A stretch of DNA of 64,000 nt from an uncultured Kiritimatiellota bacterium (GTDB lineage Bacteria > Verrucomicrobiota > Kiritimatiellia > RFP12 > DVOR01): NCBI GenBank assembly GCA_944389585.1, contig CALXMW010000001.1:219435-283434 (forward strand), in the 5' to 3' direction. Under the pieces are notes generated by a model. The model ran no database searches, was not told the origin of the DNA, and saw only the letters and a list, made by a program, of their open reading frames with translations. Position numbers and translations under genes: made by a program. Below, in pieces: positions 1 through 64,000 of the stretch (the stretch's first letter is position 1; the number at the start of each line of letters is the position of its first letter).

Positions 1-2
1 AC

Positions 3-2504
3 GCCGCCAGGCCTTGGGCCACTTACCGCACGCTGGCGGTGTCGGCGGCGGATTCGCCGATCACCCTCGAGGTGCCAGCCGGCACCACCCTCACCTATGA
101 CGCGGACAAGGTCGACGGCTCGAACTCCTCCCCAGCCTTCATCACATCCTACTCCGGGACGCTCACCGTCACCGGCGGCGGCACCCTCCATGCCGAGGGC
201 GACAATGCCTACACAATTCTGACCGACGGGTATAATGACGTCGATGCTGGGCACTGGGTCTATTCTTCCAACCTGACGTTGCAGGGCGTCACCATCGAGG
301 TTCTGGGCGGCAAAAACGAGTCCGCCGCCCTACCCGCCATCGCGGCGGTGCACGGAACCGGCACGATCGTCGCCGACGGCGTGACCTTCCGCGTGGTGGA
401 CGAAGGTTGCGACCTCGACACAATCGGCCCCGGCCCAATCTACCAAGACAGCTGGCCGGACGCCGCCTGCTCCAGCCGTGCCCGTGCCTATCGCGGCAGT
501 GCCACCGGCACCTTCACGGACTGCGTCTTCGTGGGCGGACGCTCGGGCGGCAGCGTGGTGTACAACTTTGGCTCGGCCACCTTCATGGATTGCACCGTTT
601 CCACGCCGACCGAGCCACTTTGGTTTTCGAGCCAGTACGCAGAAGCCAGTGGGGCCCTCCGCCTCTCCTCCCGCGGCACGGTCATGCTCGATAACCTCAA
701 ACTCTCTGTCGACGAGAGCTGGTCGACGGCCATCCACCTCTCCGGCGACGTCGCGGTAACGATGACGGAGTGCGACATCCCCGCCGGGGATCCCCAAGTT
801 TATCTCATGGACGATGCCACGCTTACCCTGACGGGCGGCTCCACGGTCGCTTGCGAAATCTATGTCTATGGGGGCAGCCAAGACTCTTCGACGGTGATCG
901 TGGAGGATGCCACCGTCTCCGGCCGCTTAACCTGCGGCAACCGCCTCATCGTCACCGGTGGCACCGTCGCGGGCCTCTTGGACGTCTTCAACGACGCCGA
1001 CGTGCGCCTCTCCGGCGGCACCTTCACGGGCAAGGTCCAGAGTACCACCTGCGATATCCTCATCGAGGGGGCGCCCACCTTCAGCGGCAGCGAGGTCTTT
1101 CTGTACGGCGGCGAGGTTTCCATCACCGGCGGCACCTTCAACGACACCGTCAAGGTGACCGACACAATCAGCGTCGACCCGGACGCGCCGACCGCGCTGG
1201 AAATCCGCGGCGGCACCTTCAACGAGAGCGTCTCCACCACGACGGCGAACGCCGATGGCCGCCTCATCCTTCGCGGCGGCACCTTCAAGGAGCGGCCGGA
1301 GGACAGCAACGGGGACGTCATCTACCCCGCGGACGGCTCGACCGGCACCTGGGAAAACGGCCTGTACGTGGTGGTGCGCACGTGGTACGACGAGGACAAG
1401 ACCGCCTTCACCATCGACGACCTCCTCGACCTGGCCGACTTCGCCCAGGCCGTGAACGAGACCGGCGCGACCTTCGCCGGCAAGACCGTCACCCTGACGG
1501 CCAACCTCGACCTCGCCGACTTCGGCCCCTGGGTGCCCATCGGCGACGGCCCCCGCGGCGAAAACACGCAAATCGGCGTCTTCTGCGGCACCTTCGACGG
1601 CGGCGGCCACACCATCCGCAACCTCGTCTGCGAGCGGAACCTGGACAACCACGGCGCGGGCTTCTTCGGCCTCGTGCGCGGCGCGACCATCCAAGACCTC
1701 ACCCTCGCCGGAAACAGCGCCCTCTCCAACAGCCTCGACGCCGCCGGCATCGTCGCCATCGTCGACGCGGGCGGCAAGACCACCCTCTCCGGCCTCGTCA
1801 ACCAAACCGCGGCCGTCTCCGGCGCCTGCCCCGGCGGCATCGTCGGCCGCGTCTACGGCGACGAGACCCTCATCGCCGACTGCCGCAACGAGGGCCCCAG
1901 CGCCATCGCCGCGGACGGCAAGGGCGGCGGCATCGCCGGCATCATCCGCCATGCGACCACGCTCACGGGCTGCGCCAACACCGGCGCCGTCTCCGGCGGC
2001 AACAGCGGCACCGGCGGCATCGCCGGCTACCTCTCCGACGGCGACTTCGCGTTCGAGCGGTGCGCCAACACCGGCGCCGTCTCCAACGACGCCGCGGTCA
2101 CGGGCGGGAACTACGCCGGCGGCGTGGCCGGGCGCTTCGGCACGGGCCGCCTGGATCGGTGCGCCGGCGGCGTGGGCGACGTCGCCGCCGCGAAGGCGGC
2201 GGGCCGCCTCGTCGGCCTCGTCTCAAACGGGCCCAAGGGCATGGCCACCTTCGCCATCGACGACGCGAACGGCGACGCCCACTCCGCCGCGCTCGGCTCC
2301 ATCGGGCGCGTCGTCGACGACACCGCGGGCCCCGCCTGGGGGCTGGCAACCGTCGAGGCCGGCCGCCTCATCGGCACGCCCTCGCTCGGCAACAACACTG
2401 CCGCCATCCGCTTCGCCGGCCCCGGCAAGTGGGCCCAAAAGCCGGACTTCCTGGACTACTTCGCCTATCCGGTGCTCGAGGGCGAGGCGGGCCATTGGCA
2501 GTAG
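3..2504 (+). CDS. Large secreted beta-helix / GLUG-type adhesin-like protein, 5' partial, ended by an in-frame TAG
   Basis: The frame is open to the left window edge, so the gene starts upstream; the GTG at 39 is only the first possible internal start. The product is a Gly/Thr-rich repeat protein. Residues up to about 450 carry rungs ending in GGTF (for example SGGTFTG, TGGTFND, RGGTFNE), as in right-handed parallel beta-helices. From about residue 510 on there is a FDGGGHTIRNL motif followed by GGIAGY / CANTGAVSGG repeats, typical of GLUG-containing surface proteins. No catalytic motif is seen. It probably works outside the cell in adhesion or glycan contact. The frame is closed by a single TAG at 2502-2504, after which the same frame stays open for 369 more codons. 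Confidence 0.75.
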   Translation, partial: AARPWATYRTLAVSAADSPITLEVPAGTTLTYDADKVDGSNSSPAFITSYSGTLTVTGGGTLHAEGDNAYTILTDGYNDVDAGHWVYSSNLTLQGVTIEVLGGKNESAALPAIAAVHGTGTIVADGVTFRVVDEGCDLDTIGPGPIYQDSWPDAACSSRARAYRGSATGTFTDCVFVGGRSGGSVVYNFGSATFMDCTVSTPTEPLWFSSQYAEASGALRLSSRGTVMLDNLKLSVDESWSTAIHLSGDVAVTMTECDIPAGDPQVYLMDDATLTLTGGSTVACEIYVYGGSQDSSTVIVEDATVSGRLTCGNRLIVTGGTVAGLLDVFNDADVRLSGGTFTGKVQSTTCDILIEGAPTFSGSEVFLYGGEVSITGGTFNDTVKVTDTISVDPDAPTALEIRGGTFNESVSTTTANADGRLILRGGTFKERPEDSNGDVIYPADGSTGTWENGLYVVVRTWYDEDKTAFTIDDLLDLADFAQAVNETGATFAGKTVTLTANLDLADFGPWVPIGDGPRGENTQIGVFCGTFDGGGHTIRNLVCERNLDNHGAGFFGLVRGATIQDLTLAGNSALSNSLDAAGIVAIVDAGGKTTLSGLVNQTAAVSGACPGGIVGRVYGDETLIADCRNEGPSAIAADGKGGGIAGIIRHATTLTGCANTGAVSGGNSGTGGIAGYLSDGDFAFERCANTGAVSNDAAVTGGNYAGGVAGRFGTGRLDRCAGGVGDVAAAKAAGRLVGLVSNGPKGMATFAIDDANGDAHSAALGSIGRVVDDTAGPAWGLATVEAGRLIGTPSLGNNTAAIRFAGPGKWAQKPDFLDYFAYPVLEGEAGHWQ

Positions 2505-3614
2505 GAGCCCGGGGAGCTGACGGAGAGCGAACGCCGTGTTGCCCAAATCGAGACGTGCTTCACCGTCTGGACGCGCCAGCGGCAGGACGACGGCACCTAC
2601 GCCTGGGGCCGCGCGGGGGCCTTCATCCCCGCAAGCGAGACCCGCAACGCCACCTTCGGCGACGCGGCGGCCCTCCTGCGCGGCCTCCAACCCGGCGAGA
2701 CGCTCTTCCTGGCCGCCCCCGCCACGCTGACGAACCTGGACATCCCCGAGGGCGCCTTCCTGGATCTCAACCACCACGCCCTCACCCTTATCGGCCAGCC
2801 CACGGCGGGGTCGCTCGAGCGCCTGATCCCCCACGCCGACCCCACCACCGCGATTGACCGCTCCAACCTCGACGGCGAGCGCTCCGTCTGGCTCTGGGAC
2901 GAAGCCGCCCAGGCGTGGTCGACCCGCGCCGCGGTGCGCCTCCCACTCGAGAACCTGCCCTATTATCTGACCACCATCTGGGACACCCTCACCTTCTCAG
3001 AGGGAACCAACGTTCTCCGCGGGCAAACGTCCTTCGAGGTTGTCGGCCCCCTCTCCGAGCGCGACGAGTCGCTCTACTGCATCACCACCCGGGGCGAGAG
3101 CCACGAGATCGGCAACCCCGGAGACGTCCTGCGGCTGATGGGCTTGTCGGTCTCCGATTACCTCGGCCAGGTCGAAGGGCAGTACGCCTACGATGAGAAC
3201 GGCGCCCCCATCTACATCCTCGACGACGAGGGCAACTACATCGACAATCGTGGCAACCCCACTGAGACGCCCGTCCAAATGCCCCGGCGCGCTTGGAAGA
3301 TGGGCTACGACTTCGGCGTCGGCGGGTTGCGCCTCTCCGGCGCGGGCGAGGCGGTGGCGACGGTGCACCTGAACCTCAAGCGCGCGCGGCGCATCGTGCA
3401 GGACGGCGGCAACCTTGTCATGCCCCCCACCACCGCGCTCTGCGTCCTGGTCAACGGCGAGCCCGCGGCAACCGAGCGCAACCTCACCTTCACCCACGTC
3501 AAGACCGAAGGTGGGTGGGGCTACTACGTCTGCGACGTCGCCTTCCCTCTCCCTGAATCAGGCGACCTGCGCGTCGAAGTTCGCCTCCAGGACGCCTCGG
3601 ACGAGGCGCCCTAA
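2505..3614 (+). pseudogene. In-frame C-terminal continuation of the beta-helix protein beyond the TAG
   Basis: After the TAG at 2502-2504 the same reading frame continues without a stop to TAA at 3612-3614, with the same GC-rich third positions. The encoded segment has a region with LQPGETLFLAAPATL and ALTLIG, again beta-helix-like, then a possibly Ca-binding acidic stretch (YDENGAPIYILDDEGNY) and a beta-rich end. A separate start (GTG at 2934) is possible, but the coding signal begins directly after the TAG, so it reads as the rest of the upstream gene. It is either disabled by a nonsense mutation or made by readthrough. The end overlaps the recJ stop on the other strand by 4 bp. Confidence 0.6.
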
Positions 3615-5269
3615 AGCGCCTCTGCGTCGACAATCTCAAGGGCGGGCGCGGGCTCGCGGAAGGTATCCACCGAAAGGGTGAAGAGGGCGCGGAGGCGTTG
3701 CCCCGCGCGCCACGCCGCCGCCCGCGCCGCGCCGCCGAACCAGATGGCCTTGATCGGCCCGCCGCCCTCGTCCGGCGCGAGGAAGAGCTGCAGGTGGCTT
3801 TTGTCCGCGCCGACGGGCCGGGCCGAGGCCAGCGTGAAGGGCTTGAGGAAGAGCGGCTTGGGGTTGCCGTGGCCGTAAGGCTCCAGGCGCCCCAGCTCCC
3901 GGCAGAGCGCCAGGGAGAGGGGCAGGCCCGTGAGGTCGGCGTCGTAGACCCTCGGCTCCTCCCCCGCCTCGCCGGGGAAGGCCAGCGGCAGACGCGCGCA
4001 AAAGGCCTCATAGGCGCCGGGGCGGAGGGTGAAGCCCGCGGCCTTGGCATGCCCGCCGAAATGCTCCAGCAGATCCGCCACGCTCTCCAACGCCCGCACG
4101 GCGTGCCACCGGCCGCAGGCGCGCATGGAGCCGTGCCCGCCGCCGTCGGGCGTGCGCCGCACGAGTGCCACGGGGAGGCCCACGCGCGCCATCAGCCGCG
4201 CCGCCACGATGCCCAGCACGCCGGCGTGGAAATCCTCCCCGCCCACGACGAGGAGGTTGCCCGAGGGCCCGGGGGCCTCGGCCACGATGCGCGCCAGCAG
4301 CTCGCGCTCGATGGCCTTGCGCCGGGCGTTGAGGTCGATGAGCGCGGGCGCCTGGTCGGCGCGGCCCAGGCCGATGAGGGCGTAGGCGGCCTTGAGCGCG
4401 CCTAGGCGCCCGGCGGCGTTCACGCACGGCACGAGCGAGAAGGCCAGATTCTCGGCCGTCGGCACCCCGGGCAGGAGGCGCAGGCGCTCGGCCAAGGCCT
4501 TCAGGCCGGGGTTGGCGGCGGGCGTGCGCAGGGCGCGGAGGCCCTGGGCGACAATCGCGCGGTTCTGGCCGGTCAGGGGCATGACGTCGGCCACCGTCGC
4601 CACGGCCGCCAGATCCAGGAAGCGCAGGGGGTCGAGCGGCGCGCCCTTGGCCGCCAGCGCCCGCAGGAGCATGAAGGCCGTGGCGCACCCGCAGAGGGCC
4701 TCTGCGCCGGGGGGCGCGCCGAGGCGGGGATTGACGATGGCGTTGGCGGGGGGGAGTGCGGCCGGCGGCGTGTGGTGGTCGGTGACGATGACGTCCACGC
4801 CCCGGGCGCGGAGGCCGGCCACCTCGTCCACGGAGGCGATGCCGCAATCCACCGTCACCACGAGCGCGGGCACCGGGGCGTAGGTGAGGCACCGGGCCAC
4901 GGAGGCCGGGGTGAGGCCGTAGCCCTCGCGCTCGCGGTCGGGGAAGAAGGGCTTGACGCGGGCGCCGAGGGCGGAAAGCCCCTGCACGAGCGTGACCGTG
5001 GCGGTGACGCCGTCCACGTCGTAGTCGCCGAAGACGGTGATGGGCTCGCGCGCCGACACGGCGCGGAGGATGCGCCCGGCGGCGGCCTCCATGCCGGGGA
5101 AGGCGAGCGGGTCGCAGAGCGGCGCGGCCTCCGGGCGGAGCCAAAGGGCCGGGTCGTCGCCGCCCAGCCGCCGGGCGAGGATGCCGGCGACGAGCGGCGA
5201 GAGGCCTGCCTCCGCGGCCAGCGCGGCGGCGAGGGCGGGGTCGGCGCTCGGCGCGGGGGCCCAGGGCAC
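3611..5269 (-). CDS. recJ: Single-stranded-DNA-specific exonuclease RecJ
   Basis: RecJ degrades single-stranded DNA 5' to 3' in recombination and mismatch repair, using two metal ions. The 552-residue product has the DHH-family motifs GDYDVDG (residues 81-87) and VTDHH (162-166), a DHHA1 region with GGHGSMRACGR and GGHAKAAGFTL, and a C-terminal OB-fold region. I chose GTG at 5269 because homology begins there (LSPLVAGILARR is the usual RecJ N terminus); the open frame further upstream lies inside dtd. Only 1 nt separates it from the dtd stop, so translation is probably coupled. The stop codon is TAG, showing that TAG terminates here. Length is near the family norm of about 560-580. Confidence 0.93.
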   Translation of the reverse strand: MPWAPAPSADPALAAALAAEAGLSPLVAGILARRLGGDDPALWLRPEAAPLCDPLAFPGMEAAAGRILRAVSAREPITVFGDYDVDGVTATVTLVQGLSALGARVKPFFPDREREGYGLTPASVARCLTYAPVPALVVTVDCGIASVDEVAGLRARGVDVIVTDHHTPPAALPPANAIVNPRLGAPPGAEALCGCATAFMLLRALAAKGAPLDPLRFLDLAAVATVADVMPLTGQNRAIVAQGLRALRTPAANPGLKALAERLRLLPGVPTAENLAFSLVPCVNAAGRLGALKAAYALIGLGRADQAPALIDLNARRKAIERELLARIVAEAPGPSGNLLVVGGEDFHAGVLGIVAARLMARVGLPVALVRRTPDGGGHGSMRACGRWHAVRALESVADLLEHFGGHAKAAGFTLRPGAYEAFCARLPLAFPGEAGEEPRVYDADLTGLPLSLALCRELGRLEPYGHGNPKPLFLKPFTLASARPVGADKSHLQLFLAPDEGGGPIKAIWFGGAARAAAWRAGQRLRALFTLSVDTFREPAPALEIVDAEAL

Positions 5270-5270
5270 C

Positions 5271-5714
5271 TCAGGCCTCCAGCAGGAAGGTGGCGGGGCC
5301 GTGGTTGAGCAGGCACACCTCCATCTCCGCGCCAAAGCGGCCGTGGTGGAGGCGCCCGCCGAGGGTGGCGCGGAGGGTGGCCAGGCAACGCTCGTAGAGC
5401 GGCTCGGCGACCTCGGGGCGGGCGGCGGTGGAGAAGCCCGGGCGGTTGCCTGAGGCGGTGTCGGCATAGAGCGTGAACTGCGAGACGAGCAGGACGCACC
5501 CGCCCACGTCGAGGACGGAGCGGTTCATCGCGCCGCGCTCGTCCTCGAAGATGCGCAGCTTGAGGAGTTTGGCGCAGAGCTTGTCGGCCTGCGCGGGGGT
5601 GTCGGCGGGGGCGACGCCGCAGAAGACGAGGAGCCCGGGGCCGTCGAAGCCGGAGAAGCGCGCGCCGGCGATGTCGACCGAGGCGCCGAGGACACGTTGG
5701 ACGAGAAATCTCAT
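5271..5714 (-). CDS. dtd: D-aminoacyl-tRNA deacylase
   Basis: DTD removes D-amino acids from mischarged tRNA in the cytoplasm. The 147-residue product starts MRFLVQRV and carries the two family hallmarks: SQFTLYAD in the first half and the C-terminal NHGPATF (the NxGPxT motif), plus the RPGFSTAARPE substrate loop. The start ATG at 5714 overlaps the stop of the upstream small lipoprotein gene (ATGA). It sits between the ftsZ group and recJ, all on the minus strand. Length matches the family (about 145-150). Confidence 0.95.
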   Translation of the reverse strand: MRFLVQRVLGASVDIAGARFSGFDGPGLLVFCGVAPADTPAQADKLCAKLLKLRIFEDERGAMNRSVLDVGGCVLLVSQFTLYADTASGNRPGFSTAARPEVAEPLYERCLATLRATLGGRLHHGRFGAEMEVCLLNHGPATFLLEA

Positions 5715-5959
5715 AGGTGCTCGAGGGCGTAGGAGAGGTTTTTGGGGGCCAGGTTCAGGGCGTTGTAGCGGACGACGAGCGCGGCGCCGCGGCGCGTGAC
5801 CTGCGGGGGCGTGCGGCGGTCGAGCGCGCGGATGGCCTCGGCGGCGCGGGCCGGGTCGGCCCCGGGCGGCAGGGGCAGCTCCGCCGTGCGCCAATCCTCG
5901 CGGGCGCACCCGCAGGCCAGGCAGAGCAGGGCGGCAAGGAGCGGGAGCGTCGGCTTCAT
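5711..5959 (-). CDS. Small putative lipoprotein between ftsZ and dtd
   Basis: A product of 82 residues with a hydrophobic N terminus ending in LLCLACGCAR, which looks like a lipoprotein signal with more than one candidate cysteine, although neither is a perfect lipobox. The mature part (ALDRRTPPQVTRRGAALVVRYN and KNLSYALEHL) has a beta-alpha-beta rhythm that vaguely resembles a heavy-metal-associated (HMA) fold without the CxxC; this is only an impression. The ATG at 5959 has GGGAG upstream; an alternative ATG at 5974 overlaps the ftsZ stop. The gene is wedged in the division operon with ATGA overlap to dtd, so co-expression with ftsZ is likely. Function unknown. Confidence 0.65.
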   Translation of the reverse strand: MKPTLPLLAALLCLACGCAREDWRTAELPLPPGADPARAAEAIRALDRRTPPQVTRRGAALVVRYNALNLAPKNLSYALEHL

Positions 5960-5970
5960 GGGCGGCTCCC

Positions 5971-7122
5971 TCATCGCGCCAGGCGGATGCCGCGGCGGCG
6001 GTAGGTGGGCTCGTCGAGGTTCTGGCCGTTGACGACGGTGGGGCTGACGTCGGTGAAGCGGCTCTTGGCGGCGCGGAGCAGGCCGCTGCCGGTGTTGCGC
6101 GTGCCCCGGCCCTTCTTGGGGGCGAGGGGGCGCGGGGCCTCGGCGTCGGCCAGGGCGGCGTCGGCGACGGGGAGCCCGAAGGCCAGGACGACGACGGCGA
6201 GGGTACCCTCGCGGGTCTCCTCGGTCGCGGTGCCCAGGAAGGTCTCCTTCAGGGCCTGGCAATGGGCGCGGAGCCCGTCCATCAGGGTGGAGAGCTCGCA
6301 CAGGCGCAGATCCGGCCCGGCGAGGACGCCGACGACGAGCTGGGCGGCGCTGGCCAGGCGGTCGAGGTTCTCCACGCGGAAGCGCGGGTCGGCCTTGAGG
6401 TCGGCCAGGACGGCCTCGGCGCGGCCCTCGCCGGAGCGGGTGGCGTCGGCGAAGCAGAAGGGCAGGCCGCCGGCGACGCCGTGGCTGAGCAGGGCGCGGA
6501 AGCGCTCGGCGTCGAAGGCGATGAAGCCGGGGTGGGCCACGAGCGTCCAGAGCAGGCCCAGGCCGGCGGCCAGGTGGTCGGCGGCGCGGGAGAAGGCCTC
6601 GGCGGCGGGGAGCGTGGCGGCGTCTGCGCCGACGAGCGCGTCGAGGGGGATCTTGGCCAGGGCGTCGGCGCGGGCCTCGACGTCAGGGAGGAGGACGGCG
6701 GCGCAGCGGCGGCGGTCGGAGCCCTCGAAGGCGAAGGGGAGCGTGGCGAAGACGAGGGTGGCGACGCCTTGGGCGCGGAGGGCCTCGAGCAGGTCGCGCG
6801 CGGCCCCGGCGGTGCCGCCGCCGCAGGAAAGGAGCAGGACGGCCAGGCGCGGGGAGCCGACCTGGGCGAGGATCTGGGCCGCGTCGTCGCGAAAGGCGCC
6901 GGCGCCGAGGGTGTGGTCGCCGCCGGTGCCGCGGCCGGCCAGGCGCTTGGCGCCGAAGACGGAGGTGGAGAGGCCGACGGCGGGGGTGAGGGCCGCGAGG
7001 GTGGCGTCGTCGGTGTCGAGGATGAGGGCACGCAGGGGGGCGGTGGCGCGCTCGGCCACGCGGCGGGCGACGGTGGCGGCGGCGCCGCCGAGGGAGATGA
7101 GCAGGAGGTCTTCGGTGTCCAT
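5971..7122 (-). CDS. ftsZ: Highly diverged FtsZ-like tubulin GTPase
   Basis: FtsZ forms the cytokinetic ring. This 383-residue protein has the tubulin-type glycine loop SCGGGTAGAARDLLEAL (residues 99-115), a Rossmann N terminus and a C-terminal conserved peptide resembling NLDEPTYRRRGIRL, the usual tail that binds FtsA. Position directly after ftsQ-ftsA supports the call. It is unusually degenerate: the signature is GGGTAGA instead of GGGTGTG, the G1 region reads SLGGAAATVARR, and the T7 catalytic loop (canonically NxDxAD) reads IAFDAERF (201-208), losing the second aspartate and the asparagine. GTP hydrolysis may be weak or altered. Such divergence fits PVC bacteria. Confidence 0.85.
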   Translation of the reverse strand: MDTEDLLLISLGGAAATVARRVAERATAPLRALILDTDDATLAALTPAVGLSTSVFGAKRLAGRGTGGDHTLGAGAFRDDAAQILAQVGSPRLAVLLLSCGGGTAGAARDLLEALRAQGVATLVFATLPFAFEGSDRRRCAAVLLPDVEARADALAKIPLDALVGADAATLPAAEAFSRAADHLAAGLGLLWTLVAHPGFIAFDAERFRALLSHGVAGGLPFCFADATRSGEGRAEAVLADLKADPRFRVENLDRLASAAQLVVGVLAGPDLRLCELSTLMDGLRAHCQALKETFLGTATEETREGTLAVVVLAFGLPVADAALADAEAPRPLAPKKGRGTRNTGSGLLRAAKSRFTDVSPTVVNGQNLDEPTYRRRGIRLAR

Positions 7123-7125
7123 GGG

Positions 7126-8319
7126 TCAGCCCTTGAGGAAGGCGCGGAGGCGGGCGAGGAGGGCGGGGCGGCGGGTCTCCCGCGCCAGGGTGCGGCACCG
7201 CCAGTTGAGCAGGCCCACGGCGGTGGCGTGGCGGTAGGGCTCCTCGGTCATCTCCGGGGGGAGCTTGGCGACGTTGCAGGGCACGCCCAGGACGCAGGGG
7301 AGGCCGAAGATGGCGGCGGCCTGCTCGGCGATGAGGGGGAGCGCGGCGGTGCCGCCGGTGAGGTGGACGGCGCCGCGGATGTGGGGCAGGACGTCGCGCA
7401 GGGCCTCGCGCAGGATGCGGAAGGTCTCGTCGACGCGCTCGGTGGTGACGGTCTGGATGGCGTGGACCGAGAGGGCGCGGTCGCTGGTGGAGAAGGGGGT
7501 GCGCAGGGCGTAGCGGTCGCCGGCGAGGTCGGGCTGGATTTGGGCGGCGCCGCGGGCGAGCTTGACCTCCTCGGCCTGGGTCTGGAGGATTTGGAAGGCG
7601 AGGGCCAGGTCGTTGGTCAGGTGGCCGCCGCCGACGGCGAGGTTGCCCGCGGCGGCGATGACGCCGTTGCAGACGGCCAGGTAGTCGACCGTGCCGGCGC
7701 CGAAGTCGAGCACCAGCGCGCCGTCGTTGCGGGCCTTGGCGTCGAGGACGGCCTCGGCGGCGGCGAAGCCGGAGAAGACGGTCTCGTTGAGGCGCAGCCC
7801 GGCGTGGTGGACGGCGGAAGTGAGGGCGTCGAGCGCGGTGCGCGGGACGAAGAGCTCAAGGATGTTGGAGACGAGCTCGGAGCCGGTCATGCCCAGGGGG
7901 GTGCCGACGGGCTGGCCGTTGACCTCGTATTTTTGGCGGAAGCGTTGGAGAACGACCTCGGTGGCGTCCGGGGCCTCGACGGATTGGGCGTTCTCCTCGG
8001 CGGCGTCGACGTCGTCCTGGTCGATGGCGTGGCCGGGCATGAGCAGGGCGTGGCCGGCGTGGACGGCGGCGGTGAGGCCGAAGCAGGAGAGCGAGGCCGT
8101 GACGTCGGCCAGGTCGATGCGGTGGAGGCGATCCATGTCGTCGCGCACCTTGCGGACGCAGGCGGAGACGGCGTTGATGTCGTGGATGAGGCCCTTGCGG
8201 ACGCCGGCGGTGGGGGTTTCGGTGCGCGCCAGGACGCTCAGCGCGCCGTTCTCGCACTCGCCGGCCACCAGGCTGGTCGTCTGCGTGCCGATGTCCAATG
8301 CGCCCAAGAGGATGCCCAT
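7126..8319 (-). CDS. ftsA: Cell division protein FtsA (actin-like membrane anchor)
   Basis: FtsA is an actin-family ATPase that tethers FtsZ to the membrane and recruits late division proteins. The 397-residue product shows phosphate-1 GALDIGTQTTSL at the N terminus, phosphate-2 LVLDFGAGTVDYL at mid-protein with AVGGGHLTNDLA after it, and an adenosine motif LTGGTAALPLI. The last residues, LARLRAFLKG, form a short amphipathic helix of the type used for membrane targeting. It lies 3 nt upstream of ftsZ and 10 nt downstream of ftsQ, in the classical dcw order. Confidence 0.93.
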   Translation of the reverse strand: MGILLGALDIGTQTTSLVAGECENGALSVLARTETPTAGVRKGLIHDINAVSACVRKVRDDMDRLHRIDLADVTASLSCFGLTAAVHAGHALLMPGHAIDQDDVDAAEENAQSVEAPDATEVVLQRFRQKYEVNGQPVGTPLGMTGSELVSNILELFVPRTALDALTSAVHHAGLRLNETVFSGFAAAEAVLDAKARNDGALVLDFGAGTVDYLAVCNGVIAAAGNLAVGGGHLTNDLALAFQILQTQAEEVKLARGAAQIQPDLAGDRYALRTPFSTSDRALSVHAIQTVTTERVDETFRILREALRDVLPHIRGAVHLTGGTAALPLIAEQAAAIFGLPCVLGVPCNVAKLPPEMTEEPYRHATAVGLLNWRCRTLARETRRPALLARLRAFLKG

Positions 8320-8329
8320 GTCGCTCCTT

Positions 8330-9181
8330 TCAGTCCGAGACGGTGACGGCGTCGGCCGCCATCGCGTTGAAGTGCCGCTTGCCGGCCAGGTGGGGGTTTC
8401 GCAGGGCCATGGCCACGTTGGTCAGGCGGCGGTACATCCCCTCCTGCGGGGCCTCCTCGCCGGCCATGCCGGGCCAGGCGATGACGACGCGCCGCCCGTC
8501 GCCCAGCGTCACGACGAGCCCGTCGTCGGCGTCGGTGTAAAGGAAGGAGACGGCGCGCACATCCCCGGGCAGGCGGTAATCCTCCGAGGCCGCGGCGGCG
8601 ATGAGATGGAGCATGCAGCGCGTCTGCGCCGGCAGACGGTGCCCCGGCGCCAGGTCGCTCACCGGCAGGTCGAAGCCGCCAATCGTGGGCAGGTCGCCGT
8701 AAGAGCGCGCGCCGCGCAGGCAGACGCCCTCCTCGTCCACCACGAAGAGCGGCGCGGCCTGGAGCCTGGCGATGGGGGCGCGCTCCTCCACCCACAGCTC
8801 CAGCGAGCGGCCCGGCTGGAAGGTCATCTCGGCGTTGCGGATGCGCGGGTCTTGGGTGTGGAGGCGCGCGACGATGTCCGAGCGCATCACCTCGAAGCCG
8901 TTCTGCTCGGCGCCCAGGCCGAAGTTCAGGAGCACCTCCTCGCGCGTCAGCGTGGTGCCGCCGCGCACGACGATCTCCTCGGGCCGCACGCGGAAGGCCG
9001 CGTTGCCGAAGTAATAATGGGCCCGGAAGAGGCAGAAGAGCGCCACGGCCGCCCCCACCACCAGCAGGGGGAAAAGCAGGCGCAGCAGACGCGGCCCCAC
9101 GCTCCCGGCCACCGCCGCGAACGCCCCGGCCACGGGGCCGGGCTTGGACTTCTTCCGGCGTTTGGGGGCGCGCTCAATCAT
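8330..9181 (-). CDS. ftsQ: Cell division protein FtsQ (POTRA-domain)
   Basis: A 283-residue single-pass membrane protein: a basic cytoplasmic tail (RAPKRRKKSKPG), one transmembrane helix around residues 33-52 (LLRLLFPLLVVGAAVALF), then a POTRA-like domain starting FRVRPEEIVVRGGTTLTREE and an FtsQ/DivIB region with LELWVEERAPIARL. FtsQ links early and late divisome proteins in the periplasm. The start overlaps the end of ddl by 8 bp and ftsA follows, so the gene order ddl-ftsQ-ftsA-ftsZ supports the identification strongly; the sequence alone is diverged. Confidence 0.88.
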   Translation of the reverse strand: MIERAPKRRKKSKPGPVAGAFAAVAGSVGPRLLRLLFPLLVVGAAVALFCLFRAHYYFGNAAFRVRPEEIVVRGGTTLTREEVLLNFGLGAEQNGFEVMRSDIVARLHTQDPRIRNAEMTFQPGRSLELWVEERAPIARLQAAPLFVVDEEGVCLRGARSYGDLPTIGGFDLPVSDLAPGHRLPAQTRCMLHLIAAAASEDYRLPGDVRAVSFLYTDADDGLVVTLGDGRRVVIAWPGMAGEEAPQEGMYRRLTNVAMALRNPHLAGKRHFNAMAADAVTVSD

Positions 9182-10070
9182 GGGTGGCGGCCTCCACGAG
9201 CCGCGCGCACAGCGCCGGGAAGGGGATGCCCGCGCGGGCCGCCGCGTCGGGCAGCAGGCTGGTCTGCGTGCACCCCGGCGAGGTGTTCACCTCCAGCGCG
9301 AAGAGCCCGCCCTCGGGCGACAGGCGGAAGTCCACGCGCACCGCCCCGCGGCACCCCGTGGCCTCGGCGGCGGCCACGGCCAGGCGCTGGGCCTCGCGCG
9401 TCAGGGCGTCCTCGGGCGGGAAGAGGTGGCACGAGACGCCCGGGGCGTACTTGGCGTGATAGTCGTACCACCCGTCCGGCGCGACGATCTCGAGCACCGG
9501 CAGGGCCTGGCCGCAGACCACGCCAACGGCCCACTCGCGCCCCGGGATGAACCGCTCCGCGAGCGCCTCGCCCCGGGCGTCCTGCGCGGCGGCCAGGCGC
9601 ACGGCCGCGGCCCACTGCCCGGGCTCCGTCACCTTCGAGAGGCCCACGCTCGAGCCGTCGCGCGGCGGCTTGACGACCAGCGGCAGGGGCAGGGGCGGGG
9701 GGAAATCCGCCGCGGCGGCGGTGAGGACGGCGCCCTCGGGCGTCGGCACGCCGGCCTTGCGCAGGGCGGCCTTCGCCGCGGGCTTGTCCATGCACAGGCG
9801 GCTGGCGGCGGCGCCGGGCCCGGTGTAGGGAAGGCCCGCGGCGTCGAGGGCGGCCTGGAAGCCGCCGTTCTCGCCGTAGCCGCCGTGCAGGGCGTTGAAG
9901 ACCGCGTCCACCCCGCGCGGGAGCTCGTCGACGGAATCCTTCGTCAGGCGCGCCTCGAGGACGTCGTAGCCGGCCGCGCGCAGGGCCTCGGCCACCGCCG
10001 CGCCCGAGCGCAGCGAGACCTCCGCCTCATGGCTTGTGCCGCCCATCGCCACCGCTATCCGCTTCTTCAT
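9174..10070 (-). CDS. ddl: D-alanine--D-alanine ligase
   Basis: Ddl makes the D-Ala-D-Ala dipeptide of peptidoglycan with ATP in the cytoplasm. The 298-residue ATP-grasp enzyme has AVAMGGTSHEAEVSLRSG at the N terminus, FNALHGGYGENG, PLVVKPPRDGSSVGLSKV (ATP-binding lysine and Gly loop), and EVNTSPGCTQTSLLP at the metal/substrate site, all diagnostic of Ddl (the family usually has EVNTxPG). It is the first gene of the division operon; an extended -10 promoter is seen just upstream. Presence of ddl argues that the organism builds peptidoglycan. Confidence 0.95.
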   Translation of the reverse strand: MKKRIAVAMGGTSHEAEVSLRSGAAVAEALRAAGYDVLEARLTKDSVDELPRGVDAVFNALHGGYGENGGFQAALDAAGLPYTGPGAAASRLCMDKPAAKAALRKAGVPTPEGAVLTAAAADFPPPLPLPLVVKPPRDGSSVGLSKVTEPGQWAAAVRLAAAQDARGEALAERFIPGREWAVGVVCGQALPVLEIVAPDGWYDYHAKYAPGVSCHLFPPEDALTREAQRLAVAAAEATGCRGAVRVDFRLSPEGGLFALEVNTSPGCTQTSLLPDAAARAGIPFPALCARLVEAATHD

Positions 10071-10096
10071 CTTGCCATTCCTTACAAAACCCGTTT

Positions 10097-10105
10097 ATTT
10101 TAGCA
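10097..10105 (-). promoter_or_regulatory. Extended -10 promoter for ddl operon
   Basis: On the minus strand TGCTAAAAT (TG-n plus a TAAAAT -10) lies 26 nt upstream of the ddl ATG, with GTAAGGAAT as a possible ribosome site in between. No convincing -35 was found, as expected for an extended -10 element. Confidence 0.45.
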
Positions 10106-10201
10106 TATCGGGGCGGGGGACGGAAACCGGGGGCGCGCCCCTCTCCCCTGTGGAAAGTTGCACAATGTAATGCGGCGAGGCGGAAGGGGGGCGGGGATTT
10201 G

Positions 10202-10210
10202 TGGTAAAAT
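10202..10210 (+). promoter_or_regulatory. Extended -10 promoter for the exonuclease-led operon
   Basis: TGGTAAAAT stands 10 nt before the ATG at 10221. A transcription start about 7 nt further on would give a leader of only a few bases. It is divergent from the ddl promoter in the same 150-bp intergenic region. Confidence 0.45.
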
Positions 10211-10220
10211 AGGGGGCGTT

Positions 10221-11042
10221 ATGAAGCAGGAGTTTCCGATTGCGCTGAGGCGGCCGTTGGTGGTGTTCGACATCGAGGCGACGGGTCTCTCGCCGCGGGC
10301 CGACCGTGTCATCGAGCTGGCGGCTTTGCGGCTGAACCCGGACGGCTCGCGGGACGACCGCGTGTGGTTGTTGAACCCGGGGGTGAAGATCCCCGTGGAG
10401 TCGATCGCCATCCATGGGATCACGGACGCGGAGGTGGCCGGGTGCCCGACCTTCGCGGAGAAGGCGCTGGAGATCTATTCCTTCTTCGAGGGGTGCGACC
10501 TGGGGGGCTTCTCGGTGGGGTATTTCGACGCGCAGATCCTGAACGAGGAGTTCCTGCGCTGCGGCATCAACACCTTCCACCCCGAGGCCCGGGCGATGGT
10601 GGACGCGCAGAAAATCTTCCACAAGCGCGAGCCGCGCGACCTGACAGCGGCACTGAAGTTCTACTGCGGCAAGGATTTGGGAGACGCCGCCCACGGGGCC
10701 CTGGCGGACGCCGAGGCGACGCTCGAGGTGCTGGCCGGCGAGCTGGCGAAGTATCCCGACCTGCCGCGGGACGTGGAGGCGCTGGACAGGCTCTTCAACC
10801 CCGTCGACCCGTTGAACGTGGACCGCACGGGCAAGTGGCGCTGGGTGGAGGGCGAGGTGACGGTGAACTTCGGCAAAAAGAAAGGGACGAGGCTGCGCGA
10901 CCTGATGGCCGACCGCCTGGACGGCCACTCGTTCCTGAAGTGGATCGTGCGCAGCGACCTGCCCGAGGACGCGCGGGCGGTGGCCGAGAACGCCCTGCGC
11001 GGCTTCGTGCCGACGCGCGGGGGCGGCGCAAAACAGGCTTGA
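10221..11042 (+). CDS. DnaQ-family 3'-5' exonuclease (proofreading-type, DEDDh)
   Basis: A 273-residue protein with the DEDD exonuclease motifs: VVFDIEATGLSPR (Exo I, D and E), LGGFSVGYFDAQILNEEF (Exo II, D), and HGALADAEATLEVL (Exo III, H and D). The C-terminal 90 residues (VDRTGKWRWVEGEVTVNFGKKKGTRL and FLKWI) match the tail found in many DnaQ-like exonucleases outside the polymerase holoenzyme. It probably hydrolyses 3' ends of DNA or RNA; it may act as an epsilon-like proofreader but no partner is adjacent. ATG at 10221 is preceded by AGGGGGCGTT and a near promoter; the in-frame ATG at 10158 lies upstream of that promoter and was rejected. First gene of the long plus-strand group. Confidence 0.88.
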   Translation: MKQEFPIALRRPLVVFDIEATGLSPRADRVIELAALRLNPDGSRDDRVWLLNPGVKIPVESIAIHGITDAEVAGCPTFAEKALEIYSFFEGCDLGGFSVGYFDAQILNEEFLRCGINTFHPEARAMVDAQKIFHKREPRDLTAALKFYCGKDLGDAAHGALADAEATLEVLAGELAKYPDLPRDVEALDRLFNPVDPLNVDRTGKWRWVEGEVTVNFGKKKGTRLRDLMADRLDGHSFLKWIVRSDLPEDARAVAENALRGFVPTRGGGAKQA

Positions 11043-11054
11043 GGAGGAAGGACG

Positions 11055-11885
11055 ATGAGGCAGGTGCGTGAGTTCATGGCGCGGTTCAGCGAGACGGGGG
11101 CGTACCGCACGCCGCCGGAGGCGCTGGGGAAACCGCGGAAAAACGGCTGGGCGACGTCGCTGGCCTACAACGTGCGCGCGCTAGGCGGCTCGATGCTCCG
11201 CGGCGGCTGGCTGGCGCGCAAACCCGGGCGCTTCAACGACGAGCGCTGGCAGGAGTGCGGCTTGCACCTCTTCTGGGAGACCGAGCGCATGGGCACGGAG
11301 GTGATCCTGGAGGGCTTCGAGAAGCTCAAGGGCATCGGCCCGGCGGTGATCGTCTCCAACCACATGAGCCTGTACGAGACCTTCGCCTTCCCGCCGCTCT
11401 TGCTGGGCTTTTTCGACGACGTGGCCATCGTGCTCAAGGAGTCGCTGCTGAGAATCCCCTTCCTGGGGCGGACGTTCGCCACGCGCAAGACCATCCCCGT
11501 GGGCCGCGCCGACCCGCGCGCCGACCTCAAGACGGTGCTCGAGCGCGGCGAGCGCTTCATCCGCGAGGACAAGGCCGCCGTCCTCCTCTACCCGCAATCC
11601 ACCCGCCAGCCCTTCTTCGACTGCCACCACTTCAACACCCTGGGCGTGAAGCTGGCGCAGAACGCCGGCGTGCCCGTGGTGCCGGTGGCCGGGCAGACGG
11701 CCTTCCTGGGCGTGGGCAAGTGGACGAAGGACTTCGGCCCGGTGGACGTGACCGCGCCGGTGCGCTTCGCCTGCGGCCCGGTGCTCGAGGCGACGCGCGC
11801 GACGGCCAAGGCCGCCCAGGCGCAGTGCGTCGACTTCATCGCCTCCAAGCTCGAGGAATGGGGGAAAGTGGAGGTGCGCCGATGA
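11055..11885 (+). CDS. 1-acyl-sn-glycerol-3-phosphate acyltransferase-like protein (PlsC family)
   Basis: A 276-residue PlsC-type acyltransferase. The acyl-acceptor motif is seen as VSNHMSLYET (an NHxxxxD/E box with Glu), followed by KESLLRIPFLGRTF and IPVGR, and a block AVLLYPQSTRQPFF corresponding to the EGTR-type motif, here PQSTR. The family transfers acyl chains to lysophosphatidic acid at the inner membrane; altered motifs leave the true acceptor open. AGGAGGAAGG precedes the start ATG. The stop overlaps the next ATG (ATGA). Confidence 0.8.
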   Translation: MRQVREFMARFSETGAYRTPPEALGKPRKNGWATSLAYNVRALGGSMLRGGWLARKPGRFNDERWQECGLHLFWETERMGTEVILEGFEKLKGIGPAVIVSNHMSLYETFAFPPLLLGFFDDVAIVLKESLLRIPFLGRTFATRKTIPVGRADPRADLKTVLERGERFIREDKAAVLLYPQSTRQPFFDCHHFNTLGVKLAQNAGVPVVPVAGQTAFLGVGKWTKDFGPVDVTAPVRFACGPVLEATRATAKAAQAQCVDFIASKLEEWGKVEVRR

Positions 11886-12733
11886 GGCGGGCGCTGTGCG
11901 TGGCGCTCGCGGCCTGCGCGCTGGGCCTGGCGACGGAGGCCGGGGCGCAGTTCGCCATCACCGACTGCTTCAACGCCTCGGTCATCACCAACAGCCTGGG
12001 CGAGACGATGCCCGTGCGCCTCTGGCGCAAGTACGAGCCCAAAGACCTGCCGGTGCCGGTGGTGGTGCTCCTCCACGGCAGCGGCGAGTGCGGCATGGAC
12101 AACGCCAAGAACCTGAGCAACTTCGGTGAGCTGCACAAGACCGTCCTCCTCGACGACGAGCTGCCCCCCGCCCTCTGGGCCATCCCCCAATGCACGCGCA
12201 TGAGCCCGTGGGTGCGCACCCTGGCCTTCCAGGAGGATTACCGCCAACCGCGCTACCCCGCCCCCGCCCTGCGCTCCGTCAAGGAATGGGTGGACGACCT
12301 CATCGCGCAAGGCGTGGCCGACCCCGAGCGCATCTACATCGGCGGCCTCTCGCTGGGCGGCTTCGGCACGTGGGACGCGATCGAGCGCTGGCCGGATTAC
12401 TTCGCGGCGGCCCTGCCGGTGTGCGGCGGCGGCTCCGTCGAGGAAAAGGCCGTGAAGAACGCGGCCACCACCTCCATCTGGATCTTCCACGGCGAGCGCG
12501 ACGGCAACGTCAGCGTCGAGTGCTCGCGGCGCCTGGTCAAGGCCCTGCGCGAGGCCGGCGCCAGCCCCAAATACACCGAGTTCGCCGGGGCGGGACACCC
12601 CATCTGGAACCGCGTCTTCGGCGACGCGGCGGTGCTGCGCTGGATGTTCCGCCAACGGCGCGGCGAGCCCGAGAGGGCCCCGCGCACGGACGGCTTCCTG
12701 GGGCGCCTGAGGAGCTACGTCACGCCGGAATGA
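11882..12733 (+). CDS. Secreted alpha/beta hydrolase (esterase / PHB-depolymerase-like)
   Basis: A 283-residue exported hydrolase with a signal peptide (ALCVALAACALGLATEAGAQ). It has the oxyanion segment VVVLLHGSGECG, nucleophile elbow GLSLGGFGTWD (GxSxG), the acid in IFHGERDGNV and the catalytic His in GAGHPIWN. This arrangement is that of predicted peptidase/phospholipase-like esterases found in many gut PVC and Bacteroidota carbohydrate clusters. Likely substrate is an acyl or feruloyl/acetyl ester in the periplasm, but the sequence does not fix it. Its ATG overlaps the acyltransferase stop. Confidence 0.82.
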   Translation: MRRALCVALAACALGLATEAGAQFAITDCFNASVITNSLGETMPVRLWRKYEPKDLPVPVVVLLHGSGECGMDNAKNLSNFGELHKTVLLDDELPPALWAIPQCTRMSPWVRTLAFQEDYRQPRYPAPALRSVKEWVDDLIAQGVADPERIYIGGLSLGGFGTWDAIERWPDYFAAALPVCGGGSVEEKAVKNAATTSIWIFHGERDGNVSVECSRRLVKALREAGASPKYTEFAGAGHPIWNRVFGDAAVLRWMFRQRRGEPERAPRTDGFLGRLRSYVTPE

Positions 12734-12756
12734 GTTCAAGGAAGAAGGGACACGCA

Positions 12757-13815
12757 ATGGTCAAAGTCAAAATCATCGGCGCCACGGGCTACGGCGGCAT
12801 CGGGCTGATCGAGCTCCTCGCCGGCCACCCCGAGGCGGAAATCACCGCCCTGGTGGCGCGCGAGGACGTCGGCAGGCGCGTCTCCGAGGTCTACCCCCAC
12901 CTCGAAGGCTTCTGCGACCTGCCCATCCTCGACGCGGCCGACCCGCGCGCGGCGGAGGCCGAGGCCGACATCGTCGTCTTCTCCACGCCCGACCGCGTGG
13001 GCATGTTCGAGGCCGGCAAAGTGCTCGCCCGCGGCGCGAAGGCGCTTGACTTCTCGGGCGACTTCCGCTTCACCACCCCCGAGGCCTACGCCGACTACGC
13101 CACGCGCCACGGCAAGGACCCGAAGCACGCCGCCCCCGAGCTGCTGGGCAAAAACGCCTACGGCCTGGCCGAGCTCCACCGCGAGGCCATCAAGAAGGCC
13201 CCCGTGGTGGGCAACCCCGGCTGCTTCGCCTGCAGCTGCATCCTCGGCCTGGCGCCGGCGGCGAAGGCGCGGCTCTTCGAGCCCACGAGCGTCATCTGCG
13301 ACTGCAAGACCGGCGTCTCCGGCGCGGGCAAGAAGCTCGCCGCCGCCCACCACTTCCCCGCGCGCCACGAGAACATGAACGCCTACCGCCTGGCCGGCCA
13401 CCAGCACGTCTGCGAGGTGGAGCGCGAGCTGGGCCTGCAATACGGCCAGGACGTCCGCCTCACCTTCACGGCGCAGGTCGTCCCCCTCTGCCGCGGCATC
13501 ATGAGCACGCTCTACGCCCAGCTCCTGGCGCCGCTCTCCGAGGCCGACGCCGTGGCGCTCTACAAGGATTTCTACAAGGACGCGCCCTTCGTCCGCGTCT
13601 ACGGCCCCGACGCGCCCATCGGCACCAACTGCGTCTCGCGCACGAACTTCTGCGACCTGGTGGTGAGCGTGGACGCGCGCACCGGGCGCCTGCGCGTGGT
13701 CTCCTACATCGACAACCTGATGAAGGGCCAGGCGGGCTCCGCCCTCCAGAACATCAACCTCATGGCCGGCCTGCCCGAGACGCTCGGGCTCATGCGCTCG
13801 GGCCTCTACCCCTAA
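12757..13815 (+). CDS. argC: N-acetyl-gamma-glutamyl-phosphate reductase
   Basis: ArgC reduces N-acetylglutamyl phosphate with NADPH, the third step of arginine synthesis. The 352-residue protein has the Rossmann start IIGATGYGGIGLIELL, the catalytic cysteine in GNPGCFACS (Cys156), and the conserved AGHQHVCEVE and FTAQVVPLCRGIMST blocks. I use ATG 12757 because GGAAGAAGGGA lies in front; an in-frame ATG at 12730 would overlap the esterase stop. Its neighbours are not arg genes, so this is a dispersed arginine pathway. Confidence 0.95.
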   Translation: MVKVKIIGATGYGGIGLIELLAGHPEAEITALVAREDVGRRVSEVYPHLEGFCDLPILDAADPRAAEAEADIVVFSTPDRVGMFEAGKVLARGAKALDFSGDFRFTTPEAYADYATRHGKDPKHAAPELLGKNAYGLAELHREAIKKAPVVGNPGCFACSCILGLAPAAKARLFEPTSVICDCKTGVSGAGKKLAAAHHFPARHENMNAYRLAGHQHVCEVERELGLQYGQDVRLTFTAQVVPLCRGIMSTLYAQLLAPLSEADAVALYKDFYKDAPFVRVYGPDAPIGTNCVSRTNFCDLVVSVDARTGRLRVVSYIDNLMKGQAGSALQNINLMAGLPETLGLMRSGLYP

Positions 13816-13823
13816 GGAACGCC

Positions 13824-14798
13824 GTGAAGAAACCCGCCCCCAAAGCCAAGCACGCCCCCGCCAAGCACGCGGGCCTCGGCCGCGGCCTCGACGCCCTCAT
13901 CGACCGCCCCAAGACCCCCGACAAGGCCCCCGTGCGCCCGCCCCTGGCGCCCATCGCCAAGCCCGCCCAGCCCGACGGGCGCCTCGCCGGCAGCGTCCTC
14001 ACCCTCCCCGCCGCCGAGATCGTCCGCTCCCCTTGGCAGCCGCGCCAGACCTTCGACGAGGAGGCCCTGCGCGAGCTCGCCGACTCCATCAAGGCCAACG
14101 GCATCATCCAGCCCCTCGTCTGCCGCAAGCTCGCCGACGGCCGCTTCGAGCTCATCGGCGGCGAGCGCCGCCTCCGCGCCGCCGCCCTCGCCGGCCTCAC
14201 CCACGTGCCCGTCATCCTCGTGGAGGCCGAGGACCGCAAGGCCGCCGAGCTGGCCATCGTCGAGAACATCCAGCGCGCCGACCTCAACGCCATCGAGGAG
14301 GCCGAGGGCTACCGCACGCTCGCCGAGCGCTTCGGCCTCACCCAAGGCGAGGTCGCCGAGCGCGTCGGCAAGGCCCGCCCCACCGTCGTCAACGCCCTGC
14401 GTCTGCTCGACCTGCCAGACGAGACCAAGGCCATGGTCGCCGACGGGCGCCTCTCCCCCGGTCACGCCAAGGTGCTCCTGGCCCTGGCGCGCACCGAGGA
14501 CCGCATCCGCCTGGGCCGCCGCGCCGTCTCCGAGAACCTCACCGTCCGCGCCCTGGAGCGCGCCGTCGCCCAGCTCGCCTCCCCCATCGCCCCGCGCGCG
14601 GCGAAGAGCGACCTGCCCGCCGCGTACCTGCGCGACCTCACCGACCGCCTGCACGCCCACTTCGGCACCGCCGTGCGCGTGACCCCCGGCCGCACCCTCC
14701 CCAACGGCCGCCACGCCAAGGGCACCCTCGAGGTGGATTTCTACGACAACGCCGACCTCGACCGCATCCTCGACCTGCTCGGCGTGCGGATGGATTGA
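13824..14798 (+). CDS. parB: Chromosome-partitioning protein ParB
   Basis: ParB is the CTP-dependent clamp that loads on parS sites and segregates the chromosome origin. The 324-residue protein has a basic Lys/Pro/Ala-rich tail with GLGRGLDALI (the ParA-activating peptide), the CTP-binding fold with FELIGGERRLRAA (GERRxRA motif), ENIQRADLNAIEEAEGY, and a helix-turn-helix with EVAERVGKARPTVVNALRLL. Start is GTG at 13824 with GGAAC before it. No parA and no clear parS are visible in the window, which is unusual since parA is commonly adjacent. Confidence 0.95.
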   Translation: MKKPAPKAKHAPAKHAGLGRGLDALIDRPKTPDKAPVRPPLAPIAKPAQPDGRLAGSVLTLPAAEIVRSPWQPRQTFDEEALRELADSIKANGIIQPLVCRKLADGRFELIGGERRLRAAALAGLTHVPVILVEAEDRKAAELAIVENIQRADLNAIEEAEGYRTLAERFGLTQGEVAERVGKARPTVVNALRLLDLPDETKAMVADGRLSPGHAKVLLALARTEDRIRLGRRAVSENLTVRALERAVAQLASPIAPRAAKSDLPAAYLRDLTDRLHAHFGTAVRVTPGRTLPNGRHAKGTLEVDFYDNADLDRILDLLGVRMD

Positions 14799-14799
14799 C

Positions 14800-15642
14800 G
14801 TGACGCGCCGCGCCCCCCTGCCCCTCCTCTGCGCCGCCCTGGCCCTGGGCCTGGGTTGCGGCGGCGGCCCCACGGCGGCGGACCGCGCCGTGGGCGAGGC
14901 CGCGCTGGCCCACGCCGCGGCCCTCTGCGCCGAGCGCCCGGCGCGCGACGCGGGGCGCGGGAGCGTGGCGGCGGCGGAATGGATCGCCGCGCGCCTGCCC
15001 CAGGAGGGGACGCGCCTGGACCGTTTCGAGGCCGCGCCGGGCGCCCTCGCGAACGTCTGGCATTGCCGCGTGGGGCGGCCCGTGGCGGCGCTCGCCACGC
15101 ACTTCGACACCAAGGCCGGCATCCCGGGCTTCGTGGGCGCGAACGACGGGGCCTCCACCACCGGGCTCCTGCTGGCCCTGGCGGCGGAGGGGACGCTGCC
15201 GGTGGCGTACCTCTTCCTCGACGGCGAGGAGTGCCGCGTGGCCTACGGCGCGGACGACGGGCTGCACGGGAGCTGGCACGCGGCGCGCTCGGGGCGCCTC
15301 CCCAAAGACCTCCCCGTCATCGTGCTGGACATGCTCGGCGACGCGGGCTTCAACCCCGGCCTGGCCTCGAACGGCTCGCCCTGGCTGAACGGCCTCCTGC
15401 GCCGCGCGGCGCGGGAGGCGGGCGTGGCGGTGGGCGACGCGGGGGCGGTGGTGGACGACCATCTGCCCTTCGTGGCGGAGGGGTACCGCGCCGCGAACCT
15501 GATCGATTTTGAGTATGGCCCGGGCAACGCCTGGTGGCACACCGCGCAGGACAGGCCGGACAAGCTGAGCGCCGGCTCGTTGGCGCGGGCCGCGGCGGTG
15601 GTGCGCCGGGCCGTGGCCCTGTTGGAGCAAGAGACAAGATGA
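14800..15642 (+). CDS. M28-family metallopeptidase / glutaminyl-cyclase-like lipoprotein
   Basis: A 280-residue exported protein. A signal sequence ending LALGLGCGGG suggests a lipoprotein. Zinc ligands typical of the M28/glutaminyl-cyclase fold are visible: ATHFDTK (His, Asp), GANDGAST (bridging Asp), DGEECRV (Glu pair), VLDMLGD (Asp) and WWHTAQD (His). The FVGANDGAST and WWHTAQD combination resembles glutaminyl-peptide cyclotransferase-like proteins more than aminopeptidases, but I cannot separate the two. GTG start at 14800, one nt after the parB stop. Confidence 0.8.
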   Translation: MTRRAPLPLLCAALALGLGCGGGPTAADRAVGEAALAHAAALCAERPARDAGRGSVAAAEWIAARLPQEGTRLDRFEAAPGALANVWHCRVGRPVAALATHFDTKAGIPGFVGANDGASTTGLLLALAAEGTLPVAYLFLDGEECRVAYGADDGLHGSWHAARSGRLPKDLPVIVLDMLGDAGFNPGLASNGSPWLNGLLRRAAREAGVAVGDAGAVVDDHLPFVAEGYRAANLIDFEYGPGNAWWHTAQDRPDKLSAGSLARAAAVVRRAVALLEQETR

Positions 15643-16457
15643 TCACCGTGATCCTGAACGTGTTGGTGGCGGCGGCCGTGGGCGTGGCGCTCACGTTGGC
15701 GGGCGTCTCGCCGTGGTATTGGTCCATCCTTTGGGGCGCGCTCGTGCTCGTGGCCGGGCAGCTGGCCATCGGCTGGGCGCTCCGGCGGCGGCTGGGCGCG
15801 GTGAACGACCGCGTGCAGGCCGCGATGCAGGCCGCCCAGGCCCGGATGCAGGCCAAGCTCCAGCGTTGGCGCACCCGCCAGATGACGAACCAGAAGGCCG
15901 CCGAGGCCGAGCTGGCCAAGGATCGCGACGCGATGATCGCCGAGGTTCAGGCCATCCTCCGCCCGCTCGAGCGTTACCGCCTGTGGATCCCGCTGTTGGG
16001 GCGGCAGCTGGCGACGATGGAGGTGCAGTTCGCCTGGCAGAAGAAGGATTGGAAGCGGGTGGACGAGCTGCTCCCGCGCGCCTTGCTGGCCGAGCCGCTG
16101 CTGGTGTGCATGAAGTTGGCGCGGCTATGGGCGCACGAGGCCCCCACCGAGGCGCTCCGCAAGGTCTTCCGCAAGGCCACGCGCCGCGCGCGCTACGGCA
16201 CCACCGCGCTCATCTACGCCACCTGGTCGTGGATGCTCGTCAAGCGCGGCGAGGTGGACGAGGCCTTCAAGGCGCTCGTCGAGGCCGACAAGAAGAACGA
16301 GCACGCCACGCTCAAGGCCAACCGCGACGCCTTGGCGAACAACCGCCTGGCCCGCTTCAGCAACGCCGGCTTCGGCGAGGAGTGGTACGCGCTCTTCCTT
16401 GAGGAGCCCAAGCTCCGTGCCCCGCGCGTCCGCAACCCAGGGCGTTACTTCCAGTGA
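15639..16457 (+). CDS. Membrane protein with coiled coil and TPR-like helices
   Basis: A 272-residue protein with two N-terminal membrane helices (ILNVLVAAAVGVALTLAGV and WYWSILWGALVLVAGQLAIGW), then a charged coiled coil rich in Gln and Ala (VQAAMQAAQARMQAKLQRW), then helical repeats like TPR (KKDWKRVDELLPRALLAEPLL). No enzyme motif. Its ATG overlaps the M28 stop (ATGA) and its TGA overlaps the next start, so it is translated with its neighbours. Unrecognised; possibly a scaffold in the envelope. Confidence 0.75.
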   Translation: MITVILNVLVAAAVGVALTLAGVSPWYWSILWGALVLVAGQLAIGWALRRRLGAVNDRVQAAMQAAQARMQAKLQRWRTRQMTNQKAAEAELAKDRDAMIAEVQAILRPLERYRLWIPLLGRQLATMEVQFAWQKKDWKRVDELLPRALLAEPLLVCMKLARLWAHEAPTEALRKVFRKATRRARYGTTALIYATWSWMLVKRGEVDEAFKALVEADKKNEHATLKANRDALANNRLARFSNAGFGEEWYALFLEEPKLRAPRVRNPGRYFQ

Positions 16458-18028
16458 TGGACGGCGCCGAGGAGACCGACCAAGCGCCCGGGCGGTGGGC
16501 GGCCCTGCCGCTCCTGCTCGTGCTCTTCCCGTTGGCCGTAGGGCTGGCGCGCACGCCGCTGCCCGTGGGGATGGTCGCGCTGGCCTTCTGCTTCCTGGCC
16601 TGGCACTTCCGCTGCCTCAGGGGGTTCCTTTGCGTCTACGCCGCGGCGTTCCTGCTGAACCTCCCCGTCCTCTCGGTCTGCGGGCTTCCCGGCGACCAGG
16701 ATTTCTATCTCGGCCCGCAGGCGCGCCTGCTGGCCGCCGGCGGCGGGCTGGAGTTCGATGGCTTCCTGCGCCGGGCCCATTTGGCCCTGCCGGCGGGATA
16801 CACGGGCTGGTGCGCCGCGCTCTACCGGCTGACCGGCTCCCTGGACTTCGGCCACGCGCAGGTTTTCGCGCTGGTCGCCGCCGCCTGGCTCACGCTTCGG
16901 CGGACGCTCGGCCGCTGGCAGGCCTTCGCCCTGGTGTGCGCCCCGCTCACGTGGGTGAGCGTCTTCAACGGCATGCCCGACGGGTGCGTCTACCTGTTGC
17001 TCCTGCTCGCCCTCTTTGCCCTGCGCGCGGGGAGTTTCTGGTTGCCGCTGGCGGCGATCGCCGCGGCCGCGACCTTCAAGACGAGCGCCTGGGTGCCCTG
17101 CGCGCTGCTGGGAGCGATGCTGGCGTGGCGCTTCCCGAGGCGCTGGTGGCAGCTTGGGCTGGCGGCGCTTGCCGTGGCCCTCATCGTCTTCCCGACGTTG
17201 CGGCTGGTCGCCACTGGGGGGCTGCGCGAGATCTCGGCGGATTTCCTGGGGGCGGAGGGCGAGGCCCGCGCGCTGGGCTGGTTCGGCAAGACCGTTTACT
17301 TCTACCTGGGGCATTGGCTGGTGCCGGGCACGTTCGACTTCAACGTCCACGTCGGCGGGGTGGACGGCGCCGGCATGGACGGCCTGGGGAAGGTGGCGCG
17401 CCTGCTGATCTGGCCCTCGCTGGCCATCCTGGTTGCCTGGCGGCGGCGGTTCGCGGGCTGGTGGGGCGCGCTGGCGTTGGCCTGGGCGTCGGTGCTGCTG
17501 ACCCCGACGCTCTACGTCGGCTACGGGCGCTACGTCCCCCTGGCCTACGTGGCGCTCATGCTGCCCTTCGTGGTCCGCTTCCCGCGCGTCTCGGCCGTGG
17601 CGGCGCTGGCGATGTCGGTTGTCCCGGCGGCCTGGTGCGCGTGGCGCGTGCTGCTCTCGATGGAGTTCGCGCAGGTGGCCGCCGCCGGCGGGCCGGTCGC
17701 GAGCGCGTGGTACAACGTCCGCGCCGGCTTCCGCTCCTGCGGCGTCCCCGTGGTTGAGGACGCCCAGCCCATCCGCGCGGCCGCCGCGCTCTACACCTAC
17801 CGCGCGGCGGACTTCCCCGCGTTCCCGAGCGACGACGTCCCGCGCGGCCGCCTGGTGCCCGCCGGGCGGAAAGCCATGAGCGCCCGCGCCTACGCCCTCC
17901 GGCGCTTCCTGCCATGGGCCCTCTCCCATTTGCCCGACTATCTCGCCAACGTCGCCCGCATCCGTTGGCATTGGCTGGTCTCACCAAGAGGAGGACACGA
18001 TGGAGTTTCGCCCCCTGCACGCCAATGA
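16457..18028 (+). CDS. Polytopic membrane protein, probable GT-C-type glycosyltransferase or EpsG-like
   Basis: A 523-residue integral membrane protein with about ten hydrophobic segments. Early loop residues GDQDFYLGPQARLL follow the second or third helix, where GT-C glycosyltransferases place an acidic catalytic motif, and TFKTSAWVPC resembles the K-S/A-x motif in mannosyl/arabinosyltransferase-like proteins. The tail after residue 400 is soluble. This is a topology-based guess. ATG at 16457 overlaps the previous TGA (TGATG); the end overlaps the next start by 29 bp. Confidence 0.65.
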   Translation: MDGAEETDQAPGRWAALPLLLVLFPLAVGLARTPLPVGMVALAFCFLAWHFRCLRGFLCVYAAAFLLNLPVLSVCGLPGDQDFYLGPQARLLAAGGGLEFDGFLRRAHLALPAGYTGWCAALYRLTGSLDFGHAQVFALVAAAWLTLRRTLGRWQAFALVCAPLTWVSVFNGMPDGCVYLLLLLALFALRAGSFWLPLAAIAAAATFKTSAWVPCALLGAMLAWRFPRRWWQLGLAALAVALIVFPTLRLVATGGLREISADFLGAEGEARALGWFGKTVYFYLGHWLVPGTFDFNVHVGGVDGAGMDGLGKVARLLIWPSLAILVAWRRRFAGWWGALALAWASVLLTPTLYVGYGRYVPLAYVALMLPFVVRFPRVSAVAALAMSVVPAAWCAWRVLLSMEFAQVAAAGGPVASAWYNVRAGFRSCGVPVVEDAQPIRAAAALYTYRAADFPAFPSDDVPRGRLVPAGRKAMSARAYALRRFLPWALSHLPDYLANVARIRWHWLVSPRGGHDGVSPPARQ

Positions 18029-19424
18029 GCTCCCGGCCTTGCGCCGTTACGTGGAGCGCAACCCTTTCCGCCTGGCGGACAATTCGCTGGGCTTCCTGCT
18101 GATGTGGCGGCCTTACGCGCACACGGCCTTGGCCGAGGCGGAGGGGTGCCTGCTCCTGCGCACGGCCTATGGCGGCAAGATCCGCTTCGCCTACCCCATC
18201 CACCCGGAGGCCGACCAGGAGGCCGAGCTCCGCGCCCTTGCCGCCGTCGAGGCCTGGTGCGTCGGGCAGGGCGTCCCCCTCATCCTCGGCTCCGTCCCCG
18301 CCGAGCGCCTCCCCCTCCTCACCCGGCGCTACGGGCGCGACATGGCCATCTCGAACCCGCGCACGTGGCGCGACTACCTCTACAACCTGTCGGACTTCGT
18401 GGAGTATCCAGGGCGGCGCTTCGCGGGCCAGCGCAACCACGTCTCGAAGTTCCGCCGCGCCTACCCGCAGGCGGCGTACCGCGCGATGACGGCCGCAGAC
18501 GTCCCGGCGGTGAACGACTTCCTCCGCGCGTACGCCGCACGGCAGTACGCCAAGAACTCCTTCCTCGCCAAGGAGGAGCTCCACGCCACCGAGACGCTGC
18601 TCTCCATGTTCGACGACCTTTCCCAGGTGGGCGGGGTGATGGAGGTGGAGGGCAAAATCGCCGCAATCACGGTGGGCGAGGTCATCGGCGACACGCTCAT
18701 CGTCCACGTGGAGAAGGCGTTGGTGGGCTATGAGGGGATTTACCCGGCCATCGCGCAGGCCTTCGCCACGGCCATGCAACGCCCCGGCCTCGACTACATC
18801 AACCGCGAGGACGACGCGGGCGACTGCGGCCTGCGCAAGTCCAAGCTCCAGTACAACCCCATCCGCCTGGTGGACAAGTACGCCGTCACGCCGCGCCGCG
18901 TCATCGAGGAGCTCGAGGCCCCGCCCGAGATCCTCACCGAGCGCCTCCTCGTCAAACCCGTCCCGGACACCGACGTCCACGCCTACGGCCGCCTGGCGCG
19001 GGACCTCGACCGCAACCGCTACTGGGGCTGGGACTGGCGCGCGGCGTGGACGGGCGAGGGCGACCCGCGCGACGCCTGGTTCCTCGAGATCGCGCGCTCC
19101 GACTTCGCCAAGCGCGTGGAGCTGGACCTCGGCCTCTATCGCGGCGACACGCTCGTGGGCGAATGCGTCTTCCACAACTTCACCTACGACAACACCGTCG
19201 AGCTGGGCGTCCGCCTCCTCCCCGAGCACGAACACCACGGCTACGCCGCCGAGGCCATGCGCGCCATGGCCGATTACGCCCTCTGCTACTGGGGCCTCGA
19301 GAAGGTCGTCGCCAAATGCTACCGCGACAACCTCCCCTCCAAGAAGATGCTCCTGGCCTCCGGGCTCCGCCCCGACCACGAGGACGAGACCTTCTTCCAC
19401 TTTTCGCGCACCGCGAAGAACTGA
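18000..19424 (+). CDS. DUF2156-GNAT fusion (aminoacyl-lipid synthetase-like fold plus acetyltransferase)
   Basis: A 474-residue soluble protein in two parts. Residues 1-300 resemble the DUF2156 (phosphatidylglycerol lysyltransferase C-terminal) fold: NSLGFLLMWRPY, RRFAGQRNHVSKFRRAYP and DYINREDDAGDCGLRKSKLQY (the conserved NxExD-type stretch) are typical. Residues 310-474 form a GNAT N-acetyltransferase with ELGVRLLPEHEHHGYAAEAM (acetyl-CoA loop) and NLPSKKMLLASG. Both halves belong to the same superfamily of acyl/aminoacyl transferases. The substrate is unknown. ATG at 18000 has AAGAGGAGGAC upstream. Confidence 0.82.
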   Translation: MEFRPLHANELPALRRYVERNPFRLADNSLGFLLMWRPYAHTALAEAEGCLLLRTAYGGKIRFAYPIHPEADQEAELRALAAVEAWCVGQGVPLILGSVPAERLPLLTRRYGRDMAISNPRTWRDYLYNLSDFVEYPGRRFAGQRNHVSKFRRAYPQAAYRAMTAADVPAVNDFLRAYAARQYAKNSFLAKEELHATETLLSMFDDLSQVGGVMEVEGKIAAITVGEVIGDTLIVHVEKALVGYEGIYPAIAQAFATAMQRPGLDYINREDDAGDCGLRKSKLQYNPIRLVDKYAVTPRRVIEELEAPPEILTERLLVKPVPDTDVHAYGRLARDLDRNRYWGWDWRAAWTGEGDPRDAWFLEIARSDFAKRVELDLGLYRGDTLVGECVFHNFTYDNTVELGVRLLPEHEHHGYAAEAMRAMADYALCYWGLEKVVAKCYRDNLPSKKMLLASGLRPDHEDETFFHFSRTAKN

Positions 19425-19471
19425 CCCCTGCGTCGCGCCGGACGCGCGGCGCGGCGAGGCACGCGCGGCGA

Positions 19472-19500
19472 TTGACTTCAGCCGCCGGACTTGGGATACT
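19472..19500 (+). promoter_or_regulatory. Sigma70-type promoter of the beta-galactosidase gene
   Basis: TTGACT, a 17-nt spacer, then GATACT. A second GATACT follows at 19504. The predicted start is about 26 nt before the ATG, leaving room for GAGAGGAGG. Confidence 0.6.
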
Positions 19501-19532
19501 GGCGATACTTGAGCACTTGAGAGGAGGATGCG

Positions 19533-22500
19533 ATGGACATGAGACGGGCGATGGTTTTCGGCGGGCTTTGCTGCGCGGCCGGCGTGGCCTTGGCGGCGCA
19601 CGGTTTCGGGAACGCCACGGCACCCACGGGCCGCGAGTGGGAGCAGGAACAGAACCTCTCCTACAACAAGGAGCCCGCCCGCGCCTGGGCCTTCAGCTTC
19701 ACGGACGTCGCCTCCGCCAAGCAGGTGCTCCCCTGGTTCAGCGCGCGCTGGAAGAGCCTTGACAGCGGGACGGAGTGGAAGTTCAAGTGGAGCAAAGACC
19801 CGGCCTCGCGCCCCGTCGGCTTCCAAGACCCCGCCTACGACGTCTCGGGCTGGGAGACCATCGTGGTGCCTGCCTCGTGGCAGACGATGGGCGCCGACCC
19901 CGAGCGCAAGAAAGGCTGGGGCACCGCGGTTTACGCCAACCAGCCCTACCTCTTCAAGCGCGATTGGCCCCACGTGATGGACGAGCCCGACAGGCGCTAC
20001 ACCAGCTACGCGGCGCGCAACCCCGTCGGCTCCTACCGGCGCGACTTCACCGTCCCCGAGAACTGGGCCGGCGAGGAGGTCTACCTCCGCTTCGACGGCG
20101 TGGATTCCTTCTTCTACCTCTGGGTCAACGGCCGCTATGTCGGCTTCTCCAAGGATTCGCGCGACGCCGCCGAGTTCCGCGTCACCCCCTTCCTCAAGCC
20201 CGGCGACAACGTCGTCGCCCTCGAGGTCTACCGCTTCAGCGACGCCTCCTACCTCGAATGCCAGGACATGACGCGCCTCTCGGGCATCTTCCGCACGGTG
20301 CAGCTCTACGCCGTCCCCAAGCTCCACGTGCGCGACTTCTTCGCCACCACCGAGCCGCTTGACTGGGGCAAAATGGGCGGCACGTGGGAGCTCACCGTCG
20401 ACGTCGACCTCGAGAACCTGAACGCCCCTGACGCCCCCGCCGCCGCCACCCTCTCCGCCACGGTCTACGACGCGGCGGGCCAGGCCGTCGCCCCCCTCGC
20501 CCCCGCCGACCCGCCCTACGACGGCGTCGCCTCCAAGCCCGTCGACCTCATCGGCCAGCGCCACTGGAAGACCGGCCTGCGCCTGCGCTTCGACGCGCCG
20601 CGCCTTTGGTCCGCCGAGGAGCCGAACCTCTACACCCTCGTCCTCGAGCTCCGCGACGCGCAGGGCCGCCTCATCGAGGCCGTCCCCTCCACCCTCGGCT
20701 TCCGCAAGGTCGAGGTCGCCGCCCGCAACGGCCAGGCCCAAAAGCGCTTCTGGGTCAACGGGCAGAAGGTCAAGCTCAAGGGCGTCAACCGCCACGAGGC
20801 CGACCCCTGGATCGGCCACGCCGTCAGCAACGAGACGATGGAAAAGGAAATCCGCCTCATGAAGGCGGCCAACATCAACCACGTGCGCTGCTCGCACTAC
20901 CCCGCCGCCCCCTACTTCTACTACCTCTGCGACAAGTGGGGCATCTACGTTCAGGACGAGGCCAACATCGAAAGCCACGGCTACTACTACGGCAAAGAAT
21001 CCCTCTCCCACCCCGTCGAATGGCTCGACGCGCACGTCGACCGCGTCATGGCCATGGTCGAGACGAACAAGAACCACCCCTGCGTCGTCATCTGGTCCCT
21101 CGGCAACGAGGCCGGCCCCGGGCGCAACTTCGCCATCGCCGAGCGCACCCTCAAAGCCCGCGACGTCTCCCGTCCCACCCACTACGAGCGCAACAACGCC
21201 ATCGTCGACATGGGCTCCAACCAATACCCCTCCGTCGGCTGGGTCGAATGGAAGGCCAAGCAGACCCAGGACGCCAAGCCCTTCTACATCTCCGAGTACG
21301 CCCACAACATGATGAACGCCCTCGGCAACTTCGCCGACTACCAAAAGGCCATCGAAAGCAGCGATGTCATCCTCGGCGGCGCCATCTGGGACTGGGTCGA
21401 CCAGGCCCTCTGGTACGACTCGCCCAAGAGCGGCAAGCGCATCCTTGCCTTCGGCGGCGACTGGGGCGACTGGCCCAACTCCGGCCAATTCGTCTGCAAC
21501 GGCACCCTCCTCCCCGGCCACGTCCCCGAGCCCAGCTACCACGAGGTCGCCTACGTCTACCAAAACGTCGAGACCACCCTCGACGGCGCCCAGCTCGCCA
21601 TCCGAAACAAAAACCACTTCCGCACCCTCGACTACCTCGAGGCCCGCTGGACGCTCCTGCGCAACGGCGAGCCCACCGGCCAAACCGGCCTCCTCGACCT
21701 CTCCGGCATCCCCCCGCAGGCCACGAAAACCCTCCCCCTCCCCACCCACGCCCCCCGCACGCTCGACGGCTACGACCTGCGCGTCGACTACGCCCTCCGC
21801 CAGGCCGAAGGCCCCCTCCCCAAAGGCGCCGTCGTCGCCACCGAGACCCTCCCCCTCCAGGCCCCCGCCCCCATCCCCCTCTTCGCCCAAGGCACCGCCC
21901 CCCTCACCTGCGAACGCGCCAAAGACGGCACCCTCACCGTCTCCGGCCCCGACTTCGCCGCCACCTTCGGCCCCGACGGCCTCCTCGCCCAATACACCCT
22001 CAAAGGCAAGCCCCTCCTCCGCGAACCCATGAAGGTCGACGCCTTCCGCTGCCCCTCCTCCAACGAAGTCGGCAAAGGCAACGACTGGGCCATGCAGGGC
22101 CTCCGCGACCTCGTCCCCGTCGCCGGCGGCGTCACCCAAACCCGCCAAGAAGGCGCCGCCCTCGTCATCGACGTCTCCGTCACCGTCCGCGGCCGCGCCC
22201 TTGAGCGCCTCCGCGACTTCGACAACGGCGCCACCGACCGCACCTTCTTCGAGCCCCTCCCCCAGCCCGTCACCGAACGCAACACCCACTTCGTCGTCAA
22301 CGCCCAATGGCGCGTCTACCCAGACGGCACCCTCACCCTCCAATCCGCCCTCCTCCCCCGCGGCCGCAACATCGAGCTGGGCCGCCTCGGCTACAGCCTC
22401 CGCCTCGACGGCGCCGAGCGCACCGTCGCCTACTACGGCCGCGGCCCCTGGGAAAACTACCCCGACCGCAAGGCCGGCGCCCCCCTCGCCAAATACACCC

Positions 22501-23318
22501 GCGCCGTCAAAGACATGGTCGAAGGCTACCCCCGCCCCAACGACATGGGCAACCGCGAGGACACCTACGCCCTCTCCCTCACCGACGCCCAAGGCCACGG
22601 CCTCGTCGTCGCCGCCCTCAACGGCGGGCGCTTCGCCTTCTCCGCCCTCCCCCACACCGCCACCGAGCTCGCCGAGACCCGCCACGTCGCCGAACTGCCC
22701 GACAGCGACAAAACCGTCCTCACCCTCCTGGCCGTCAACCGCGGCCTCGGCGGCGCCAGCTGCGGCCCCGGCCCCCTCGAGCGCGACATCCCCCGCGCCA
22801 ACAAGCCCTACCGCCTCGACCTCGCCATCCGCCCCGCCGGCGCGCCCCTCCTCCCCGTCCGCGAGACCCAGGCCGAGCTCGACGAGACCATGCCGCCCCC
22901 GCCCGAAACCTTCACCGCCATCGCCTGCACCTCCCAAGAGCCCGGCAACGACGGCGCCAAGGTCTGCGACGGCGACCTCGGCACCTTCTGGCACAGCCAA
23001 TACGGCGTCACCCTCGGCAAACACCCCCACAGCGTCACCCTCGACCTCAACAAACCCCGCGACCTCAAAGGCATCGTCGCCTACGCCCGGCAGGACGGCG
23101 GCGTCAACGGCCGCGTCAAAGACTGCCGCGTCGAAGTCTCCGCCGACAACCAAACCTGGGCGCCCGCCGCGGAAACCACCCTCAAAGACACCGCCGACCC
23201 GCAGGAAATCCGCTTCGCCCAACCCGCCAAAGGCATCCGCTACCTCCGCTTCACCGCCCTCAGCGAACAACGCGGCCAAGAGTTCGCCTCCCTCGCCGAA
23301 ATCACCCTCATCGAGTGA
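19533..23318 (+). CDS. GH2 beta-galactosidase with C-terminal F5/8-type (CBM32-like) domain, secreted
   Basis: This 1261-residue enzyme should cleave terminal beta-galactose outside the cytoplasm. A signal peptide ends near VALAAHG. Then come the GH2 jelly-roll (PVGSYRRDFTVPENW, GRYVGFSKDSR), an Ig-like domain, and the TIM barrel with LKGVNRHEADP, the acid/base Glu526 in SLGNEAGPG and nucleophile Glu588 in ISEYAHNMMNALGN. A beta-galactosidase small-chain domain follows (YGRGPWENYPDRK). The last 130 residues (CDGDLGTFWHSQ, RYLRFTALSE) form a discoidin/CBM32-like fold that may bind galactosides. It has its own promoter and terminator, so it is monocistronic. Mucin or plant galactan use in the gut is a reasonable inference. 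Confidence 0.93.
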   Translation: MDMRRAMVFGGLCCAAGVALAAHGFGNATAPTGREWEQEQNLSYNKEPARAWAFSFTDVASAKQVLPWFSARWKSLDSGTEWKFKWSKDPASRPVGFQDPAYDVSGWETIVVPASWQTMGADPERKKGWGTAVYANQPYLFKRDWPHVMDEPDRRYTSYAARNPVGSYRRDFTVPENWAGEEVYLRFDGVDSFFYLWVNGRYVGFSKDSRDAAEFRVTPFLKPGDNVVALEVYRFSDASYLECQDMTRLSGIFRTVQLYAVPKLHVRDFFATTEPLDWGKMGGTWELTVDVDLENLNAPDAPAAATLSATVYDAAGQAVAPLAPADPPYDGVASKPVDLIGQRHWKTGLRLRFDAPRLWSAEEPNLYTLVLELRDAQGRLIEAVPSTLGFRKVEVAARNGQAQKRFWVNGQKVKLKGVNRHEADPWIGHAVSNETMEKEIRLMKAANINHVRCSHYPAAPYFYYLCDKWGIYVQDEANIESHGYYYGKESLSHPVEWLDAHVDRVMAMVETNKNHPCVVIWSLGNEAGPGRNFAIAERTLKARDVSRPTHYERNNAIVDMGSNQYPSVGWVEWKAKQTQDAKPFYISEYAHNMMNALGNFADYQKAIESSDVILGGAIWDWVDQALWYDSPKSGKRILAFGGDWGDWPNSGQFVCNGTLLPGHVPEPSYHEVAYVYQNVETTLDGAQLAIRNKNHFRTLDYLEARWTLLRNGEPTGQTGLLDLSGIPPQATKTLPLPTHAPRTLDGYDLRVDYALRQAEGPLPKGAVVATETLPLQAPAPIPLFAQGTAPLTCERAKDGTLTVSGPDFAATFGPDGLLAQYTLKGKPLLREPMKVDAFRCPSSNEVGKGNDWAMQGLRDLVPVAGGVTQTRQEGAALVIDVSVTVRGRALERLRDFDNGATDRTFFEPLPQPVTERNTHFVVNAQWRVYPDGTLTLQSALLPRGRNIELGRLGYSLRLDGAERTVAYYGRGPWENYPDRKAGAPLAKYTRAVKDMVEGYPRPNDMGNREDTYALSLTDAQGHGLVVAALNGGRFAFSALPHTATELAETRHVAELPDSDKTVLTLLAVNRGLGGASCGPGPLERDIPRANKPYRLDLAIRPAGAPLLPVRETQAELDETMPPPPETFTAIACTSQEPGNDGAKVCDGDLGTFWHSQYGVTLGKHPHSVTLDLNKPRDLKGIVAYARQDGGVNGRVKDCRVEVSADNQTWAPAAETTLKDTADPQEIRFAQPAKGIRYLRFTALSEQRGQEFASLAEITLIE

Positions 23319-23340
23319 CCCAGCCCCCACCCCCACCCCA

Positions 23341-23370
23341 GGCGCGGCCCCCGGCCGCGCCCTTCTTTTC
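23341..23370 (+). terminator. Rho-independent terminator of the beta-galactosidase gene
   Basis: GGCGCGGCC / GGCCGCGCC arms around a CCC loop, followed by CTTCTTTTC. Confidence 0.75.
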
Positions 23371-23373
23371 GCC

Positions 23374-23408
23374 AAAAAAAGGACCGCGCGGCCAATGGCC
23401 GCGCGGTC
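23374..23408 (-). terminator. Rho-independent terminator of the tRNA-Asp pair
   Basis: On the minus strand a perfect 12-bp stem (GACCGCGCGGCC, 3-nt loop) is followed by seven T residues, 39 nt after the second tRNA. Confidence 0.8.
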
Positions 23409-23446
23409 ACAACAACACGAAAGGAGTGTGAACTCACACTTGAAAA

Positions 23447-23523
23447 TGGCGGGAAGGACGGGGCTCGAACCCGCGACCTCCGGATCGACAGTCCGGAGCT
23501 CTAACCAATTGAGCTACCTCCCC
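23447..23523 (-). tRNA. tRNA-Asp (GTC), second copy in transcript order
   Basis: A 77-nt cloverleaf: 5' acceptor GGGGAGG pairing with CCTTCCC, D arm AGCTCAATTGGTTAGAGC, anticodon loop CTGTCGA (anticodon GTC), T arm with GGGTTCGAGCCCC, discriminator G and encoded CCA. The sequence equals the copy at 23551-23627. The stem around the anticodon is CTCCGGA/TCCGGAG. Confidence 0.95.
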
Positions 23524-23550
23524 AGAAAGAGGGCTTTCTCATCCAAGAAA

Positions 23551-23627
23551 TGGCGGGAAGGACGGGGCTCGAACCCGCGACCTCCGGATCGACAGTCCGG
23601 AGCTCTAACCAATTGAGCTACCTCCCC
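23551..23627 (-). tRNA. tRNA-Asp (GTC), first copy in transcript order
   Basis: Identical in all 77 positions to the neighbouring copy 27 nt downstream; same anticodon GTC, G discriminator and encoded CCA. The two are probably cotranscribed and share the terminator at 23374-23408. Confidence 0.95.
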
Positions 23628-23726
23628 GGAAGAAGAAAGCGCACATACTATAGCACATCCCCCACCCCAAGGCAACCCCTTTTTCACGCTTCCCCAAAAA
23701 AATCAAACCGCGCCGTGGCCCACGCC

Positions 23727-24380
23727 TCAACGCCCCTCCCCCGCGGGGCGGCGAAAGAGCAGCAGGCACGTCGCAAACAACAGGCCGAAAGGCACCCACA
23801 GCGCGCCATGGGAAAAAGCCGCGGACGCCGCGGCCCCAAGCGCCGCACCCAGCACAAAACAAGCCGTCGCCCCCAACGTGTGAAGCCCGCGGCGCGGGGC
23901 GGCGGCGTCCGCGCCGCCCCGCCAGGCCAGCGCGGCCTCGATGGCGGCGCGCAGGTTGCCGGTGCACATGGTGGTGGCGATGGGACTGCCGTGGATCTTG
24001 CGGAAACCTTGCACCTGAAGCGCGCAGACAAAGGAGATGGCCACGGTGACCGCCGTATCCGGCAAGGCAGGGAACACCGCGCACACCGCCAGCGTGGCGG
24101 CCTCGGCAATCAGAAGCGGCTGGCGCCAATGAAGGGCCGCCCAACGACCGAAAAGACGGCGCAGCGCCTCCGCCAACAAGATGCCCAAGACAAAGGCGAC
24201 CACCGGGAGCAAATAGCCGCAGGCGCCGGCCCAATCCCCGGCGGCCAGGCGAATGCCGAGCAGGGCCAGGTTGCCGGTCTGCGCATTGGCGAAGACGCCG
24301 CCCCGGCAAAGAAAGGTGTAAGCATCCAGGAAACCGCCGACGCACGCCAACAGCGCCCCGACGCGGAACGTCTCGGACAT
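23727..24380 (-). CDS. DUF1275 / YoaK-family membrane permease
   Basis: A 217-residue protein with about six membrane helices. Family marks are CVGGFLDAYTFLCRGGVFANAQTGNLALLGI near the N terminus (shown in the gene as the DAYTF and AQTGN segments) and FRKIHGSPIATTMCTGNLR in the middle. DUF1275 proteins are widespread inner-membrane proteins of unproven transport function. The start used is ATG 24380 (MSETFR); an in-frame ATG at 24416 lies only a few bases after a predicted promoter and lacks a ribosome site. Confidence 0.85.
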   Translation of the reverse strand: MSETFRVGALLACVGGFLDAYTFLCRGGVFANAQTGNLALLGIRLAAGDWAGACGYLLPVVAFVLGILLAEALRRLFGRWAALHWRQPLLIAEAATLAVCAVFPALPDTAVTVAISFVCALQVQGFRKIHGSPIATTMCTGNLRAAIEAALAWRGGADAAAPRRGLHTLGATACFVLGAALGAAASAAFSHGALWVPFGLLFATCLLLFRRPAGEGR

Positions 24381-24426
24381 CTGCCCACGCCGCTTCCCTG
24401 ACTGCCCGCCTTTCATTTCGCGCAAA

Positions 24427-24435
24427 AGTATACCA
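24427..24435 (-). promoter_or_regulatory. Extended -10 promoter of the DUF1275 gene
   Basis: Minus strand TGGTATACT, 10 nt before the possible ATG at 24416 and 46 nt before the ATG at 24380. Confidence 0.5.
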
Positions 24436-24521
24436 CACCACGCCGGAGCGGGCCACCGCGGGAAAACGCCCGCCGCCAAACGGCTCCCGCCGGAAATCGC
24501 GGCAAGCGCCACGGGCGGCTT

Positions 24522-24530
24522 TGGTATAAT
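24522..24530 (+). promoter_or_regulatory. Extended -10 promoter of pdxA; possibly a leaderless transcript
   Basis: TGGTATAAT ends 6 nt before the pdxA ATG at 24537. A start about 7 nt after the -10 would fall on the A of ATG. Confidence 0.55.
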
Positions 24531-24536
24531 GGCGCC

Positions 24537-25478
24537 ATGGAACCTTTGGCGATAACGGGCGGCGACTGCGCGGGCATCGGGCCGGAAATCACGGCGCGGG
24601 CGGTGGCGCGGTTCCCGGACGAGCGGTTCGTGATCTACACGAACCGGGCCCTCTTCGCGCGGGCGTGCGCCGCGGCGGGGGTGGCCGTGCCCGCGGGGCC
24701 GAACGTCGCGTGGCGGGAGCTGCCGCTGGGCTGCCCGGCGGAGGCGATCCGCCCCGGGGAGAACCAGGCGGCGACGGGGGCGTTGGCGCACGATTGCGTG
24801 GCGGCGGCGGGGCGCGACGCCCTGGCGGGGCGGGTGCGGGGGGTGGTGACGGCGCCGTTCAGCAAGGCGGCCCTGCGCCTGGCCGGGCACACGGACGTGC
24901 CGGGGCACACGGAGCTTCTGGCGCGGCTGTGCGGGCGGGAGGAGGCGACGATGGCCTTCTTCGCGCCGGGGCTGGCGGTGGCGCTGGCGACGATCCATTG
25001 CGCGTTGCGCGAGGTGCCGGGGCTGATCACGCCGGCGCGCCTGGGGCGCGTCTTCAAGGACTTCGGCCAGGCGCTGGCGCGGATGCTGGGGCGGCGGGCG
25101 CGCGTCGGGGTGCTGGCGCTGAACCCGCACGCGGGCGAGGGCGGGGCCTTCGGCGACGAGGAGGGGCGCCTCATCGCCCCGGCGGTGGCCGCGGCCCAGG
25201 CGTGGGGCGACTTCGAGGGGCCGTTGGTGCCGGACACGGCGATGACGGAGGCCGGCGGGGCCGCGCGCTTCGACGGCTTCGTGGCGATGTACCACGACCA
25301 GGGGCTGATCCCCTTCAAGCGCGCGGCCTTCGAGGAGGGCGTGAACACGACGCTGGGCCTGCCCTTCGTGCGCACAAGCCCCGACCACGGCACGGCCTTC
25401 GCGCTGGCCTGGCAGGGGCGGGCCTCGGCGCGGAGCATGGCCGCGGCCATCGAAAAGGCCAGGGAGCTGACGCGATGA
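24537..25478 (+). CDS. pdxA: 4-hydroxythreonine-4-phosphate dehydrogenase
   Basis: PdxA oxidises 4-phosphohydroxy-threonine with NAD in the DXP-dependent route to pyridoxal phosphate. The 313-residue protein has ITGGDCAGIGPEI at the N terminus, VVTAPFSKAAL, the metal-binding GHTDVPGHTELLA, ALNPHAGEGGAFGDEE, AMYHDQGLIPFK (metal His/Asp) and VRTSPDHGTAF, all diagnostic. A promoter lies so near the ATG that the mRNA may be leaderless. Next gene overlaps by ATGA. Confidence 0.95.
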   Translation: MEPLAITGGDCAGIGPEITARAVARFPDERFVIYTNRALFARACAAAGVAVPAGPNVAWRELPLGCPAEAIRPGENQAATGALAHDCVAAAGRDALAGRVRGVVTAPFSKAALRLAGHTDVPGHTELLARLCGREEATMAFFAPGLAVALATIHCALREVPGLITPARLGRVFKDFGQALARMLGRRARVGVLALNPHAGEGGAFGDEEGRLIAPAVAAAQAWGDFEGPLVPDTAMTEAGGAARFDGFVAMYHDQGLIPFKRAAFEEGVNTTLGLPFVRTSPDHGTAFALAWQGRASARSMAAAIEKARELTR

Positions 25479-26053
25479 GACGGCGCCTGAGCGAGGCCGA
25501 GGCGCGGGCGCGGCGGGACAAAATCGCCCTGAGGGCCTTCCTCGTGGGGGCGGCGGCGTTGGCGGCGGGCTACGTGGCGGCGGACTTCGCGGGGGTGGTG
25601 CCGCGGGAGTTCTCGGTGCGCTGGCGCAGCGGGATGCGCTTCAGCGAGGTGTGGCAGGGGCGCTTCGACGACCTGGACCCGGCGCGCTTCCTGGGGATCC
25701 CCATCGGGGAGACACGCTACCGGCTGAACTTCGCCGAGCATGTGGCCATCGTGACGCGCCCGCTGAGCGGGGTGCGGGCCTGGCGCATCCCCGAGCGGGT
25801 GGAATACGGCGGGGAAAGCTTCGTGGTGACGGCGCTGGATTCCTTCGCGTTCCTGAACGCGGCGGGCGTCACCAGCGTCTCCCTGCCGCCGACGCTGCGC
25901 TACGTGAACGGGGCGGAGCAGGGCATCAACGCGGAGCTCGAGGCGCTGGAGCTGCGCCTGCCGGGCGGCGGCGCGGCGCGCTTCCCAAAAGGCGCGGGCT
26001 TCGACGAGGCGGCCCTGCGCCGGGCGTTGGGGGCGGAGGAGGAAAGACCATGA
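25475..26053 (+). CDS. Membrane-anchored protein with a short leucine-rich/BspA-like segment
   Basis: A 192-residue product with a basic N terminus, one membrane helix (ALRAFLVGAAALAAGYVAADF) and a soluble part in which WRIPERVEYGGESFVVTALDSF and SVSLPPTLRYV resemble BspA-type leucine-rich repeats. I do not recognise a specific family. It sits between pdxA and rsmD with stop-start overlaps on both sides, so it is translated with them. Confidence 0.65.
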   Translation: MRRRLSEAEARARRDKIALRAFLVGAAALAAGYVAADFAGVVPREFSVRWRSGMRFSEVWQGRFDDLDPARFLGIPIGETRYRLNFAEHVAIVTRPLSGVRAWRIPERVEYGGESFVVTALDSFAFLNAAGVTSVSLPPTLRYVNGAEQGINAELEALELRLPGGGAARFPKGAGFDEAALRRALGAEEERP

Positions 26054-26613
26054 GAATCACCGGCGGCGTCTGGCGCGGCCGCACCCTGCGCGCCCCAAAG
26101 GCCGAGGCCACGCGCCCGACGCAGGATCGCGTGCGCGAGGCGCTCTTCAACCTGCTCCAGCCCGTCATCGCCGGGGCGCGCTTCCTGGATCTGTACGCGG
26201 GCTCGGGGGCGGTGGGGCTGGAGGCGCTCAGCCGCGGGGCGGCGCGGGCGGACTTCATCGAGCGCGACCGGCGGGTCTTCGAGACGCTGCGGGCGAACCT
26301 GGCGGCCTTCGGCGTGGGGGCCGACTGCGCGCGCCTGGCCGACGCGGACGCCTGGCTGGCCGGGAAGGCCCCGCCCGCGGGCCCGTGGGACGTGGTCTTC
26401 GCCGACCCGCCCTACCGCCACGCGGAGGCACTCGGGGCGGCGGCCATCGGGGCGGCGCTCCTGGCGCGCGGGGCGTTGGCGCCGGGCGCCATCCTGGCGT
26501 TGGAGACGGATCTGCGGACGGAGGCGGGGGAGATCGCGGGCTTCGGCCTGCTGCGCGACCGGGTTTACGGGAAGACGCGCCTGGCGCTCTACCGGCGCGC
26601 GGACGGGGCGTGA
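26050..26613 (+). CDS. rsmD: 16S rRNA (guanine966-N2)-methyltransferase RsmD
   Basis: A 187-residue SAM-dependent methyltransferase acting on 16S rRNA during 30S assembly. It shows MRITGGVWRGRTL, RPTQDRVREALFNLL, the SAM motif FLDLYAGSGAVGLEALSRGA and the catalytic FADPPY, in the order and spacing of RsmD. The ATG overlaps the upstream stop. Confidence 0.95.
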   Translation: MRITGGVWRGRTLRAPKAEATRPTQDRVREALFNLLQPVIAGARFLDLYAGSGAVGLEALSRGAARADFIERDRRVFETLRANLAAFGVGADCARLADADAWLAGKAPPAGPWDVVFADPPYRHAEALGAAAIGAALLARGALAPGAILALETDLRTEAGEIAGFGLLRDRVYGKTRLALYRRADGA

Positions 26614-26619
26614 GGATTG

Positions 26620-26628
26620 TGGTATGAT
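26620..26628 (+). promoter_or_regulatory. Extended -10 promoter of the metX-metW gene
   Basis: TGGTATGAT lies 7 nt after the rsmD stop. It covers the first in-frame ATG (26624), so translation must start further down, at TTG 26654 or ATG 26675. Confidence 0.5.
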
Positions 26629-26653
26629 GGGGAACCGAAAGGATGGAGCAGGT

Positions 26654-28468
26654 TTGAGCGCGATCGGAAGAGTGATGCCGCAGGACGTGAGGTTGGAGCC
26701 GCCGGAGGGGGGCTGGCGGCTGGAGCGCGGGGGCACGTTGCCCGAGATCAACGTCCGCTACGAGCTGGTGGGGCAGCCCAAGCCCGACGGCTCGAACGTC
26801 GTCTTCATCTGCCACGCGCTCACCGGCGACGCGCACGTGGCCGGCTGGCGGCCCGAGGAGGACCCGGCCAAGGACAGGCCCAGCGGCTGGTGGGACGGCA
26901 TGGTCGGCCCCGGGCGCGGCATCGACACCGATCGCTTCTGCGTGCTGTGCGCGAACATCCTGGGCGGCTGCTCGGGGACGACGGGGCCCGGCTCCGTCAA
27001 CCCCGAGACGGGCGCGCCCTACGGCTCGGCCTTCCCCGAGATCACGATGGGCGACATCGTGGACGTCTTCCGCGCGCTGACGCGCCGGCTGGGCTTCCGG
27101 CGCCTGGCGGCGGTGGTGGGCGGGAGCTTCGGCGGGATGTTGGCGCTGGAGTGGGCCATCCGCCACCCGCAGGACATGGATCGGTGCGTGCTGGTGGCCA
27201 CGGCGGCCTCGCTGAACACGCAGGCGCTGGCCTTCGACATCGTGGCACGGCAGGCCATCATCCAAGACCCGAACTGGCGCCACGGCGAGTATTACCAGGG
27301 TGCGCGGCCGGTGGCGGGGCTGGCGAGCGCGCGGCGCCTGGCGCACATCACCTATCTCTCCCAGGCGGGGATGGACGCGAAGTTCGGCCGCGAGAAGCGC
27401 GAGGAGTGGCTCAGCCGCGGGCAGGACTTCCACAGCCAGATGCGGCGGGATTTCAAGACCTACTTCCAGATCGAATCCTACCTGGAATACCAGGGGCAGA
27501 AGTTCGTGCGCCGCTTCGACGCGAACAGCTACCTGCAGATCACCCGCGCGCTCGACGCCTACGACCCCGAGGAAACCTTTGGCTCGCTCGAGGCCGCGGT
27601 GCGCCAGATCCAGGCCAAGGTGCTCATGGTCAGCCTGCGCGGCGACTGGCTCTTCACGAAGGAGCAGGCCGAGCGCTTCGTCCACGCCTGCCTGCGCGAG
27701 CGCAAGGACATCTCCTATTGCCGGCTCGACGGCGTGATGGGCCACGACGCCTTCCTCACCCACATCGACGAGCTCAAGGCCGTCATCCAGGCCTTCCTCA
27801 CCGCGACCGACACGCGCGACCCTTCGACGCTCGACCCGGCCCAGGCCCGCTTCTACAAGGATTTCTCGCGCCAGATCCCCGAAGGCTCGCGCGTGCTCGA
27901 CATCGGCTGCGGCGACGGCACGCTCCTCAAGCAGCTGGCCACCAACCAGCGCGCGGCCTGGGGCATCGGCCTGGAGCGCGACCTCGAGAAGATCGTCCAG
28001 GCCCTCCACAAAGGCGTGAACGTGGTGATGACGAACATCGACACGCGCCTGCACGACATGCCCAGCCACCTCTTCGACGTGGCCGTCATCTCGCACACCA
28101 TCCAGGTGCTGCGCCGGCCCGACCTGATGATGCAGCAGCTCCTGCGCGTGGCCGACTGGGCGCTCATCGCCTTCCCGAACTTCGGCTACATCGGGATGCG
28201 CTCGCAGCTCTTCTTCCTGGGGCGGATGCCGCGCACCAAGGAGTTCCCCTTCGACTGGTTCGACACGCCCAACATCCACAACTGCACGCTCAAGGACTTC
28301 TACGACTTCAGCCGCAAGTTCGGCCTCAAGGCCACGCTCCTGTGCAGCCACTCGGCCTCGTGGCTGGGCAAGCTGCTCAGCGCCCTGGGGCTGAAGAACC
28401 TCGGCGCCGGCGGCGTCATCCTCCGCCTCACCGCCGGAAACGCCAAGGAGACGCGCGATGGACGCTGA
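26654..28468 (+). CDS. metX: Bifunctional homoserine O-acetyltransferase MetX fused to MetW
   Basis: MetX acetylates homoserine for methionine synthesis; MetW is a methyltransferase-fold partner of MetX. Residues to about 375 are the alpha/beta hydrolase MetX: FICHALTGDAHVAG, GGCSGTTGPGS, the nucleophile elbow VVGGSFGGMLALEWA, and the acid and His in LRGDWLFTKEQ and GVMGHDAFL. The rest is MetW: SRVLDIGCGDGTLLKQL (SAM-like loop), HTIQVLRRPDLMM, FPFDWFDTPNIH. The start is TTG 26654, with GGAG 5 nt before it; ATG 26675 is the alternative. cysE follows with an 11-bp overlap, linking sulfur assimilation to methionine synthesis. Confidence 0.92.
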   Translation: MSAIGRVMPQDVRLEPPEGGWRLERGGTLPEINVRYELVGQPKPDGSNVVFICHALTGDAHVAGWRPEEDPAKDRPSGWWDGMVGPGRGIDTDRFCVLCANILGGCSGTTGPGSVNPETGAPYGSAFPEITMGDIVDVFRALTRRLGFRRLAAVVGGSFGGMLALEWAIRHPQDMDRCVLVATAASLNTQALAFDIVARQAIIQDPNWRHGEYYQGARPVAGLASARRLAHITYLSQAGMDAKFGREKREEWLSRGQDFHSQMRRDFKTYFQIESYLEYQGQKFVRRFDANSYLQITRALDAYDPEETFGSLEAAVRQIQAKVLMVSLRGDWLFTKEQAERFVHACLRERKDISYCRLDGVMGHDAFLTHIDELKAVIQAFLTATDTRDPSTLDPAQARFYKDFSRQIPEGSRVLDIGCGDGTLLKQLATNQRAAWGIGLERDLEKIVQALHKGVNVVMTNIDTRLHDMPSHLFDVAVISHTIQVLRRPDLMMQQLLRVADWALIAFPNFGYIGMRSQLFFLGRMPRTKEFPFDWFDTPNIHNCTLKDFYDFSRKFGLKATLLCSHSASWLGKLLSALGLKNLGAGGVILRLTAGNAKETRDGR

Positions 28469-29339
28469 GACCGACGCCCTCATCGACGCCCTGGCAGGCC
28501 GCCTCGTCTGCCGCAACTGCCCGGCCATGAACACCCGCCGCGGCGCCGACCTCCCCGGCCGCAAGGCCATGATCGCCACCCTCCGCGAGCTCCTCTCCGC
28601 CCTCTTCCCCGGCTGCCTGGCCTACGAGCCCATCGACCACGAGGACCTCGACGGCCTCAAGGCCCGCCTCCGCGCCATCGCCGAGGCCCTTACCGACCAA
28701 ATCGCCCGCATCGAGGCCTACCGCGTCCTCGAGCACTCCCGCCCCGCCGGCTTCGACTGCCAGGGCCGCGCCCGCGAGGCCGTCCGCGCCCTCTTCGCCA
28801 AGCTCCCCGAGATCCGCACCCTGCTGCAGGACGACGTGCTGGCGGCCTACGAGGGCGACCCCGCCGCCCACTCCAACATGGAGATCGTCATGGCCTACCC
28901 GGGGCTCCTGGCCGTGGCCACCCACCGCGTCGCCCACGTGCTCTACGAGCAGGGCGTCCACCTCCTGCCGCGCGTCATGAGCGAATACGCCCACAGCCGC
29001 ACCGGCATCGACATCCACCCGGGCGCCACCATCGGCCGCGGCTTCTTCATCGACCACGGCACCGGCGTCGTCATCGGCGAGACGTGCGTCATCGGGCGCA
29101 ACGTCAAGCTCTACCAAGGCGTCACCCTCGGCGCGCGCTCCTTCCAGAAAGACAGCGAAGGGCGCCTCGTCAAGGGCATCAAACGCCACCCCAACGTCGA
29201 GGACGACGTCGTCATCTACGCCAACGCCACCATCCTCGGCGGCGACACCGTCATCGGCAAAGGCTCCATCATCGGCGGCAACGTCTGGCTCGCCCACTCC
29301 GTCCCCCCAGGCTCCCGCATCTTCTACAAGGAAGGCTAA
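28458..29339 (+). CDS. cysE: Serine O-acetyltransferase
   Basis: CysE makes O-acetylserine, the carbon acceptor for cysteine synthesis. This 293-residue protein has the N-terminal helical domain and a left-handed hexapeptide beta-helix with GIDIHPGATIGRGFFIDHG, GVVIGETCVIGRNV and LYQGVTLGARSF, including the catalytic Asp-His pair. The helical domain is longer than in the short enterobacterial form and resembles the SatA/EpsC-like type with a FPGC segment. It is translated with metX-metW. Confidence 0.92.
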   Translation: MDAETDALIDALAGRLVCRNCPAMNTRRGADLPGRKAMIATLRELLSALFPGCLAYEPIDHEDLDGLKARLRAIAEALTDQIARIEAYRVLEHSRPAGFDCQGRAREAVRALFAKLPEIRTLLQDDVLAAYEGDPAAHSNMEIVMAYPGLLAVATHRVAHVLYEQGVHLLPRVMSEYAHSRTGIDIHPGATIGRGFFIDHGTGVVIGETCVIGRNVKLYQGVTLGARSFQKDSEGRLVKGIKRHPNVEDDVVIYANATILGGDTVIGKGSIIGGNVWLAHSVPPGSRIFYKEG

Positions 29340-29342
29340 GCC

Positions 29343-29942
29343 ATGCGCGCACCCGCCCTCATCCTCCTCGCCGCGCTCGCCCCCTGCGCCCGCGCCGCCC
29401 TCCCCGACGCCGTCCTCGAGGCCTGCCTCCGCCCCACCCTCACCGAGGAGGCCTCCGGCCTCTCCTGGCACGCCACCACCCGCCAAGACTGGGAGCGCGC
29501 CCCCCTGCGCGTCACCGAGGCCGAAAACCGCGTCACCGCCGAGGCCGACGGCGCCGAGCACCCCAACGGCTGGGTCAAGACCCGCCTCTCCCTCTCCCAG
29601 CCCCCCCTGACCGACGCCGACCCCCGCCCTACCCAAACCTTCACCGTCACCGCCACCCCCACCGGCGTCACCCCCACCACCACCCTCCGCTTCGAGCTCC
29701 TCAAAGACGCCCCCCTCCCCCCCTGCAAACCCCAGGCCTGGGGCGGGCGCATCGCCCTCGTGGCCGACGCCGGGGATTGGTACGTCATCGCCGACAACCC
29801 CAAGGCCCAGCTCATCCGCGCCGAGGGCGACCCCGTCCGCTGGACCCTGCGCGAGACGCGCACCGTCGACGCCCGCACCCCCGCCTCCGCCTCCATCCTC
29901 GTCGGCGAAGGCCCCCTCCCCCCACCCCCGAAAGCCGAGTGA
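29343..29942 (+). CDS. Exported protein of unknown function
   Basis: A 199-residue product with a clear signal peptide (ALILLAALAPCARA) and a soluble, proline-rich mature part with TFTVTATPTGVTPTTTLRF and GRIALVADAGDWYVI. No known domain is recognised. It starts 4 nt after the cysE stop and is followed closely by the AsmA-like gene, so it belongs to the same transcript. Codon use is like its neighbours. Confidence 0.65.
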   Translation: MRAPALILLAALAPCARAALPDAVLEACLRPTLTEEASGLSWHATTRQDWERAPLRVTEAENRVTAEADGAEHPNGWVKTRLSLSQPPLTDADPRPTQTFTVTATPTGVTPTTTLRFELLKDAPLPPCKPQAWGGRIALVADAGDWYVIADNPKAQLIRAEGDPVRWTLRETRTVDARTPASASILVGEGPLPPPPKAE

Positions 29943-29945
29943 GCC

Positions 29946-31856
29946 ATGGCCTGGCGCCCCATCCTTCGCCTGGCGCACGCCCTCCTCTGGTTGTGCGCGG
30001 CCCTCGCCGCGCTCCTGCTCCTGGCCCTCTGCGTGGCCGCCTACGGCATCCCCGGCGCCTGGCTCCAAGGACGCCTTGACGCCGCCCTCCCCGCAAGCGT
30101 CGGGCGCCTCAGCCTCGAGCGCCTCTCCTACCGCCCCGGCGGCGGCCTCGTCCTCGAAGGCGTGGCCCTCCGCGCGCCGGACGGCCACCTCCTCATGAGC
30201 CTCCGCCGCGGCGCCGCCGGCATCCGCCTCCTCACCTTCGCGCCCCTCCTCGAGCGCCTCGACGCCCTCGACCTCGACGGCCTCTACGTGGCCCAAATCC
30301 GCTACGCCCCGGATCGCGTCGTCGAAGACGCCCTCCCGCCGCCCGAGGCGCGCCCCCCCTTCCCCGACCTCTCCCAAATCCCTCTCCCGGAACTCCGCGA
30401 CGTCCCCCTCCGCCTCACCGACGCCGACGTCCTCGAAATCCGCGCCAAACGCATCGAGGGCCGCCTCACCGCCGGCGGGGGCCGCCTCCGTTTCCACGAC
30501 CTGCGCGGCGACGTCGCCGGGGACGGCCGCCAAACCGTCGAGGGCGACGTCCTCGTCGACCTGCGCGGCCCCCACGCCGAGGCCGCCCTCCGCGGCTTCC
30601 TCGGCAACCGCGTCCTCGACGGCCTCTGGCGCGCCCTCGACTTCCCCCTCATCGGCGAGTACGTCGCCAACGTCACCCTCAACGCCCCGGCCTGGGGCGA
30701 CTGCGCCTTCACCGTCGGCCTCAACAAGTACGACAACCGCTTCACCCTCCGCGCCGACCTCGTCTCCACCGACGGCGGCGCCTACCTCGGCGTCCCCTTC
30801 GACGAGGCCCAATGCACCATCCGCTGCCGCGGCATCTGGGACGCCGTCACCGAGATCGGCCCCATCGTCGCCCGCCGCGACGGCCGCATCGCCGCCATCG
30901 GCGCCCTCCGCTTCGACTGCCCCGCCGACCGCTTCTCCTTCCGCGCCGAGGGCGACGGCCTCACCCCCCGCGAGTGCCTGCGCCTCATCGACCTGCCCTT
31001 CACCGAGCTCCTCCCCGAGCTCCACACCCAGACCCCGCCCCTCATCCGCCTCGACGGCTCCCTCCCCCTCCTCTCCGAGCAGACCCCCGAGCGCGTCACC
31101 CTCCGCGGCCTCGTCCGCGCCCCGGGCGGCGGCCGCCTGGATCGCCTCCCCTTCGACTCCGTCCAAGCCTCCCTCGCCATGACCAACGGCGTCTTCGCCA
31201 TCAAAGACCTGGATCTGCGCCTCCCCCACGGCGGCTCCCTCGCCGGCGAGGTCTCCTTCGAGATCCCCCCCGCCGCCGACCGCGCCTTCCTCTCCGCCGC
31301 CGTCCACCTTGCCGACGCCTCCCTCGCCGACCTCTTCGCCCCCTACGGCATGGAGACCCTCACCAACTGCGTCGCCTCCGGCTTCGTCGACCTGCGCGGC
31401 CGCACCGACGACACCTTCCCCCAGAGCCTCCAGGCCGAGTATGACCTCACCGTCAACGGCGGCCTCATCCGCCGCCTTCCCCTCTTCGCCGGCCTCACCG
31501 ACCTCTTGGCCGACCACATCCCCGGCGTCTCCTCCTTCACCGACTCCTCCTCCGCGCGCCTCGTCGGCACCGCCGACGCCGGCGTCTTCCGCATCCCCCG
31601 ATTCTCCCTCGACGGCAACCTCCTCTCCATCGAGGGCCCCGCCGTCTACGACCTCCCCAACGACCGCCTCACCGCCACCGTCAACGCCGGCAACTTCAAG
31701 CAAGACACCCTCATGGGAGACCTCACCCGCTGGGCCACCGTCCCCGTCAACCGTTTCCTCTGGCGCGTCCACGTCGAAGGCCCCATCGCCAACCCCGCCT
31801 GGCGCATCACCACCATCCTCAACACCGTCCTCGACAAGGCCCGCTTCTGGCGCTGA
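29946..31856 (+). CDS. AsmA/DUF3971-like envelope protein
   Basis: A 636-residue protein with one N-terminal membrane helix (LLWLCAALAALLLLALCVAA) and a long periplasmic beta-rich region with repeated pieces such as LEGVALRAPDGHLL, VTLRGLVRAPGG, LRLPHGGSLAGEVSFEI, and an AsmA-like end (FSLDGNLLSIEGPAVYDLPNDRLTATV). This is the architecture of AsmA and related proteins thought to bridge inner and outer membranes for lipid transport. The specific subfamily is not clear. Confidence 0.8.
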   Translation: MAWRPILRLAHALLWLCAALAALLLLALCVAAYGIPGAWLQGRLDAALPASVGRLSLERLSYRPGGGLVLEGVALRAPDGHLLMSLRRGAAGIRLLTFAPLLERLDALDLDGLYVAQIRYAPDRVVEDALPPPEARPPFPDLSQIPLPELRDVPLRLTDADVLEIRAKRIEGRLTAGGGRLRFHDLRGDVAGDGRQTVEGDVLVDLRGPHAEAALRGFLGNRVLDGLWRALDFPLIGEYVANVTLNAPAWGDCAFTVGLNKYDNRFTLRADLVSTDGGAYLGVPFDEAQCTIRCRGIWDAVTEIGPIVARRDGRIAAIGALRFDCPADRFSFRAEGDGLTPRECLRLIDLPFTELLPELHTQTPPLIRLDGSLPLLSEQTPERVTLRGLVRAPGGGRLDRLPFDSVQASLAMTNGVFAIKDLDLRLPHGGSLAGEVSFEIPPAADRAFLSAAVHLADASLADLFAPYGMETLTNCVASGFVDLRGRTDDTFPQSLQAEYDLTVNGGLIRRLPLFAGLTDLLADHIPGVSSFTDSSSARLVGTADAGVFRIPRFSLDGNLLSIEGPAVYDLPNDRLTATVNAGNFKQDTLMGDLTRWATVPVNRFLWRVHVEGPIANPAWRITTILNTVLDKARFWR

Positions 31857-31859
31857 CCC

Positions 31860-32312
31860 ATGGACATCGTCCTCCTCCACCCCGAGATCCCCCACAACAC
31901 CGGCGCCGTCGGCCGCCTCTGCGTCGGCCTCGGCTGGCCCCTTGTCCTTATCCGCCCCCTGGGCTTCGCCCTCGACGCGCGCCATATCCGCCGCGCCGGG
32001 CTCGACTATTGGCCCCACCTCGACCTCTCCCTCTTCGACTCCTTCGAGGACTACCTCGCCCAACGCGCCCCCGATTCCCTCACCTTCCTCTCCACCAAGG
32101 CCACGCGCTCGCTCTACGACGCCCCCCTCACCCCCCGCGGCGCACTCCTCTTCGGCAGCGAATCCTCCGGCCTCCCCCCGCCCTACTACGCGCGCTATGC
32201 CGACCGACTGGCCCGCATCCCCATGCCCGGCCCCCACGCGCGCTCCATCAACCTCGCCAACGCCGTCGCCATCGCCGCCTACGAGGCCTTCCGCCGCTTC
32301 TCCATGCCCTGA
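31860..32312 (+). CDS. trmL: tRNA (cytidine/uridine-34-2'-O)-methyltransferase TrmL
   Basis: TrmL is a small SPOUT enzyme that 2'-O-methylates the wobble base of tRNA-Leu. The 150-residue protein has HPEIPHNTGAVGRLC (motif 1), LLFGSESSGLP (motif 2) and IPMPGPHARSINLANAVAIAAYEA (motif 3, trefoil knot), in full length for the family. It ends the plus-strand group; the next gene is convergent. Confidence 0.95.
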   Translation: MDIVLLHPEIPHNTGAVGRLCVGLGWPLVLIRPLGFALDARHIRRAGLDYWPHLDLSLFDSFEDYLAQRAPDSLTFLSTKATRSLYDAPLTPRGALLFGSESSGLPPPYYARYADRLARIPMPGPHARSINLANAVAIAAYEAFRRFSMP

Positions 32313-32318
32313 GTGGGC

Positions 32319-32345
32319 AAAAAAGCCCGCGGGGCACCCGCGGGC
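32319..32345 (-). terminator. Rho-independent terminator after ridA
   Basis: On the minus strand GCCCGCGGG / CCCGCGGGC arms with a 3-nt loop are followed by TTTTTT. It serves ridA; it also lies just after the trmL stop on the other strand. Confidence 0.75.
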
Positions 32346-32367
32346 GAGGATACGGCACGGGGCCGGC

Positions 32368-32739
32368 TCAGTCGGCCAAGGCGAGGATCTCGATCTCGCA
32401 GAGGCAGCCCTTGGGGATGTCGCGGACGGCGACGCAGGAGCGGGCGGGCTTGGAGGTGAAGTACTTGGCGTAGACCTCGTTGAAGGCGGCGAAGTCGGCG
32501 ATGTCGGCCAGGAAGCAGGTGGTCTTGACGACCTTGGAGAAGTCGAGCCCCGCGGCGGCCAGGAGGGCGCCGCAGTTGCGGCAGGATTGCTCGGCCTGGG
32601 CGGCGATGCCCTCGGGGATCTTGCCGGTGGCGGGGTCGACGGGGATTTGCCCGGAGGCGAAGAGGAAGCCATTGGCGCGGATGGCCTGGCTGTAGGGGCC
32701 GATGGCGGCGGGGGCGTTGTCGGTGGCGATGGTGTCCAT
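32368..32739 (-). CDS. ridA: RidA-family enamine/imine deaminase
   Basis: RidA hydrolyses reactive 2-aminoacrylate-type enamines, protecting PLP enzymes. The 123-residue protein has AIGPYSQAI, FASGQIPVDPATG, AEQSCRNCGALLAAAG, NEVYAKYF and the conserved Arg/Cys block ARSCVAV. The threonine deaminase gene (ilvA) in the same window makes such enamines. Start ATG 32739 has AAAGGACATCCC upstream. Confidence 0.93.
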   Translation of the reverse strand: MDTIATDNAPAAIGPYSQAIRANGFLFASGQIPVDPATGKIPEGIAAQAEQSCRNCGALLAAAGLDFSKVVKTTCFLADIADFAAFNEVYAKYFTSKPARSCVAVRDIPKGCLCEIEILALAD

Positions 32740-32755
32740 GTGGGATGTCCTTTTG

Positions 32756-32789
32756 TTGGAAGTATGGATGGTTGGAAGTGGTGGCTTGG
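32756..32789. repeat. Octanucleotide tandem repeat, imperfect, 4 units
   Basis: Units TTGGAAGT, ATGGATGG, TTGGAAGT, GGTGGCTT then GG, between ridA and the next gene. Related to the GGARGYTT arrays at 33126, 33247 and 42393. Confidence 0.55.
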
Positions 32790-32804
32790 CGGCCGCCCCT
32801 TCCC

Positions 32805-33122
32805 TCAGGGGGAGAAGGTCTCGACGAGCTGGGCGGCGGTCTCGACACAGACGGGGCAAGGCGTGTGGGCGACGGTCTTGAGCTCGCGGCAGGTGAGGGC
32901 GCCGGCGCGCCGGGCAAAGGCGGCCTTAATCTCCTCGACATGGTCGGGGCGGAGGAGAAGCGCGGCGTGGAGGGCGCCGCAAAGGCCGCCGGGAGCGCGG
33001 CCGCCGCCGCAGGCGGCCATCTCGGCGACCTGCCCGGGGGAGCCGCCGCAACCGTCCATGACGGCCTGGGCGCAGTTGTGCTTCTTGGGGACGGCGGTGA
33101 AGAGTTGGTGGGCTTTGGTCAT
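32805..33122 (-). CDS. C_GCAxxG_C_C family redox-type cysteine protein
   Basis: A 105-residue protein with conserved cysteines in NCAQAVMDGCGG, MAACGGGRAPGGLCGALHA, and LTCRELK ... CPVCVETAA. This is the pattern of the small C_GCAxxG_C_C family, often seen beside selenium, molybdenum or redox genes in anaerobes; biochemical role unproven. Start is ATG 33122; the open frame further upstream consists of repeats and was rejected. Confidence 0.78.
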   Translation of the reverse strand: MTKAHQLFTAVPKKHNCAQAVMDGCGGSPGQVAEMAACGGGRAPGGLCGALHAALLLRPDHVEEIKAAFARRAGALTCRELKTVAHTPCPVCVETAAQLVETFSP

Positions 33123-33125
33123 GAT

Positions 33126-33161
33126 GGGAGTCTGGAAGTTTGGAGGCTTGGAAGTTTGGAG
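33126..33161. repeat. Octanucleotide tandem repeat (GGARGYTT)n
   Basis: Units GGGAGTCT, GGAAGTTT, GGAGGCTT, GGAAGTTT and a partial GGAG. It starts within 4 nt of the start codon of the upstream minus-strand gene. Confidence 0.65.
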
Positions 33162-33219
33162 GGGCCTCGGAGGTTGGGGCCTGGGCTGTCGCCTGCGGCG
33201 ACGATGGGGCCGCGGGGGT

Positions 33220-33236
33220 GTGGGGCGACGCCCCAC
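33220..33236. repeat. 17-bp mini-palindrome
   Basis: GTGGGGC, GAC loop, GCCCCAC: 7-bp perfect arms. The same design occurs at 42681 and 42860. Confidence 0.6.
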
Positions 33237-33246
33237 CGTATGACAG

Positions 33247-33272
33247 CCAAGCCTCCAAACCCCCAAGCCTCC
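33247..33272. repeat. Octanucleotide tandem repeat, inverted orientation
   Basis: CCAAGCCT, CCAAACCC, CCAAGCCT, CC: the reverse complement of the array at 33126, so the two arrays face each other around the mini-palindrome and could pair. It abuts the kdsB stop. Confidence 0.6.
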
Positions 33273-34004
33273 TCAAAGACGTTTGAGGAGCAGGGCTTCG
33301 ACGGTCTGGACGTCGGCGGGGGTGTCGACGCCGACGCCTTCGTCGTTGCGGCGGATGACGCCGATGCGGCCGCCCAGCCACAGGGCGCGGAGTTGCTCGA
33401 GGCTCTCGGTGGTCTCCAGAGGGCAGGGCGGGGTGTGAATGAGGCGCTCCAGGAAGTCGCCGCGATAGGCGTAGATGCCCAGATGGCGCCAGTAGAGGCC
33501 GCTGGCGAGGTCGGGCTCGCCGTCGCGCCGGCAGGGGATGGGCAGGCGCGAGAAGTAGAGGGCGGAGTCGTCGTTGCGGAGGACGACCTTGACGACGGTT
33601 CGGGCGTTGAGCTGCTCAAGGGATTGGATGGGGCAGGCGGCGGTGGCCATCTCCTCGCCGGTGCGGAGCATCCGCTCGGCGAGGGCGTCGATGAGCGCCG
33701 GATCCATGAGCGGCTCGTCGCCCTGGATGTTGATGACGATGTCTTGGGGGCCGGCCTGGGCGGCGACGGCCACGCGGTCGGTGCCGGAGGGCAGGTCGCT
33801 GGCGGTCATGACGGCCTGGCAGTGGGGGGAGACGGCTTGGGCGATGCGCGCGTCGTCCGTCGCCACGATGACCTTGTCCAGGCGCTTGGCGCGTTTGGCG
33901 GCCTCGACCACCCAGAGGACGAGGGGCTTGCCGAGGATGGGGGTGAGCGGCTTGCCGGGGAAGCGCGAGCTGCCCCAGCGCGACGGGATGACGCCGATGA
34001 CCAT
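33273..34004 (-). CDS. kdsB: 3-deoxy-manno-octulosonate cytidylyltransferase
   Basis: KdsB activates Kdo with CTP for lipid A-core synthesis, showing that the organism makes LPS. The 243-residue enzyme has VIPSRWGSSRFPGKPL (nucleotide loop), VATDDARI, TASDLPSGTDRVA, NIQGDEPLMDPALI and YWRHLGIYAYR. Start ATG 34004 has GGAGGAACC upstream and its own promoter. Full length for the family (about 245-250). Confidence 0.95.
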   Translation of the reverse strand: MVIGVIPSRWGSSRFPGKPLTPILGKPLVLWVVEAAKRAKRLDKVIVATDDARIAQAVSPHCQAVMTASDLPSGTDRVAVAAQAGPQDIVINIQGDEPLMDPALIDALAERMLRTGEEMATAACPIQSLEQLNARTVVKVVLRNDDSALYFSRLPIPCRRDGEPDLASGLYWRHLGIYAYRGDFLERLIHTPPCPLETTESLEQLRALWLGGRIGVIRRNDEGVGVDTPADVQTVEALLLKRL

Positions 34005-34044
34005 GGTGGTTCCTCCGCGGTGCGGTTGTTCCAAAGATGGGGAT

Positions 34045-34073
34045 AGGATACAACAAGCACCGAAGCAATTCAA
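34045..34073 (-). promoter_or_regulatory. Sigma70-type promoter of kdsB
   Basis: Minus strand TTGAAT, 17-nt spacer, TATCCT, about 41 nt upstream of the start codon. Confidence 0.55.
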
Positions 34074-34080
34074 GCCGCGT

Positions 34081-34109
34081 TTGACACGGGAGGGGGGGCA
34101 TGATACACT
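34081..34109 (+). promoter_or_regulatory. Sigma70-type promoter of the LamG-like gene
   Basis: TTGACA, 17-nt G-rich spacer, TACACT. It is divergent from and 7 nt apart from the kdsB promoter. The leader of about 79 nt contains CCCGGG repeats that could form a small hairpin. Confidence 0.6.
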
Positions 34110-34194
34110 CTCACTGTTGCTCGGCGGGAGCCGGGCACCTATGGATGGATGCGCCCCGGGCCAAGGAGACCCGGGCAACGACAAGGATATGACG

Positions 34195-36363
34195 ATGCGC
34201 AAACGTGTTTGGCACGCTTTCACGGCGCTTTCCCTGTTTGGGTGCGCGGCCTGGGCCGACGCACCGGAACCAATCCTGGCCTGGCCGGGGAGCCAGGAGC
34301 CGATGCGCGAGGAGGCGCTCTTCGTGGCGGACGACTACCCGCGCCTGCAGGGCCTCGCGCCCATCGCGCGCCGGTACGGCAGTTGGCACGCGCTCGCGGG
34401 GATGACCTTCTCGGCCTGGTTCATGATCCCGGCGGACGACGCGCCGGTGACGCTGGCCCGCTTCAACTCAATGCCCGGCACGGGAAGCCACCGGCTCCAC
34501 ACCATCACGCTCCACATCCCCGCCCAACGGGTGCGCGGCGAGCGCCAGCTCCACCTCGCCAAACACGGCGGCTCGCACGCCGTCCTCCCCCTCCCGCGGG
34601 AGCTGGAAGGGCGCTGGGCCCACCTCGCCCTCTCCTTCCCGCGCCTCACGGGGGCGGAAAACCCGGACTTCCTCCCCTGCACGGCCTTCCTCAACGGCAA
34701 GCGCACCGAGCTCCAGCTGAACAACACCCTGCAAAACGGCCTGGCCTCCGTGGCCATCGGCGTGGACGGCAACGCGCGCATCAACCGCGTGGCCCTCTAC
34801 GACCGCCCCCTGGACGACACCTTCACGGCGCAGGACGCGGCTCGCGCCACGCCGAGCCCCACCCCGCCCCCCTCGGCGCCGCCGGCCGCGGCCTTCCACT
34901 GGACATATGGCCTGAAGGGGACGCGCGGGGGGTGGCTGAGCCAGGCGCACCGCGTCAGGCACGAGGGCGGGCGCGAGCTGATCCCCACGCCCAGCGGCGA
35001 CGGCACCTCCGTGCGCTACTACTCCCTCCAATCCTCAATCGCCACCCAGCCGCTGATGTCCGGCATGTCCGGCACCGCCGTCATCGTCGGCAAGATGGGG
35101 CGCACGCCCGGGAGCGTCCTCCTCTGCCTAGGCCTCTACTTCCAAGCCAACACCGACACAAACTGCCACCACCTCAACCTCAAACGCGGCGAAGGCGACG
35201 AAGTCCTCCTGGAAAGCGACTCGCCCGAGATCGCCTTCGAGCCCATCCGCGCCACGGTGCCGGACGCCTCGACGGCCTTCCACTGCTACGCCATCCGCCA
35301 CGACCGCGGGGAACTCTCCCTCTGGGTCGACGGCCGCCGCATGGGTGCCGCCACAATCCGTTTCGGCGCGCACGCCGACGGCCTCACCGTCGCGGCCTGC
35401 CAGCTGGGCACCGTCTTCGGCGGCCTCAGGCAATACGTCACGCCGGGGGCCGACCTCGAAGGCTTCGTGGCCGACGACCTCAAGTTCTTCTGCCGCGCCC
35501 TGAGCGACGAGGAAATCACCGCCGTCTCCAAACTCCTGCGCGTGGACGGCGCCCCGCCCCCCAACGCCCCCCGGCGGCAAACGCGCCCAACCCGGCCCGA
35601 CGCGCCCCGGCCCGCGCCCGACGCCAAAGCCGGCGGCGTCCGCCTGCCCACCCTCGAACCCGGGCGCCCCCTCCCCGCCGCCGCGGAGCGCGAAACGGCA
35701 CAGCGCCTGCTGGACGAACTCTTCGACGGCGAGAAAGTCGGCGGGCAAGACCTGCTCGACGCCGTCCGGGACGCGGAGAACGACGCCACGCGCCTCGCCC
35801 TCCTCACCCGCGCGGAAACAGCCTTCTCAGACGGCGGCGACCCCGCCGCCGCCCTCCAGACGATGGCCCTGCGCGAACGCGCCTTCCCCGGCGCCGTCAC
35901 CGACGCCGAGGCCGCCGCACTCCTGAAGGAGGCCCTGCGGGACACCGCCGTGAACGCCCCGGACGAAGCCCTCGCCCTCGCGGAAGGCCGCCTCGCCGCC
36001 CAAGCCAAGCTCAAAGACCTGCGCCAGGCCGCCGAGGACGGCGACCCCAAGGCCTGCCGCCTCTACGGCGAGGCCCTCGCCAAAGCCGGCCAATGGGACG
36101 ACGAGACGCTTGGCGCGCTCGCCATCTGCGACGACCCCGCCGTGGCCGCGCTCGCCAACGACGAGGCCCAAGAGACGCCCCCCGCCGCCAAAGCCGCCCT
36201 CGACCTTGGCGAACGGTGGTGGGCGCTCGCAGACAAAACGAAGGACGCCGACCTCTCCCACGCCTACCGCCTCCACGCCGCCGCGCTCTACGAAACCGGC
36301 AAACCCGCCGCCAAAGGGCTGCGGCGCCGGCTCATCGAGAAACGCATCGAAGAGGCGCGTTAA
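34195..36363 (+). CDS. Secreted LamG-type two-domain protein with a PVC-type helical tail
   Basis: A 722-residue protein with a signal peptide ending near GCAAWADA. Two concanavalin A/LamG-like domains: residues about 30-215 (LAGMTFSAWFMIP ... SVAIGVDGNARINRVALYDRPL) and about 240-450 (ADDLKFFCRALSDEEI). Pro/Arg-rich linker, then a helical tail ending LGERWWALADK ... AYRLHAAALYETG ... RLIEKRIEEA. That tail is common at the C termini of exported Planctomycetes/Verrucomicrobia proteins. Probably binds glycans or envelope partners. ATG 34195 is preferred to ATG 34189 because AAGGA is then 7-8 nt away. Confidence 0.78.
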   Translation: MRKRVWHAFTALSLFGCAAWADAPEPILAWPGSQEPMREEALFVADDYPRLQGLAPIARRYGSWHALAGMTFSAWFMIPADDAPVTLARFNSMPGTGSHRLHTITLHIPAQRVRGERQLHLAKHGGSHAVLPLPRELEGRWAHLALSFPRLTGAENPDFLPCTAFLNGKRTELQLNNTLQNGLASVAIGVDGNARINRVALYDRPLDDTFTAQDAARATPSPTPPPSAPPAAAFHWTYGLKGTRGGWLSQAHRVRHEGGRELIPTPSGDGTSVRYYSLQSSIATQPLMSGMSGTAVIVGKMGRTPGSVLLCLGLYFQANTDTNCHHLNLKRGEGDEVLLESDSPEIAFEPIRATVPDASTAFHCYAIRHDRGELSLWVDGRRMGAATIRFGAHADGLTVAACQLGTVFGGLRQYVTPGADLEGFVADDLKFFCRALSDEEITAVSKLLRVDGAPPPNAPRRQTRPTRPDAPRPAPDAKAGGVRLPTLEPGRPLPAAAERETAQRLLDELFDGEKVGGQDLLDAVRDAENDATRLALLTRAETAFSDGGDPAAALQTMALRERAFPGAVTDAEAAALLKEALRDTAVNAPDEALALAEGRLAAQAKLKDLRQAAEDGDPKACRLYGEALAKAGQWDDETLGALAICDDPAVAALANDEAQETPPAAKAALDLGERWWALADKTKDADLSHAYRLHAAALYETGKPAAKGLRRRLIEKRIEEAR

Positions 36364-36374
36364 ATCTGGGCAAA

Positions 36375-36416
36375 CGAAACGGCCCGGGGCGGCGAGCGCC
36401 GCCCCGGGCCGTTTCG
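36375..36416. terminator. Bidirectional terminator with perfect 19-bp stem
   Basis: CGAAACGGCCCGGGGCGGC and its exact reverse complement flank a GAGC loop, between the convergent LamG-type gene and gpsA. T-runs are short (TTT), so the very GC-rich stem does the work. Confidence 0.8.
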
Positions 36417-36426
36417 CATGGGCCGC

Positions 36427-37416
36427 TCACTCGGGCTTGGCGGCGCGCCCCATGAGCAGAAGCACCGCGTCCTTGGCGGCAAGGCCCTGATAGCAAATGC
36501 GGTAGACGACCTCGGCGATGGGCATCTCGACGCCATGCGCCTGGGCGAGGTCGTGAAGCAGGCGGGCGTTGTCGACGCCCTCGGCGACCATCTGCATGGA
36601 GCCGAGGATGTCGCCGATGGCCTCGCCCTTGCCCAGGCGCTCGCCGACGGCGTGGTTGCGGCTGTGGCAGGAGGTGCAGGTGACGATGAGGTCGCCCACG
36701 CCGGCCAGCCCGCTGAGGGTCTGCGCCTTGGCGCCCATGGCCAGGCCCAGGCGCATCATCTCGGCCAAGCCGCGGGTGATGAGGGCCGCGCGCGTGTTGT
36801 CGCCGAAGCCGAAGCCGTCGCTCGCGCCCACGGCGATGGCCAGGACGTTCTTGACGACGCCGCCGATCTCCACGCCCAGCACGTCGTCGGTGGTGTAGAC
36901 GCGGAAGCGCGGGCCGTTGAAGAGGGCTTGCGCCTCCACGGCCAGCGCGTGGTCTTGGCAGGCGCAGGTGACGGCGGTGGGGATGCCGCGGGCGACCTCC
37001 TCGGCGTGCGAGGGGCCCGAGAGCACGACCACGCGCTCGGTGCCGAGCGTGGCGCGGGCGACCTCGCTCATGCGCTGGTGGGTCTCGGGGCAGACGCCCT
37101 TGGTGAGGCTGACGACGAGCGTGCGTGCCGCGTCGAGGTGCGCGGCGGCCTGGGCGCAGACGGCGCGATAGAACTTGGAGGGGATGGCGAGCACCGCCAC
37201 GTCCGCCCCGGGGAGGGCCTCGGCGAGGTCGGCGGTGAAGCGGATGGACTCGGGGAAGTCGACCCCCGGCAGATAGCGCGGGTTCCTGCGCGTGGCGCGG
37301 AGCTCGGCGATGTAATCCGGGAAGGGCCCCCAGACGGTGACGGCATGGCCCTTGGCATCCAACAGGCGCGCGACGGCCGAGCCCCAGCCGCCGTCGCCGA
37401 TGACGGCGATCTTCAT
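36427..37416 (-). CDS. gpsA: Glycerol-3-phosphate dehydrogenase [NAD(P)+]
   Basis: GpsA reduces dihydroxyacetone phosphate to glycerol-3-phosphate for phospholipid synthesis. The 329-residue enzyme has IAVIGDGGWGSAVARLL, VVSLTKGVCPETHQRMSE, VVLSGPSHAEEVARG, the catalytic Lys in GGVVKNVLAIAVGASDGFGFGDN (seen as VVKNVLAIA), and TCTSCHSRNHAVGERLG. It overlaps plsY by ATGA; the two enzymes work in sequence (GpsA product is the PlsY acceptor). Confidence 0.96.
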   Translation of the reverse strand: MKIAVIGDGGWGSAVARLLDAKGHAVTVWGPFPDYIAELRATRRNPRYLPGVDFPESIRFTADLAEALPGADVAVLAIPSKFYRAVCAQAAAHLDAARTLVVSLTKGVCPETHQRMSEVARATLGTERVVVLSGPSHAEEVARGIPTAVTCACQDHALAVEAQALFNGPRFRVYTTDDVLGVEIGGVVKNVLAIAVGASDGFGFGDNTRAALITRGLAEMMRLGLAMGAKAQTLSGLAGVGDLIVTCTSCHSRNHAVGERLGKGEAIGDILGSMQMVAEGVDNARLLHDLAQAHGVEMPIAEVVYRICYQGLAAKDAVLLLMGRAAKPE

Positions 37417-38096
37417 GGTTTGGCCTCCTGTCTCTTGGCGTCGCGCGCGGCGCGCTGGGCGGCGGTGAAGGCGAAGCGGTTCTCCGTGCCCTTGGCGAGG
37501 CGCGCGAGGTTGGCGCGGTGCTTCACGATGGCCAGCGCCGCCAAAACGGTGATGAGGACGGCGAACCAGAGGGGCGCGCCGGCGTACAGCGGCGTCCAGA
37601 CCAGCGCACCCACGGCCACCGCCGCCAGGCAACTCGAGAGCGAGACGTAGCGCGAGAGCAGGAAGGCGGCCACCCACACGCCCAGCCCCACCCCCGCCGC
37701 CGCCGGCGCCACGCCCAGGAGCAGCCCCAGCGCCGTCGAGACGCCCTTGCCGCCCTTGAAGCCCAGCCACAGCGGGAAGATATGCCCCAGCATCGCCGCC
37801 GTGCCGCACAGCACCCGCAGGAGCAGCGTGTCCGCCCCCGCCCCCCACGCCAACGGCAAAGCCGCGCACCACACCCCGCCGAAGCCCTTGAGCATGTCGC
37901 ACGCGAAGGCCAGCACGCCCCATTTGGCGCCCACGCAGCGGAAGACGTTCGTCGCGCCGATGTTCTTGCTGCCCACCGTGCGCACGTCCACCCCCCGGGC
38001 CTTGCCGATGAGCAGGCCGAAGGGCACCGACCCCAGCAGATAGGCCGCCACCAGGGCGGCAAGCGCGTTGAGCGCGTCGGGCAGGGCTTCCATCAT
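37413..38096 (-). CDS. plsY: Glycerol-3-phosphate acyltransferase PlsY
   Basis: PlsY transfers acyl groups from acyl-phosphate to glycerol-3-phosphate in the inner membrane. The 227-residue protein has the three conserved cytoplasmic motifs: GSVPFGLLIGK, GSKNIGATNVFR (GSGNxGATN type) and GHIFPLWLGFKGGKGVSTALG. Five or more membrane helices; a soluble basic tail of about 25 residues is longer than usual. Start ATG 38096 overlaps the aroQ stop. Confidence 0.95.
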   Translation of the reverse strand: MMEALPDALNALAALVAAYLLGSVPFGLLIGKARGVDVRTVGSKNIGATNVFRCVGAKWGVLAFACDMLKGFGGVWCAALPLAWGAGADTLLLRVLCGTAAMLGHIFPLWLGFKGGKGVSTALGLLLGVAPAAAGVGLGVWVAAFLLSRYVSLSSCLAAVAVGALVWTPLYAGAPLWFAVLITVLAALAIVKHRANLARLAKGTENRFAFTAAQRAARDAKRQEAKP

Positions 38097-38536
38097 CGCG
38101 CGCCTCCTTGGATGAGGGCGACGAGGCCCTCCACGGCCAGCGCGTAGCCCGTGAGGCCGAAGCCCATCAGCTGGGCCACGCACACGGGCGCGGTGTAGCT
38201 GACGTGCCGGAAGGCCTCGCGCCGGTGGGTGTTGGAGATGTGCAGCTCCACGGCGGGCAGCTCCGCGGCGGCGAGCGCGTCGCGCAGGGCCACGGAGGTG
38301 TGCGTGTACGCCGCGGGGTTGATGACGATGCCGTCGTAGACCCCGCGGGCCGCGCCGACTTTGGAGACGAGCTCGCCCTCGACGTCGCTCTGGAAGCAGT
38401 CGAGCTCGGCGCCCAGGCGCGCGGCGGTCTCGCGGGCGAGGGCCTCGGCGTCGGCGAGCGTGAAGCGGCCGTAGATGCCCGGCTCGCGCGTGCCGAGCAG
38501 GCGCAGGTTGGGGCCGTTGAGGAGCAAGAGTTTCAT
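38093..38536 (-). CDS. aroQ: 3-dehydroquinate dehydratase, type II
   Basis: AroQ dehydrates 3-dehydroquinate in the shikimate pathway. The 147-residue protein has LLLNGPNLRLLGTREPGIYG (with the catalytic Tyr), VINPAAYTHTSVALRDAL and VELHISNTHRREAFRHVSY (active-site His). Length fits the dodecameric type II enzyme. Coupled to plsY downstream; 10 nt after holB. Confidence 0.95.
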   Translation of the reverse strand: MKLLLLNGPNLRLLGTREPGIYGRFTLADAEALARETAARLGAELDCFQSDVEGELVSKVGAARGVYDGIVINPAAYTHTSVALRDALAAAELPAVELHISNTHRREAFRHVSYTAPVCVAQLMGFGLTGYALAVEGLVALIQGGAR

Positions 38537-38546
38537 GGCTCTCCTT

Positions 38547-39470
38547 TCACAAGTAGAAGCGATCCATCCAATAAGGCAGGATCTGCGCGGGCGGGATGTT
38601 CCGGTCCAGCTGGGCGGCGAGGGCCTCCAGCATCGGCAGGTTCTCGTTGAGATGGGCCTGGGTGTGGGCTTGGGCGCGGCGGGCGAGGGCCTCGCGCCGC
38701 TCGGGGAAGTTCAGCGGCACCTCGGCGCCCGCCGCGACGCGCAGGCAGGCGAGGTCGCGCATCCATTGCTCAAGGGTCAGGAGCAGGTCGTTGCGCCAGG
38801 CCTTGGCCTTCGCGCCGACGAGGGCCTTCAGGGTGTCGGCGTCGGCCTCCACGGCGACGTTGGCCTTGGCCTCGGCGCGGACCTCCCGCTCGGCGCGCGC
38901 CTCCATGTCCGCGAGCAGGGCGCAGAGCGTCTCGGCCCGGGCGGCGTCCAGGAGCGCGCCCTTCTCCTCGATGCCCGCGAGCAGGTCGAGCGCCTGCGTG
39001 CGCCACGGCTCGTCCAGCCGCCGCGCGCCGCCGGCGTGGATGACCTGGCAACGCGAGACGATCGTGGGCAGGAGCTCCTCGGGCGCCTCGGTGAGCAACA
39101 GGAAGAGGGTCTTCGGCGGGGGCTCCTCGAGCGTCTTGAGGAAGGCGTTGGCGGCCTCCGGGCGCAGGCGGTCGGCCGAGACGATGACGAGCACCTTCCA
39201 CCCGCCGGCCAGGGCGCTCTGCTGGGCCACGGGCAGGATCCGCTCGCGCATCATCGCCACGCTGATCACGCGGCTCACCTTCTCGGGCTCGAACCAGGGC
39301 ATGTCCGGGTTCGCGTGCTCGGCCAGCGTCGGGCCCTCGCCCAGCAACTGCGCGCCGATCCACTCGGCCAGCACGCGCCCCTCGCGGCGCACGGGCCCCA
39401 CGATGACGTAACCCTGCGCGGGGCGGCCCGCCTGGAAGGCGCGGCTCAGGCTCTCGCGGATCGCGTCCAT
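38547..39470 (-). CDS. holB: DNA polymerase III delta-prime subunit
   Basis: A clamp-loader subunit. The 307-residue protein has the AAA+ layout of delta-prime: AFQAGRPAQGYVIVGP, ADRLRPEAANAFLKTLEEPPPKTLFLLLTE and the SRC arginine finger (TIVSRCQVI). The P-loop is degenerate, as is usual for delta-prime, which does not bind ATP. The C-terminal part is helical. Four nt after the permease gene stop. Confidence 0.88.
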   Translation of the reverse strand: MDAIRESLSRAFQAGRPAQGYVIVGPVRREGRVLAEWIGAQLLGEGPTLAEHANPDMPWFEPEKVSRVISVAMMRERILPVAQQSALAGGWKVLVIVSADRLRPEAANAFLKTLEEPPPKTLFLLLTEAPEELLPTIVSRCQVIHAGGARRLDEPWRTQALDLLAGIEEKGALLDAARAETLCALLADMEARAEREVRAEAKANVAVEADADTLKALVGAKAKAWRNDLLLTLEQWMRDLACLRVAAGAEVPLNFPERREALARRAQAHTQAHLNENLPMLEALAAQLDRNIPPAQILPYWMDRFYL

Positions 39471-39474
39471 CGCC

Positions 39475-40227
39475 TCACCGCTCCGTGGCGCACAGGCGCA
39501 GGGCGTCGAAGGCCATCCCCGCGGCGTAGATGAGCACCGCCGCGCCCGTCACGCACCCCACCAGCGCCCGGACGTCCACCAGCCCCCCCGCGCAATCGTA
39601 CACCGCCATCTGCATCGGGAACCACGGCCACTGCGCCATCGGCCGGCCGAACGCCGCCGCCAGCGCCTGGCAGAGGGCCGGCGGCGCCGCCAGGCACGCC
39701 AGCAACGAGACCAAAAAGGTCGAGGCCGAGCTCCGCGAGAAGAGCGAGACGAGCGTCCCCACCCCGCACCAGAGCAACGCCTGCGCCGCCAGCGCCGCCA
39801 CCGCCAGCGCGAAGCCCACCCACGTGCCCGGCAACGCCGCGTCCGCCGGCATCGCCCAGCGCGTCAGCGCCCAGCACGAAAGCCCCATCCCGCCCACGTA
39901 GACCATGCAGAGCACCCACGCGGCCATCACCTTGCCCAGCACCCACCAACGCGCCCGCACCGGCGTCGAGAACATCAGGCGCAGCATCCCCACCTCGCGG
40001 TCTTGCGTGAACCCGCGCGAGGCCGCCACCGCCGCCAGGAAGGGCAGCCCGAAGGCCGTCGCCAGCCCCCACAGCGCCGGGAGCGTCTCGGCCGTGCCCT
40101 CCGCGCGGCGCAACGCCCACACGAAGAAGGCTCCCGCCCCCGCAAGCGCCAGGAAGAGCGGCGCCAGGCCGTGCACCGAGCGTGTCAGCTGAAAGGTCTC
40201 CCGCCGCAAAATCGTCCAAAACACCAT
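39475..40227 (-). CDS. ABC-2-type transporter permease
   Basis: A 250-residue protein with about six membrane helices. The stretch SRGFTQDREVGMLRLMFSTPVRARWWVLGKV is typical of ABC-2 permeases (GldF-like, with REVGTL-type coupling helix). It pairs with the ATPase 3 nt upstream. Substrate unknown; such transporters move lipids, polymers or drugs, or act in the NatB/Gld type of export. Confidence 0.85.
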   Translation of the reverse strand: MVFWTILRRETFQLTRSVHGLAPLFLALAGAGAFFVWALRRAEGTAETLPALWGLATAFGLPFLAAVAASRGFTQDREVGMLRLMFSTPVRARWWVLGKVMAAWVLCMVYVGGMGLSCWALTRWAMPADAALPGTWVGFALAVAALAAQALLWCGVGTLVSLFSRSSASTFLVSLLACLAAPPALCQALAAAFGRPMAQWPWFPMQMAVYDCAGGLVDVRALVGCVTGAAVLIYAAGMAFDALRLCATER

Positions 40228-40230
40228 CGC

Positions 40231-40962
40231 TCAGGCCCTCCCCTGCCCTTCTGGCGCGGGCTCCGGCAGAAGCCTGGCCATCGCCGCCGCCGCGTCGAGC
40301 GAGGCCTCGGCCACGCGCCCACGCTCCACCAGCGCGAAGCGCGTGCAGCACGCCCCCAGGAGCGCCGGGTCGTGCCCGCTGATGAGCACGTGGGCGCGGG
40401 GGGAGACCTCTTTGATGACCTCGGCGAAGTCCGCGCGCATCGCCGCGTCGATCCCCGCGAAAGGGTCGTCGAGCACGAGCACGGAGGGCATCGTCAGCAA
40501 CGCCTCGGCCAACGCCACGCGCCGCCGCATCCCCAGCGAGAGCTTCCCGATCGTCCGCCGCCGCGCCGCCATCAGCCCGCACCGCTCCAAGGCCTCCTTC
40601 ACGCGCCGGCGGATGCGCAGGAAGCGCTCGCCGCGCAGCTTCGCGCGGAAGCGGAGGTAACTTTCCACGCGCATCTCGGCGTAGGCCGGCGCGAGCTCCG
40701 TCATGTAGCCCACGTGCCGGCGGTAGCCGATGCCCTGGTCGGAGCGGTACTTGCGCGTGCGCCCGGCCAGGTCGGTCAGCGCCAACTGCACCGTCCCGGC
40801 CTGCGGCACCAGCGCCGCCGCCGCCAGCCCCAGGAGCGTGCTTTTGCCCGCGCCGTTCGCGCCGACCACGCCCACCACCTCGCCGGGCGCCACGCGCAGG
40901 GAGGCCCCGCGGATGCCGCAGGTCTCGGCGTAGAGGAAGGTGGCGTCCGTCAGCGTCAGCAT
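40231..40962 (-). CDS. ABC transporter ATP-binding protein
   Basis: The 243-residue ATPase partner of the permease. Walker A is GANGAGKST (residues 34-42), the signature is GKLSLGMRRRV, Walker B is VLVLDDPFAGID and the switch His is LISGHD. In Walker B the position that normally holds the catalytic Glu is Asp (LDDP rather than LDEP), which may slow ATP hydrolysis. It follows ilvA by 4 nt. Confidence 0.88.
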   Translation of the reverse strand: MLTLTDATFLYAETCGIRGASLRVAPGEVVGVVGANGAGKSTLLGLAAAALVPQAGTVQLALTDLAGRTRKYRSDQGIGYRRHVGYMTELAPAYAEMRVESYLRFRAKLRGERFLRIRRRVKEALERCGLMAARRRTIGKLSLGMRRRVALAEALLTMPSVLVLDDPFAGIDAAMRADFAEVIKEVSPRAHVLISGHDPALLGACCTRFALVERGRVAEASLDAAAAMARLLPEPAPEGQGRA

Positions 40963-40966
40963 CGGG

Positions 40967-42175
40967 TCAATCCCGGATCAGGCGATAGCCGGCCGCCTCG
41001 AGCGCCTCGTGGATGGCCCCGATCTGCTCGAAGTCGCGCGTCTCCAGCTCCAGGCTCAGCACGCACGTGGCCAGCGCCGTGTCCATCCCCGAGGGGCCGT
41101 AGTTCACGTTGATGACGTTGCCGCCGCACTTCGAGATGATGTTCGAGACGCTCGCCAGCTGCCCGGGCTTGTCCGGCAGCGTCAGGCGGATGCCCGCGCG
41201 CCGCCCGCTCGCCAGCAGGCCGCGGTAAATGACGCGGCTGAGGATGTTCACGTCGATGTTGCCGCCCGAAAGCAGACAGCAGACCTTCTTGCCATGCAGC
41301 TCCGGCAGCTTGTCGTAAATCATCGCCGCCACGGAGACCGCGCCCGCGCCCTCGCACACCAGCTTGCGCTGCTCGATGAGGAAAAGCACCGCCGCGGCGA
41401 TCTCGTCCTCCGTCACCGTCACGATGCCGTCCACGTACTGCCGCACCAGCTCAAAGGTCAGATCCCCCGGATGCTTCACCGCGATGCCGTCGGCGAAAGT
41501 GTTGGCCGTGGACAGCGTCAGCTTGTCCCCCGCCTCCACCGAACGCTTCATGCTCGCGGCCTCCGCCGCCTGCACGCCGTAAACCTTGCACCCCGGGCGC
41601 AGATGCTTGATCGCATACGCCACGCCCGAAATCAACCCGCCCCCGCCGATCGGCACCAACACCGCGTCCACCTCCGGCATCTGCTCGACGATCTCCACCC
41701 CCACCGTCCCCTGCCCCGCGATCACGTCCGGGTCGTCGAACGGATGCACAAAGGTCATCCCCTCCTTCTTGCACAAATCCTGGGCATAGGCGCTCGCGTC
41801 GTCATACGTCCCCGGCACCAAATGCACCTCCGCGCCATAACTCTTCGTCGCCTCGATCTTCGCGATCGGCGCGATGTCAGGCATGCAGATCACCGCCCGC
41901 GCCCCACGCTTCTGCGCGCCCAACGCCACCCCCTGCGCATGGTTCCCCGCGCTGCACGCGATCACCCCGCGCGAAAGCTCCTCGGGCGTCAGCCTGGAAA
42001 TCTTGTAATACGCCCCGCGCACCTTGAACGAACCCGTCACCTGCAGGTTCTCGGTCTTCAGCCAAACCTCCGCGTTCGTCGAAAGCTTCGGCGCGTAAAT
42101 CAAATCCGTCCTGCGCGCGACCTCCTTCAACACCTCGGCCGCGTGGTGAATGTTATCCATCGACAACTGATCCAT
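40967..42175 (-). CDS. ilvA: Threonine ammonia-lyase with C-terminal ACT domain
   Basis: Deaminates threonine to 2-oxobutanoate with PLP. The 402-residue enzyme has the PLP lysine in TGSFKVRGAYYK (Lys51), SAGNHAQGVALGA, PIGGGGLISGVAYAI (phosphate loop) and CLLSGGNIDVN, followed by one ACT-type domain (GIRLTLPDKPGQLASVSNII). The single ACT form is typical of the short TdcB/IlvA type of anaerobes. The reaction releases an enamine, the RidA substrate. First gene of the minus-strand group down to gpsA. Confidence 0.93.
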   Translation of the reverse strand: MDQLSMDNIHHAAEVLKEVARRTDLIYAPKLSTNAEVWLKTENLQVTGSFKVRGAYYKISRLTPEELSRGVIACSAGNHAQGVALGAQKRGARAVICMPDIAPIAKIEATKSYGAEVHLVPGTYDDASAYAQDLCKKEGMTFVHPFDDPDVIAGQGTVGVEIVEQMPEVDAVLVPIGGGGLISGVAYAIKHLRPGCKVYGVQAAEAASMKRSVEAGDKLTLSTANTFADGIAVKHPGDLTFELVRQYVDGIVTVTEDEIAAAVLFLIEQRKLVCEGAGAVSVAAMIYDKLPELHGKKVCCLLSGGNIDVNILSRVIYRGLLASGRRAGIRLTLPDKPGQLASVSNIISKCGGNVINVNYGPSGMDTALATCVLSLELETRDFEQIGAIHEALEAAGYRLIRD

Positions 42176-42204
42176 GGCAATTCGTCCCTTCAACGCTTTC
42201 CACC

Positions 42205-42213
42205 AGTATACCA
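42205..42213 (-). promoter_or_regulatory. Extended -10 promoter of the ilvA operon
   Basis: Minus strand TGGTATACT, 29 nt before the ilvA ATG, with GAAGGGA between. Confidence 0.55.
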
Positions 42214-42392
42214 AAACCCGCCCCGAAAACCAAAGCCAAACCAACCCACACCAACCCCCCAAGCCCGCCCCCGGCCCCGCCGAGGTCTTCGACCTCGCCG
42301 CCAAGGCCGTCCAAGCCGGCTACCGCGTCACCCAGGCCGAGCTCCAGGAGCGCACCGGCTATGCGCTGGAGCCCGCGCAGGGAGCGTGCCCC

Positions 42393-42426
42393 GGAGGCTT
42401 GGAAGAGTGGAGGCTTGGAGGCTTGG
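42393..42426. repeat. Octanucleotide tandem repeat (GGARGYTT)n, 4 units
   Basis: GGAGGCTT, GGAAGAGT, GGAGGCTT, GGAGGCTT, GG. Same unit as the arrays near 33.1 kb. Confidence 0.7.
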
Positions 42427-42515
42427 CCTCGCCCCTGCGGGGCGCCGGGCCGACCGCTCCCCAATCGCCGTGGAGCGTGGGGCAAAGCCCACCCTCAACC
42501 GCCGCCCCTCGGTCA

Positions 42516-42551
42516 GTCCCAGTGGTCCCAGGCGTCCCAGTGATCCCAGCC
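42516..42551. repeat. Nonanucleotide tandem repeat, 4 units
   Basis: GTCCCAGTG, GTCCCAGGC, GTCCCAGTG, ATCCCAGCC: period 9, inside the portal remnant. Confidence 0.65.
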
Positions 42552-42680
42552 CGGAACCCGCAGCCGATTCGCCCGGCGGCCTCGCCGCCCTCGCCAAGGC
42601 CCTGCAGGCCGACTGCGCCCCCCTTACCCACGCCCTGCAAACCCTCCTCGACCAAGCCCAACAACCCGAAGGGACGGGGC

Positions 42681-42697
42681 GTGGGGCGGAGCCCCAC
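42681..42697. repeat. 17-bp mini-palindrome
   Basis: GTGGGGC, GGA, GCCCCAC. Same arms as at 33220, different loop. Confidence 0.6.
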
Positions 42698-42712
42698 CCC
42701 GAGACGACCCAC

Positions 42713-42741
42713 GATTCGCGATTCGCGATTCACGATTTACG
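42713..42741. repeat. Heptanucleotide tandem repeat, 4 units
   Basis: GATTCGC, GATTCGC, GATTCAC, GATTTAC, G. On the other strand the unit is GTRAATC/GCGAATC, matching the arrays at 42877, 45284 and 45413. Confidence 0.7.
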
Positions 42742-42859
42742 GCGCGAAGCCGCCGCCCTCGCCGCGCGCCTCCCAGAGCTGTTGCCGGAGGATCCCGAGC
42801 TCGCCGCCCAAATCCGCACCCTCCTCGACGACACCTTCGCCCAAGAAAGCGAAGGGGCC

Positions 42860-42876
42860 GAGGGGCAAAGCCCCTC
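42860..42876. repeat. 17-bp mini-palindrome
   Basis: GAGGGGC, AAA, GCCCCTC. It directly abuts the heptamer array at 42877. Confidence 0.6.
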
Positions 42877-42898
42877 CGATAACCATTTACCATTTACG
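42877..42898. repeat. Heptanucleotide tandem repeat, 3 units
   Basis: CGATAAC, CATTTAC, CATTTAC, G; the complementary unit is GTAAATG. Confidence 0.65.
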
Positions 42899-42914
42899 GC
42901 AGGAGGCCACCCCC

Positions 42915-43464
42915 GCCTCCAACCGTGACTACAAGCGCGACGGCAATGGCAAGTTCTCCAAGACCAACCACCCCGGCACCCACCAGCGCGAGGGCGAGAC
43001 ACCCTCCAAGCGCGACGCCCACGGCACCTTCGACAAGGCCAAGCTCGCCGTCGACACCAAGGCCAACGCCGCGCGTGCCCGCAGCGTCGTCACCCACCTC
43101 ATGGCCAAGCGCGGAGGCTCCGAGCCCAAAGCCCTTTACCGCCAAGACACCGGCTGGGTCGGCATCGACTACGGCGAGCCCGGCAACAAAGACAACGCCT
43201 TCGCCGGCGGCCACGGCCTCGCCCACATCCTCGCCAAGCACCCCAAGGCCAAGGACATCCTCGTCGACACCCTCCAAAAGGGCGAAGCCTACAAGCACCC
43301 GCAATCCGCCTCCAAACTCATGCTCATCCACGGCAACACCGTCGCCGTCCTCACCAAGCGGCGCGACGACCGGCTCCTCATCACTGACTACGTGGACGTC
43401 CCCCGGCCAGCAAATCGCCAGCTACAAGAAGGGAGGCCGCTACCATGCCAAAGGCGAGAACTGA
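42915..43464 (+). pseudogene. Phage-type C-terminal nuclease domain remnant (PBECR / MuF-C-like)
   Basis: From 42915 the frame encodes a linker RDYKRDGNGKFSKTNHP, then a domain with GWVGIDYGEPGNKDNAFAGGHGLAHILAKHPKAK and NTVAVLTKRRDDRLLITDY. The G-x-GLAHI-x-x-H signature and the final LLITDY strand are typical of the phage Barnase-EndoU-ColicinE5/D-RelE-like nuclease domains (PBECR) found at the end of Mu gpF-type proteins. There is no own start codon. At about 43395-43400 (a run of five C) the natural ending shifts frame, giving PGQQIASYKKGGRYHAKGEN and TGA at 43464. Probably a broken remnant; the shift could also be a sequence error. Confidence 0.5.
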
Positions 43465-43650
43465 AAACGCGAGGGCGGCATCCTCACGGATACCGCCCGA
43501 TAAAAGGCAAGGGACCGGGTCTGACCATCTTGCGGGGGTTCCCCCTGTCCAGCTTCCCGACCTCGCGCTTCCGCGACACGTATTGATTAGACGCAGAAGG
43601 TTGCCTGCCAGTACTTGTAGTATCCCACAAACCCGAAAGGAAAGCAAGCC

Positions 43651-43914
43651 ATGGAAATCGGATATGCCAACGCCGGGCGCCCCTGCGCAGTCGAGCCCCA
43701 AAACGCCCCCCAAGCGCCGGAGAAGGTGCGCCTCGCTCAGGGCAACCTCTACGTCGACAAAGCCTTCATGAGCCTGGAGGACGTCGCCCTCTTCGACGGC
43801 ACGCGCACCGTCCGCTTCAAGGACGGCTCCGAACGCGAGCTCCCCGAACCCCTCGCCGTCGCCCTCCGCGCCTACTGCGCCTTCATGCACCGCAGAATCA
43901 CTCCCCTGGACTGA
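43651..43914 (+). CDS. Small phage-associated protein of unknown function
   Basis: An 87-residue product starting at ATG 43651 with GAAAGGAAAGCAAGCC before it. It contains FMSLEDVALFDGTRTVRFKDGSERELPEPLA and no known motif. It follows the nuclease remnant and faces the membrane/Panacea pair convergently. It is intact and has a good ribosome site, so it is probably expressed. Role unknown. Confidence 0.6.
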   Translation: MEIGYANAGRPCAVEPQNAPQAPEKVRLAQGNLYVDKAFMSLEDVALFDGTRTVRFKDGSERELPEPLAVALRAYCAFMHRRITPLD

Positions 43915-43935
43915 AAGGAAAGCACGTTTTATGCT

Positions 43936-44340
43936 TTACTGCCTTGGTGGAAACAACCACCGCAACGCAATGGCCGTCAAGCCAAGGACCTGCCCAAGCG
44001 TAGTCGATAGTAAAGTGATTAAAATCGCATCTGAAAACGTCGAGAACCAAAGTGTCACCCACGTGAGCACAGACCACACAATGACATAAATCCCCAAGAT
44101 GACGAGCACCACCCATCTGACAACACCTTCTTGCTCAAGCGCCCTAAGCTCAAGTTTTAGCTTCTCAAGCGCAATATCTTTTTCACGGATAATTTGCTCG
44201 CGGCGCTGAAGCTCAAAGTTTTTCTCCTTCTCCGTAAGAACGGTATTGGCCTCTTCTTGGGAAGATTGTTGCACCAAATCTTCCGGCGTTGGAAGAATGG
44301 CATTCAGGGTCGCCTTGGCATCCTTCGCAGAGCCACTCAT
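43936..44340 (-). CDS. Small coiled-coil membrane protein, candidate toxin of a Panacea-type pair
   Basis: A 134-residue protein: N-terminal hydrophilic part, a coiled coil rich in Glu/Lys (residues about 35-75, NFELQRREQIIREKDIALEKL), then two membrane helices (VVRWVVLVILGIYVIVWSVLTWV and FSDAILITLLSTTLGQVLGLTAIAL) and a short basic tail. The ATG at 44340 overlaps the stop of the Panacea-domain gene (ATGA), so the two are translated together. Lower GC content than the backbone marks transfer. Small membrane proteins are among the toxins known to be neutralised by Panacea antitoxins; that assignment is inference here. It could also be a phage superinfection or holin-like protein. Confidence 0.65.
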   Translation of the reverse strand: MSGSAKDAKATLNAILPTPEDLVQQSSQEEANTVLTEKEKNFELQRREQIIREKDIALEKLKLELRALEQEGVVRWVVLVILGIYVIVWSVLTWVTLWFSTFSDAILITLLSTTLGQVLGLTAIALRWLFPPRQ

Positions 44341-44813
44341 TGCTGTTCCCCGAACTTTTTTTCGGCCATCACATCGATGGGAATGATGCCATAACGGTTC
44401 GTGTTGTAAACTACCGACCAAGGCGAATCGCGATGGTGGGACAACATAGAGAGCTGCACGGAAGTGTACCCCTTGAACTGATCCCAAATCGCATGGATAA
44501 TCGCCAAAGAGCGCGAATCGGAAATAGAAGTACACCCCGCAAAGACCTCTTGAACCTTAGGGTTCTCAAGCGAGAGAAACGCAGACCCGAACTGCTTGAT
44601 CTTTTTATACAGCAGAGGACTCACCGGCCCATAATCCCAAGCATGGAAATTACTTGAGACCAAAGGATCGTTCTTGTCCATGCAGACGGAAAGAACCTGA
44701 GCGAAAAAGACCAACTTTTGCAACTTCATGTTGCTGATGTCCTGTTTCGCGGAGGCATCCCGTTGCGCCAATTCCAAAAAAGCGTTGGCCACATCCAACG
44801 ACGTATAAGCCAT
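44337..44813 (-). CDS. Panacea-domain (DUF4065/SocA-like) protein, candidate antitoxin
   Basis: A 158-residue protein with the Panacea/DUF4065 pattern: SLDVANAFLELA, NMKLQKLVFFAQVLSV, HAWDYGPVSPLLYKKIKQFGS, then AIIHAIWDQFKGYTSVQLSMLSHH and SPWSVVYN. These proteins act as antitoxins (PanA, SocA) or phage-encoded GepA-like factors. Start ATG 44813 has AAAGGAGG upstream and a strong promoter. The coupled downstream gene encodes a small membrane protein, the usual partner position. AT-richer than neighbours. Confidence 0.85.
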   Translation of the reverse strand: MAYTSLDVANAFLELAQRDASAKQDISNMKLQKLVFFAQVLSVCMDKNDPLVSSNFHAWDYGPVSPLLYKKIKQFGSAFLSLENPKVQEVFAGCTSISDSRSLAIIHAIWDQFKGYTSVQLSMLSHHRDSPWSVVYNTNRYGIIPIDVMAEKKFGEQQ

Positions 44814-44848
44814 CTTGAACCTCCTTTCTCTTCGCTTGAATGCTCTCC

Positions 44849-44878
44849 ATTATAAGGCAACACGCAGCCTCTTGGCAA
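44849..44878 (-). promoter_or_regulatory. Sigma70-type promoter of the Panacea-membrane protein pair
   Basis: Minus strand TTGCCA, 18-nt spacer, TATAAT (perfect -10), about 35 nt before the start codon. Confidence 0.65.
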
Positions 44879-44963
44879 GGCAAACAGTTTTCCCTCATTC
44901 CGCCGGCAGTCCTGTCGGCGGGAGCGCGCCCAAAATCTGCCCTAATCCGCGAAATCGGCGGTT

Positions 44964-45395
44964 TCATTCCTTTGTGATTTCAATCTCCGCCGACGGCGCG
45001 GGAATCGCCCGGTCGCGCGGCGTGTAGCCGGCGGCCGGGGCGAACCTCCCCGGCAGGAGGCGCGCACCCGAGGCCTTGGCCACGTCAAAGAGCTTCCACT
45101 GCCCCGTCGCGGCGTCCCCCCGCCGCACCTCCCAGCACCGCACCAGGGTCTTCCCGTTCCCCTCCGCGCTCGCCCCCAGCCGATGCGGCCACACCACCCG
45201 CCACACCCCCGAATACGCAAACCCCACCGGACGGCGCCCGGCAATCGCCGCCGCGAACACCCCCTCCGCCCCCTCCGACGCCCGTGAACGGTGAACGGTG
45301 AGCGGCGAACGGTTGCGCCCCTCCACGGCCTCCGCCGCGCACCCAAACACACCAAACAACCCCATCACACACAACAACAACGAAAACAACCGCAT
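44964..45395 (-). CDS. Putative lipoprotein with a WYL-like SH3-type fold, carrying an in-frame heptamer repeat
   Basis: A 143-residue protein. The signal LFSLLLCVMGLFGVFGCAAE looks like a lipoprotein leader (FGCA). The later part, GVWRVVWPHRLGASAEG, KTLVRCWEVRRG, QWKLFDVAKASG and GYTPRDRAIP, matches the WYL-like pattern Y-x-G-x-R-x-V-x-P-H-x-L-G of small phage- and defence-associated proteins. A lipoprotein leader on a WYL fold would be odd, so the leader may be a secondary feature. Residues just after the leader (NRSPLTVHRSRA) are encoded by the heptamer array at 45284-45312. A strand of the same repeat also lies in the upstream region. Confidence 0.55.
   Translation of the reverse strand: MRLFSLLLCVMGLFGVFGCAAEAVEGRNRSPLTVHRSRASEGAEGVFAAAIAGRRPVGFAYSGVWRVVWPHRLGASAEGNGKTLVRCWEVRRGDAATGQWKLFDVAKASGARLLPGRFAPAAGYTPRDRAIPAPSAEIEITKE
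45284..45312. repeat. Heptanucleotide tandem repeat inside a coding region, 4 units
   Basis: GTGAACG, GTGAACG, GTGAGCG, GCGAACG, G. Located within the lipoprotein gene on the minus strand. Confidence 0.7.
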
Positions 45396-45412
45396 CGCAC
45401 GCCTCCCTCCCC

Positions 45413-45426
45413 GTGAATCGCGAATC
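45413..45426. repeat. Heptanucleotide tandem repeat, 2 units
   Basis: GTGAATC, GCGAATC, 18 nt upstream of the lipoprotein start codon. Confidence 0.5.
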
Positions 45427-45474
45427 AAAGGTCCTCGCGGACGAGGCTCTCGCCCCGAACGGTTACTCACCCAC

Positions 45475-46020
45475 ATGGGCACACGCGCCGTCCACCGCAC
45501 CGACTGACCCCAACGCTGGCGCGCCGCCGGCGAGCGCGTCGCCTGGCGCGGCGCGCACCGCACCAAGATGGTCGCCCTGAAATCCTCCCCCATCTGGCAG
45601 GCGCTGGGCGACGGCGCGGGCGGCTTCCGCGACACCCTCGGCAACCCCTATCCGCCCTTCGCCTTCGGCTCCTCCTACGCCTGGGTTCACGTCGACCGCC
45701 TCGAGGCCCGCGAGCTCGGCCTGCTCGACGACACCGCCAACCGCCTCGGCGCCACCCCCACCGGCTTCTGGTCCGGCTCCGCGCAGGCCGTCCGCCTCCA
45801 CACCCACGCCAACGACGCCGAGGTCTCCGTCACCCACCCCGGCATCGCCCGCGCCGTGCGCGACGTCATCATCCGCCCCCGCCGCGCCAAGGCGCTCACC
45901 ATCCCCCTGCGCGCCGAGGCCTACGGCAGGCGCCCCCGCGAGCTCACGCGCCTCTCCGGCGCAGCCTTCTTCCGCCCCAAGGGCACCCGCATCCTCGCCA
46001 CCGAGGGGGGTGGCAGACTC
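45475..46020 (+). pseudogene. Remnant of a Mu-like virion protein (head/morphogenesis type)
   Basis: The frame from about 45475 encodes MGTRAVHRTD, a TGA at 45505, then RWRAAGERVAWRGAHRTKMVALKSSPIWQALG, DTLGNPYPPFAFGSSYAWV and, later, RRAKALTIPLRAEAYGRR with AAFFRPKGTRILAT. The NPYPPFAFGS stretch and the ALTIP ending occur in phage minor head and virion morphogenesis proteins, as far as I can judge. No start codon with a ribosome site is seen and the TGA interrupts it. It fits as the right-hand end of the decayed prophage. The gene end is unclear because the frame runs on. Confidence 0.45.
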
Positions 46021-46197
46021 ACCCGCGAAAGCGCCTCCGTGGGAGGCGACCGCACGGCCTCCGAGGAGTCGGGGCGCAGGGGTTCCCGCCCGACCACCCT
46101 GTACTTCACCCCCTACCACTCTCTACCCAACAGCCAACCGCTCTCTGGTCCACAGCCGACCACTCCCCACACGCGGCCTGATTGGGGCGAGGGGGGA

Positions 46198-46233
46198 CAA
46201 AAAAGCCCCGGGCGTTTGCCCGGGGCTTTTTTG
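46198..46233. terminator. Bidirectional rho-independent terminator
   Basis: CAAAAAAGCCCCGGGC, GTTT loop, GCCCGGGGCTTTTTTG: fully symmetrical, with T-runs in both directions. It ends the secretin operon on the minus strand. Confidence 0.9.
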
Positions 46234-46248
46234 TTGGCTCGCGCCGTC

Positions 46249-49200
46249 TTATTGGACGGTGGAGGACATGGTGCCGGCGGCGGCGCCGCTGTTCATGGCG
46301 CCGGTGCCCATGCGGCCGTCGGTGGCGGTCTTGAGGGGACGGCCGGCGGGGTCGACGAGGCGGGCGGTGAGGAAGACGAGGAGGTTGCGCTTCTCGCTGT
46401 ATTCGCCGGTGGAGCGGAAGAGGAACCCGATGAAGGGGAGGTCGCCCAAGATCGGGATCTTGTCTTCGAAGGAGTTGCGGGTCTCGGTGATGAGGCCGCC
46501 CATGACGACGGTGGAGCCGTTGTAGACGGAGAGGGAGGTGTTGATCTGGCGGAAGTGGAACCTCGGCTGGGGCATGGAGACTTGGTAGTACTCGACCTCG
46601 GCGGAGGTGACGATGCCGCCGGTCATGCCGTATTGGATGTAGGGCACTTGCATGCCGTACTCGAAGTCGCCGAGGTATTCCACGACGGTGGGGGCGACGG
46701 TGAGGTTGATCATCTGGCCTTCCTGGGAGACCTGCGGGATGACGTTGAGGGAGACGCCGACGTCTTGTTTCTCGAAGGACTGGGGCTCGACGGCGAACTT
46801 GACGGGCGGGGCTTGGACGTTGTTGCCGCCGTTGCCGATGCCCCAGTTGTTGTTATTGTTGTTGTCGTCGTCGTTGTCGAGCTCGGTGACGTCGAACTCG
46901 GTGGGGTAGATCCACTCGGTGACGACGCGGATTTGGGCTTCTTCGTTGGGGCGGGCGAGCACCTTGGGGCTGGAGAGCATGTCGGTGTCGGTGCGCTGGG
47001 CAAGCATGTGGAGGATGAGGGAGATGTCCATCTTGCCGAAGACGGCGGAGAAGCCGAGGAACTCGTCGTTGGGGGCGAGGGTGGAGCCGCTGAGGTTGAT
47101 GCGGTTGGCGTAGGTGGAGGAGTCGCCGAGGAAGCGCATGCCGTTGTTGAAGGAGCCGCCGTGGACGGCGACGTTGGCGTCGCCGGTGCCGCCGAGAGCC
47201 TGGGCCGCGCCGCGGAAGACGTGGTCGCCGGTGGCGCCGATGCCGCCGGCGCCGGTGCCGCCGGAGGGGTTGCCCTTGATGGAGCTGTCAGACCAGTTGA
47301 TGCCGGAGCCGACGGTGCCGAGGATGTCGCTGTTGAGCTGCCACTCGAAGCCGAGGGAGTTGAGGTCTTCCTGGCTGACTTCGACGAAGCGGGCCTCGAC
47401 CTCGATCTGGTAGGGCGTGACGTTGAGTTCTTCGAGGATGCCTTCGAAGATGGCGAGGTTCTGGGCGGTGTTCTTGACGCGGAGCTTGCCGATGGTGGAG
47501 AGGTAGACGATGCTCGCGTCGCCCTCGAAGGGCACGCCGAGCTGCTGGAAGAAGTCCTTCAGCTGGTCGGGGGTGGCGGAGCCGCCGCCGAGCCCGGAGG
47601 AGCCGGAGTCCATGCTGCCCCAGTCGTCGCCGCCGCCGAAGCCGGAGGAGGACGAGGAGCTCTGGAGGTCGGACTGGACGCCGGTGACCTTGTCCATCAG
47701 GTCGCCCATGACGTTGTAGGTGCGGGTTTCCATCTCGCCCTCGACGAAGGTGGTGGGGACGATGATGACGTTTTTGCCGCGGACGATGTACTTGGTGTTG
47801 GTGACCATGCAGACCATGTCGAGGGCCTCTTTGAGGGTGACCCAGGTGAGGCTGATGTTCTGGATGGGCGGGAGGCCGCCGGAGGAGGCGGAGGTGTCGG
47901 TGGCGAAGGGATCGGCCTCGGCGGCGGGGGCCGCGGCGGCGGCGCCGGAGTTCATGTTGAGGACGAAGGAGAGTCCGCGCTCTTCGGGGGGAAGCTCGGG
48001 GCGGTCGTAGGTGCGGGACATCTCGGCGAACATCTGCACGGCGTCGGCGAGGGTGCTCGGCGGGCGGATGGAGAACTCGGGAAGGCGGATGTATTGGAGC
48101 TTGGCGATGACGGCCTGCTCGTCGCGCTGGCCCTGCTCGTCGACGGGGGCGGCGGTGCCGGTGGAGACGGTGGGGGCGTAGAGCTCCTCGGAGTCGCGGG
48201 CGAGGGCGCCGACGGGAGTCCAGTTGAAGGAGACCTGGTCGATCATCTCGGCGTGGGTGGAGGCCTGAAGCTGACGGTCGCGGCTGTCCTTGCGCTTGGC
48301 AATCCGGTCGCGGAGGCTGATGGCGGCCTCGTTGTTGGGATCCTCGCGGAGGATGAGGTCAAGCTGGTCGAGGGCCTCTTTGTATTTGGCGAGGTGGTAA
48401 TAAACGGTGGCACGGCGGAAACGGGCCATCATGTCGAGGCGTTCGCGCTGATAATCCTCCTGGGCGTATTCGGGGAGCGTGGGGGTGGGGCGGATTTCCG
48501 GCGGGCGGTTGACTTCGGCCTGGATGGCGGCGATGAGCTCGGCGGCGCGGGGGTGGCCTTCGCGCTGGACTTGCTGGGCGAGCTCGAGGGCGGCGGCGTA
48601 GTCCTTGTCGTTGGCGAAGTAGTTGTAAGCCTGGCGGTAGCGGGCCTCGCGGATGCCGCGGTCGCATTCGTCCTTGAGGGGGAGGTTGGCCTCGTGCTCG
48701 CGGAAGAAGGTTTTGGCGTCGGTGTACATCTTGATGGCGGCCTTGTAGTGGTCGAAGGCCTTGCCGGGCTCGGGCGGGGTCTGCATCAGCTCGCGGGCGC
48801 GGTTGAGGCAGGCGGCGGCCTGGATGTCGAGGCCGCGGTTTTTGAGGCGCATGAGCATTTCGAGCTCGTTGAGGGCCTTGTCTTCCTCGGAGAGGGTGAC
48901 GACGGGGGCCTCGGGGTTCAGGCCGGCCAGGAGGCCGCCGGCGGGCGCGGCGGCGGGCGTCTCGGCGGGGGGTTCGGTGGGCGTTTCGGTGGCGTCGGCG
49001 ACGGCCTCGTCAATCGCTTCGTCGGCGAGTTCCTCGGCGGCCTCGTCGATGGTCTCTTCGGCGACGGCTTCGTCGATGAGTTCGTCGGCGGCTTCTTCGG
49101 CGATGGCCTCGTCGGCGGCTTCATCGGCGGGCTCCTCGGCGGCCTCGTCGATGAGTTCGTCGGCGGCCTCGTCGGCGATGGCTTCGTCGGCGGCTTCGTC

Positions 49201-49500
49201 AAGGGCGTCGGCGGCGATGGCCTCGTCGAGGGCTTCTTCGGCATCCTCGGCGGCGACGTCTTCGGCGGGCTCCTCGGCGGCGGGCGCGTCGTCGAGGGCG
49301 ACGTCTTCGGCGGGGGTTTCGTCGAGGGCGGGCTCGGCTTCGGGTGCGGGTTCGTCGGCGGGCTGCTCGGGCTCGGCGGCGGGTTCCTCTGCGATGAGGC
49401 CGCTCAAGAGGGCGTCGAGGTCTTCATCCTGCGCCGAGGCATAGCAAGCCGCCCCGGCAACCATCACGCCGACCATGGCATAGCGCACAAAGTGTGTCAT
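46249..49500 (-). CDS. Secretin, Amuc_1098-like pilus outer-membrane channel
   Basis: A 1083-residue outer-membrane secretin. A signal peptide ends near ACYASAQ. Then comes a striking acidic low-complexity region (about residues 25-180, repeats such as EEAADELIDEA), helical TPR-like repeats (about 200-370: AFDHYKAAIKMYTDAKTFF, RRATVYYHLAKYKEALDQL), N-domains (LTWVTLKEALDMVCMVTNTKY; LRVKNTAQNLAIFEGILEEL), and the secretin barrel with VGVSLNVIPQVS, TVVMGGLITETRNSFEDKIPILGDLPFIGFLF and NLLVFLTARLVDP. Such a large TPR-bearing form is typical of the Amuc_1098 family. ATG 49500 is chosen over 49518 because GGAGAAAACG stands in front of it. It has its own promoter inside the end of the preceding gene. 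Confidence 0.9.
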   Translation of the reverse strand: MTHFVRYAMVGVMVAGAACYASAQDEDLDALLSGLIAEEPAAEPEQPADEPAPEAEPALDETPAEDVALDDAPAAEEPAEDVAAEDAEEALDEAIAADALDEAADEAIADEAADELIDEAAEEPADEAADEAIAEEAADELIDEAVAEETIDEAAEELADEAIDEAVADATETPTEPPAETPAAAPAGGLLAGLNPEAPVVTLSEEDKALNELEMLMRLKNRGLDIQAAACLNRARELMQTPPEPGKAFDHYKAAIKMYTDAKTFFREHEANLPLKDECDRGIREARYRQAYNYFANDKDYAAALELAQQVQREGHPRAAELIAAIQAEVNRPPEIRPTPTLPEYAQEDYQRERLDMMARFRRATVYYHLAKYKEALDQLDLILREDPNNEAAISLRDRIAKRKDSRDRQLQASTHAEMIDQVSFNWTPVGALARDSEELYAPTVSTGTAAPVDEQGQRDEQAVIAKLQYIRLPEFSIRPPSTLADAVQMFAEMSRTYDRPELPPEERGLSFVLNMNSGAAAAAPAAEADPFATDTSASSGGLPPIQNISLTWVTLKEALDMVCMVTNTKYIVRGKNVIIVPTTFVEGEMETRTYNVMGDLMDKVTGVQSDLQSSSSSSGFGGGDDWGSMDSGSSGLGGGSATPDQLKDFFQQLGVPFEGDASIVYLSTIGKLRVKNTAQNLAIFEGILEELNVTPYQIEVEARFVEVSQEDLNSLGFEWQLNSDILGTVGSGINWSDSSIKGNPSGGTGAGGIGATGDHVFRGAAQALGGTGDANVAVHGGSFNNGMRFLGDSSTYANRINLSGSTLAPNDEFLGFSAVFGKMDISLILHMLAQRTDTDMLSSPKVLARPNEEAQIRVVTEWIYPTEFDVTELDNDDDNNNNNNWGIGNGGNNVQAPPVKFAVEPQSFEKQDVGVSLNVIPQVSQEGQMINLTVAPTVVEYLGDFEYGMQVPYIQYGMTGGIVTSAEVEYYQVSMPQPRFHFRQINTSLSVYNGSTVVMGGLITETRNSFEDKIPILGDLPFIGFLFRSTGEYSEKRNLLVFLTARLVDPAGRPLKTATDGRMGTGAMNSGAAAGTMSSTVQ

Positions 49501-49552
49501 AGCACGTTTTCTCCGCATTATCGGGCCAAGCCCAAATCCAAATCGTGGTGTC

Positions 49553-49581
49553 AGTATAGCCTATCGCAACGGTTATTGCAA
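49553..49581 (-). promoter_or_regulatory. Internal sigma70-type promoter of the secretin gene
   Basis: Minus strand TTGCAA, 17-nt spacer, TATACT. The -35 overlaps the last Leu-Gln codons of the upstream Amuc_1099-like gene, allowing separate secretin expression. Confidence 0.6.
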
Positions 49582-50670
49582 CTCAAAAACCCGCTTGTCC
49601 GCATTTTTTTCGATTTTGACGGTCTTGGCCGCCGGATCGAGGTCGCGGAGGGTGAAGGTTTCGCCTTTGACGGTGAAGGTGGCGCCGGGGGCGACGGTGA
49701 CGGGCTCGACGCCCGGCAGGTCGAAGAGGATTTCGGCCTTTTGCTCGAAGAGCGGCTCGCCGGGCCAGTCGGGGTTCTTGGGGTCGTGGAAGGTGAGCGT
49801 GGCGGTCTTGCCGTCGGCGATGCGCGCGACTTGGGCGGTGGAGACTTCCACGAGCAGGAGGGTTTTGTGGGGGCCGACGCGGATGGGCTTCTTGTCGAGC
49901 TTGGTGTAGGAGACGAGCTTGAAGCCGGATTTGCCGATGGGGTCGCCGGTTTTGACGCGCAGGGGGGTGGAGCCTTCGACGCCGTCTGGCGAGACGGAGA
50001 CGAAGGTGACCATGAAGGGCGTGTACGTCTTGCCGTCGGGGCCTTTTTCGGCGGGGAGCTGCATGGCGTTGTTGACGCGCAGGGGGACTTTTTCGCCGGA
50101 GATGGCGCCGAGCTTCATGCGTGTTTCGTAGCCGGGGTGGCTCTTGGGGTCGCGGGGGTCGGTCTTGGCGGCGTATTCCTCGGCGTTGGTGAAGCCGTCC
50201 TCGTCGGCGTCGAGGTCGGCGTCGTCGGGGTTCTGCGGGTCGAGCTTGTGGGCGAGTTCCCAGACGTCTGGGAGGCCGTCGCCGTCGCTGTCGATGGTGG
50301 AGAGGTCGATTTTCTTTTCCTTGGGTTGCTCGGCCTTGCAGTCGGCGTAGGTGCAGACGTCGGCGAGGGCGGGGATGGGGCGCGCGCATTTGACGCAGAG
50401 GAAGCGGCGCTCGGGGGTGAAGAGGTCGGGCGCGGTGGCGTTGGCGCGCGGCTTGAGTGGCTCGACGGCGGTGACGGCGGCGGCGTAGGCCTGGGGCTGG
50501 ATGGTCTCGGAGGAGGGCGCGGCGACGCGCACGCGGTAGGCGTCGAGGTCTTTCTGGCGTTGGAGGCCGAAGAGGATGAGGTAGAGGAGGGAGACGGCGA
50601 TGACGGCGAGGACGGCGACGGCGATGAGCCGGTCGTACTGGCGCAGGATGGGGGGGAGTTCTTTCGCCAT
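49573..50670 (-). CDS. Amuc_1099-like pilus-system protein
   Basis: A 365-residue single-pass membrane protein: short cytoplasmic tail, membrane helix at about 16-35 (LIAVAVLAVIAVSLLYLILF), a cysteine pair region (FLCVKCARPIPALADVCTYADC) resembling a small zinc ribbon, then Ca-binding type-3 repeats (IDSDGDGLPDVWELAHKLDPQNPDDADLDADEDGF), and a beta-rich C-terminal region. This layout, and the place between the Amuc_1100-like gene and the secretin, matches Amuc_1099. Probably a periplasmic link (PilP/PilO-like) to the secretin. Confidence 0.85.
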   Translation of the reverse strand: MAKELPPILRQYDRLIAVAVLAVIAVSLLYLILFGLQRQKDLDAYRVRVAAPSSETIQPQAYAAAVTAVEPLKPRANATAPDLFTPERRFLCVKCARPIPALADVCTYADCKAEQPKEKKIDLSTIDSDGDGLPDVWELAHKLDPQNPDDADLDADEDGFTNAEEYAAKTDPRDPKSHPGYETRMKLGAISGEKVPLRVNNAMQLPAEKGPDGKTYTPFMVTFVSVSPDGVEGSTPLRVKTGDPIGKSGFKLVSYTKLDKKPIRVGPHKTLLLVEVSTAQVARIADGKTATLTFHDPKNPDWPGEPLFEQKAEILFDLPGVEPVTVAPGATFTVKGETFTLRDLDPAAKTVKIEKNADKRVFELQ

Positions 50671-50673
50671 GGG

Positions 50674-51759
50674 TCAGTTCCCTTCCTTTTCGGGCGCGGG
50701 GGCGGCGGGGGCCTCGGCGGGTGCGGCGGAGTAGACGTCGAAGCGCAGGAGGACGTCGAGGGGGATGGCGTGCTCGGGGTCGGTGACGACGCGCTCGGCG
50801 GGGCTGGCGCCTTCGAAGAGGGGCTTGGCGGCGATTTCGGCGGCGCGTTGCTGGGCGTCTGGGTCGCGCGAGCTGGCGGCGCGGCGGGCGGCGGCCTGGC
50901 GGGCGGCCTGGCGCTTGGTCACCAGCTCGTCGACGCGGGCGGAGACGGGGGTCTTGCGGGTGACGGAGAGGTCGGTGACGACGACGAAGAGGGGCTCGGT
51001 GGCCAGGGTGTTGAGGGTTTTGACGACGGTGTCGTAGGGGGCGTTGAAGCGGATGGCGTAGCTTTCGCGGGTGACGCCGTCTTTCGCGAGGATGGGGTCG
51101 ACGGGGGCGCCGACGGGGGCGGCGGGCTGTTGTTCCTCGTCGTCGCGGCGGGAGCGGCGGGAGCGGCGGGTGGAGCGCGGCTCTTCCTCTTGGACGGCGG
51201 CGCCGTCGAAGCGGTCGCGCGTGACCTCGACGATGGAGACGGCGCCGTTGTCAAGGAGCAGGTTGCAGGCGTGCTCGATGACGGCGAACTGGCGGGCCAG
51301 GCGCGGGAGGTCTTTGTCTTTGGGGAGGTTGCCTTGGGCCACGTAGCTTTCGAAGGAGTAGCTCTGTGCCTGCTGTTGCTGCTGGGCGGCGGCGAGGAGC
51401 TGGGCGGCGGGCGTCTGCTGGCGTTCGTTGAGGGCGTGGACGCCTTTGACCAGGCGGTCGGCGAATTGCGAGACGGTCTCGCCTTGGGGGATGGGCAGGC
51501 CGTGGGTGAGGAGGGCGCGCGCCTGGTCGGCGACGGCGGCGGCGGCCTTGGCGTCCTGCTCGCGGGTGTCGCGGTTTTCCTTTGAGGGATAGGGGCGCTC
51601 GGCGCCGTTTGCGGCGATGGTGCGCTCGGCGCGTTTCAGCTCGGCGCTCGACTCGTTGGCCGCGCCGATGGCGACGACGAGACGGAAGGCGAGGAAGAGG
51701 ACGATGAGCCCGCAGAGGGCGCCCGCGGCGATGAGGAGGATTTTTTGTTTCTGGTCCAT
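50674..51759 (-). CDS. Amuc_1100-like pilus-associated protein
   Basis: A 361-residue single-pass protein: membrane helix near the N terminus (ILLIAAGALCGLIVLFLAFRLVVAI), a helical stalk with a Gln/Ala run (QLLAAAQQQQQAQS), and a PilO/GspM-like alpha-beta domain (YAIRFNAPYDTVVKTLNTLATEPLFVVVTDLSV). A linker has a Ser/Arg-rich block (EEPRSTRRSRRSRRDDEE), which is not part of the core fold. In Akkermansia the counterpart is the well known outer-envelope protein that signals through TLR2. Gene order supports the assignment; only 3 nt separate it from the next gene. Confidence 0.87.
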   Translation of the reverse strand: MDQKQKILLIAAGALCGLIVLFLAFRLVVAIGAANESSAELKRAERTIAANGAERPYPSKENRDTREQDAKAAAAVADQARALLTHGLPIPQGETVSQFADRLVKGVHALNERQQTPAAQLLAAAQQQQQAQSYSFESYVAQGNLPKDKDLPRLARQFAVIEHACNLLLDNGAVSIVEVTRDRFDGAAVQEEEPRSTRRSRRSRRDDEEQQPAAPVGAPVDPILAKDGVTRESYAIRFNAPYDTVVKTLNTLATEPLFVVVTDLSVTRKTPVSARVDELVTKRQAARQAAARRAASSRDPDAQQRAAEIAAKPLFEGASPAERVVTDPEHAIPLDVLLRFDVYSAAPAEAPAAPAPEKEGN

Positions 51760-51763
51760 GGGG

Positions 51764-53455
51764 TTACCTCCTGGCGCGGCGACCGGAGCGGCCGGCGGCT
51801 TTGGGCTGGGCCTGTGCCTCGGCGGCGCGCAGGGTGGCCGTGATGTCGAAGGAGGTCATCCACGGCGTCTGCGTCTTTTTGCTGATGGGGATGTTCTTGG
51901 CGTCTTGGGCGAAGACTTCCTGTTTGGCGAGGTTCGCCACCACGGTCTCGTCGATGGTCTTGCCGGGGGCGGAGAGGCGCGGCTCGATGTCTTTCCAGAC
52001 GCAGACGGAGAGGTTGAGGCCTTGGAGCGTCTCGCCGTCGCGCTTGGCCGAGAGGCTGTTGACCCAGGGGCCGTTGGGAATGGCTTCGTCGACGGCGCGC
52101 AGGAGGGCCAGCCATTCGGTGCGGGTCTTGAGGAGCGCGGCGTAGGCCTCGACGCGGGCCTCGGCGGCCTTGGCCTTTTTGTCGGCGTCGGCGTAGCGGC
52201 GTTGGAGGTTGCCGAAGGCGCTGACCTGTTCCTCGGCGAGGGCGACCTTTTCGTCGAGGCGCGCGGAGATGGCGCCGACGTAGGCCAGCCAGATGCCGAC
52301 GATGGCGATGAGGCCGGCCGCGGCGATGGCGAAGAAGGGGATGCGTTTGCGGAAGGCTTTGCGCGCGACGATTTCCTGCGAGACGAGGCTGATCTCGATG
52401 GGGCAGGTGAGGCCGCGGCGGAGGGCCAGGCCCACGAGCACCGGCAGCGAGAAGGCGTCGCGCCCGAACTGGTCGGCGTCCACGTCGCGGGGGTAGTCCA
52501 CGGCCTGGAAGGGGTTGAGGAAGTCGGCCTCCACCTGCAGTTTTTCCTCGAAGAAGTTCTGCATGTAGGGCAACTGCGCGGAGGCGCCGGAGAGGAGGAC
52601 GCGCGCGGGGGCGGAGCCTTCCTGCTGGCTGCGGTAGAAGGCGATGGAGCGGGTGACCTCGGCGTTGAGGCGCGTCATCACCGTGCGGATGACCTTGGAG
52701 AGGCGGTCGACGTCCGGGTCGTCGACGGCGAAGGCGCCGCCTTGGGCCACGATGCCCTGCGTGCATTTGAGGTGCTCGGCCTCTTCCAGCGAGAGGCCGA
52801 ACTGTTTGGCGATCTCGGCGGTGATGGTGTGGCCGGCGACGGGGATGGTGCGGTAGAAGATGCGTTCTTGCTCGACGAAGACGAGGTTGGTGCAGCGCGC
52901 GCCGATGTCGACGATCAGCGTGCAGCCCTCGGCCTCGGGGTAGTTGAAGCGGACGGCGTTGTAGAGCGCCACGGGCGCGACGTCCACCAGCTCCGGCTCG
53001 CACCCGGCGTTGAGCAAGCCTTTGGCGACGGCTTGGACGAGCTCGGCGCGCGCGGCGACGATCATGACGTGTTGCTCGCCGGCGTCGGGCTGGCCCACAA
53101 GCGCGTCGTCCCAGATGGCCTCGGAGAGGGGGAAGGGGACGTTCTGCTCGACCTCGAAGCGGATCTGCTCGCGCATTTTCTCGCCGTCTTCGGCGAGGAC
53201 CTTGACGAAGCGCGGGAAGGCCATCTGCCCCGAGAGCGCCACCAGGATTCGGCCGGGGCGGATGCCGGCGGCGGCCATCATGCCGCGCAGCGCCTGCTCC
53301 AGCTCCACGCCGAAAGTGTCCGGGCTCTCCGCCGCGCCTTCGGGCAGCTCGCCGAAGGTGTAGCGCAACAGGGCCGGGCCGCGGCCCGGGCGCACCTCGA
53401 ACTCGGCCAGGGCCAGGCGCGTGGCGCCGATGTTGAGTGTCAGGATCCGTTCCAT
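51764..53455 (-). CDS. Amuc_1101-like PilM-PilN fusion protein
   Basis: A 563-residue protein. Residues 1-360 form an actin-like PilM domain: ILTLNIGATRLALAEFE, QIRFEVEQNVPFPLSEAIWD, CTLIVDIGARCTNLVFVEQ (phosphate loop) and RVLLSGASAQLPYMQNFF (adenosine loop). A membrane helix at about 375-395 (IPFFAIAAAGLIAIVGIWLAYVGAI) and a coiled coil lead to a PilN-like domain (TEWLALLRAVDEAIPNGPWVNSLS). PilM and PilN form the inner-membrane platform of type IV pili; here they are one polypeptide, as in the Akkermansia locus. Confidence 0.9.
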   Translation of the reverse strand: MERILTLNIGATRLALAEFEVRPGRGPALLRYTFGELPEGAAESPDTFGVELEQALRGMMAAAGIRPGRILVALSGQMAFPRFVKVLAEDGEKMREQIRFEVEQNVPFPLSEAIWDDALVGQPDAGEQHVMIVAARAELVQAVAKGLLNAGCEPELVDVAPVALYNAVRFNYPEAEGCTLIVDIGARCTNLVFVEQERIFYRTIPVAGHTITAEIAKQFGLSLEEAEHLKCTQGIVAQGGAFAVDDPDVDRLSKVIRTVMTRLNAEVTRSIAFYRSQQEGSAPARVLLSGASAQLPYMQNFFEEKLQVEADFLNPFQAVDYPRDVDADQFGRDAFSLPVLVGLALRRGLTCPIEISLVSQEIVARKAFRKRIPFFAIAAAGLIAIVGIWLAYVGAISARLDEKVALAEEQVSAFGNLQRRYADADKKAKAAEARVEAYAALLKTRTEWLALLRAVDEAIPNGPWVNSLSAKRDGETLQGLNLSVCVWKDIEPRLSAPGKTIDETVVANLAKQEVFAQDAKNIPISKKTQTPWMTSFDITATLRAAEAQAQPKAAGRSGRRARR

Positions 53456-53489
53456 AAGCTCTCTTCTCCCGCGTCTCTGGGGCGGCGCG

Positions 53490-54302
53490 TCACTCAGCCT
53501 TCACCTGGTCGTAATACTGGTCGCCGGCCATCACGAAGGGGGTCATCGAGCGGTCGCGCAGGATGCCCTCGCGCCGCACGACGCTCTCGGAGAGGTTCTC
53601 GATGCGCTCCCACCACGCGGCGGCCGTCGGCTTACCGTCGGGGCCGCGCTCCTCGAGGATGGAATCGAGCTTCTTCCCGTCGACGGCCGCGTTGCCCGCC
53701 GCCTGGGTGACGATCTCGCCCTGCTGCACGCCGTCCACCTTGATCTGCACGGAGAAGACCATGGGGTCGCCGTAGATCGCCACCGCGCTCGGCGGCACGC
53801 AGACGGCCGCGTAGTGCTCGCGCCCGGGGGTGATGGAGGTGTAGGTGACGGTGGTCGTCAGCAGCGAGTAGAGCTGCTTGGGGTTGTCCCAGCCGATGGC
53901 GCCGTTGGCCTTTTGGGCGTTGCGCGCCACGCCGGCGGCGATTTTCGATTGCTTCATGTCGTAGAGTAGCGCATAGGTGATTTCCACCTCGGGGATGGCG
54001 AGGACGGGTTTCTTCGCGCCCGAGGCGTCGGTGCCGATGTTGGCCACCTGATAGGCCACCTCGAAGTAGTGCCAGCCTTTGGCGTTGTCCTTCTGGTAAT
54101 TGTCGGTGTGGTTGATTTTCTTCTTCCACTTCGCGTCCACCTGCGGCGCGGCGGTGGTGTAGTCGCTGTCGCCGCCGACGCCCGAGATTTCCTTGATGCG
54201 GATCATCTGGTTCGGCTGCGCCGAACCGCCGCGCGAACGCCCTTGCGCATACGCTCCGCCCGCGCACACCAGCGTCAACGCCACCAACATCCAAGCCTTC
54301 AT
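53490..54302 (-). CDS. Amuc_1102-like exported pilus-associated protein
   Basis: A 270-residue secreted protein with signal peptide MLVALTLVCAGGAYAQG and the start ISGVGGDSDYTTAAPQVD. The mature part is a beta-rich domain (WHYFEVAYQVAN, VTYTSITPGREHYAAVCVPPSAVAIYG) and ends RSMTPFVMAGDQYYDQVKAE. It is the first gene of the operon, with GAAAGGAGTGCGCG before ATG 54302. Synteny with Amuc_1102 gives the assignment. It is probably periplasmic or surface-located; function within the machine is unknown. Confidence 0.82.
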   Translation of the reverse strand: MKAWMLVALTLVCAGGAYAQGRSRGGSAQPNQMIRIKEISGVGGDSDYTTAAPQVDAKWKKKINHTDNYQKDNAKGWHYFEVAYQVANIGTDASGAKKPVLAIPEVEITYALLYDMKQSKIAAGVARNAQKANGAIGWDNPKQLYSLLTTTVTYTSITPGREHYAAVCVPPSAVAIYGDPMVFSVQIKVDGVQQGEIVTQAAGNAAVDGKKLDSILEERGPDGKPTAAAWWERIENLSESVVRREGILRDRSMTPFVMAGDQYYDQVKAE

Positions 54303-54356
54303 CGCGCACTCCTTTCAAGGCTGGGCCGGAGCCCATTCACCAGATTGACTGCTCAC

Positions 54357-54386
54357 AGTATACCGCGCCCGCGCCCCGCCCGTCAA
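54357..54386 (-). promoter_or_regulatory. Main promoter of the pilus-like operon
   Basis: Minus strand TTGACG, 18-nt spacer, TATACT, about 54 nt upstream of the first gene. Confidence 0.6.
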
Positions 54387-54530
54387 GCCCTTTTTGGCGG
54401 CTTGCCGCTTCGGCCGCCGGGCCGTTTGGCGCGGCGCCGGGTGCCTTCGCCCAACGTCTCCACGGGCACGGGGCGGACGCGCTCGGCCGCCGCCCTTTCC
54501 CGAGCGCCCGGGCCTTCCCCGGAAAAGGGC

Positions 54531-54561
54531 TTGCGGTGGAGTCCGCTCCAGGGTTTATCGT
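54531..54561 (+). promoter_or_regulatory. MerR-type promoter and operator of the aldo/keto reductase gene
   Basis: -35 TTGCGG and -10 TATCGT are 19 nt apart. The spacer holds the inverted repeat TGGAG-TCCG-CTCCA. The long spacer with a central palindrome is the hallmark of MerR-family regulated promoters, and a MerR gene is the next gene but one. Confidence 0.65.
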
Positions 54562-54594
54562 TGGGGCGTTTTCAAACAAGGAAAGGAGTCTGCG

Positions 54595-55743
54595 ATGACC
54601 TTCAATCGACGTTCGTTTTTGGCCGCGGCGGCCTGCTCCGGCGCCGCGGCGGCATTCGGGGAACCCGCGGCGGCGCCCGCGGTGGCAGGGGCGCGCCCGG
54701 TGGGCGCGCCGCCGGCGGGGTCGCGCGCGCTGATGCCGCACCGGCGCGTCATCGGGCGCGGGGAGGCGGCGATGGAGGTCTCCGCCATCGGTCTGGGCTG
54801 CATGGGGATGAGTTTCCTGCGCGGCACGCACCCGGGGCGCGAGGCGTGCGTCGCGCTCATCCGCCACGCGGTGGAGCAGGGCGTGACGCTCTTCGACACG
54901 GCGGAGGCCTACGGCCCCTTCGAGAACGAGGAGATCGTGGGCGAGGCGCTCCGTCCCTTCCACGGCGAGATCCCGCTCACCACGAAAATCGGCTTCGTCT
55001 ACAAGGACGGGCGGTACGCCGGCGAGAGCAGCGACCCGCAGGTGCTCCGCGCGGCGCTGGAGAACGCCCTGCGGCGTTTCCATACCGACTGCATGGATTT
55101 GGTCTACATCCACCGGCGCGACTTCTCCCGGCCCATCGAGGAGGTGGCCGAGACGATGCTCGGCTTCAAGCGCGAGGGCAAACTGCGCCACTGGGGCCTC
55201 AGCGAGGTCAGCGGCGCCACGCTCCGCCGCGCCCACGCGGTCTTCCCCGTGACGGCCCTGCAGAGCGAATACAGCCTCACCTGGCGCGAGCCCGAGACCA
55301 ACGGCGTCTTCGCGGCGTGCGAGGCGCTGGACGTGGGCTTCGTGCCCTTCGGGCCGGTGGCGAAGGGCTTCCTGGGCGGCTTCGTGAACGAATGCACCCT
55401 CTATGTGGACACGCCCGTGGACAACCGCAAGAACTTCCCGCGCTACACGCCCGAGAACATCCGCAAGGCCCTGCCCCTGCTGGCCGCGCTCGAGGAGTTC
55501 GGCAAGGCGCGCGGCATCACCGTGCCGCAGCTGGCGTTGGCCTGGTGCCTGGCCAAGGCGCCCTGGATTGTGCCCATCCCCGGGACGTGCCGCCTGGCGC
55601 ACCTGGAGGAAGACCTCCGCGCGGCCTCCATCCCCCTCTCGGCGGAGGAGGTGGCGGCCCTGGACGCGCTCACCGTGGCCCACCCCGTCGTGGGAGACCG
55701 GTACCCGCCCTCGGAGGACGCGCGCGTCGACCGCGAGGTGTGA
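54595..55743 (+). CDS. Aldo/keto reductase with Tat signal
   Basis: A 382-residue oxidoreductase. The N terminus NRRSFLAAAACSGAAAAFG is a twin-arginine signal, so the folded enzyme is probably exported. The AKR barrel has GLGCMGMSFL, TLFDTAEAYGPFENEEIVGEAL (catalytic Asp and Tyr), LTTKIGFVYK (Lys), MDLVYIHRRDFSRPIEE (His), HWGLSEVSGATL and VPIPGTCRLAHLEEDLRA (NADP site). ATG 54595 has AAGGAGTCTGCG before it. The MerR-type promoter and the downstream MerR gene suggest induction by an aldehyde or electrophile. Confidence 0.9.
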   Translation: MTFNRRSFLAAAACSGAAAAFGEPAAAPAVAGARPVGAPPAGSRALMPHRRVIGRGEAAMEVSAIGLGCMGMSFLRGTHPGREACVALIRHAVEQGVTLFDTAEAYGPFENEEIVGEALRPFHGEIPLTTKIGFVYKDGRYAGESSDPQVLRAALENALRRFHTDCMDLVYIHRRDFSRPIEEVAETMLGFKREGKLRHWGLSEVSGATLRRAHAVFPVTALQSEYSLTWREPETNGVFAACEALDVGFVPFGPVAKGFLGGFVNECTLYVDTPVDNRKNFPRYTPENIRKALPLLAALEEFGKARGITVPQLALAWCLAKAPWIVPIPGTCRLAHLEEDLRAASIPLSAEEVAALDALTVAHPVVGDRYPPSEDARVDREV

Positions 55744-55748
55744 TCCGA

Positions 55749-55783
55749 CGCGGCCCCCCGGACGCTTTTTCGCGGGGGCCGCG
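55749..55783 (+). terminator. Hairpin after the aldo/keto reductase gene
   Basis: CGCGGCCCCC and GGGGGCCGCG, 10-bp arms around a 15-nt loop containing TTTTT. No T-run after the stem, so termination is uncertain. Confidence 0.35.
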
Positions 55784-55788
55784 GTTTA

Positions 55789-55797
55789 TGGGATAAT
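55789..55797 (+). promoter_or_regulatory. Extended -10 promoter of the merR gene
   Basis: TGGGATAAT, 24 nt before the ATG; GGAAAGGAACC serves as ribosome site. Confidence 0.5.
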
Positions 55798-55821
55798 AGG
55801 CCACCGGAAAGGAACCGCGCC

Positions 55822-56310
55822 ATGACCATCAAGGAAGTCGCCGAGCGCACCGGGCTCACCCCGGACACGCTCCGTTGGTACGAGAAAATCGGCCTGTTGG
55901 CCCCCGTGCGCAAAACGGGCGGCAGACGGAACTACTCCGAGCGCGAGGTGCGCTGGATCGGCTACATCAAGTGCATGCGCCGCGCCGCCCTCCCCGTCGA
56001 CGCCATCCTCGCGTACATCCGCATCTACCGCAAAAACGCGCCCGACTCCAAGGCCAAGCGCCGCGCCATCCTGGTGCAGCAGTACGAACTTCTCAGGAAA
56101 GACTTGGAGGAACGCCAACGGGCCCTGGAATACCTCCGCCTCAAAATCGACTGGTTCGACGGCCGCGTCAGCGACCTGGAGGCCGCCCTCAAAGACGCCA
56201 CCCCCGACACCCTCCTCTCCGGCGACCCCGAGCTCGCCGACGAGGCCCACGCCCGCGCCTCCGGCATCTCCCCCACCCTCCGCCACCCCAACCAAAAACC
56301 CGCCCAATGA
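55822..56310 (+). CDS. MerR-family transcriptional regulator
   Basis: A 162-residue regulator. The N-terminal winged helix has TIKEVAERTGLTPDTLRWYEKIGLL and RNYSEREVRWIGYIKCMRRA, followed by a long dimerisation helix (LRKDLEERQRALEYLRLKIDWFDGRV). No cysteine pattern for metal binding is seen at the C terminus, which fits the NmlR/AdhR-type group responding to aldehydes or small electrophiles. It likely controls the aldo/keto reductase promoter at 54531-54561. Confidence 0.9.
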   Translation: MTIKEVAERTGLTPDTLRWYEKIGLLAPVRKTGGRRNYSEREVRWIGYIKCMRRAALPVDAILAYIRIYRKNAPDSKAKRRAILVQQYELLRKDLEERQRALEYLRLKIDWFDGRVSDLEAALKDATPDTLLSGDPELADEAHARASGISPTLRHPNQKPAQ

Positions 56311-56403
56311 GGCGCGAGCACCTCGCGTCCCGGGCGACGGCAGCGCTGCGCCACGCATTGGTTGGCGCAGCGGGGTTTTGGCCGCGCCGGAATGGTGAGG
56401 CCG

Positions 56404-56964
56404 TCAGGGGGCTTGCTGTCCCTCACGCTCCTTCAGCGCGCGGAGGGAGGATTCCGCGGCGAAGGCCTCGGAGGTCGGGATGTTGAAGAAGCCAACGGGT
56501 GGATAGTGGCCATTGATGGCAACGGAGGCATAGGCGAAGATGAGGTCCGAATGGCCGTCGCGACGGTCACGGCGATCGATGGGCTCCATCTCGCCGGCCC
56601 GCCACCGTTTGGTGAAGAGGCGGCCGATGACGAGCGCGCTCTTGTCCGTCACCGCGTAGAGCTGCCCAGCCATGCGGATACGGTTCCAGAGCGGCGCGAA
56701 GAGCATCCCGATCCCCACCAAGACGAAGGGGGTCATGAAGAGCACCTGAAAGGTCATGCTGGGGGCGTCCTCCGCCTCCTGCATGTCCCCGAAGAGCATG
56801 ACGCAGATGAAGAGGCACACGAAGGCCGACCACGGAATGGCGAAGAGCATGGCGCCGACGGTGTGTTTGGTGAAGGCGCGGGGCTTGGGCTTGCCGGCCC
56901 AGACAAGGCGTTCGTTGAGATCCAGCCGGTTCTTGACTTTTTGCGTTTCCTCGGGGCTGAGCAT
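56404..56964 (-). CDS. Membrane protein with PH-like domain
   Basis: A 186-residue protein with two membrane helices (TVGAMLFAIPWSAFVCLFICVML and SMTFQVLFMTPFVLVGIGMLFA). The N-terminal RLVWAGKPKPRAF and RMAGQLYAVTDKSALVIGRL segments are typical of bacterial PH-like (bPH2/YdbT-type) proteins: W-x-G-K-P, then Y-x-V-T-x-K-R. Start ATG 56964 has AAAGGGAG upstream. Function unknown. Confidence 0.75.
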   Translation of the reverse strand: MLSPEETQKVKNRLDLNERLVWAGKPKPRAFTKHTVGAMLFAIPWSAFVCLFICVMLFGDMQEAEDAPSMTFQVLFMTPFVLVGIGMLFAPLWNRIRMAGQLYAVTDKSALVIGRLFTKRWRAGEMEPIDRRDRRDGHSDLIFAYASVAINGHYPPVGFFNIPTSEAFAAESSLRALKEREGQQAP

Positions 56965-57073
56965 GGGCGCTCCCTTTCTGTGCGGTAACGCCCCCAGTCT
57001 ACCAAATCCGCCCCTCCCAAAGCCACCCACCCCCGCGCGACGCGCCCGCCAAGGTTCGCTTTGGGGACTCGCC

Positions 57074-58792
57074 TCATCGTTCCAATGCCCACGGGTATCG
57101 TTCCGCCAAGCGACGAACCGGAGCGGTCGCGGAGATGAGCGCATGGGCGAGCGCATCGACGCGAAGCGTTCGATAGAGCAGGATTTCGTTGGGGGAGCGG
57201 TAATCGTCGAAACGGAAGGCCCGCCATTGCGTCCCAAGCGAGCCGAGATTGACGATGATGACGCCATCCTGCTCAAAGATGTACCCTGGGCGCGGATAGG
57301 CCGGGCGGTTGGCGATGATCGTCTCCTGATTGTCTCGCAGGGTTTGATAAGCCTCCCAGTCCGGCATTCGAAAGAGCGCGCCGTCAAGCTCCCGGGCAAT
57401 CATGTAGAACTCGCGCGGGACGTTGTGGCTCGTCATGTTGGAATAAAGCGAGAAGGGCATGGAGAGAAGCGGGAGGAAACGGAATGGGCGGAAGTCATGC
57501 CAGAGCGTGGGGTAATGCTCGAAGCCGCCAAGGATGGCGACGGGGCGCTCGGTGGCAGTGCCATAGTGTCGCCACAGATCCATCGAGACGGCGGCCATAT
57601 GCGCCCGATCCAACTCACGCGACTTCCAACGGAAATAGTAGAGCGTCGCCGTCTCATGCCCCAATGCGACGATGGCATACGCCAACACCGCCGCCACCGC
57701 CACCCGCCCGACGACGCGCCCATACGTCCATTGCCAGAATGCCACGCCTGCGAAAGCGACGAACGGCGTCAGGCAATAATACACACGCAGATTCGCGGAA
57801 GCACATTGGAGAACGGGGAAAGCAAGGATTGAGAGCAGGAAGCAGAGAATGACCGCCGCACGGACCCAACGTCCACGGACGGCGGCCACAATCGCCGCGA
57901 CGAACAGTCCGAGCGCCGCGAGAAGCACAAAACGGAGGCCGACGACGAAGAAGGCGTTGTAGCCCCAATTGATGGCCAGCCCGGCAAGAAACCCAAAGAG
58001 ATTGCCAAGGAAGTCATGCTCGCCGGTGAACCAGTAGACCGCGTCGTGCGCGCCACCGGAGGCCGGGATGCCCACCCCAGCGAGCGCGGCGATGGCGATA
58101 GGCCCATACGCCAACGCCACCCAAAGCATCACACCCACGCCAAGCACAAAGGCGATTTTGCCCAAATCAAGGAAGAATCCGCGCCAGGACGCCTTGGGGG
58201 AAAGCAGGCAAACCCCGAACATCCCCGTGAGCAACAGCGAGGCATGGGCTTGGTACATCGCGATAGCGCACGCGGACAAGACCACGATGGCAAAGGCCTT
58301 TCCCCAAGACCACGCCTCGCGCAACCGCTGAAACAGCAAGAACGCCAACGCATCGGCCGCAAGCATGATGAATTCACCCGGTAGCGCGTGTTGGTAGATG
58401 GACCGATTGTAGAAGAACGGAGCCGTAGCCCAGAGCGCCAGGAAGAAGAACCTCCCACCTCGCCCAACCCCCGCGCGTCTGCAAAGTACCCCCAACAGCA
58501 ACAGCGCCACCAGGAACGCCATCAGGCCGACGGAGGCATTCCACAGCGGGGAAAAGTCGTGGAAGAGCGCCGCGATGGCCCCTTGCATCCATCGACGCAT
58601 GAAGAAGTAGGTCAGAAAGACCTGGAACCCATCGCCTTTCGCGGCGGCAAAGTCATAAGGCGCCGTTGGGAACGTGACCAGCAAGCCATAACAGGCGAAA
58701 ACGAGCGCCGCGATCCCACCGATTTCCCACCAGCGATAATCCGCGAGCTCCCGTTTCAAGAGATCCCAACTCACGTGCAGAGAACGCAACAT
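57074..58792 (-). CDS. Glucosyltransferase GtrII-like integral membrane protein
   Basis: A 572-residue protein with about ten membrane helices and a soluble tail. The early periplasmic loop ATAPFFYNRSIYQHALPGEFIMLAADALAF fits the GtrII family, which glucosylates surface glycans using undecaprenyl-phosphate-glucose made by GtrB. The ATG at 58792 overlaps the stop of the upstream gtrB gene (TGATG). Lower GC than the backbone and GtrII-GtrB pairing are common for serotype-conversion cassettes of phages. Because gtrB is interrupted, this enzyme may lack its donor. Confidence 0.78.
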   Translation of the reverse strand: MLRSLHVSWDLLKRELADYRWWEIGGIAALVFACYGLLVTFPTAPYDFAAAKGDGFQVFLTYFFMRRWMQGAIAALFHDFSPLWNASVGLMAFLVALLLLGVLCRRAGVGRGGRFFFLALWATAPFFYNRSIYQHALPGEFIMLAADALAFLLFQRLREAWSWGKAFAIVVLSACAIAMYQAHASLLLTGMFGVCLLSPKASWRGFFLDLGKIAFVLGVGVMLWVALAYGPIAIAALAGVGIPASGGAHDAVYWFTGEHDFLGNLFGFLAGLAINWGYNAFFVVGLRFVLLAALGLFVAAIVAAVRGRWVRAAVILCFLLSILAFPVLQCASANLRVYYCLTPFVAFAGVAFWQWTYGRVVGRVAVAAVLAYAIVALGHETATLYYFRWKSRELDRAHMAAVSMDLWRHYGTATERPVAILGGFEHYPTLWHDFRPFRFLPLLSMPFSLYSNMTSHNVPREFYMIARELDGALFRMPDWEAYQTLRDNQETIIANRPAYPRPGYIFEQDGVIIVNLGSLGTQWRAFRFDDYRSPNEILLYRTLRVDALAHALISATAPVRRLAERYPWALER

Positions 58793-59727
58793 CACTTTTC
58801 CTCCTTGATGAGATAAAGCGGGCGGCGCTTAGTCTCGATATAGGTTTTCGCAAGATACGCGCCCAAGACGCCCACGAAGAAAAGTTGCAGCCCACCAAAG
58901 AAGATAATAACGCACACCAGCGATGGCCACCCGCCCACCGGGTCGCCAAAGAGCAACGCCCGCATGAAGACAAAGAACAACGCGACAAACGACAACCCAC
59001 AACAGAGAATCCCAAGCAAAGAGGCTAACTGCAACGGCGCGGTGGAGAACGCCATGATGCCCTCCAAACTATAGAGGAAGAGTTTGTGGAAAGACCACTT
59101 CGTCTCCCCCGCCACACGCGCGACATTCGGGAAGGCAAGCCATTTGGTTCGGAAACCCACCCATTGGTAGATACCTTTGGTGAAACGGTTGGCCTCGGGC
59201 AGGGAGAGAATGGCCTCCACCACCTGCCGCGTCATCATACGGTAATCCCGCGCACCGTCCACCAACGCCACATCCGAGAAGTGGCGCATGAGCCAATAGA
59301 AACGCCGCGCAAACCAGGAGCGCACCACGGGCTCGCCCATGCGCGAGGTCCGTCGTGTGGCCACACAGTCGTAATCATCCTCACGGATGGCACGGAGCAT
59401 CTCTGGCAAAAAGGCTGGAGGGTCTTAGAGATCGGCGTCCATCGTTGCGACCACATCGCCCGTCGCCTTGCGCAAGCCTGCGAGCAAAGCCGCCTCCTTG
59501 CCGAAATTGCGAGAGAAGGAGACATAGCGCACGCGAGGGTCGTTCGCAGCCACCCGTCGAATGATGCCCAAGGTGCCGTCCGTAGAGCCATCATCCACGA
59601 AAACGAACTCTATCTGCGCCTCCCGTCCCACAGCCGTCGCGTCCACCGCACGGACAAAGGCCTCAACACAGGGAGCCTCGTTGAAACAGGGCACCACCAG
59701 AGACAATGTTATCGTTCCCTCGGCCAT
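58792..59727 (-). pseudogene. gtrB: gtrB-like bactoprenol glucosyltransferase, interrupted by an in-frame TAA
   Basis: Read through, this is a GT2 enzyme of about 310 residues: LSLVVPCFNEAPCVEAFV, FVFVDDGSTDGTL, SFSRNFGKEAALLAGL, ATMDADL-stop-DPPAFLPEML, then ATRRTSRMGEPVVRSWFARRFY, GARDYRMMTR, and two C-terminal membrane helices (SLLGILCCGLSFVALFFVFM, VIIFFGGLQLFFVGVLGAYLA). The TAA at 59425-59427 replaces the Gln of the conserved DADLQDPPE motif, so a single base change (CAA to TAA) destroyed an otherwise intact frame. ATG 59727 has AAAGGAAG upstream. Confidence 0.85.
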
Positions 59728-60044
59728 AAAAAGCACGCTTCCTTTCACGCACTTCTGTCAGGCCCTGAGAAAGCCCCTATCGAATACGTGCAAAGAAAGC
59801 GCGCCAAAATGGCGCACCTTGCCGACACGTTGCTCGATAGTAGAAAGCTCTCAGGTTTCGACAGAAGCAACTGTATCTGCGCAAAGCGCAAATGTGCGAA
59901 GGCTCTCCCCTCCGCGTGCCACCTATGATACCACAAGCCACCCCACCACGTCACGCAGCCTCCGCCCGCCGCCGCTGCCCCAAAACATCCCCAGGCACTA
60001 CTGCCCCGCCCCAAAACGGCTCGCCCCCACCCGACCCCGATTAG
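59728..60044. other. Intergenic region without recognised gene
   Basis: Nothing convincing is encoded here. The longest minus-strand frame (59745-60122) is Gly/Trp/Arg-rich and runs into the 22-bp repeats, so it was not accepted. Confidence 0.5.
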
Positions 60045-60120
60045 CGGCCGAACCGAAATGGATTGGCGGCCGAGTCGAGGAGGATCGGCCGCTGAGCCGA
60101 AGTGGATTGGCGGCCGATAC
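60045..60120. repeat. 22-bp tandem repeat, 3 copies plus a partial
   Basis: Copies at 60045-60066, 60067-60088, 60089-60110 and a 10-bp partial. Consensus begins CGGCCGA and ends GGATTGG; copies differ at several positions. Confidence 0.8.
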
Positions 60121-60152
60121 AAAAAAAGCCCCGCCGGAAGGCGGGGCTTTTG
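60121..60152. terminator. Bidirectional rho-independent terminator
   Basis: AAAAAAAGCCCCGCC, GGAA loop, GGCGGGGCTTTTG. It directly follows the last partial 22-bp repeat. Confidence 0.85.
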
Positions 60153-60291
60153 TGTCAGCCGTGCATGGTCGCCGGGTTCGCCCCTGCTGGAAGGAGGGGG
60201 ACGTTCGGGAAACCTAGAGGGCTAGGAGGCCGACCTTCCGGGAAAGGGCTGGAACGCGAGGAAGAGAGGGGGAGACACGCCGACCACGCCG

Positions 60292-60620
60292 CTACCCATC
60301 ATAGGTGACGGTGAGGAGGGTGATGTCGTCGGCCTGGGGCGCGGTGGAGGCAACGGCGCCAATGGCGGCGAGGAGGGCGTCGAGGGTGGCCTGCGGGGTG
60401 TCGGGGGCGGATTGGATCGCGTCGAGAAGGCGTCGTTCGCCGAAGAGGGTGCAGGCGGGATTTTGGGCCTCGGTGACGCCGTCGGTGTAAAGGAGGAGGC
60501 GGTCGCCGGGGAGGAGGACGTGGGGCAATGCGGGGTATTTGGCCTTGGGGGAGACGCCGAGTGCGGGGCCGTGTTTGGCGCGGAGGTAGCCCCAGCCTTC
60601 GCGGGTGCGGAGGAGGGGTG
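60292..60620 (-). pseudogene. C-terminal fragment of a SpoIIE/PP2C-type serine phosphatase
   Basis: The last about 108 residues of a SpoIIE-type phosphatase: NPPLLRTREGWGYLR, HGPALGVSPKAKYPAL, LLPGDRLLLYTDGVTEAQNP, LFGERRLLDAI and APQADDITLLTV, ending at a TAG at 60292-60294. GDRLLLYTDGVTEA and ADDITLL are the late metal-binding motifs of PP2C. The start and the first half are missing. Immediately upstream, in another frame, lies the broken helicase; the join is near 60621-60630. Confidence 0.8.
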
Positions 60621-61527
60621 GATTGGCCGCGGTAGGCCAGGTTCAGCAGGAGGTTGACGGCGGCCTGCGATTTGCCGGTGCCCGGGGGGCCTTGGATCTT
60701 CGTGCAGGGATGGGCGAGCGCCTCGATGAGGGCGCGGCGCTGTTCGGTGTTGGCGCGCAGGAAGTCCGCGGGGTAGGGGAGACGCTCGGGTGTGGCTGGC
60801 TCGTTGGGCCTGGGCGGATTGCGGAAGACGTAGGCCAGCGCCGTGCGGTCGAGCACCTCGTCCGCCGCCTCGGCGATCTGCAGGAGCTCCCGTCGCAGGG
60901 TCTTGCTGTACTTCAACCGCATCCCGACGGCCAGCACCGCCGCGTTGGCCATGCCGACCGTCCGCGGCAACGCCGCCTCCGGCAAGGCCGCCGGGTCGAA
61001 CGGCCGCCCCGTCCGTTTCTCCAGATAGGCGCAGGCGATGGCGAAGTCCGGCGTGCCGTCGGCCTTGTGAAAGAGCGTGAGGATACGCTTGTGTTCCTCC
61101 TTGGGGACGTGGTACTTCAGCCACTGCTGGTTGATCTGCGCCGCCTCGTAGTCCGGCTCGATGGCCCAGCTGCCGTCCGTTTTCCGCGCCTCCACGGGGA
61201 TGGTGAAGAGGGGTACCGCGAGCGGCTCCCCCGTGCTTTTGCCCTGGATGACCTCGCACGGATAGCCACGTAGAGCGTCTCATCGAACTGTGCGCGCGAG
61301 GCCATGCGCGAAAGGAAGAGCAAGTCTCGCCGCTTGTCCAAGGTGACGCGGAAGGACTTGTCCTCCAGCCATCCCACCGGCGGGTGCAACACGACGAACC
61401 GGTCGCGTTCCTCCTTCAGCGGCAGATACTCCGTGGGATGCTCCGCCGCCGTCACGCACGCCGCGTAATACCGGCACAACGCCCGAAAATCCGCCCACGG
61501 GGAGATAGCATTGCCGTTGCGAACCAC
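60621..61527 (-). pseudogene. Truncated and frameshifted SF1 helicase/AAA protein
   Basis: GTG at 61527, with GAGGA before it, starts a protein: ALCRYYAACVTAAEHPTEYL, GWLEDKSFRVTLDKRRDLLFLSRMA. Frame shifts near 61261 (GTGGC where GTGGGC is expected) into GYPCEVIQGKSTGEPLAVPL, then continues to NTEQRRALIEALAHPCTKIQGPPGTGKSQAAVNLLLNLAYRGQ. The last part is helicase motif Q and Walker A of an SF1 (UPF1/DUF4011-like) enzyme. It stops at the join with the phosphatase fragment, losing motifs Ia to VI. So it is disabled by a deletion, or the assembly is chimeric here. Confidence 0.75.
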
Positions 61528-61535
61528 TTCAGTCC

Positions 61536-63998
61536 TCAGAATAACAAGTCGTCCAAGCGCCCCTTGCCCTTTGCATAACGGTGCAGGACCTTCGCCAACC
61601 CCCATGTCATAGGGGCGTTTGCGGAGTGTACCAGCAAAGCCAGCACCGCTCTGCAGGTGTTCATCAGGAGGGAATACGTCTCTTCGTCATGCTCCTTCAT
61701 CGCGAAGCGCTTACCGTCGTAACGACGAATGCGGAGCAGATAGATGAGGCTTCGTAGGCAGGCATTGCGGCAAACAACACTGGTTTCGGGGTCTCTTACG
61801 GTGTCGCACAGTTGCTGTATCAACTTGTAAGCGAAGATTGAGGCCTGTTTGCGGTTGGGATTGCCAGGGCAAGGCTCAACCAAGCCCACCGTCACCACGA
61901 AGTCATCGTGGAACATCAAGAGGTTGTAGAGCAGGCGTTGTCGTCCCGCACCGTTCGTTCCATCGGCAGGTGGCAAGCGACAGATCAGGAAAAGTCGTCG
62001 GAGTTCCTCCGGTTTCGCACAGAGATTCGAGCAGAATGAGATGAGGACTTGGGCGGCGTTTCCCTCATCCACGACAAGCCTGATACACCGTTCGCGCAAT
62101 TCATCGAAGCAGGGATTGTCGTATTGATAGGTCCACGCGACCAAGCGGAGCGCACCATTGATGTTACCTCGCGCCATCTCTCGTCTGGCCTGTGCCTCCA
62201 AACGGTCGAAGAGCGTATTGAAGTCCCAGTCGTAGTCGGGGAGCCGCGCGTCCTCTTCCGCACCGAAGACATTGACGCGCCGGAGTCGCTCCAGTGGGTT
62301 TACGCCCTCCGGAAGCGGTTTCGCGGGGGAGAAACGGTAAGTAGCCCGAGCAAAGAGGTCATAGCCCCACGCTTCAAACCATCGTCCGGTGCGGCAGAAG
62401 GTCTCGACGTGCGCCTGTTCCCAAGTCGACAATTGCACGGATTGTTCGGGTGTTTCCGTGCTGGCCATGACGCGCGGGGAGATGGGCGGGAAGGAGCGCG
62501 GGAGGTTATATTCCAGTGTCTGCTTCGTCTCAGGAACGAGACTCTTCGTCTTCTCGTCCTTTCGCGTGGCGGGGCGAAGATTGCTGAGCACGAGTGTCTC
62601 GGGTTGGCGCAACGCGGGCGAGCTCACCTCAAGGCGGAAGAGCCCCTGGCCGGGGGAGCCTTCCGCCCGCAAGGTCACCTTGGCGTTTCTCACCTTCTCC
62701 GCGAGTTCACTGTAGAACCGCTTCAATTGCGCCGTCTCGTCTTCCCTTTCGCTTTCGAGAAGGTAGAGTTCCAGCCCGCTTTGCTCGTTGAGGCTAAAGT
62801 TGTCGTTCGGCTCACCGCGATGGATCTCCCCGCCCGGATGGCGGTCGGAATACTCCACCAACGTCTTGAAGAGGATCTGTTCGTCCAGCGTCTGCACCAC
62901 CACATAGAGCCCCATCCGCTCATCCCAGTAGGGGACGACTTTGTCATCTCGACACTTCCAGAAGCGGGCGGCGCCTCTGTCCAGCGTCTCCGCACACGCC
63001 GCATCACGCTTGCCTGGTTCCCAAAGCCACGCAAACATCGTACGATTCGCAGGGCGGATGGGCAGACTCGGCAGGGTAAAGGGATGATACAGGAAGGCCC
63101 GATGACACGGCCGCCCCGCTTGGTCATATTCCAAATCCGCCGTGTCCATTGGGCCATTCAGCCTTGGGACCTCCACGTGGGCGCGGGGTTCGCCCAGGCC
63201 GAGGGCGTAGGCGATGGTGCGCCAGAGGAGGAAGACGCGGTCTTGGGCGCCGAAGGCGAGGACGGCGGCTTGGCGGATGGCCTCCAGCCACTCGGGCGTC
63301 CAGTTGTCCGCCACCAGGATCGTCCATCGCTCCCCACCGAGAAGGCCATGCAATTGCTCGAAATAGGCGTACAGATACTGGCGCGCCTTTTCGGAGGGAG
63401 CGTCCTTGTCGGCCCCGCGCAGGACGTCCACCAGATAGCGGTCGCGCGGACGATTCTCCTCCTCCGCCTCGGGGTCGAAGTCCACGTAGGGCGCGCCGAA
63501 GTCGATGAGGCGCGGTTTGGCGTTGGGGTGGCGGCCGTCGGGGACGAGGAGCACGTCCGAAAGGCGCATCCCAAGCAGGTCGATGGCGACGTCGCCGGTG
63601 CGCCGCGTGAGCAACGGCGCTCGCGCGGGTGTCTCATCGGCGAAGCGCGGATAATCCTCCTCCCACGGTTGCCCTTCCTTGATGGGGCAGACCCACAGTT
63701 CCGAACGGTAGAAACGCCCCCGATATCGCGCAGCATCCGCCCGCCATCGCGCCAGCGCCCCGGCCAGTTCCCCGCGCCGTTCCCAGAGATCCTCCACCAG
63801 CCGGTAATACTGCACCACCAGCAGATAGGCATCCCACACGCGGCGGTAGAGTGCGTCCTGCGCCAGCACATAGTTGGGCGAGGGCACTTCATGAAGCGGC
63901 GACACCCCCTGCAACGGCTCCAAGGCCAGCCCACCCCGGCACAACGCCAGCAACCGCTTCACACCCTTCACGGATTCATGGTCGTGGAACGCCTTTTC
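61536..63998 (-). CDS. Large DUF2357-like protein, 5' partial at window edge
   Basis: The frame is open to the right edge (GTG at 63971 is only an internal possibility). Over 820 residues are seen. The first seen part (HDHESVKGVKRLLALCRGG, PSPNYVLAQDALYRRVWDAYLLVVQY) resembles the helical section of DUF2357 proteins, known as partners of McrB-like GTPases or helicases. Later segments, such as RLIDFGAPYVDF and WTPEWLEAIRQAAVLAFGAQDRVFLLWRTIAYALGLG, recall actin/Hsp70-type folds, but the ATP loops are not clear. The C-terminal 250 residues are helical. The stop at 61536 is 8 nt before the helicase start, so they were one operon. Less GC-rich than the backbone. No specific function can be given. 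Confidence 0.6.
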   Translation of the reverse strand, partial: EKAFHDHESVKGVKRLLALCRGGLALEPLQGVSPLHEVPSPNYVLAQDALYRRVWDAYLLVVQYYRLVEDLWERRGELAGALARWRADAARYRGRFYRSELWVCPIKEGQPWEEDYPRFADETPARAPLLTRRTGDVAIDLLGMRLSDVLLVPDGRHPNAKPRLIDFGAPYVDFDPEAEEENRPRDRYLVDVLRGADKDAPSEKARQYLYAYFEQLHGLLGGERWTILVADNWTPEWLEAIRQAAVLAFGAQDRVFLLWRTIAYALGLGEPRAHVEVPRLNGPMDTADLEYDQAGRPCHRAFLYHPFTLPSLPIRPANRTMFAWLWEPGKRDAACAETLDRGAARFWKCRDDKVVPYWDERMGLYVVVQTLDEQILFKTLVEYSDRHPGGEIHRGEPNDNFSLNEQSGLELYLLESEREDETAQLKRFYSELAEKVRNAKVTLRAEGSPGQGLFRLEVSSPALRQPETLVLSNLRPATRKDEKTKSLVPETKQTLEYNLPRSFPPISPRVMASTETPEQSVQLSTWEQAHVETFCRTGRWFEAWGYDLFARATYRFSPAKPLPEGVNPLERLRRVNVFGAEEDARLPDYDWDFNTLFDRLEAQARREMARGNINGALRLVAWTYQYDNPCFDELRERCIRLVVDEGNAAQVLISFCSNLCAKPEELRRLFLICRLPPADGTNGAGRQRLLYNLLMFHDDFVVTVGLVEPCPGNPNRKQASIFAYKLIQQLCDTVRDPETSVVCRNACLRSLIYLLRIRRYDGKRFAMKEHDEETYSLLMNTCRAVLALLVHSANAPMTWGLAKVLHRYAKGKGRLDDLLF

Positions 63999-64000
63999 CT

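Follow-up and report, generated by a model that had tools for sequence, protein, structure and literature searches.

The closest described counterpart of the locus analyzed here is Amuc_1098-Amuc_1102 of A. muciniphila, i.e., MUL2 plus the secretin. MUL2 has reportedly been described by Davey in 2023 and by Hughes in 2025. The type IVa pilus of Myxococcus and Pseudomonas shares the gene order M-N-O-P-Q (PilMNOPQ), and type II secretion offers an analogous architecture with GspL-GspM-GspC-GspD. In P. aeruginosa, PilMNOP is needed for extension and retraction of the type IV pilus (T4P) (PMC5805733). A distribution study reported the Akkermansia unit in Akkermansiaceae and adjacent Verrucomicrobiales and found it less conserved in Chthoniobacterales (PMC13174399).

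In the window, that is, the whole stretch of 64,000 nucleotides analyzed, five tightly packed open reading frames were confirmed on the minus strand between 46249 and 54302 (Table 1). The intergenic gaps measure 54, 3, 4 and 34 bp, counted from the secretin gene onward to the gene of the 270-aa exported protein. The promoter-like site upstream agrees with the consensus at 10 of 12 positions, where shuffling expects 0.2 sites over the whole scanned region. The intrinsic terminator was read directly off the sequence; a pattern scan had missed it, perhaps because A/T runs on its flanks lengthen the stem so that it reaches into the T run. Bounded by these two signals, the five genes form one operon. 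A 2005-aa plus-strand ORF spanning the locus was discounted, being a high-GC antisense shadow of these genes.

Table 1. Features of the operon in the window, with the models and structures that match them.
Feature	Position	Strand	Evidence or remark
Intrinsic terminator GCCCCGGGC-AAAC-GCCCGGGGC-TTTTTT	46199..46226	-	22 bp past last stop codon
Amuc_1098-family outer-membrane secretin, 1089 aa	46249..49518	-	PF00263, NF042912, PDB PilQ
Amuc_1099-family protein, 365 aa	49573..50670	-	NF042425, TSP3_bac; PilP position
Amuc_1100-family, PilO-type protein, 361 aa	50674..51759	-	NF038287, profile, AF2 + Foldseek
Amuc_1101-family PilM-PilN fusion, 563 aa	51764..53455	-	NF045709, TIGR01175, PDB profile
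Amuc_1102-family exported protein, 270 aa	53490..54302	-	NF042424, PDB profile, AF2 + Foldseek
Promoter-like site TTGACG-18-TATACT	54357..54386	-	about 55 bp upstream of first gene

By family, the genes are arranged as X-PilMN-PilO-(PilP position)-PilQ, and the locus is therefore a pilMNOPQ-like alignment-complex operon. It has the same five families, order and orientation as in A. muciniphila, including the PilM-PilN fusion. The original prediction had proposed that an Amuc_1098-1102-type locus is complete here and includes a counterpart of Amuc_1100, with five adjacent minus-strand genes in Akkermansia order, relying on motifs and synteny only. This homology is now measured: it is significant by NCBIfam, by profile searches and by AlphaFold models, and the five NCBIfam models match in order, adjacent and on one strand. 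However, of the five significant matches only that to the Amuc_1099 model passed its curated equivalog cut-off, while those to the 1098, 1100, 1101 and 1102 models stayed below. With four of five proteins under these cut-offs, the locus is homologous but divergent from that of A. muciniphila rather than an equivalog set. It is, all the same, real and complete, and an ordinary representative of an already known unit.

The PilM-PilN fusion comprises an actin/FtsA-like PilM part (residues about 1-350), a transmembrane (TM) segment near residue 372 and a PilN-like part from about residue 356 onward. It matches the Amuc_1101 family (NF045709) with an E-value of 5.7e-126 (421.8 bits, cut-off 650) and exceeds the cut-off of the pilM model TIGR01175 (153.6 bits, cut-off 133). 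The proposed fusion was borne out for each half, as profile searches against PDB matched M. xanthus PilM over residues 1-350 (8.3e-59) and M. xanthus PilN over residues 356-493 (E 5.8e-8), although Pfam PilN gave only E 0.5. No other protein of the genome matches PilM_2. At the other end of the operon, the 1089-aa protein matches the Pfam Secretin domain PF00263 (E 2.8e-31), the Amuc_1098 family NF042912 (E 1.8e-121, 406.7 bits, cut-off 750), PilQ 6w6m as its best PDB match (E 1.4e-16) and also the GspD models of NCBIfam; it is a PilQ/GspD-type secretin. The “giant TPR secretin” of the original prediction was upheld in its secretin part, whereas its TPR part is weak, the best TPR-type Pfam match (7.7e-4) being below the curated cut-off. 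Its acidic, Ala/Glu-rich N-terminal region distinguishes it from the A. muciniphila secretin.

The 361-aa protein consists of an N-terminal TM helix, a long coiled coil and two alpha-beta periplasmic motifs, the predicted anatomy of a membrane-anchored PilO-type scaffold protein. It matches the Amuc_1100 family NF038287 with E 1.9e-11 (43.9 bits, cut-off 180), and its profile matches the PDB entries 6kny (1.2e-10), 6lad and 6laf. Using its AF2 model (pLDDT 87), the ten best Foldseek matches in PDB were all Amuc_1100 (probability 1.00, E 1.8e-6 to 7.0e-5, TM-score by target 0.64-0.74); the next fold neighbour was P. aeruginosa PilO, 2rjz, with a probability of 0.96 but an E-value of 0.24. There was no PilO match by sequence, which makes the PilO likeness one of fold only. 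Identity to Amuc_1100 in the Foldseek comparison is only about 10-12%. Arguments from motifs or identity alone would have failed, since a single-sequence phmmer search against PDB found nothing real and pairwise BLAST against the Akkermansia-type protein was not significant (E 0.11); Amuc_1100 in PDB was reached only via profile and fold.

Upstream, the 270-aa protein carries a Sec-type signal (MKAWMLVALTLVCAGGAYA-Q) followed by a beta-sandwich, in line with the exported protein predicted to head the locus. Its match to the Amuc_1102 family NF042424 is significant (E 1.7e-5, 24.5 bits, cut-off 55), a profile of 65 relatives found Amuc_1102 (7dsz) as the only PDB match (E 5.3e-17), and the three top Foldseek matches of its AF2 model (pLDDT 85) were again 7dsz (E 2.2e-8 to 1.7e-7). 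A type IV pilin was considered for this protein and ruled out by the signal sequence: it has no type IV prepilin signal, and the class III prepilin motif occurs in none of the 65 relatives. For both this and the 361-aa protein, Pfam gave no informative match. Their nearest solved structures are those of A. muciniphila, yet they show little or no pairwise sequence similarity to the proteins of that species.

The 365-aa protein passes the curated cut-off of the Amuc_1099 family NF042425 (E 7.6e-22, 78.3 bits, cut-off 50). It has a TM helix (hydrophobic segment at 15), a zinc-ribbon-like Cys motif, which the Akkermansia-type protein lacks, TSP3 calcium-binding repeats and a C-terminal domain. Pfam bears out the predicted calcium-binding DxDxDG repeats (TSP3_bac, E 4.3e-9). 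Since Pfam, NCBIfam and the PDB profile gave no PilP match, and the latter no GspC match either, its putative PilP role is assigned by position only. Compared to PilMNOPQ, the PilM and PilN parts thus agree by sequence, O by its PilO fold and Q as a PilQ-type secretin. In contrast to that system, PilM and PilN are fused, an additional Amuc_1102-type gene stands in front, TSP3 repeats occur in the protein at the PilP position, and Pfam recognises neither this protein nor O.

As predicted, no ATPase, pilin, PilC or prepilin peptidase matched within the window's contig range. However, this local absence, pointed out in the original prediction, is unremarkable for a pilMNOPQ-type alignment operon, as a genome-wide search detected PilB, PilT, PilC, prepilin peptidases and pilins elsewhere. 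A PilB-PilT-PilB-type ATPase cluster, with PilT above its cut-off, lies on contig C2, and PilC adjoins pilins on C13; the genome further has two prepilin peptidases and 17 N_methyl matches (15 above cut-off). A separate GspE/F/D-type cluster with its own secretin is found at C1:168-180k. Three further secretins are present in the genome; that one of them could also serve the T4P counts against a T4P role of the locus.

Taxonomically, the genome belongs to a gut genus of the Kiritimatiellae close to Candidatus Spyradenecus. The nearest named records (uncultured Kiritimatiellaeota, Candidatus Spyradenecus faecavium) and other close relatives, from the rectum of yak and the cecum of water buffalo, agree with the “different gut lineage” expected beforehand. 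The unit is not peculiar to this lineage but near phylum-wide. Among 388 genomes of the phylum, the PilMN model matches 372 (345 below E 1e-20) and the Amuc_1100 model 302, and the X-MN-O-P-Q order is shared by families sampled throughout the phylum and by the 80 named loci, insofar as their contigs reach. PilT was likewise found in 372 of the 388. In a count that ignores kinship, locus and PilT occur together in 341 genomes and are both missing from 12; the 31 genomes with PilT but no detected PilMN of this kind and the four with the locus but no detected PilT speak against a T4P reading, and MAG incompleteness may lie behind some of them. In the PilMN tree, all rows of the same class lie to the same side of a branch with SH-aLRT 96, and the window groups within its own genus; this topology fits vertical descent.

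We conclude, with a probability of about 0.86, that the locus encodes a T4P alignment subcomplex and outer-membrane channel of a Verrucomicrobiota type, belonging to a pilus for attachment. Cytoplasmic PilM, fused to PilN of the inner membrane, would form, together with the PilO analogue of Amuc_1100 type and the Amuc_1099-type protein at the PilP position, a scaffold that starts in the cytoplasm, crosses inner membrane and periplasm and ends at the Amuc_1098-type secretin, the presumed pilus exit. The Amuc_1102-type protein would be an exported accessory and, by its signal sequence, no pilin. The motor ATPases PilB and PilT as well as PilC, the prepilin peptidase and pilins would come from the other loci, and the assembled pilus may attach to surfaces or glycans.

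It appears unlikely that the locus, instead of a retractile pilus, serves a glycan-uptake or type II secretion-like apparatus. Such a role was proposed for MUL2 (Amuc_1099-1102), which is described as a locus for mucin utilisation that is similar to a secretion system (PMC13174399), and the locus is kept in the four PilT-negative genomes. Nevertheless, it co-occurs with PilT across the phylum, its cytoplasmic part resembles PilM/FtsA and exceeds the cut-off for PilM, a T4P hallmark, and the GspE/F/D-type cluster has a secretin of its own. We regard it as very unlikely that the 361-aa protein is exposed to the host and acts through TLR2 as reported for Amuc_1100, an activity which the original prediction had hinted at, as a homolog occurs in another gut lineage. 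Profile and fold do connect both proteins, close relatives come from animal guts, and TLR2 reporter cells are activated by recombinant Amuc_1100 in purified form, although in the same assay other Akkermansia enzymes triggered TLR2, too, tending to be weaker (PMC5332112). Against this stand the low identity and the BLAST result, the N-terminal TM helix and PilO fold, which put the protein in the inner membrane and periplasm, and the spread of the family over a mostly non-host phylum sample, with relatives from sediment, lakes and the sea. As the gene set is common to nearly the whole phylum, including non-gut species, we take it for an ordinary T4P scaffold, which offers no grounds for expecting TLR2 activity.

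That this lineage recently acquired the Akkermansia locus by horizontal transfer has next to no probability and was rejected on the PilMN tree, despite the common gut habitat and the identical gene order: the window is not nested inside Akkermansiaceae, and its proteins are 18-32% identical to those of the Akkermansia type, reaching 44% only along a short TSP3 stretch.

With these results, the Amuc_1098-1102 unit is known throughout the class Kiritimatiellae and from most families sampled in the phylum, a wider range than before, which argues that Amuc_1100 evolved as part of a pilus scaffold, not as a host signal. Somewhat short of even odds, we tentatively suggest a distinct Verrucomicrobiota T4P variant with an extra, exported Amuc_1102-type subunit typical of the phylum, a calcium-binding TSP3 protein at the place of PilP and Amuc_1100 as PilO in the inner membrane, its TLR2 effect being incidental. 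A literature search pairing Amuc_1100 with PilO/PilN gave no such paper among the matches listed, although a prior statement is still possible. An Amuc_1100-type gene in a gut genome is, on this evidence, no marker of probiotic potential, and natural variants at about 10% identity may serve as controls when asking what in Amuc_1100, if anything, is recognised by TLR2.

NCBIfam holds one model for each of the Akkermansia proteins Amuc_1098 to Amuc_1102, and these five models matched the five window proteins in order. The curated cut-off was passed by the Amuc_1099 model only, the remaining four matches being significant and well under their equivalog cut-offs; consequently, the locus is a divergent homologous one. 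Its homology, previously unmeasured, is now measured by these models and by profiles searched against PDB. A profile of the 361-aa protein from related loci found the Amuc_1100 structures 6kny, 6lad and 6laf (E 1.2e-10 to 1e-8), and all 75 sequences of this protein's alignment matched the Amuc_1100 model. The only PDB match of the 270-aa profile was Amuc_1102 (7dsz, E 5.3e-17). Since residues 1–350 and 356–493 of the 563-aa protein (profile of window and 13 relatives) separately matched Myxococcus PilM (E 8.3e-59) and PilN (E 5.8e-8), the PilM-PilN fusion is real. The 1089-aa protein is a secretin, with PilQ top among its PDB matches.

AlphaFold, given alignments of the window protein and named Kiritimatiellae-type loci, produced confident models of the 361-aa (pLDDT 87) and 270-aa proteins (pLDDT 85). 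When the models were compared with PDB using Foldseek, Amuc_1100 took all ten top places for the former (probability 1.00), followed by P. aeruginosa PilO (2rjz, probability 0.96 but E 0.24), and 7dsz held the top three for the latter. The original prediction of a complete Amuc_1098-1102-type locus including an Amuc_1100 counterpart is right. As expected for PilO-type inner-membrane anchoring, an N-terminal hydrophobic helix was present in 75/75 Amuc_1100-type sequences scored (window and 74 relatives). The Amuc_1099-type protein carries a zinc-ribbon-like Cys motif, CVKC...CTYADC (residues about 92–111), which a simple pattern recovered in 41 of the 70 sequences of the named scan; it is missing in both Akkermansiaceae-type 1099 proteins inspected (L087, L088).

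All five minus-strand ORFs lie exactly where predicted, separated by 54, 3, 4 and 34 bp. With a promoter-like site ahead of the first gene and an intrinsic terminator behind the last, they look like a single transcription unit. On the 5′ side lies a divergent aldo/keto reductase, together with a MerR regulator; a threonine-deaminase-like PLP enzyme is found farther downstream. None has an evident pilus connection. A 2005-codon antisense open frame spanning the operon was rejected as a gene, being a high-GC shadow, and cautions that ORF length is poor evidence in this genome.

Features in the window and pilus-related genes elsewhere in the genome
Feature	Location	Strand	Remark
Promoter-like site	54386-54357	minus	good match
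Amuc_1099-type gene	49573-50670	minus	
Intrinsic terminator	46226-46199	minus	strong; read from sequence, absent from pattern-scan output
Antisense frame	45568-51585	plus	rejected
SocA/Panacea-domain (antitoxin-like) protein	44337-44813	minus	Pfam E 5.6e-14
Frame overlapping SocA/Panacea gene	43936-44535		no Pfam match
FtsA	about 7126-8322		other PilMN-model match
PilB-PilT-PilB-type ATPase cluster	contig 2		PilT above its cut-off
Further GspE/PilB-type ATPase	contig 2		
PilC next to pilin run	contig 13		
Second PilC-pilin pair	C1:68k		
GspE/F/D-type cluster	C1:168-180k		
Tad-like ATPases	own genome		
Prepilin peptidases	own genome		2
N-methylation-motif matches	own genome		17, 15 above cut-off

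The lack of a nearby ATPase, pilin or prepilin peptidase had also been pointed out. This is true locally, but a search of the whole genome (1.95 Mb, 93.6% complete) found all of them outside the window. As PilB, PilT and PilC are encoded elsewhere and the window PilM is the genome's only one, the operon is the strongest candidate to encode the alignment complex that belongs to the PilB/PilT/PilC machine.

The source lineage is a gut genus near Candidatus Spyradenecus (Kiritimatiellae). PilMN identity to the nearest named loci is 97%, then 79–59%, with yak rectum and water-buffalo cecum records among them; record titles of the named loci suggest habitats such as sediments, lakes and digesters, as well as rumen and marine rock biofilm. 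The order X-MN-O-P-Q (X, Amuc_1102-type) holds in 80 named loci as far as contigs reach, and in sampled loci of the same class and of other families, the exceptions being loci cut by contig ends, a few in which X was unmatched and some with a second secretin in tandem. Such a second Amuc_1098-type secretin immediately 3′ of the first occurs in L068, L069, L071, L072 and L075, loci from other families of the phylum. Across 388 GTDB-based genomes of the phylum (199 genera), the PilMN model matched in 372 (345 at E <1e-20), weaker matches including FtsA or ordinary PilM, and the Amuc_1100 model in 302 (161 genera; 36 above cut-off), compared with 1/14 control genomes, under cut-off. PilT was found in 372 and co-occurs with PilMN: together with it in 341 and alone in 31, with PilMN alone in 4 and neither in 12 (Fisher p about 1e-9, ignoring kinship; several of the 12 share one family). 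For the four genomes with PilMN and undetected PilT (G116, G133, G205, G208), candidate explanations are a non-retracting pilus, a different role for the scaffold, or gaps in the assemblies. One branch of the PilMN tree (SH-aLRT 96) has every same-class row on the same side, as expected under vertical inheritance. A long stem (1.4 changes per column) leads to the window genus and its sister L109, which suggests that this gut lineage has changed rapidly.

Recombinant Amuc_1100 activated TLR2 reporter cells, as did three secreted Akkermansia enzymes, tending weaker (PMC5332112). The suggestion that a gut homolog could carry this activity is unsupported: identity to Amuc_1100 is about 10–12% by structural alignment, pairwise sequence comparison of the 361-aa and Akkermansia proteins gave no significant match, and the family is spread throughout a phylum that, as sampled here, is mostly not host-associated. 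The analysis gave no support for a transfer of TLR2 activity to the window protein.

The five genes are best explained as encoding a T4P alignment subcomplex and outer-membrane channel, which would comprise PilM-N, PilO, a protein in PilP position and PilQ, in this order, and one extra exported subunit. The Amuc_1099-type profile had no PilP match in PDB, and the putative PilP role of the protein is assigned by its position. In P. aeruginosa, pili need PilMNOP both to extend and to retract (PMC5805733). In A. muciniphila, where this locus is called MUL2, links to mucin foraging and attachment have been described, as has synteny in aquatic Akkermansiaceae (PMC13174399); by inference, the locus may serve attachment in this lineage. 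The locus is of an already known kind. Modestly new are its range across the phylum, combined with an order that is strict within Kiritimatiellae, the explicit assignment of PilN and PilO, the signal of the 1102-type protein, which is not that of a pilin, and the zinc-ribbon-like insertion that the 1099-type protein of Kiritimatiellae carries.
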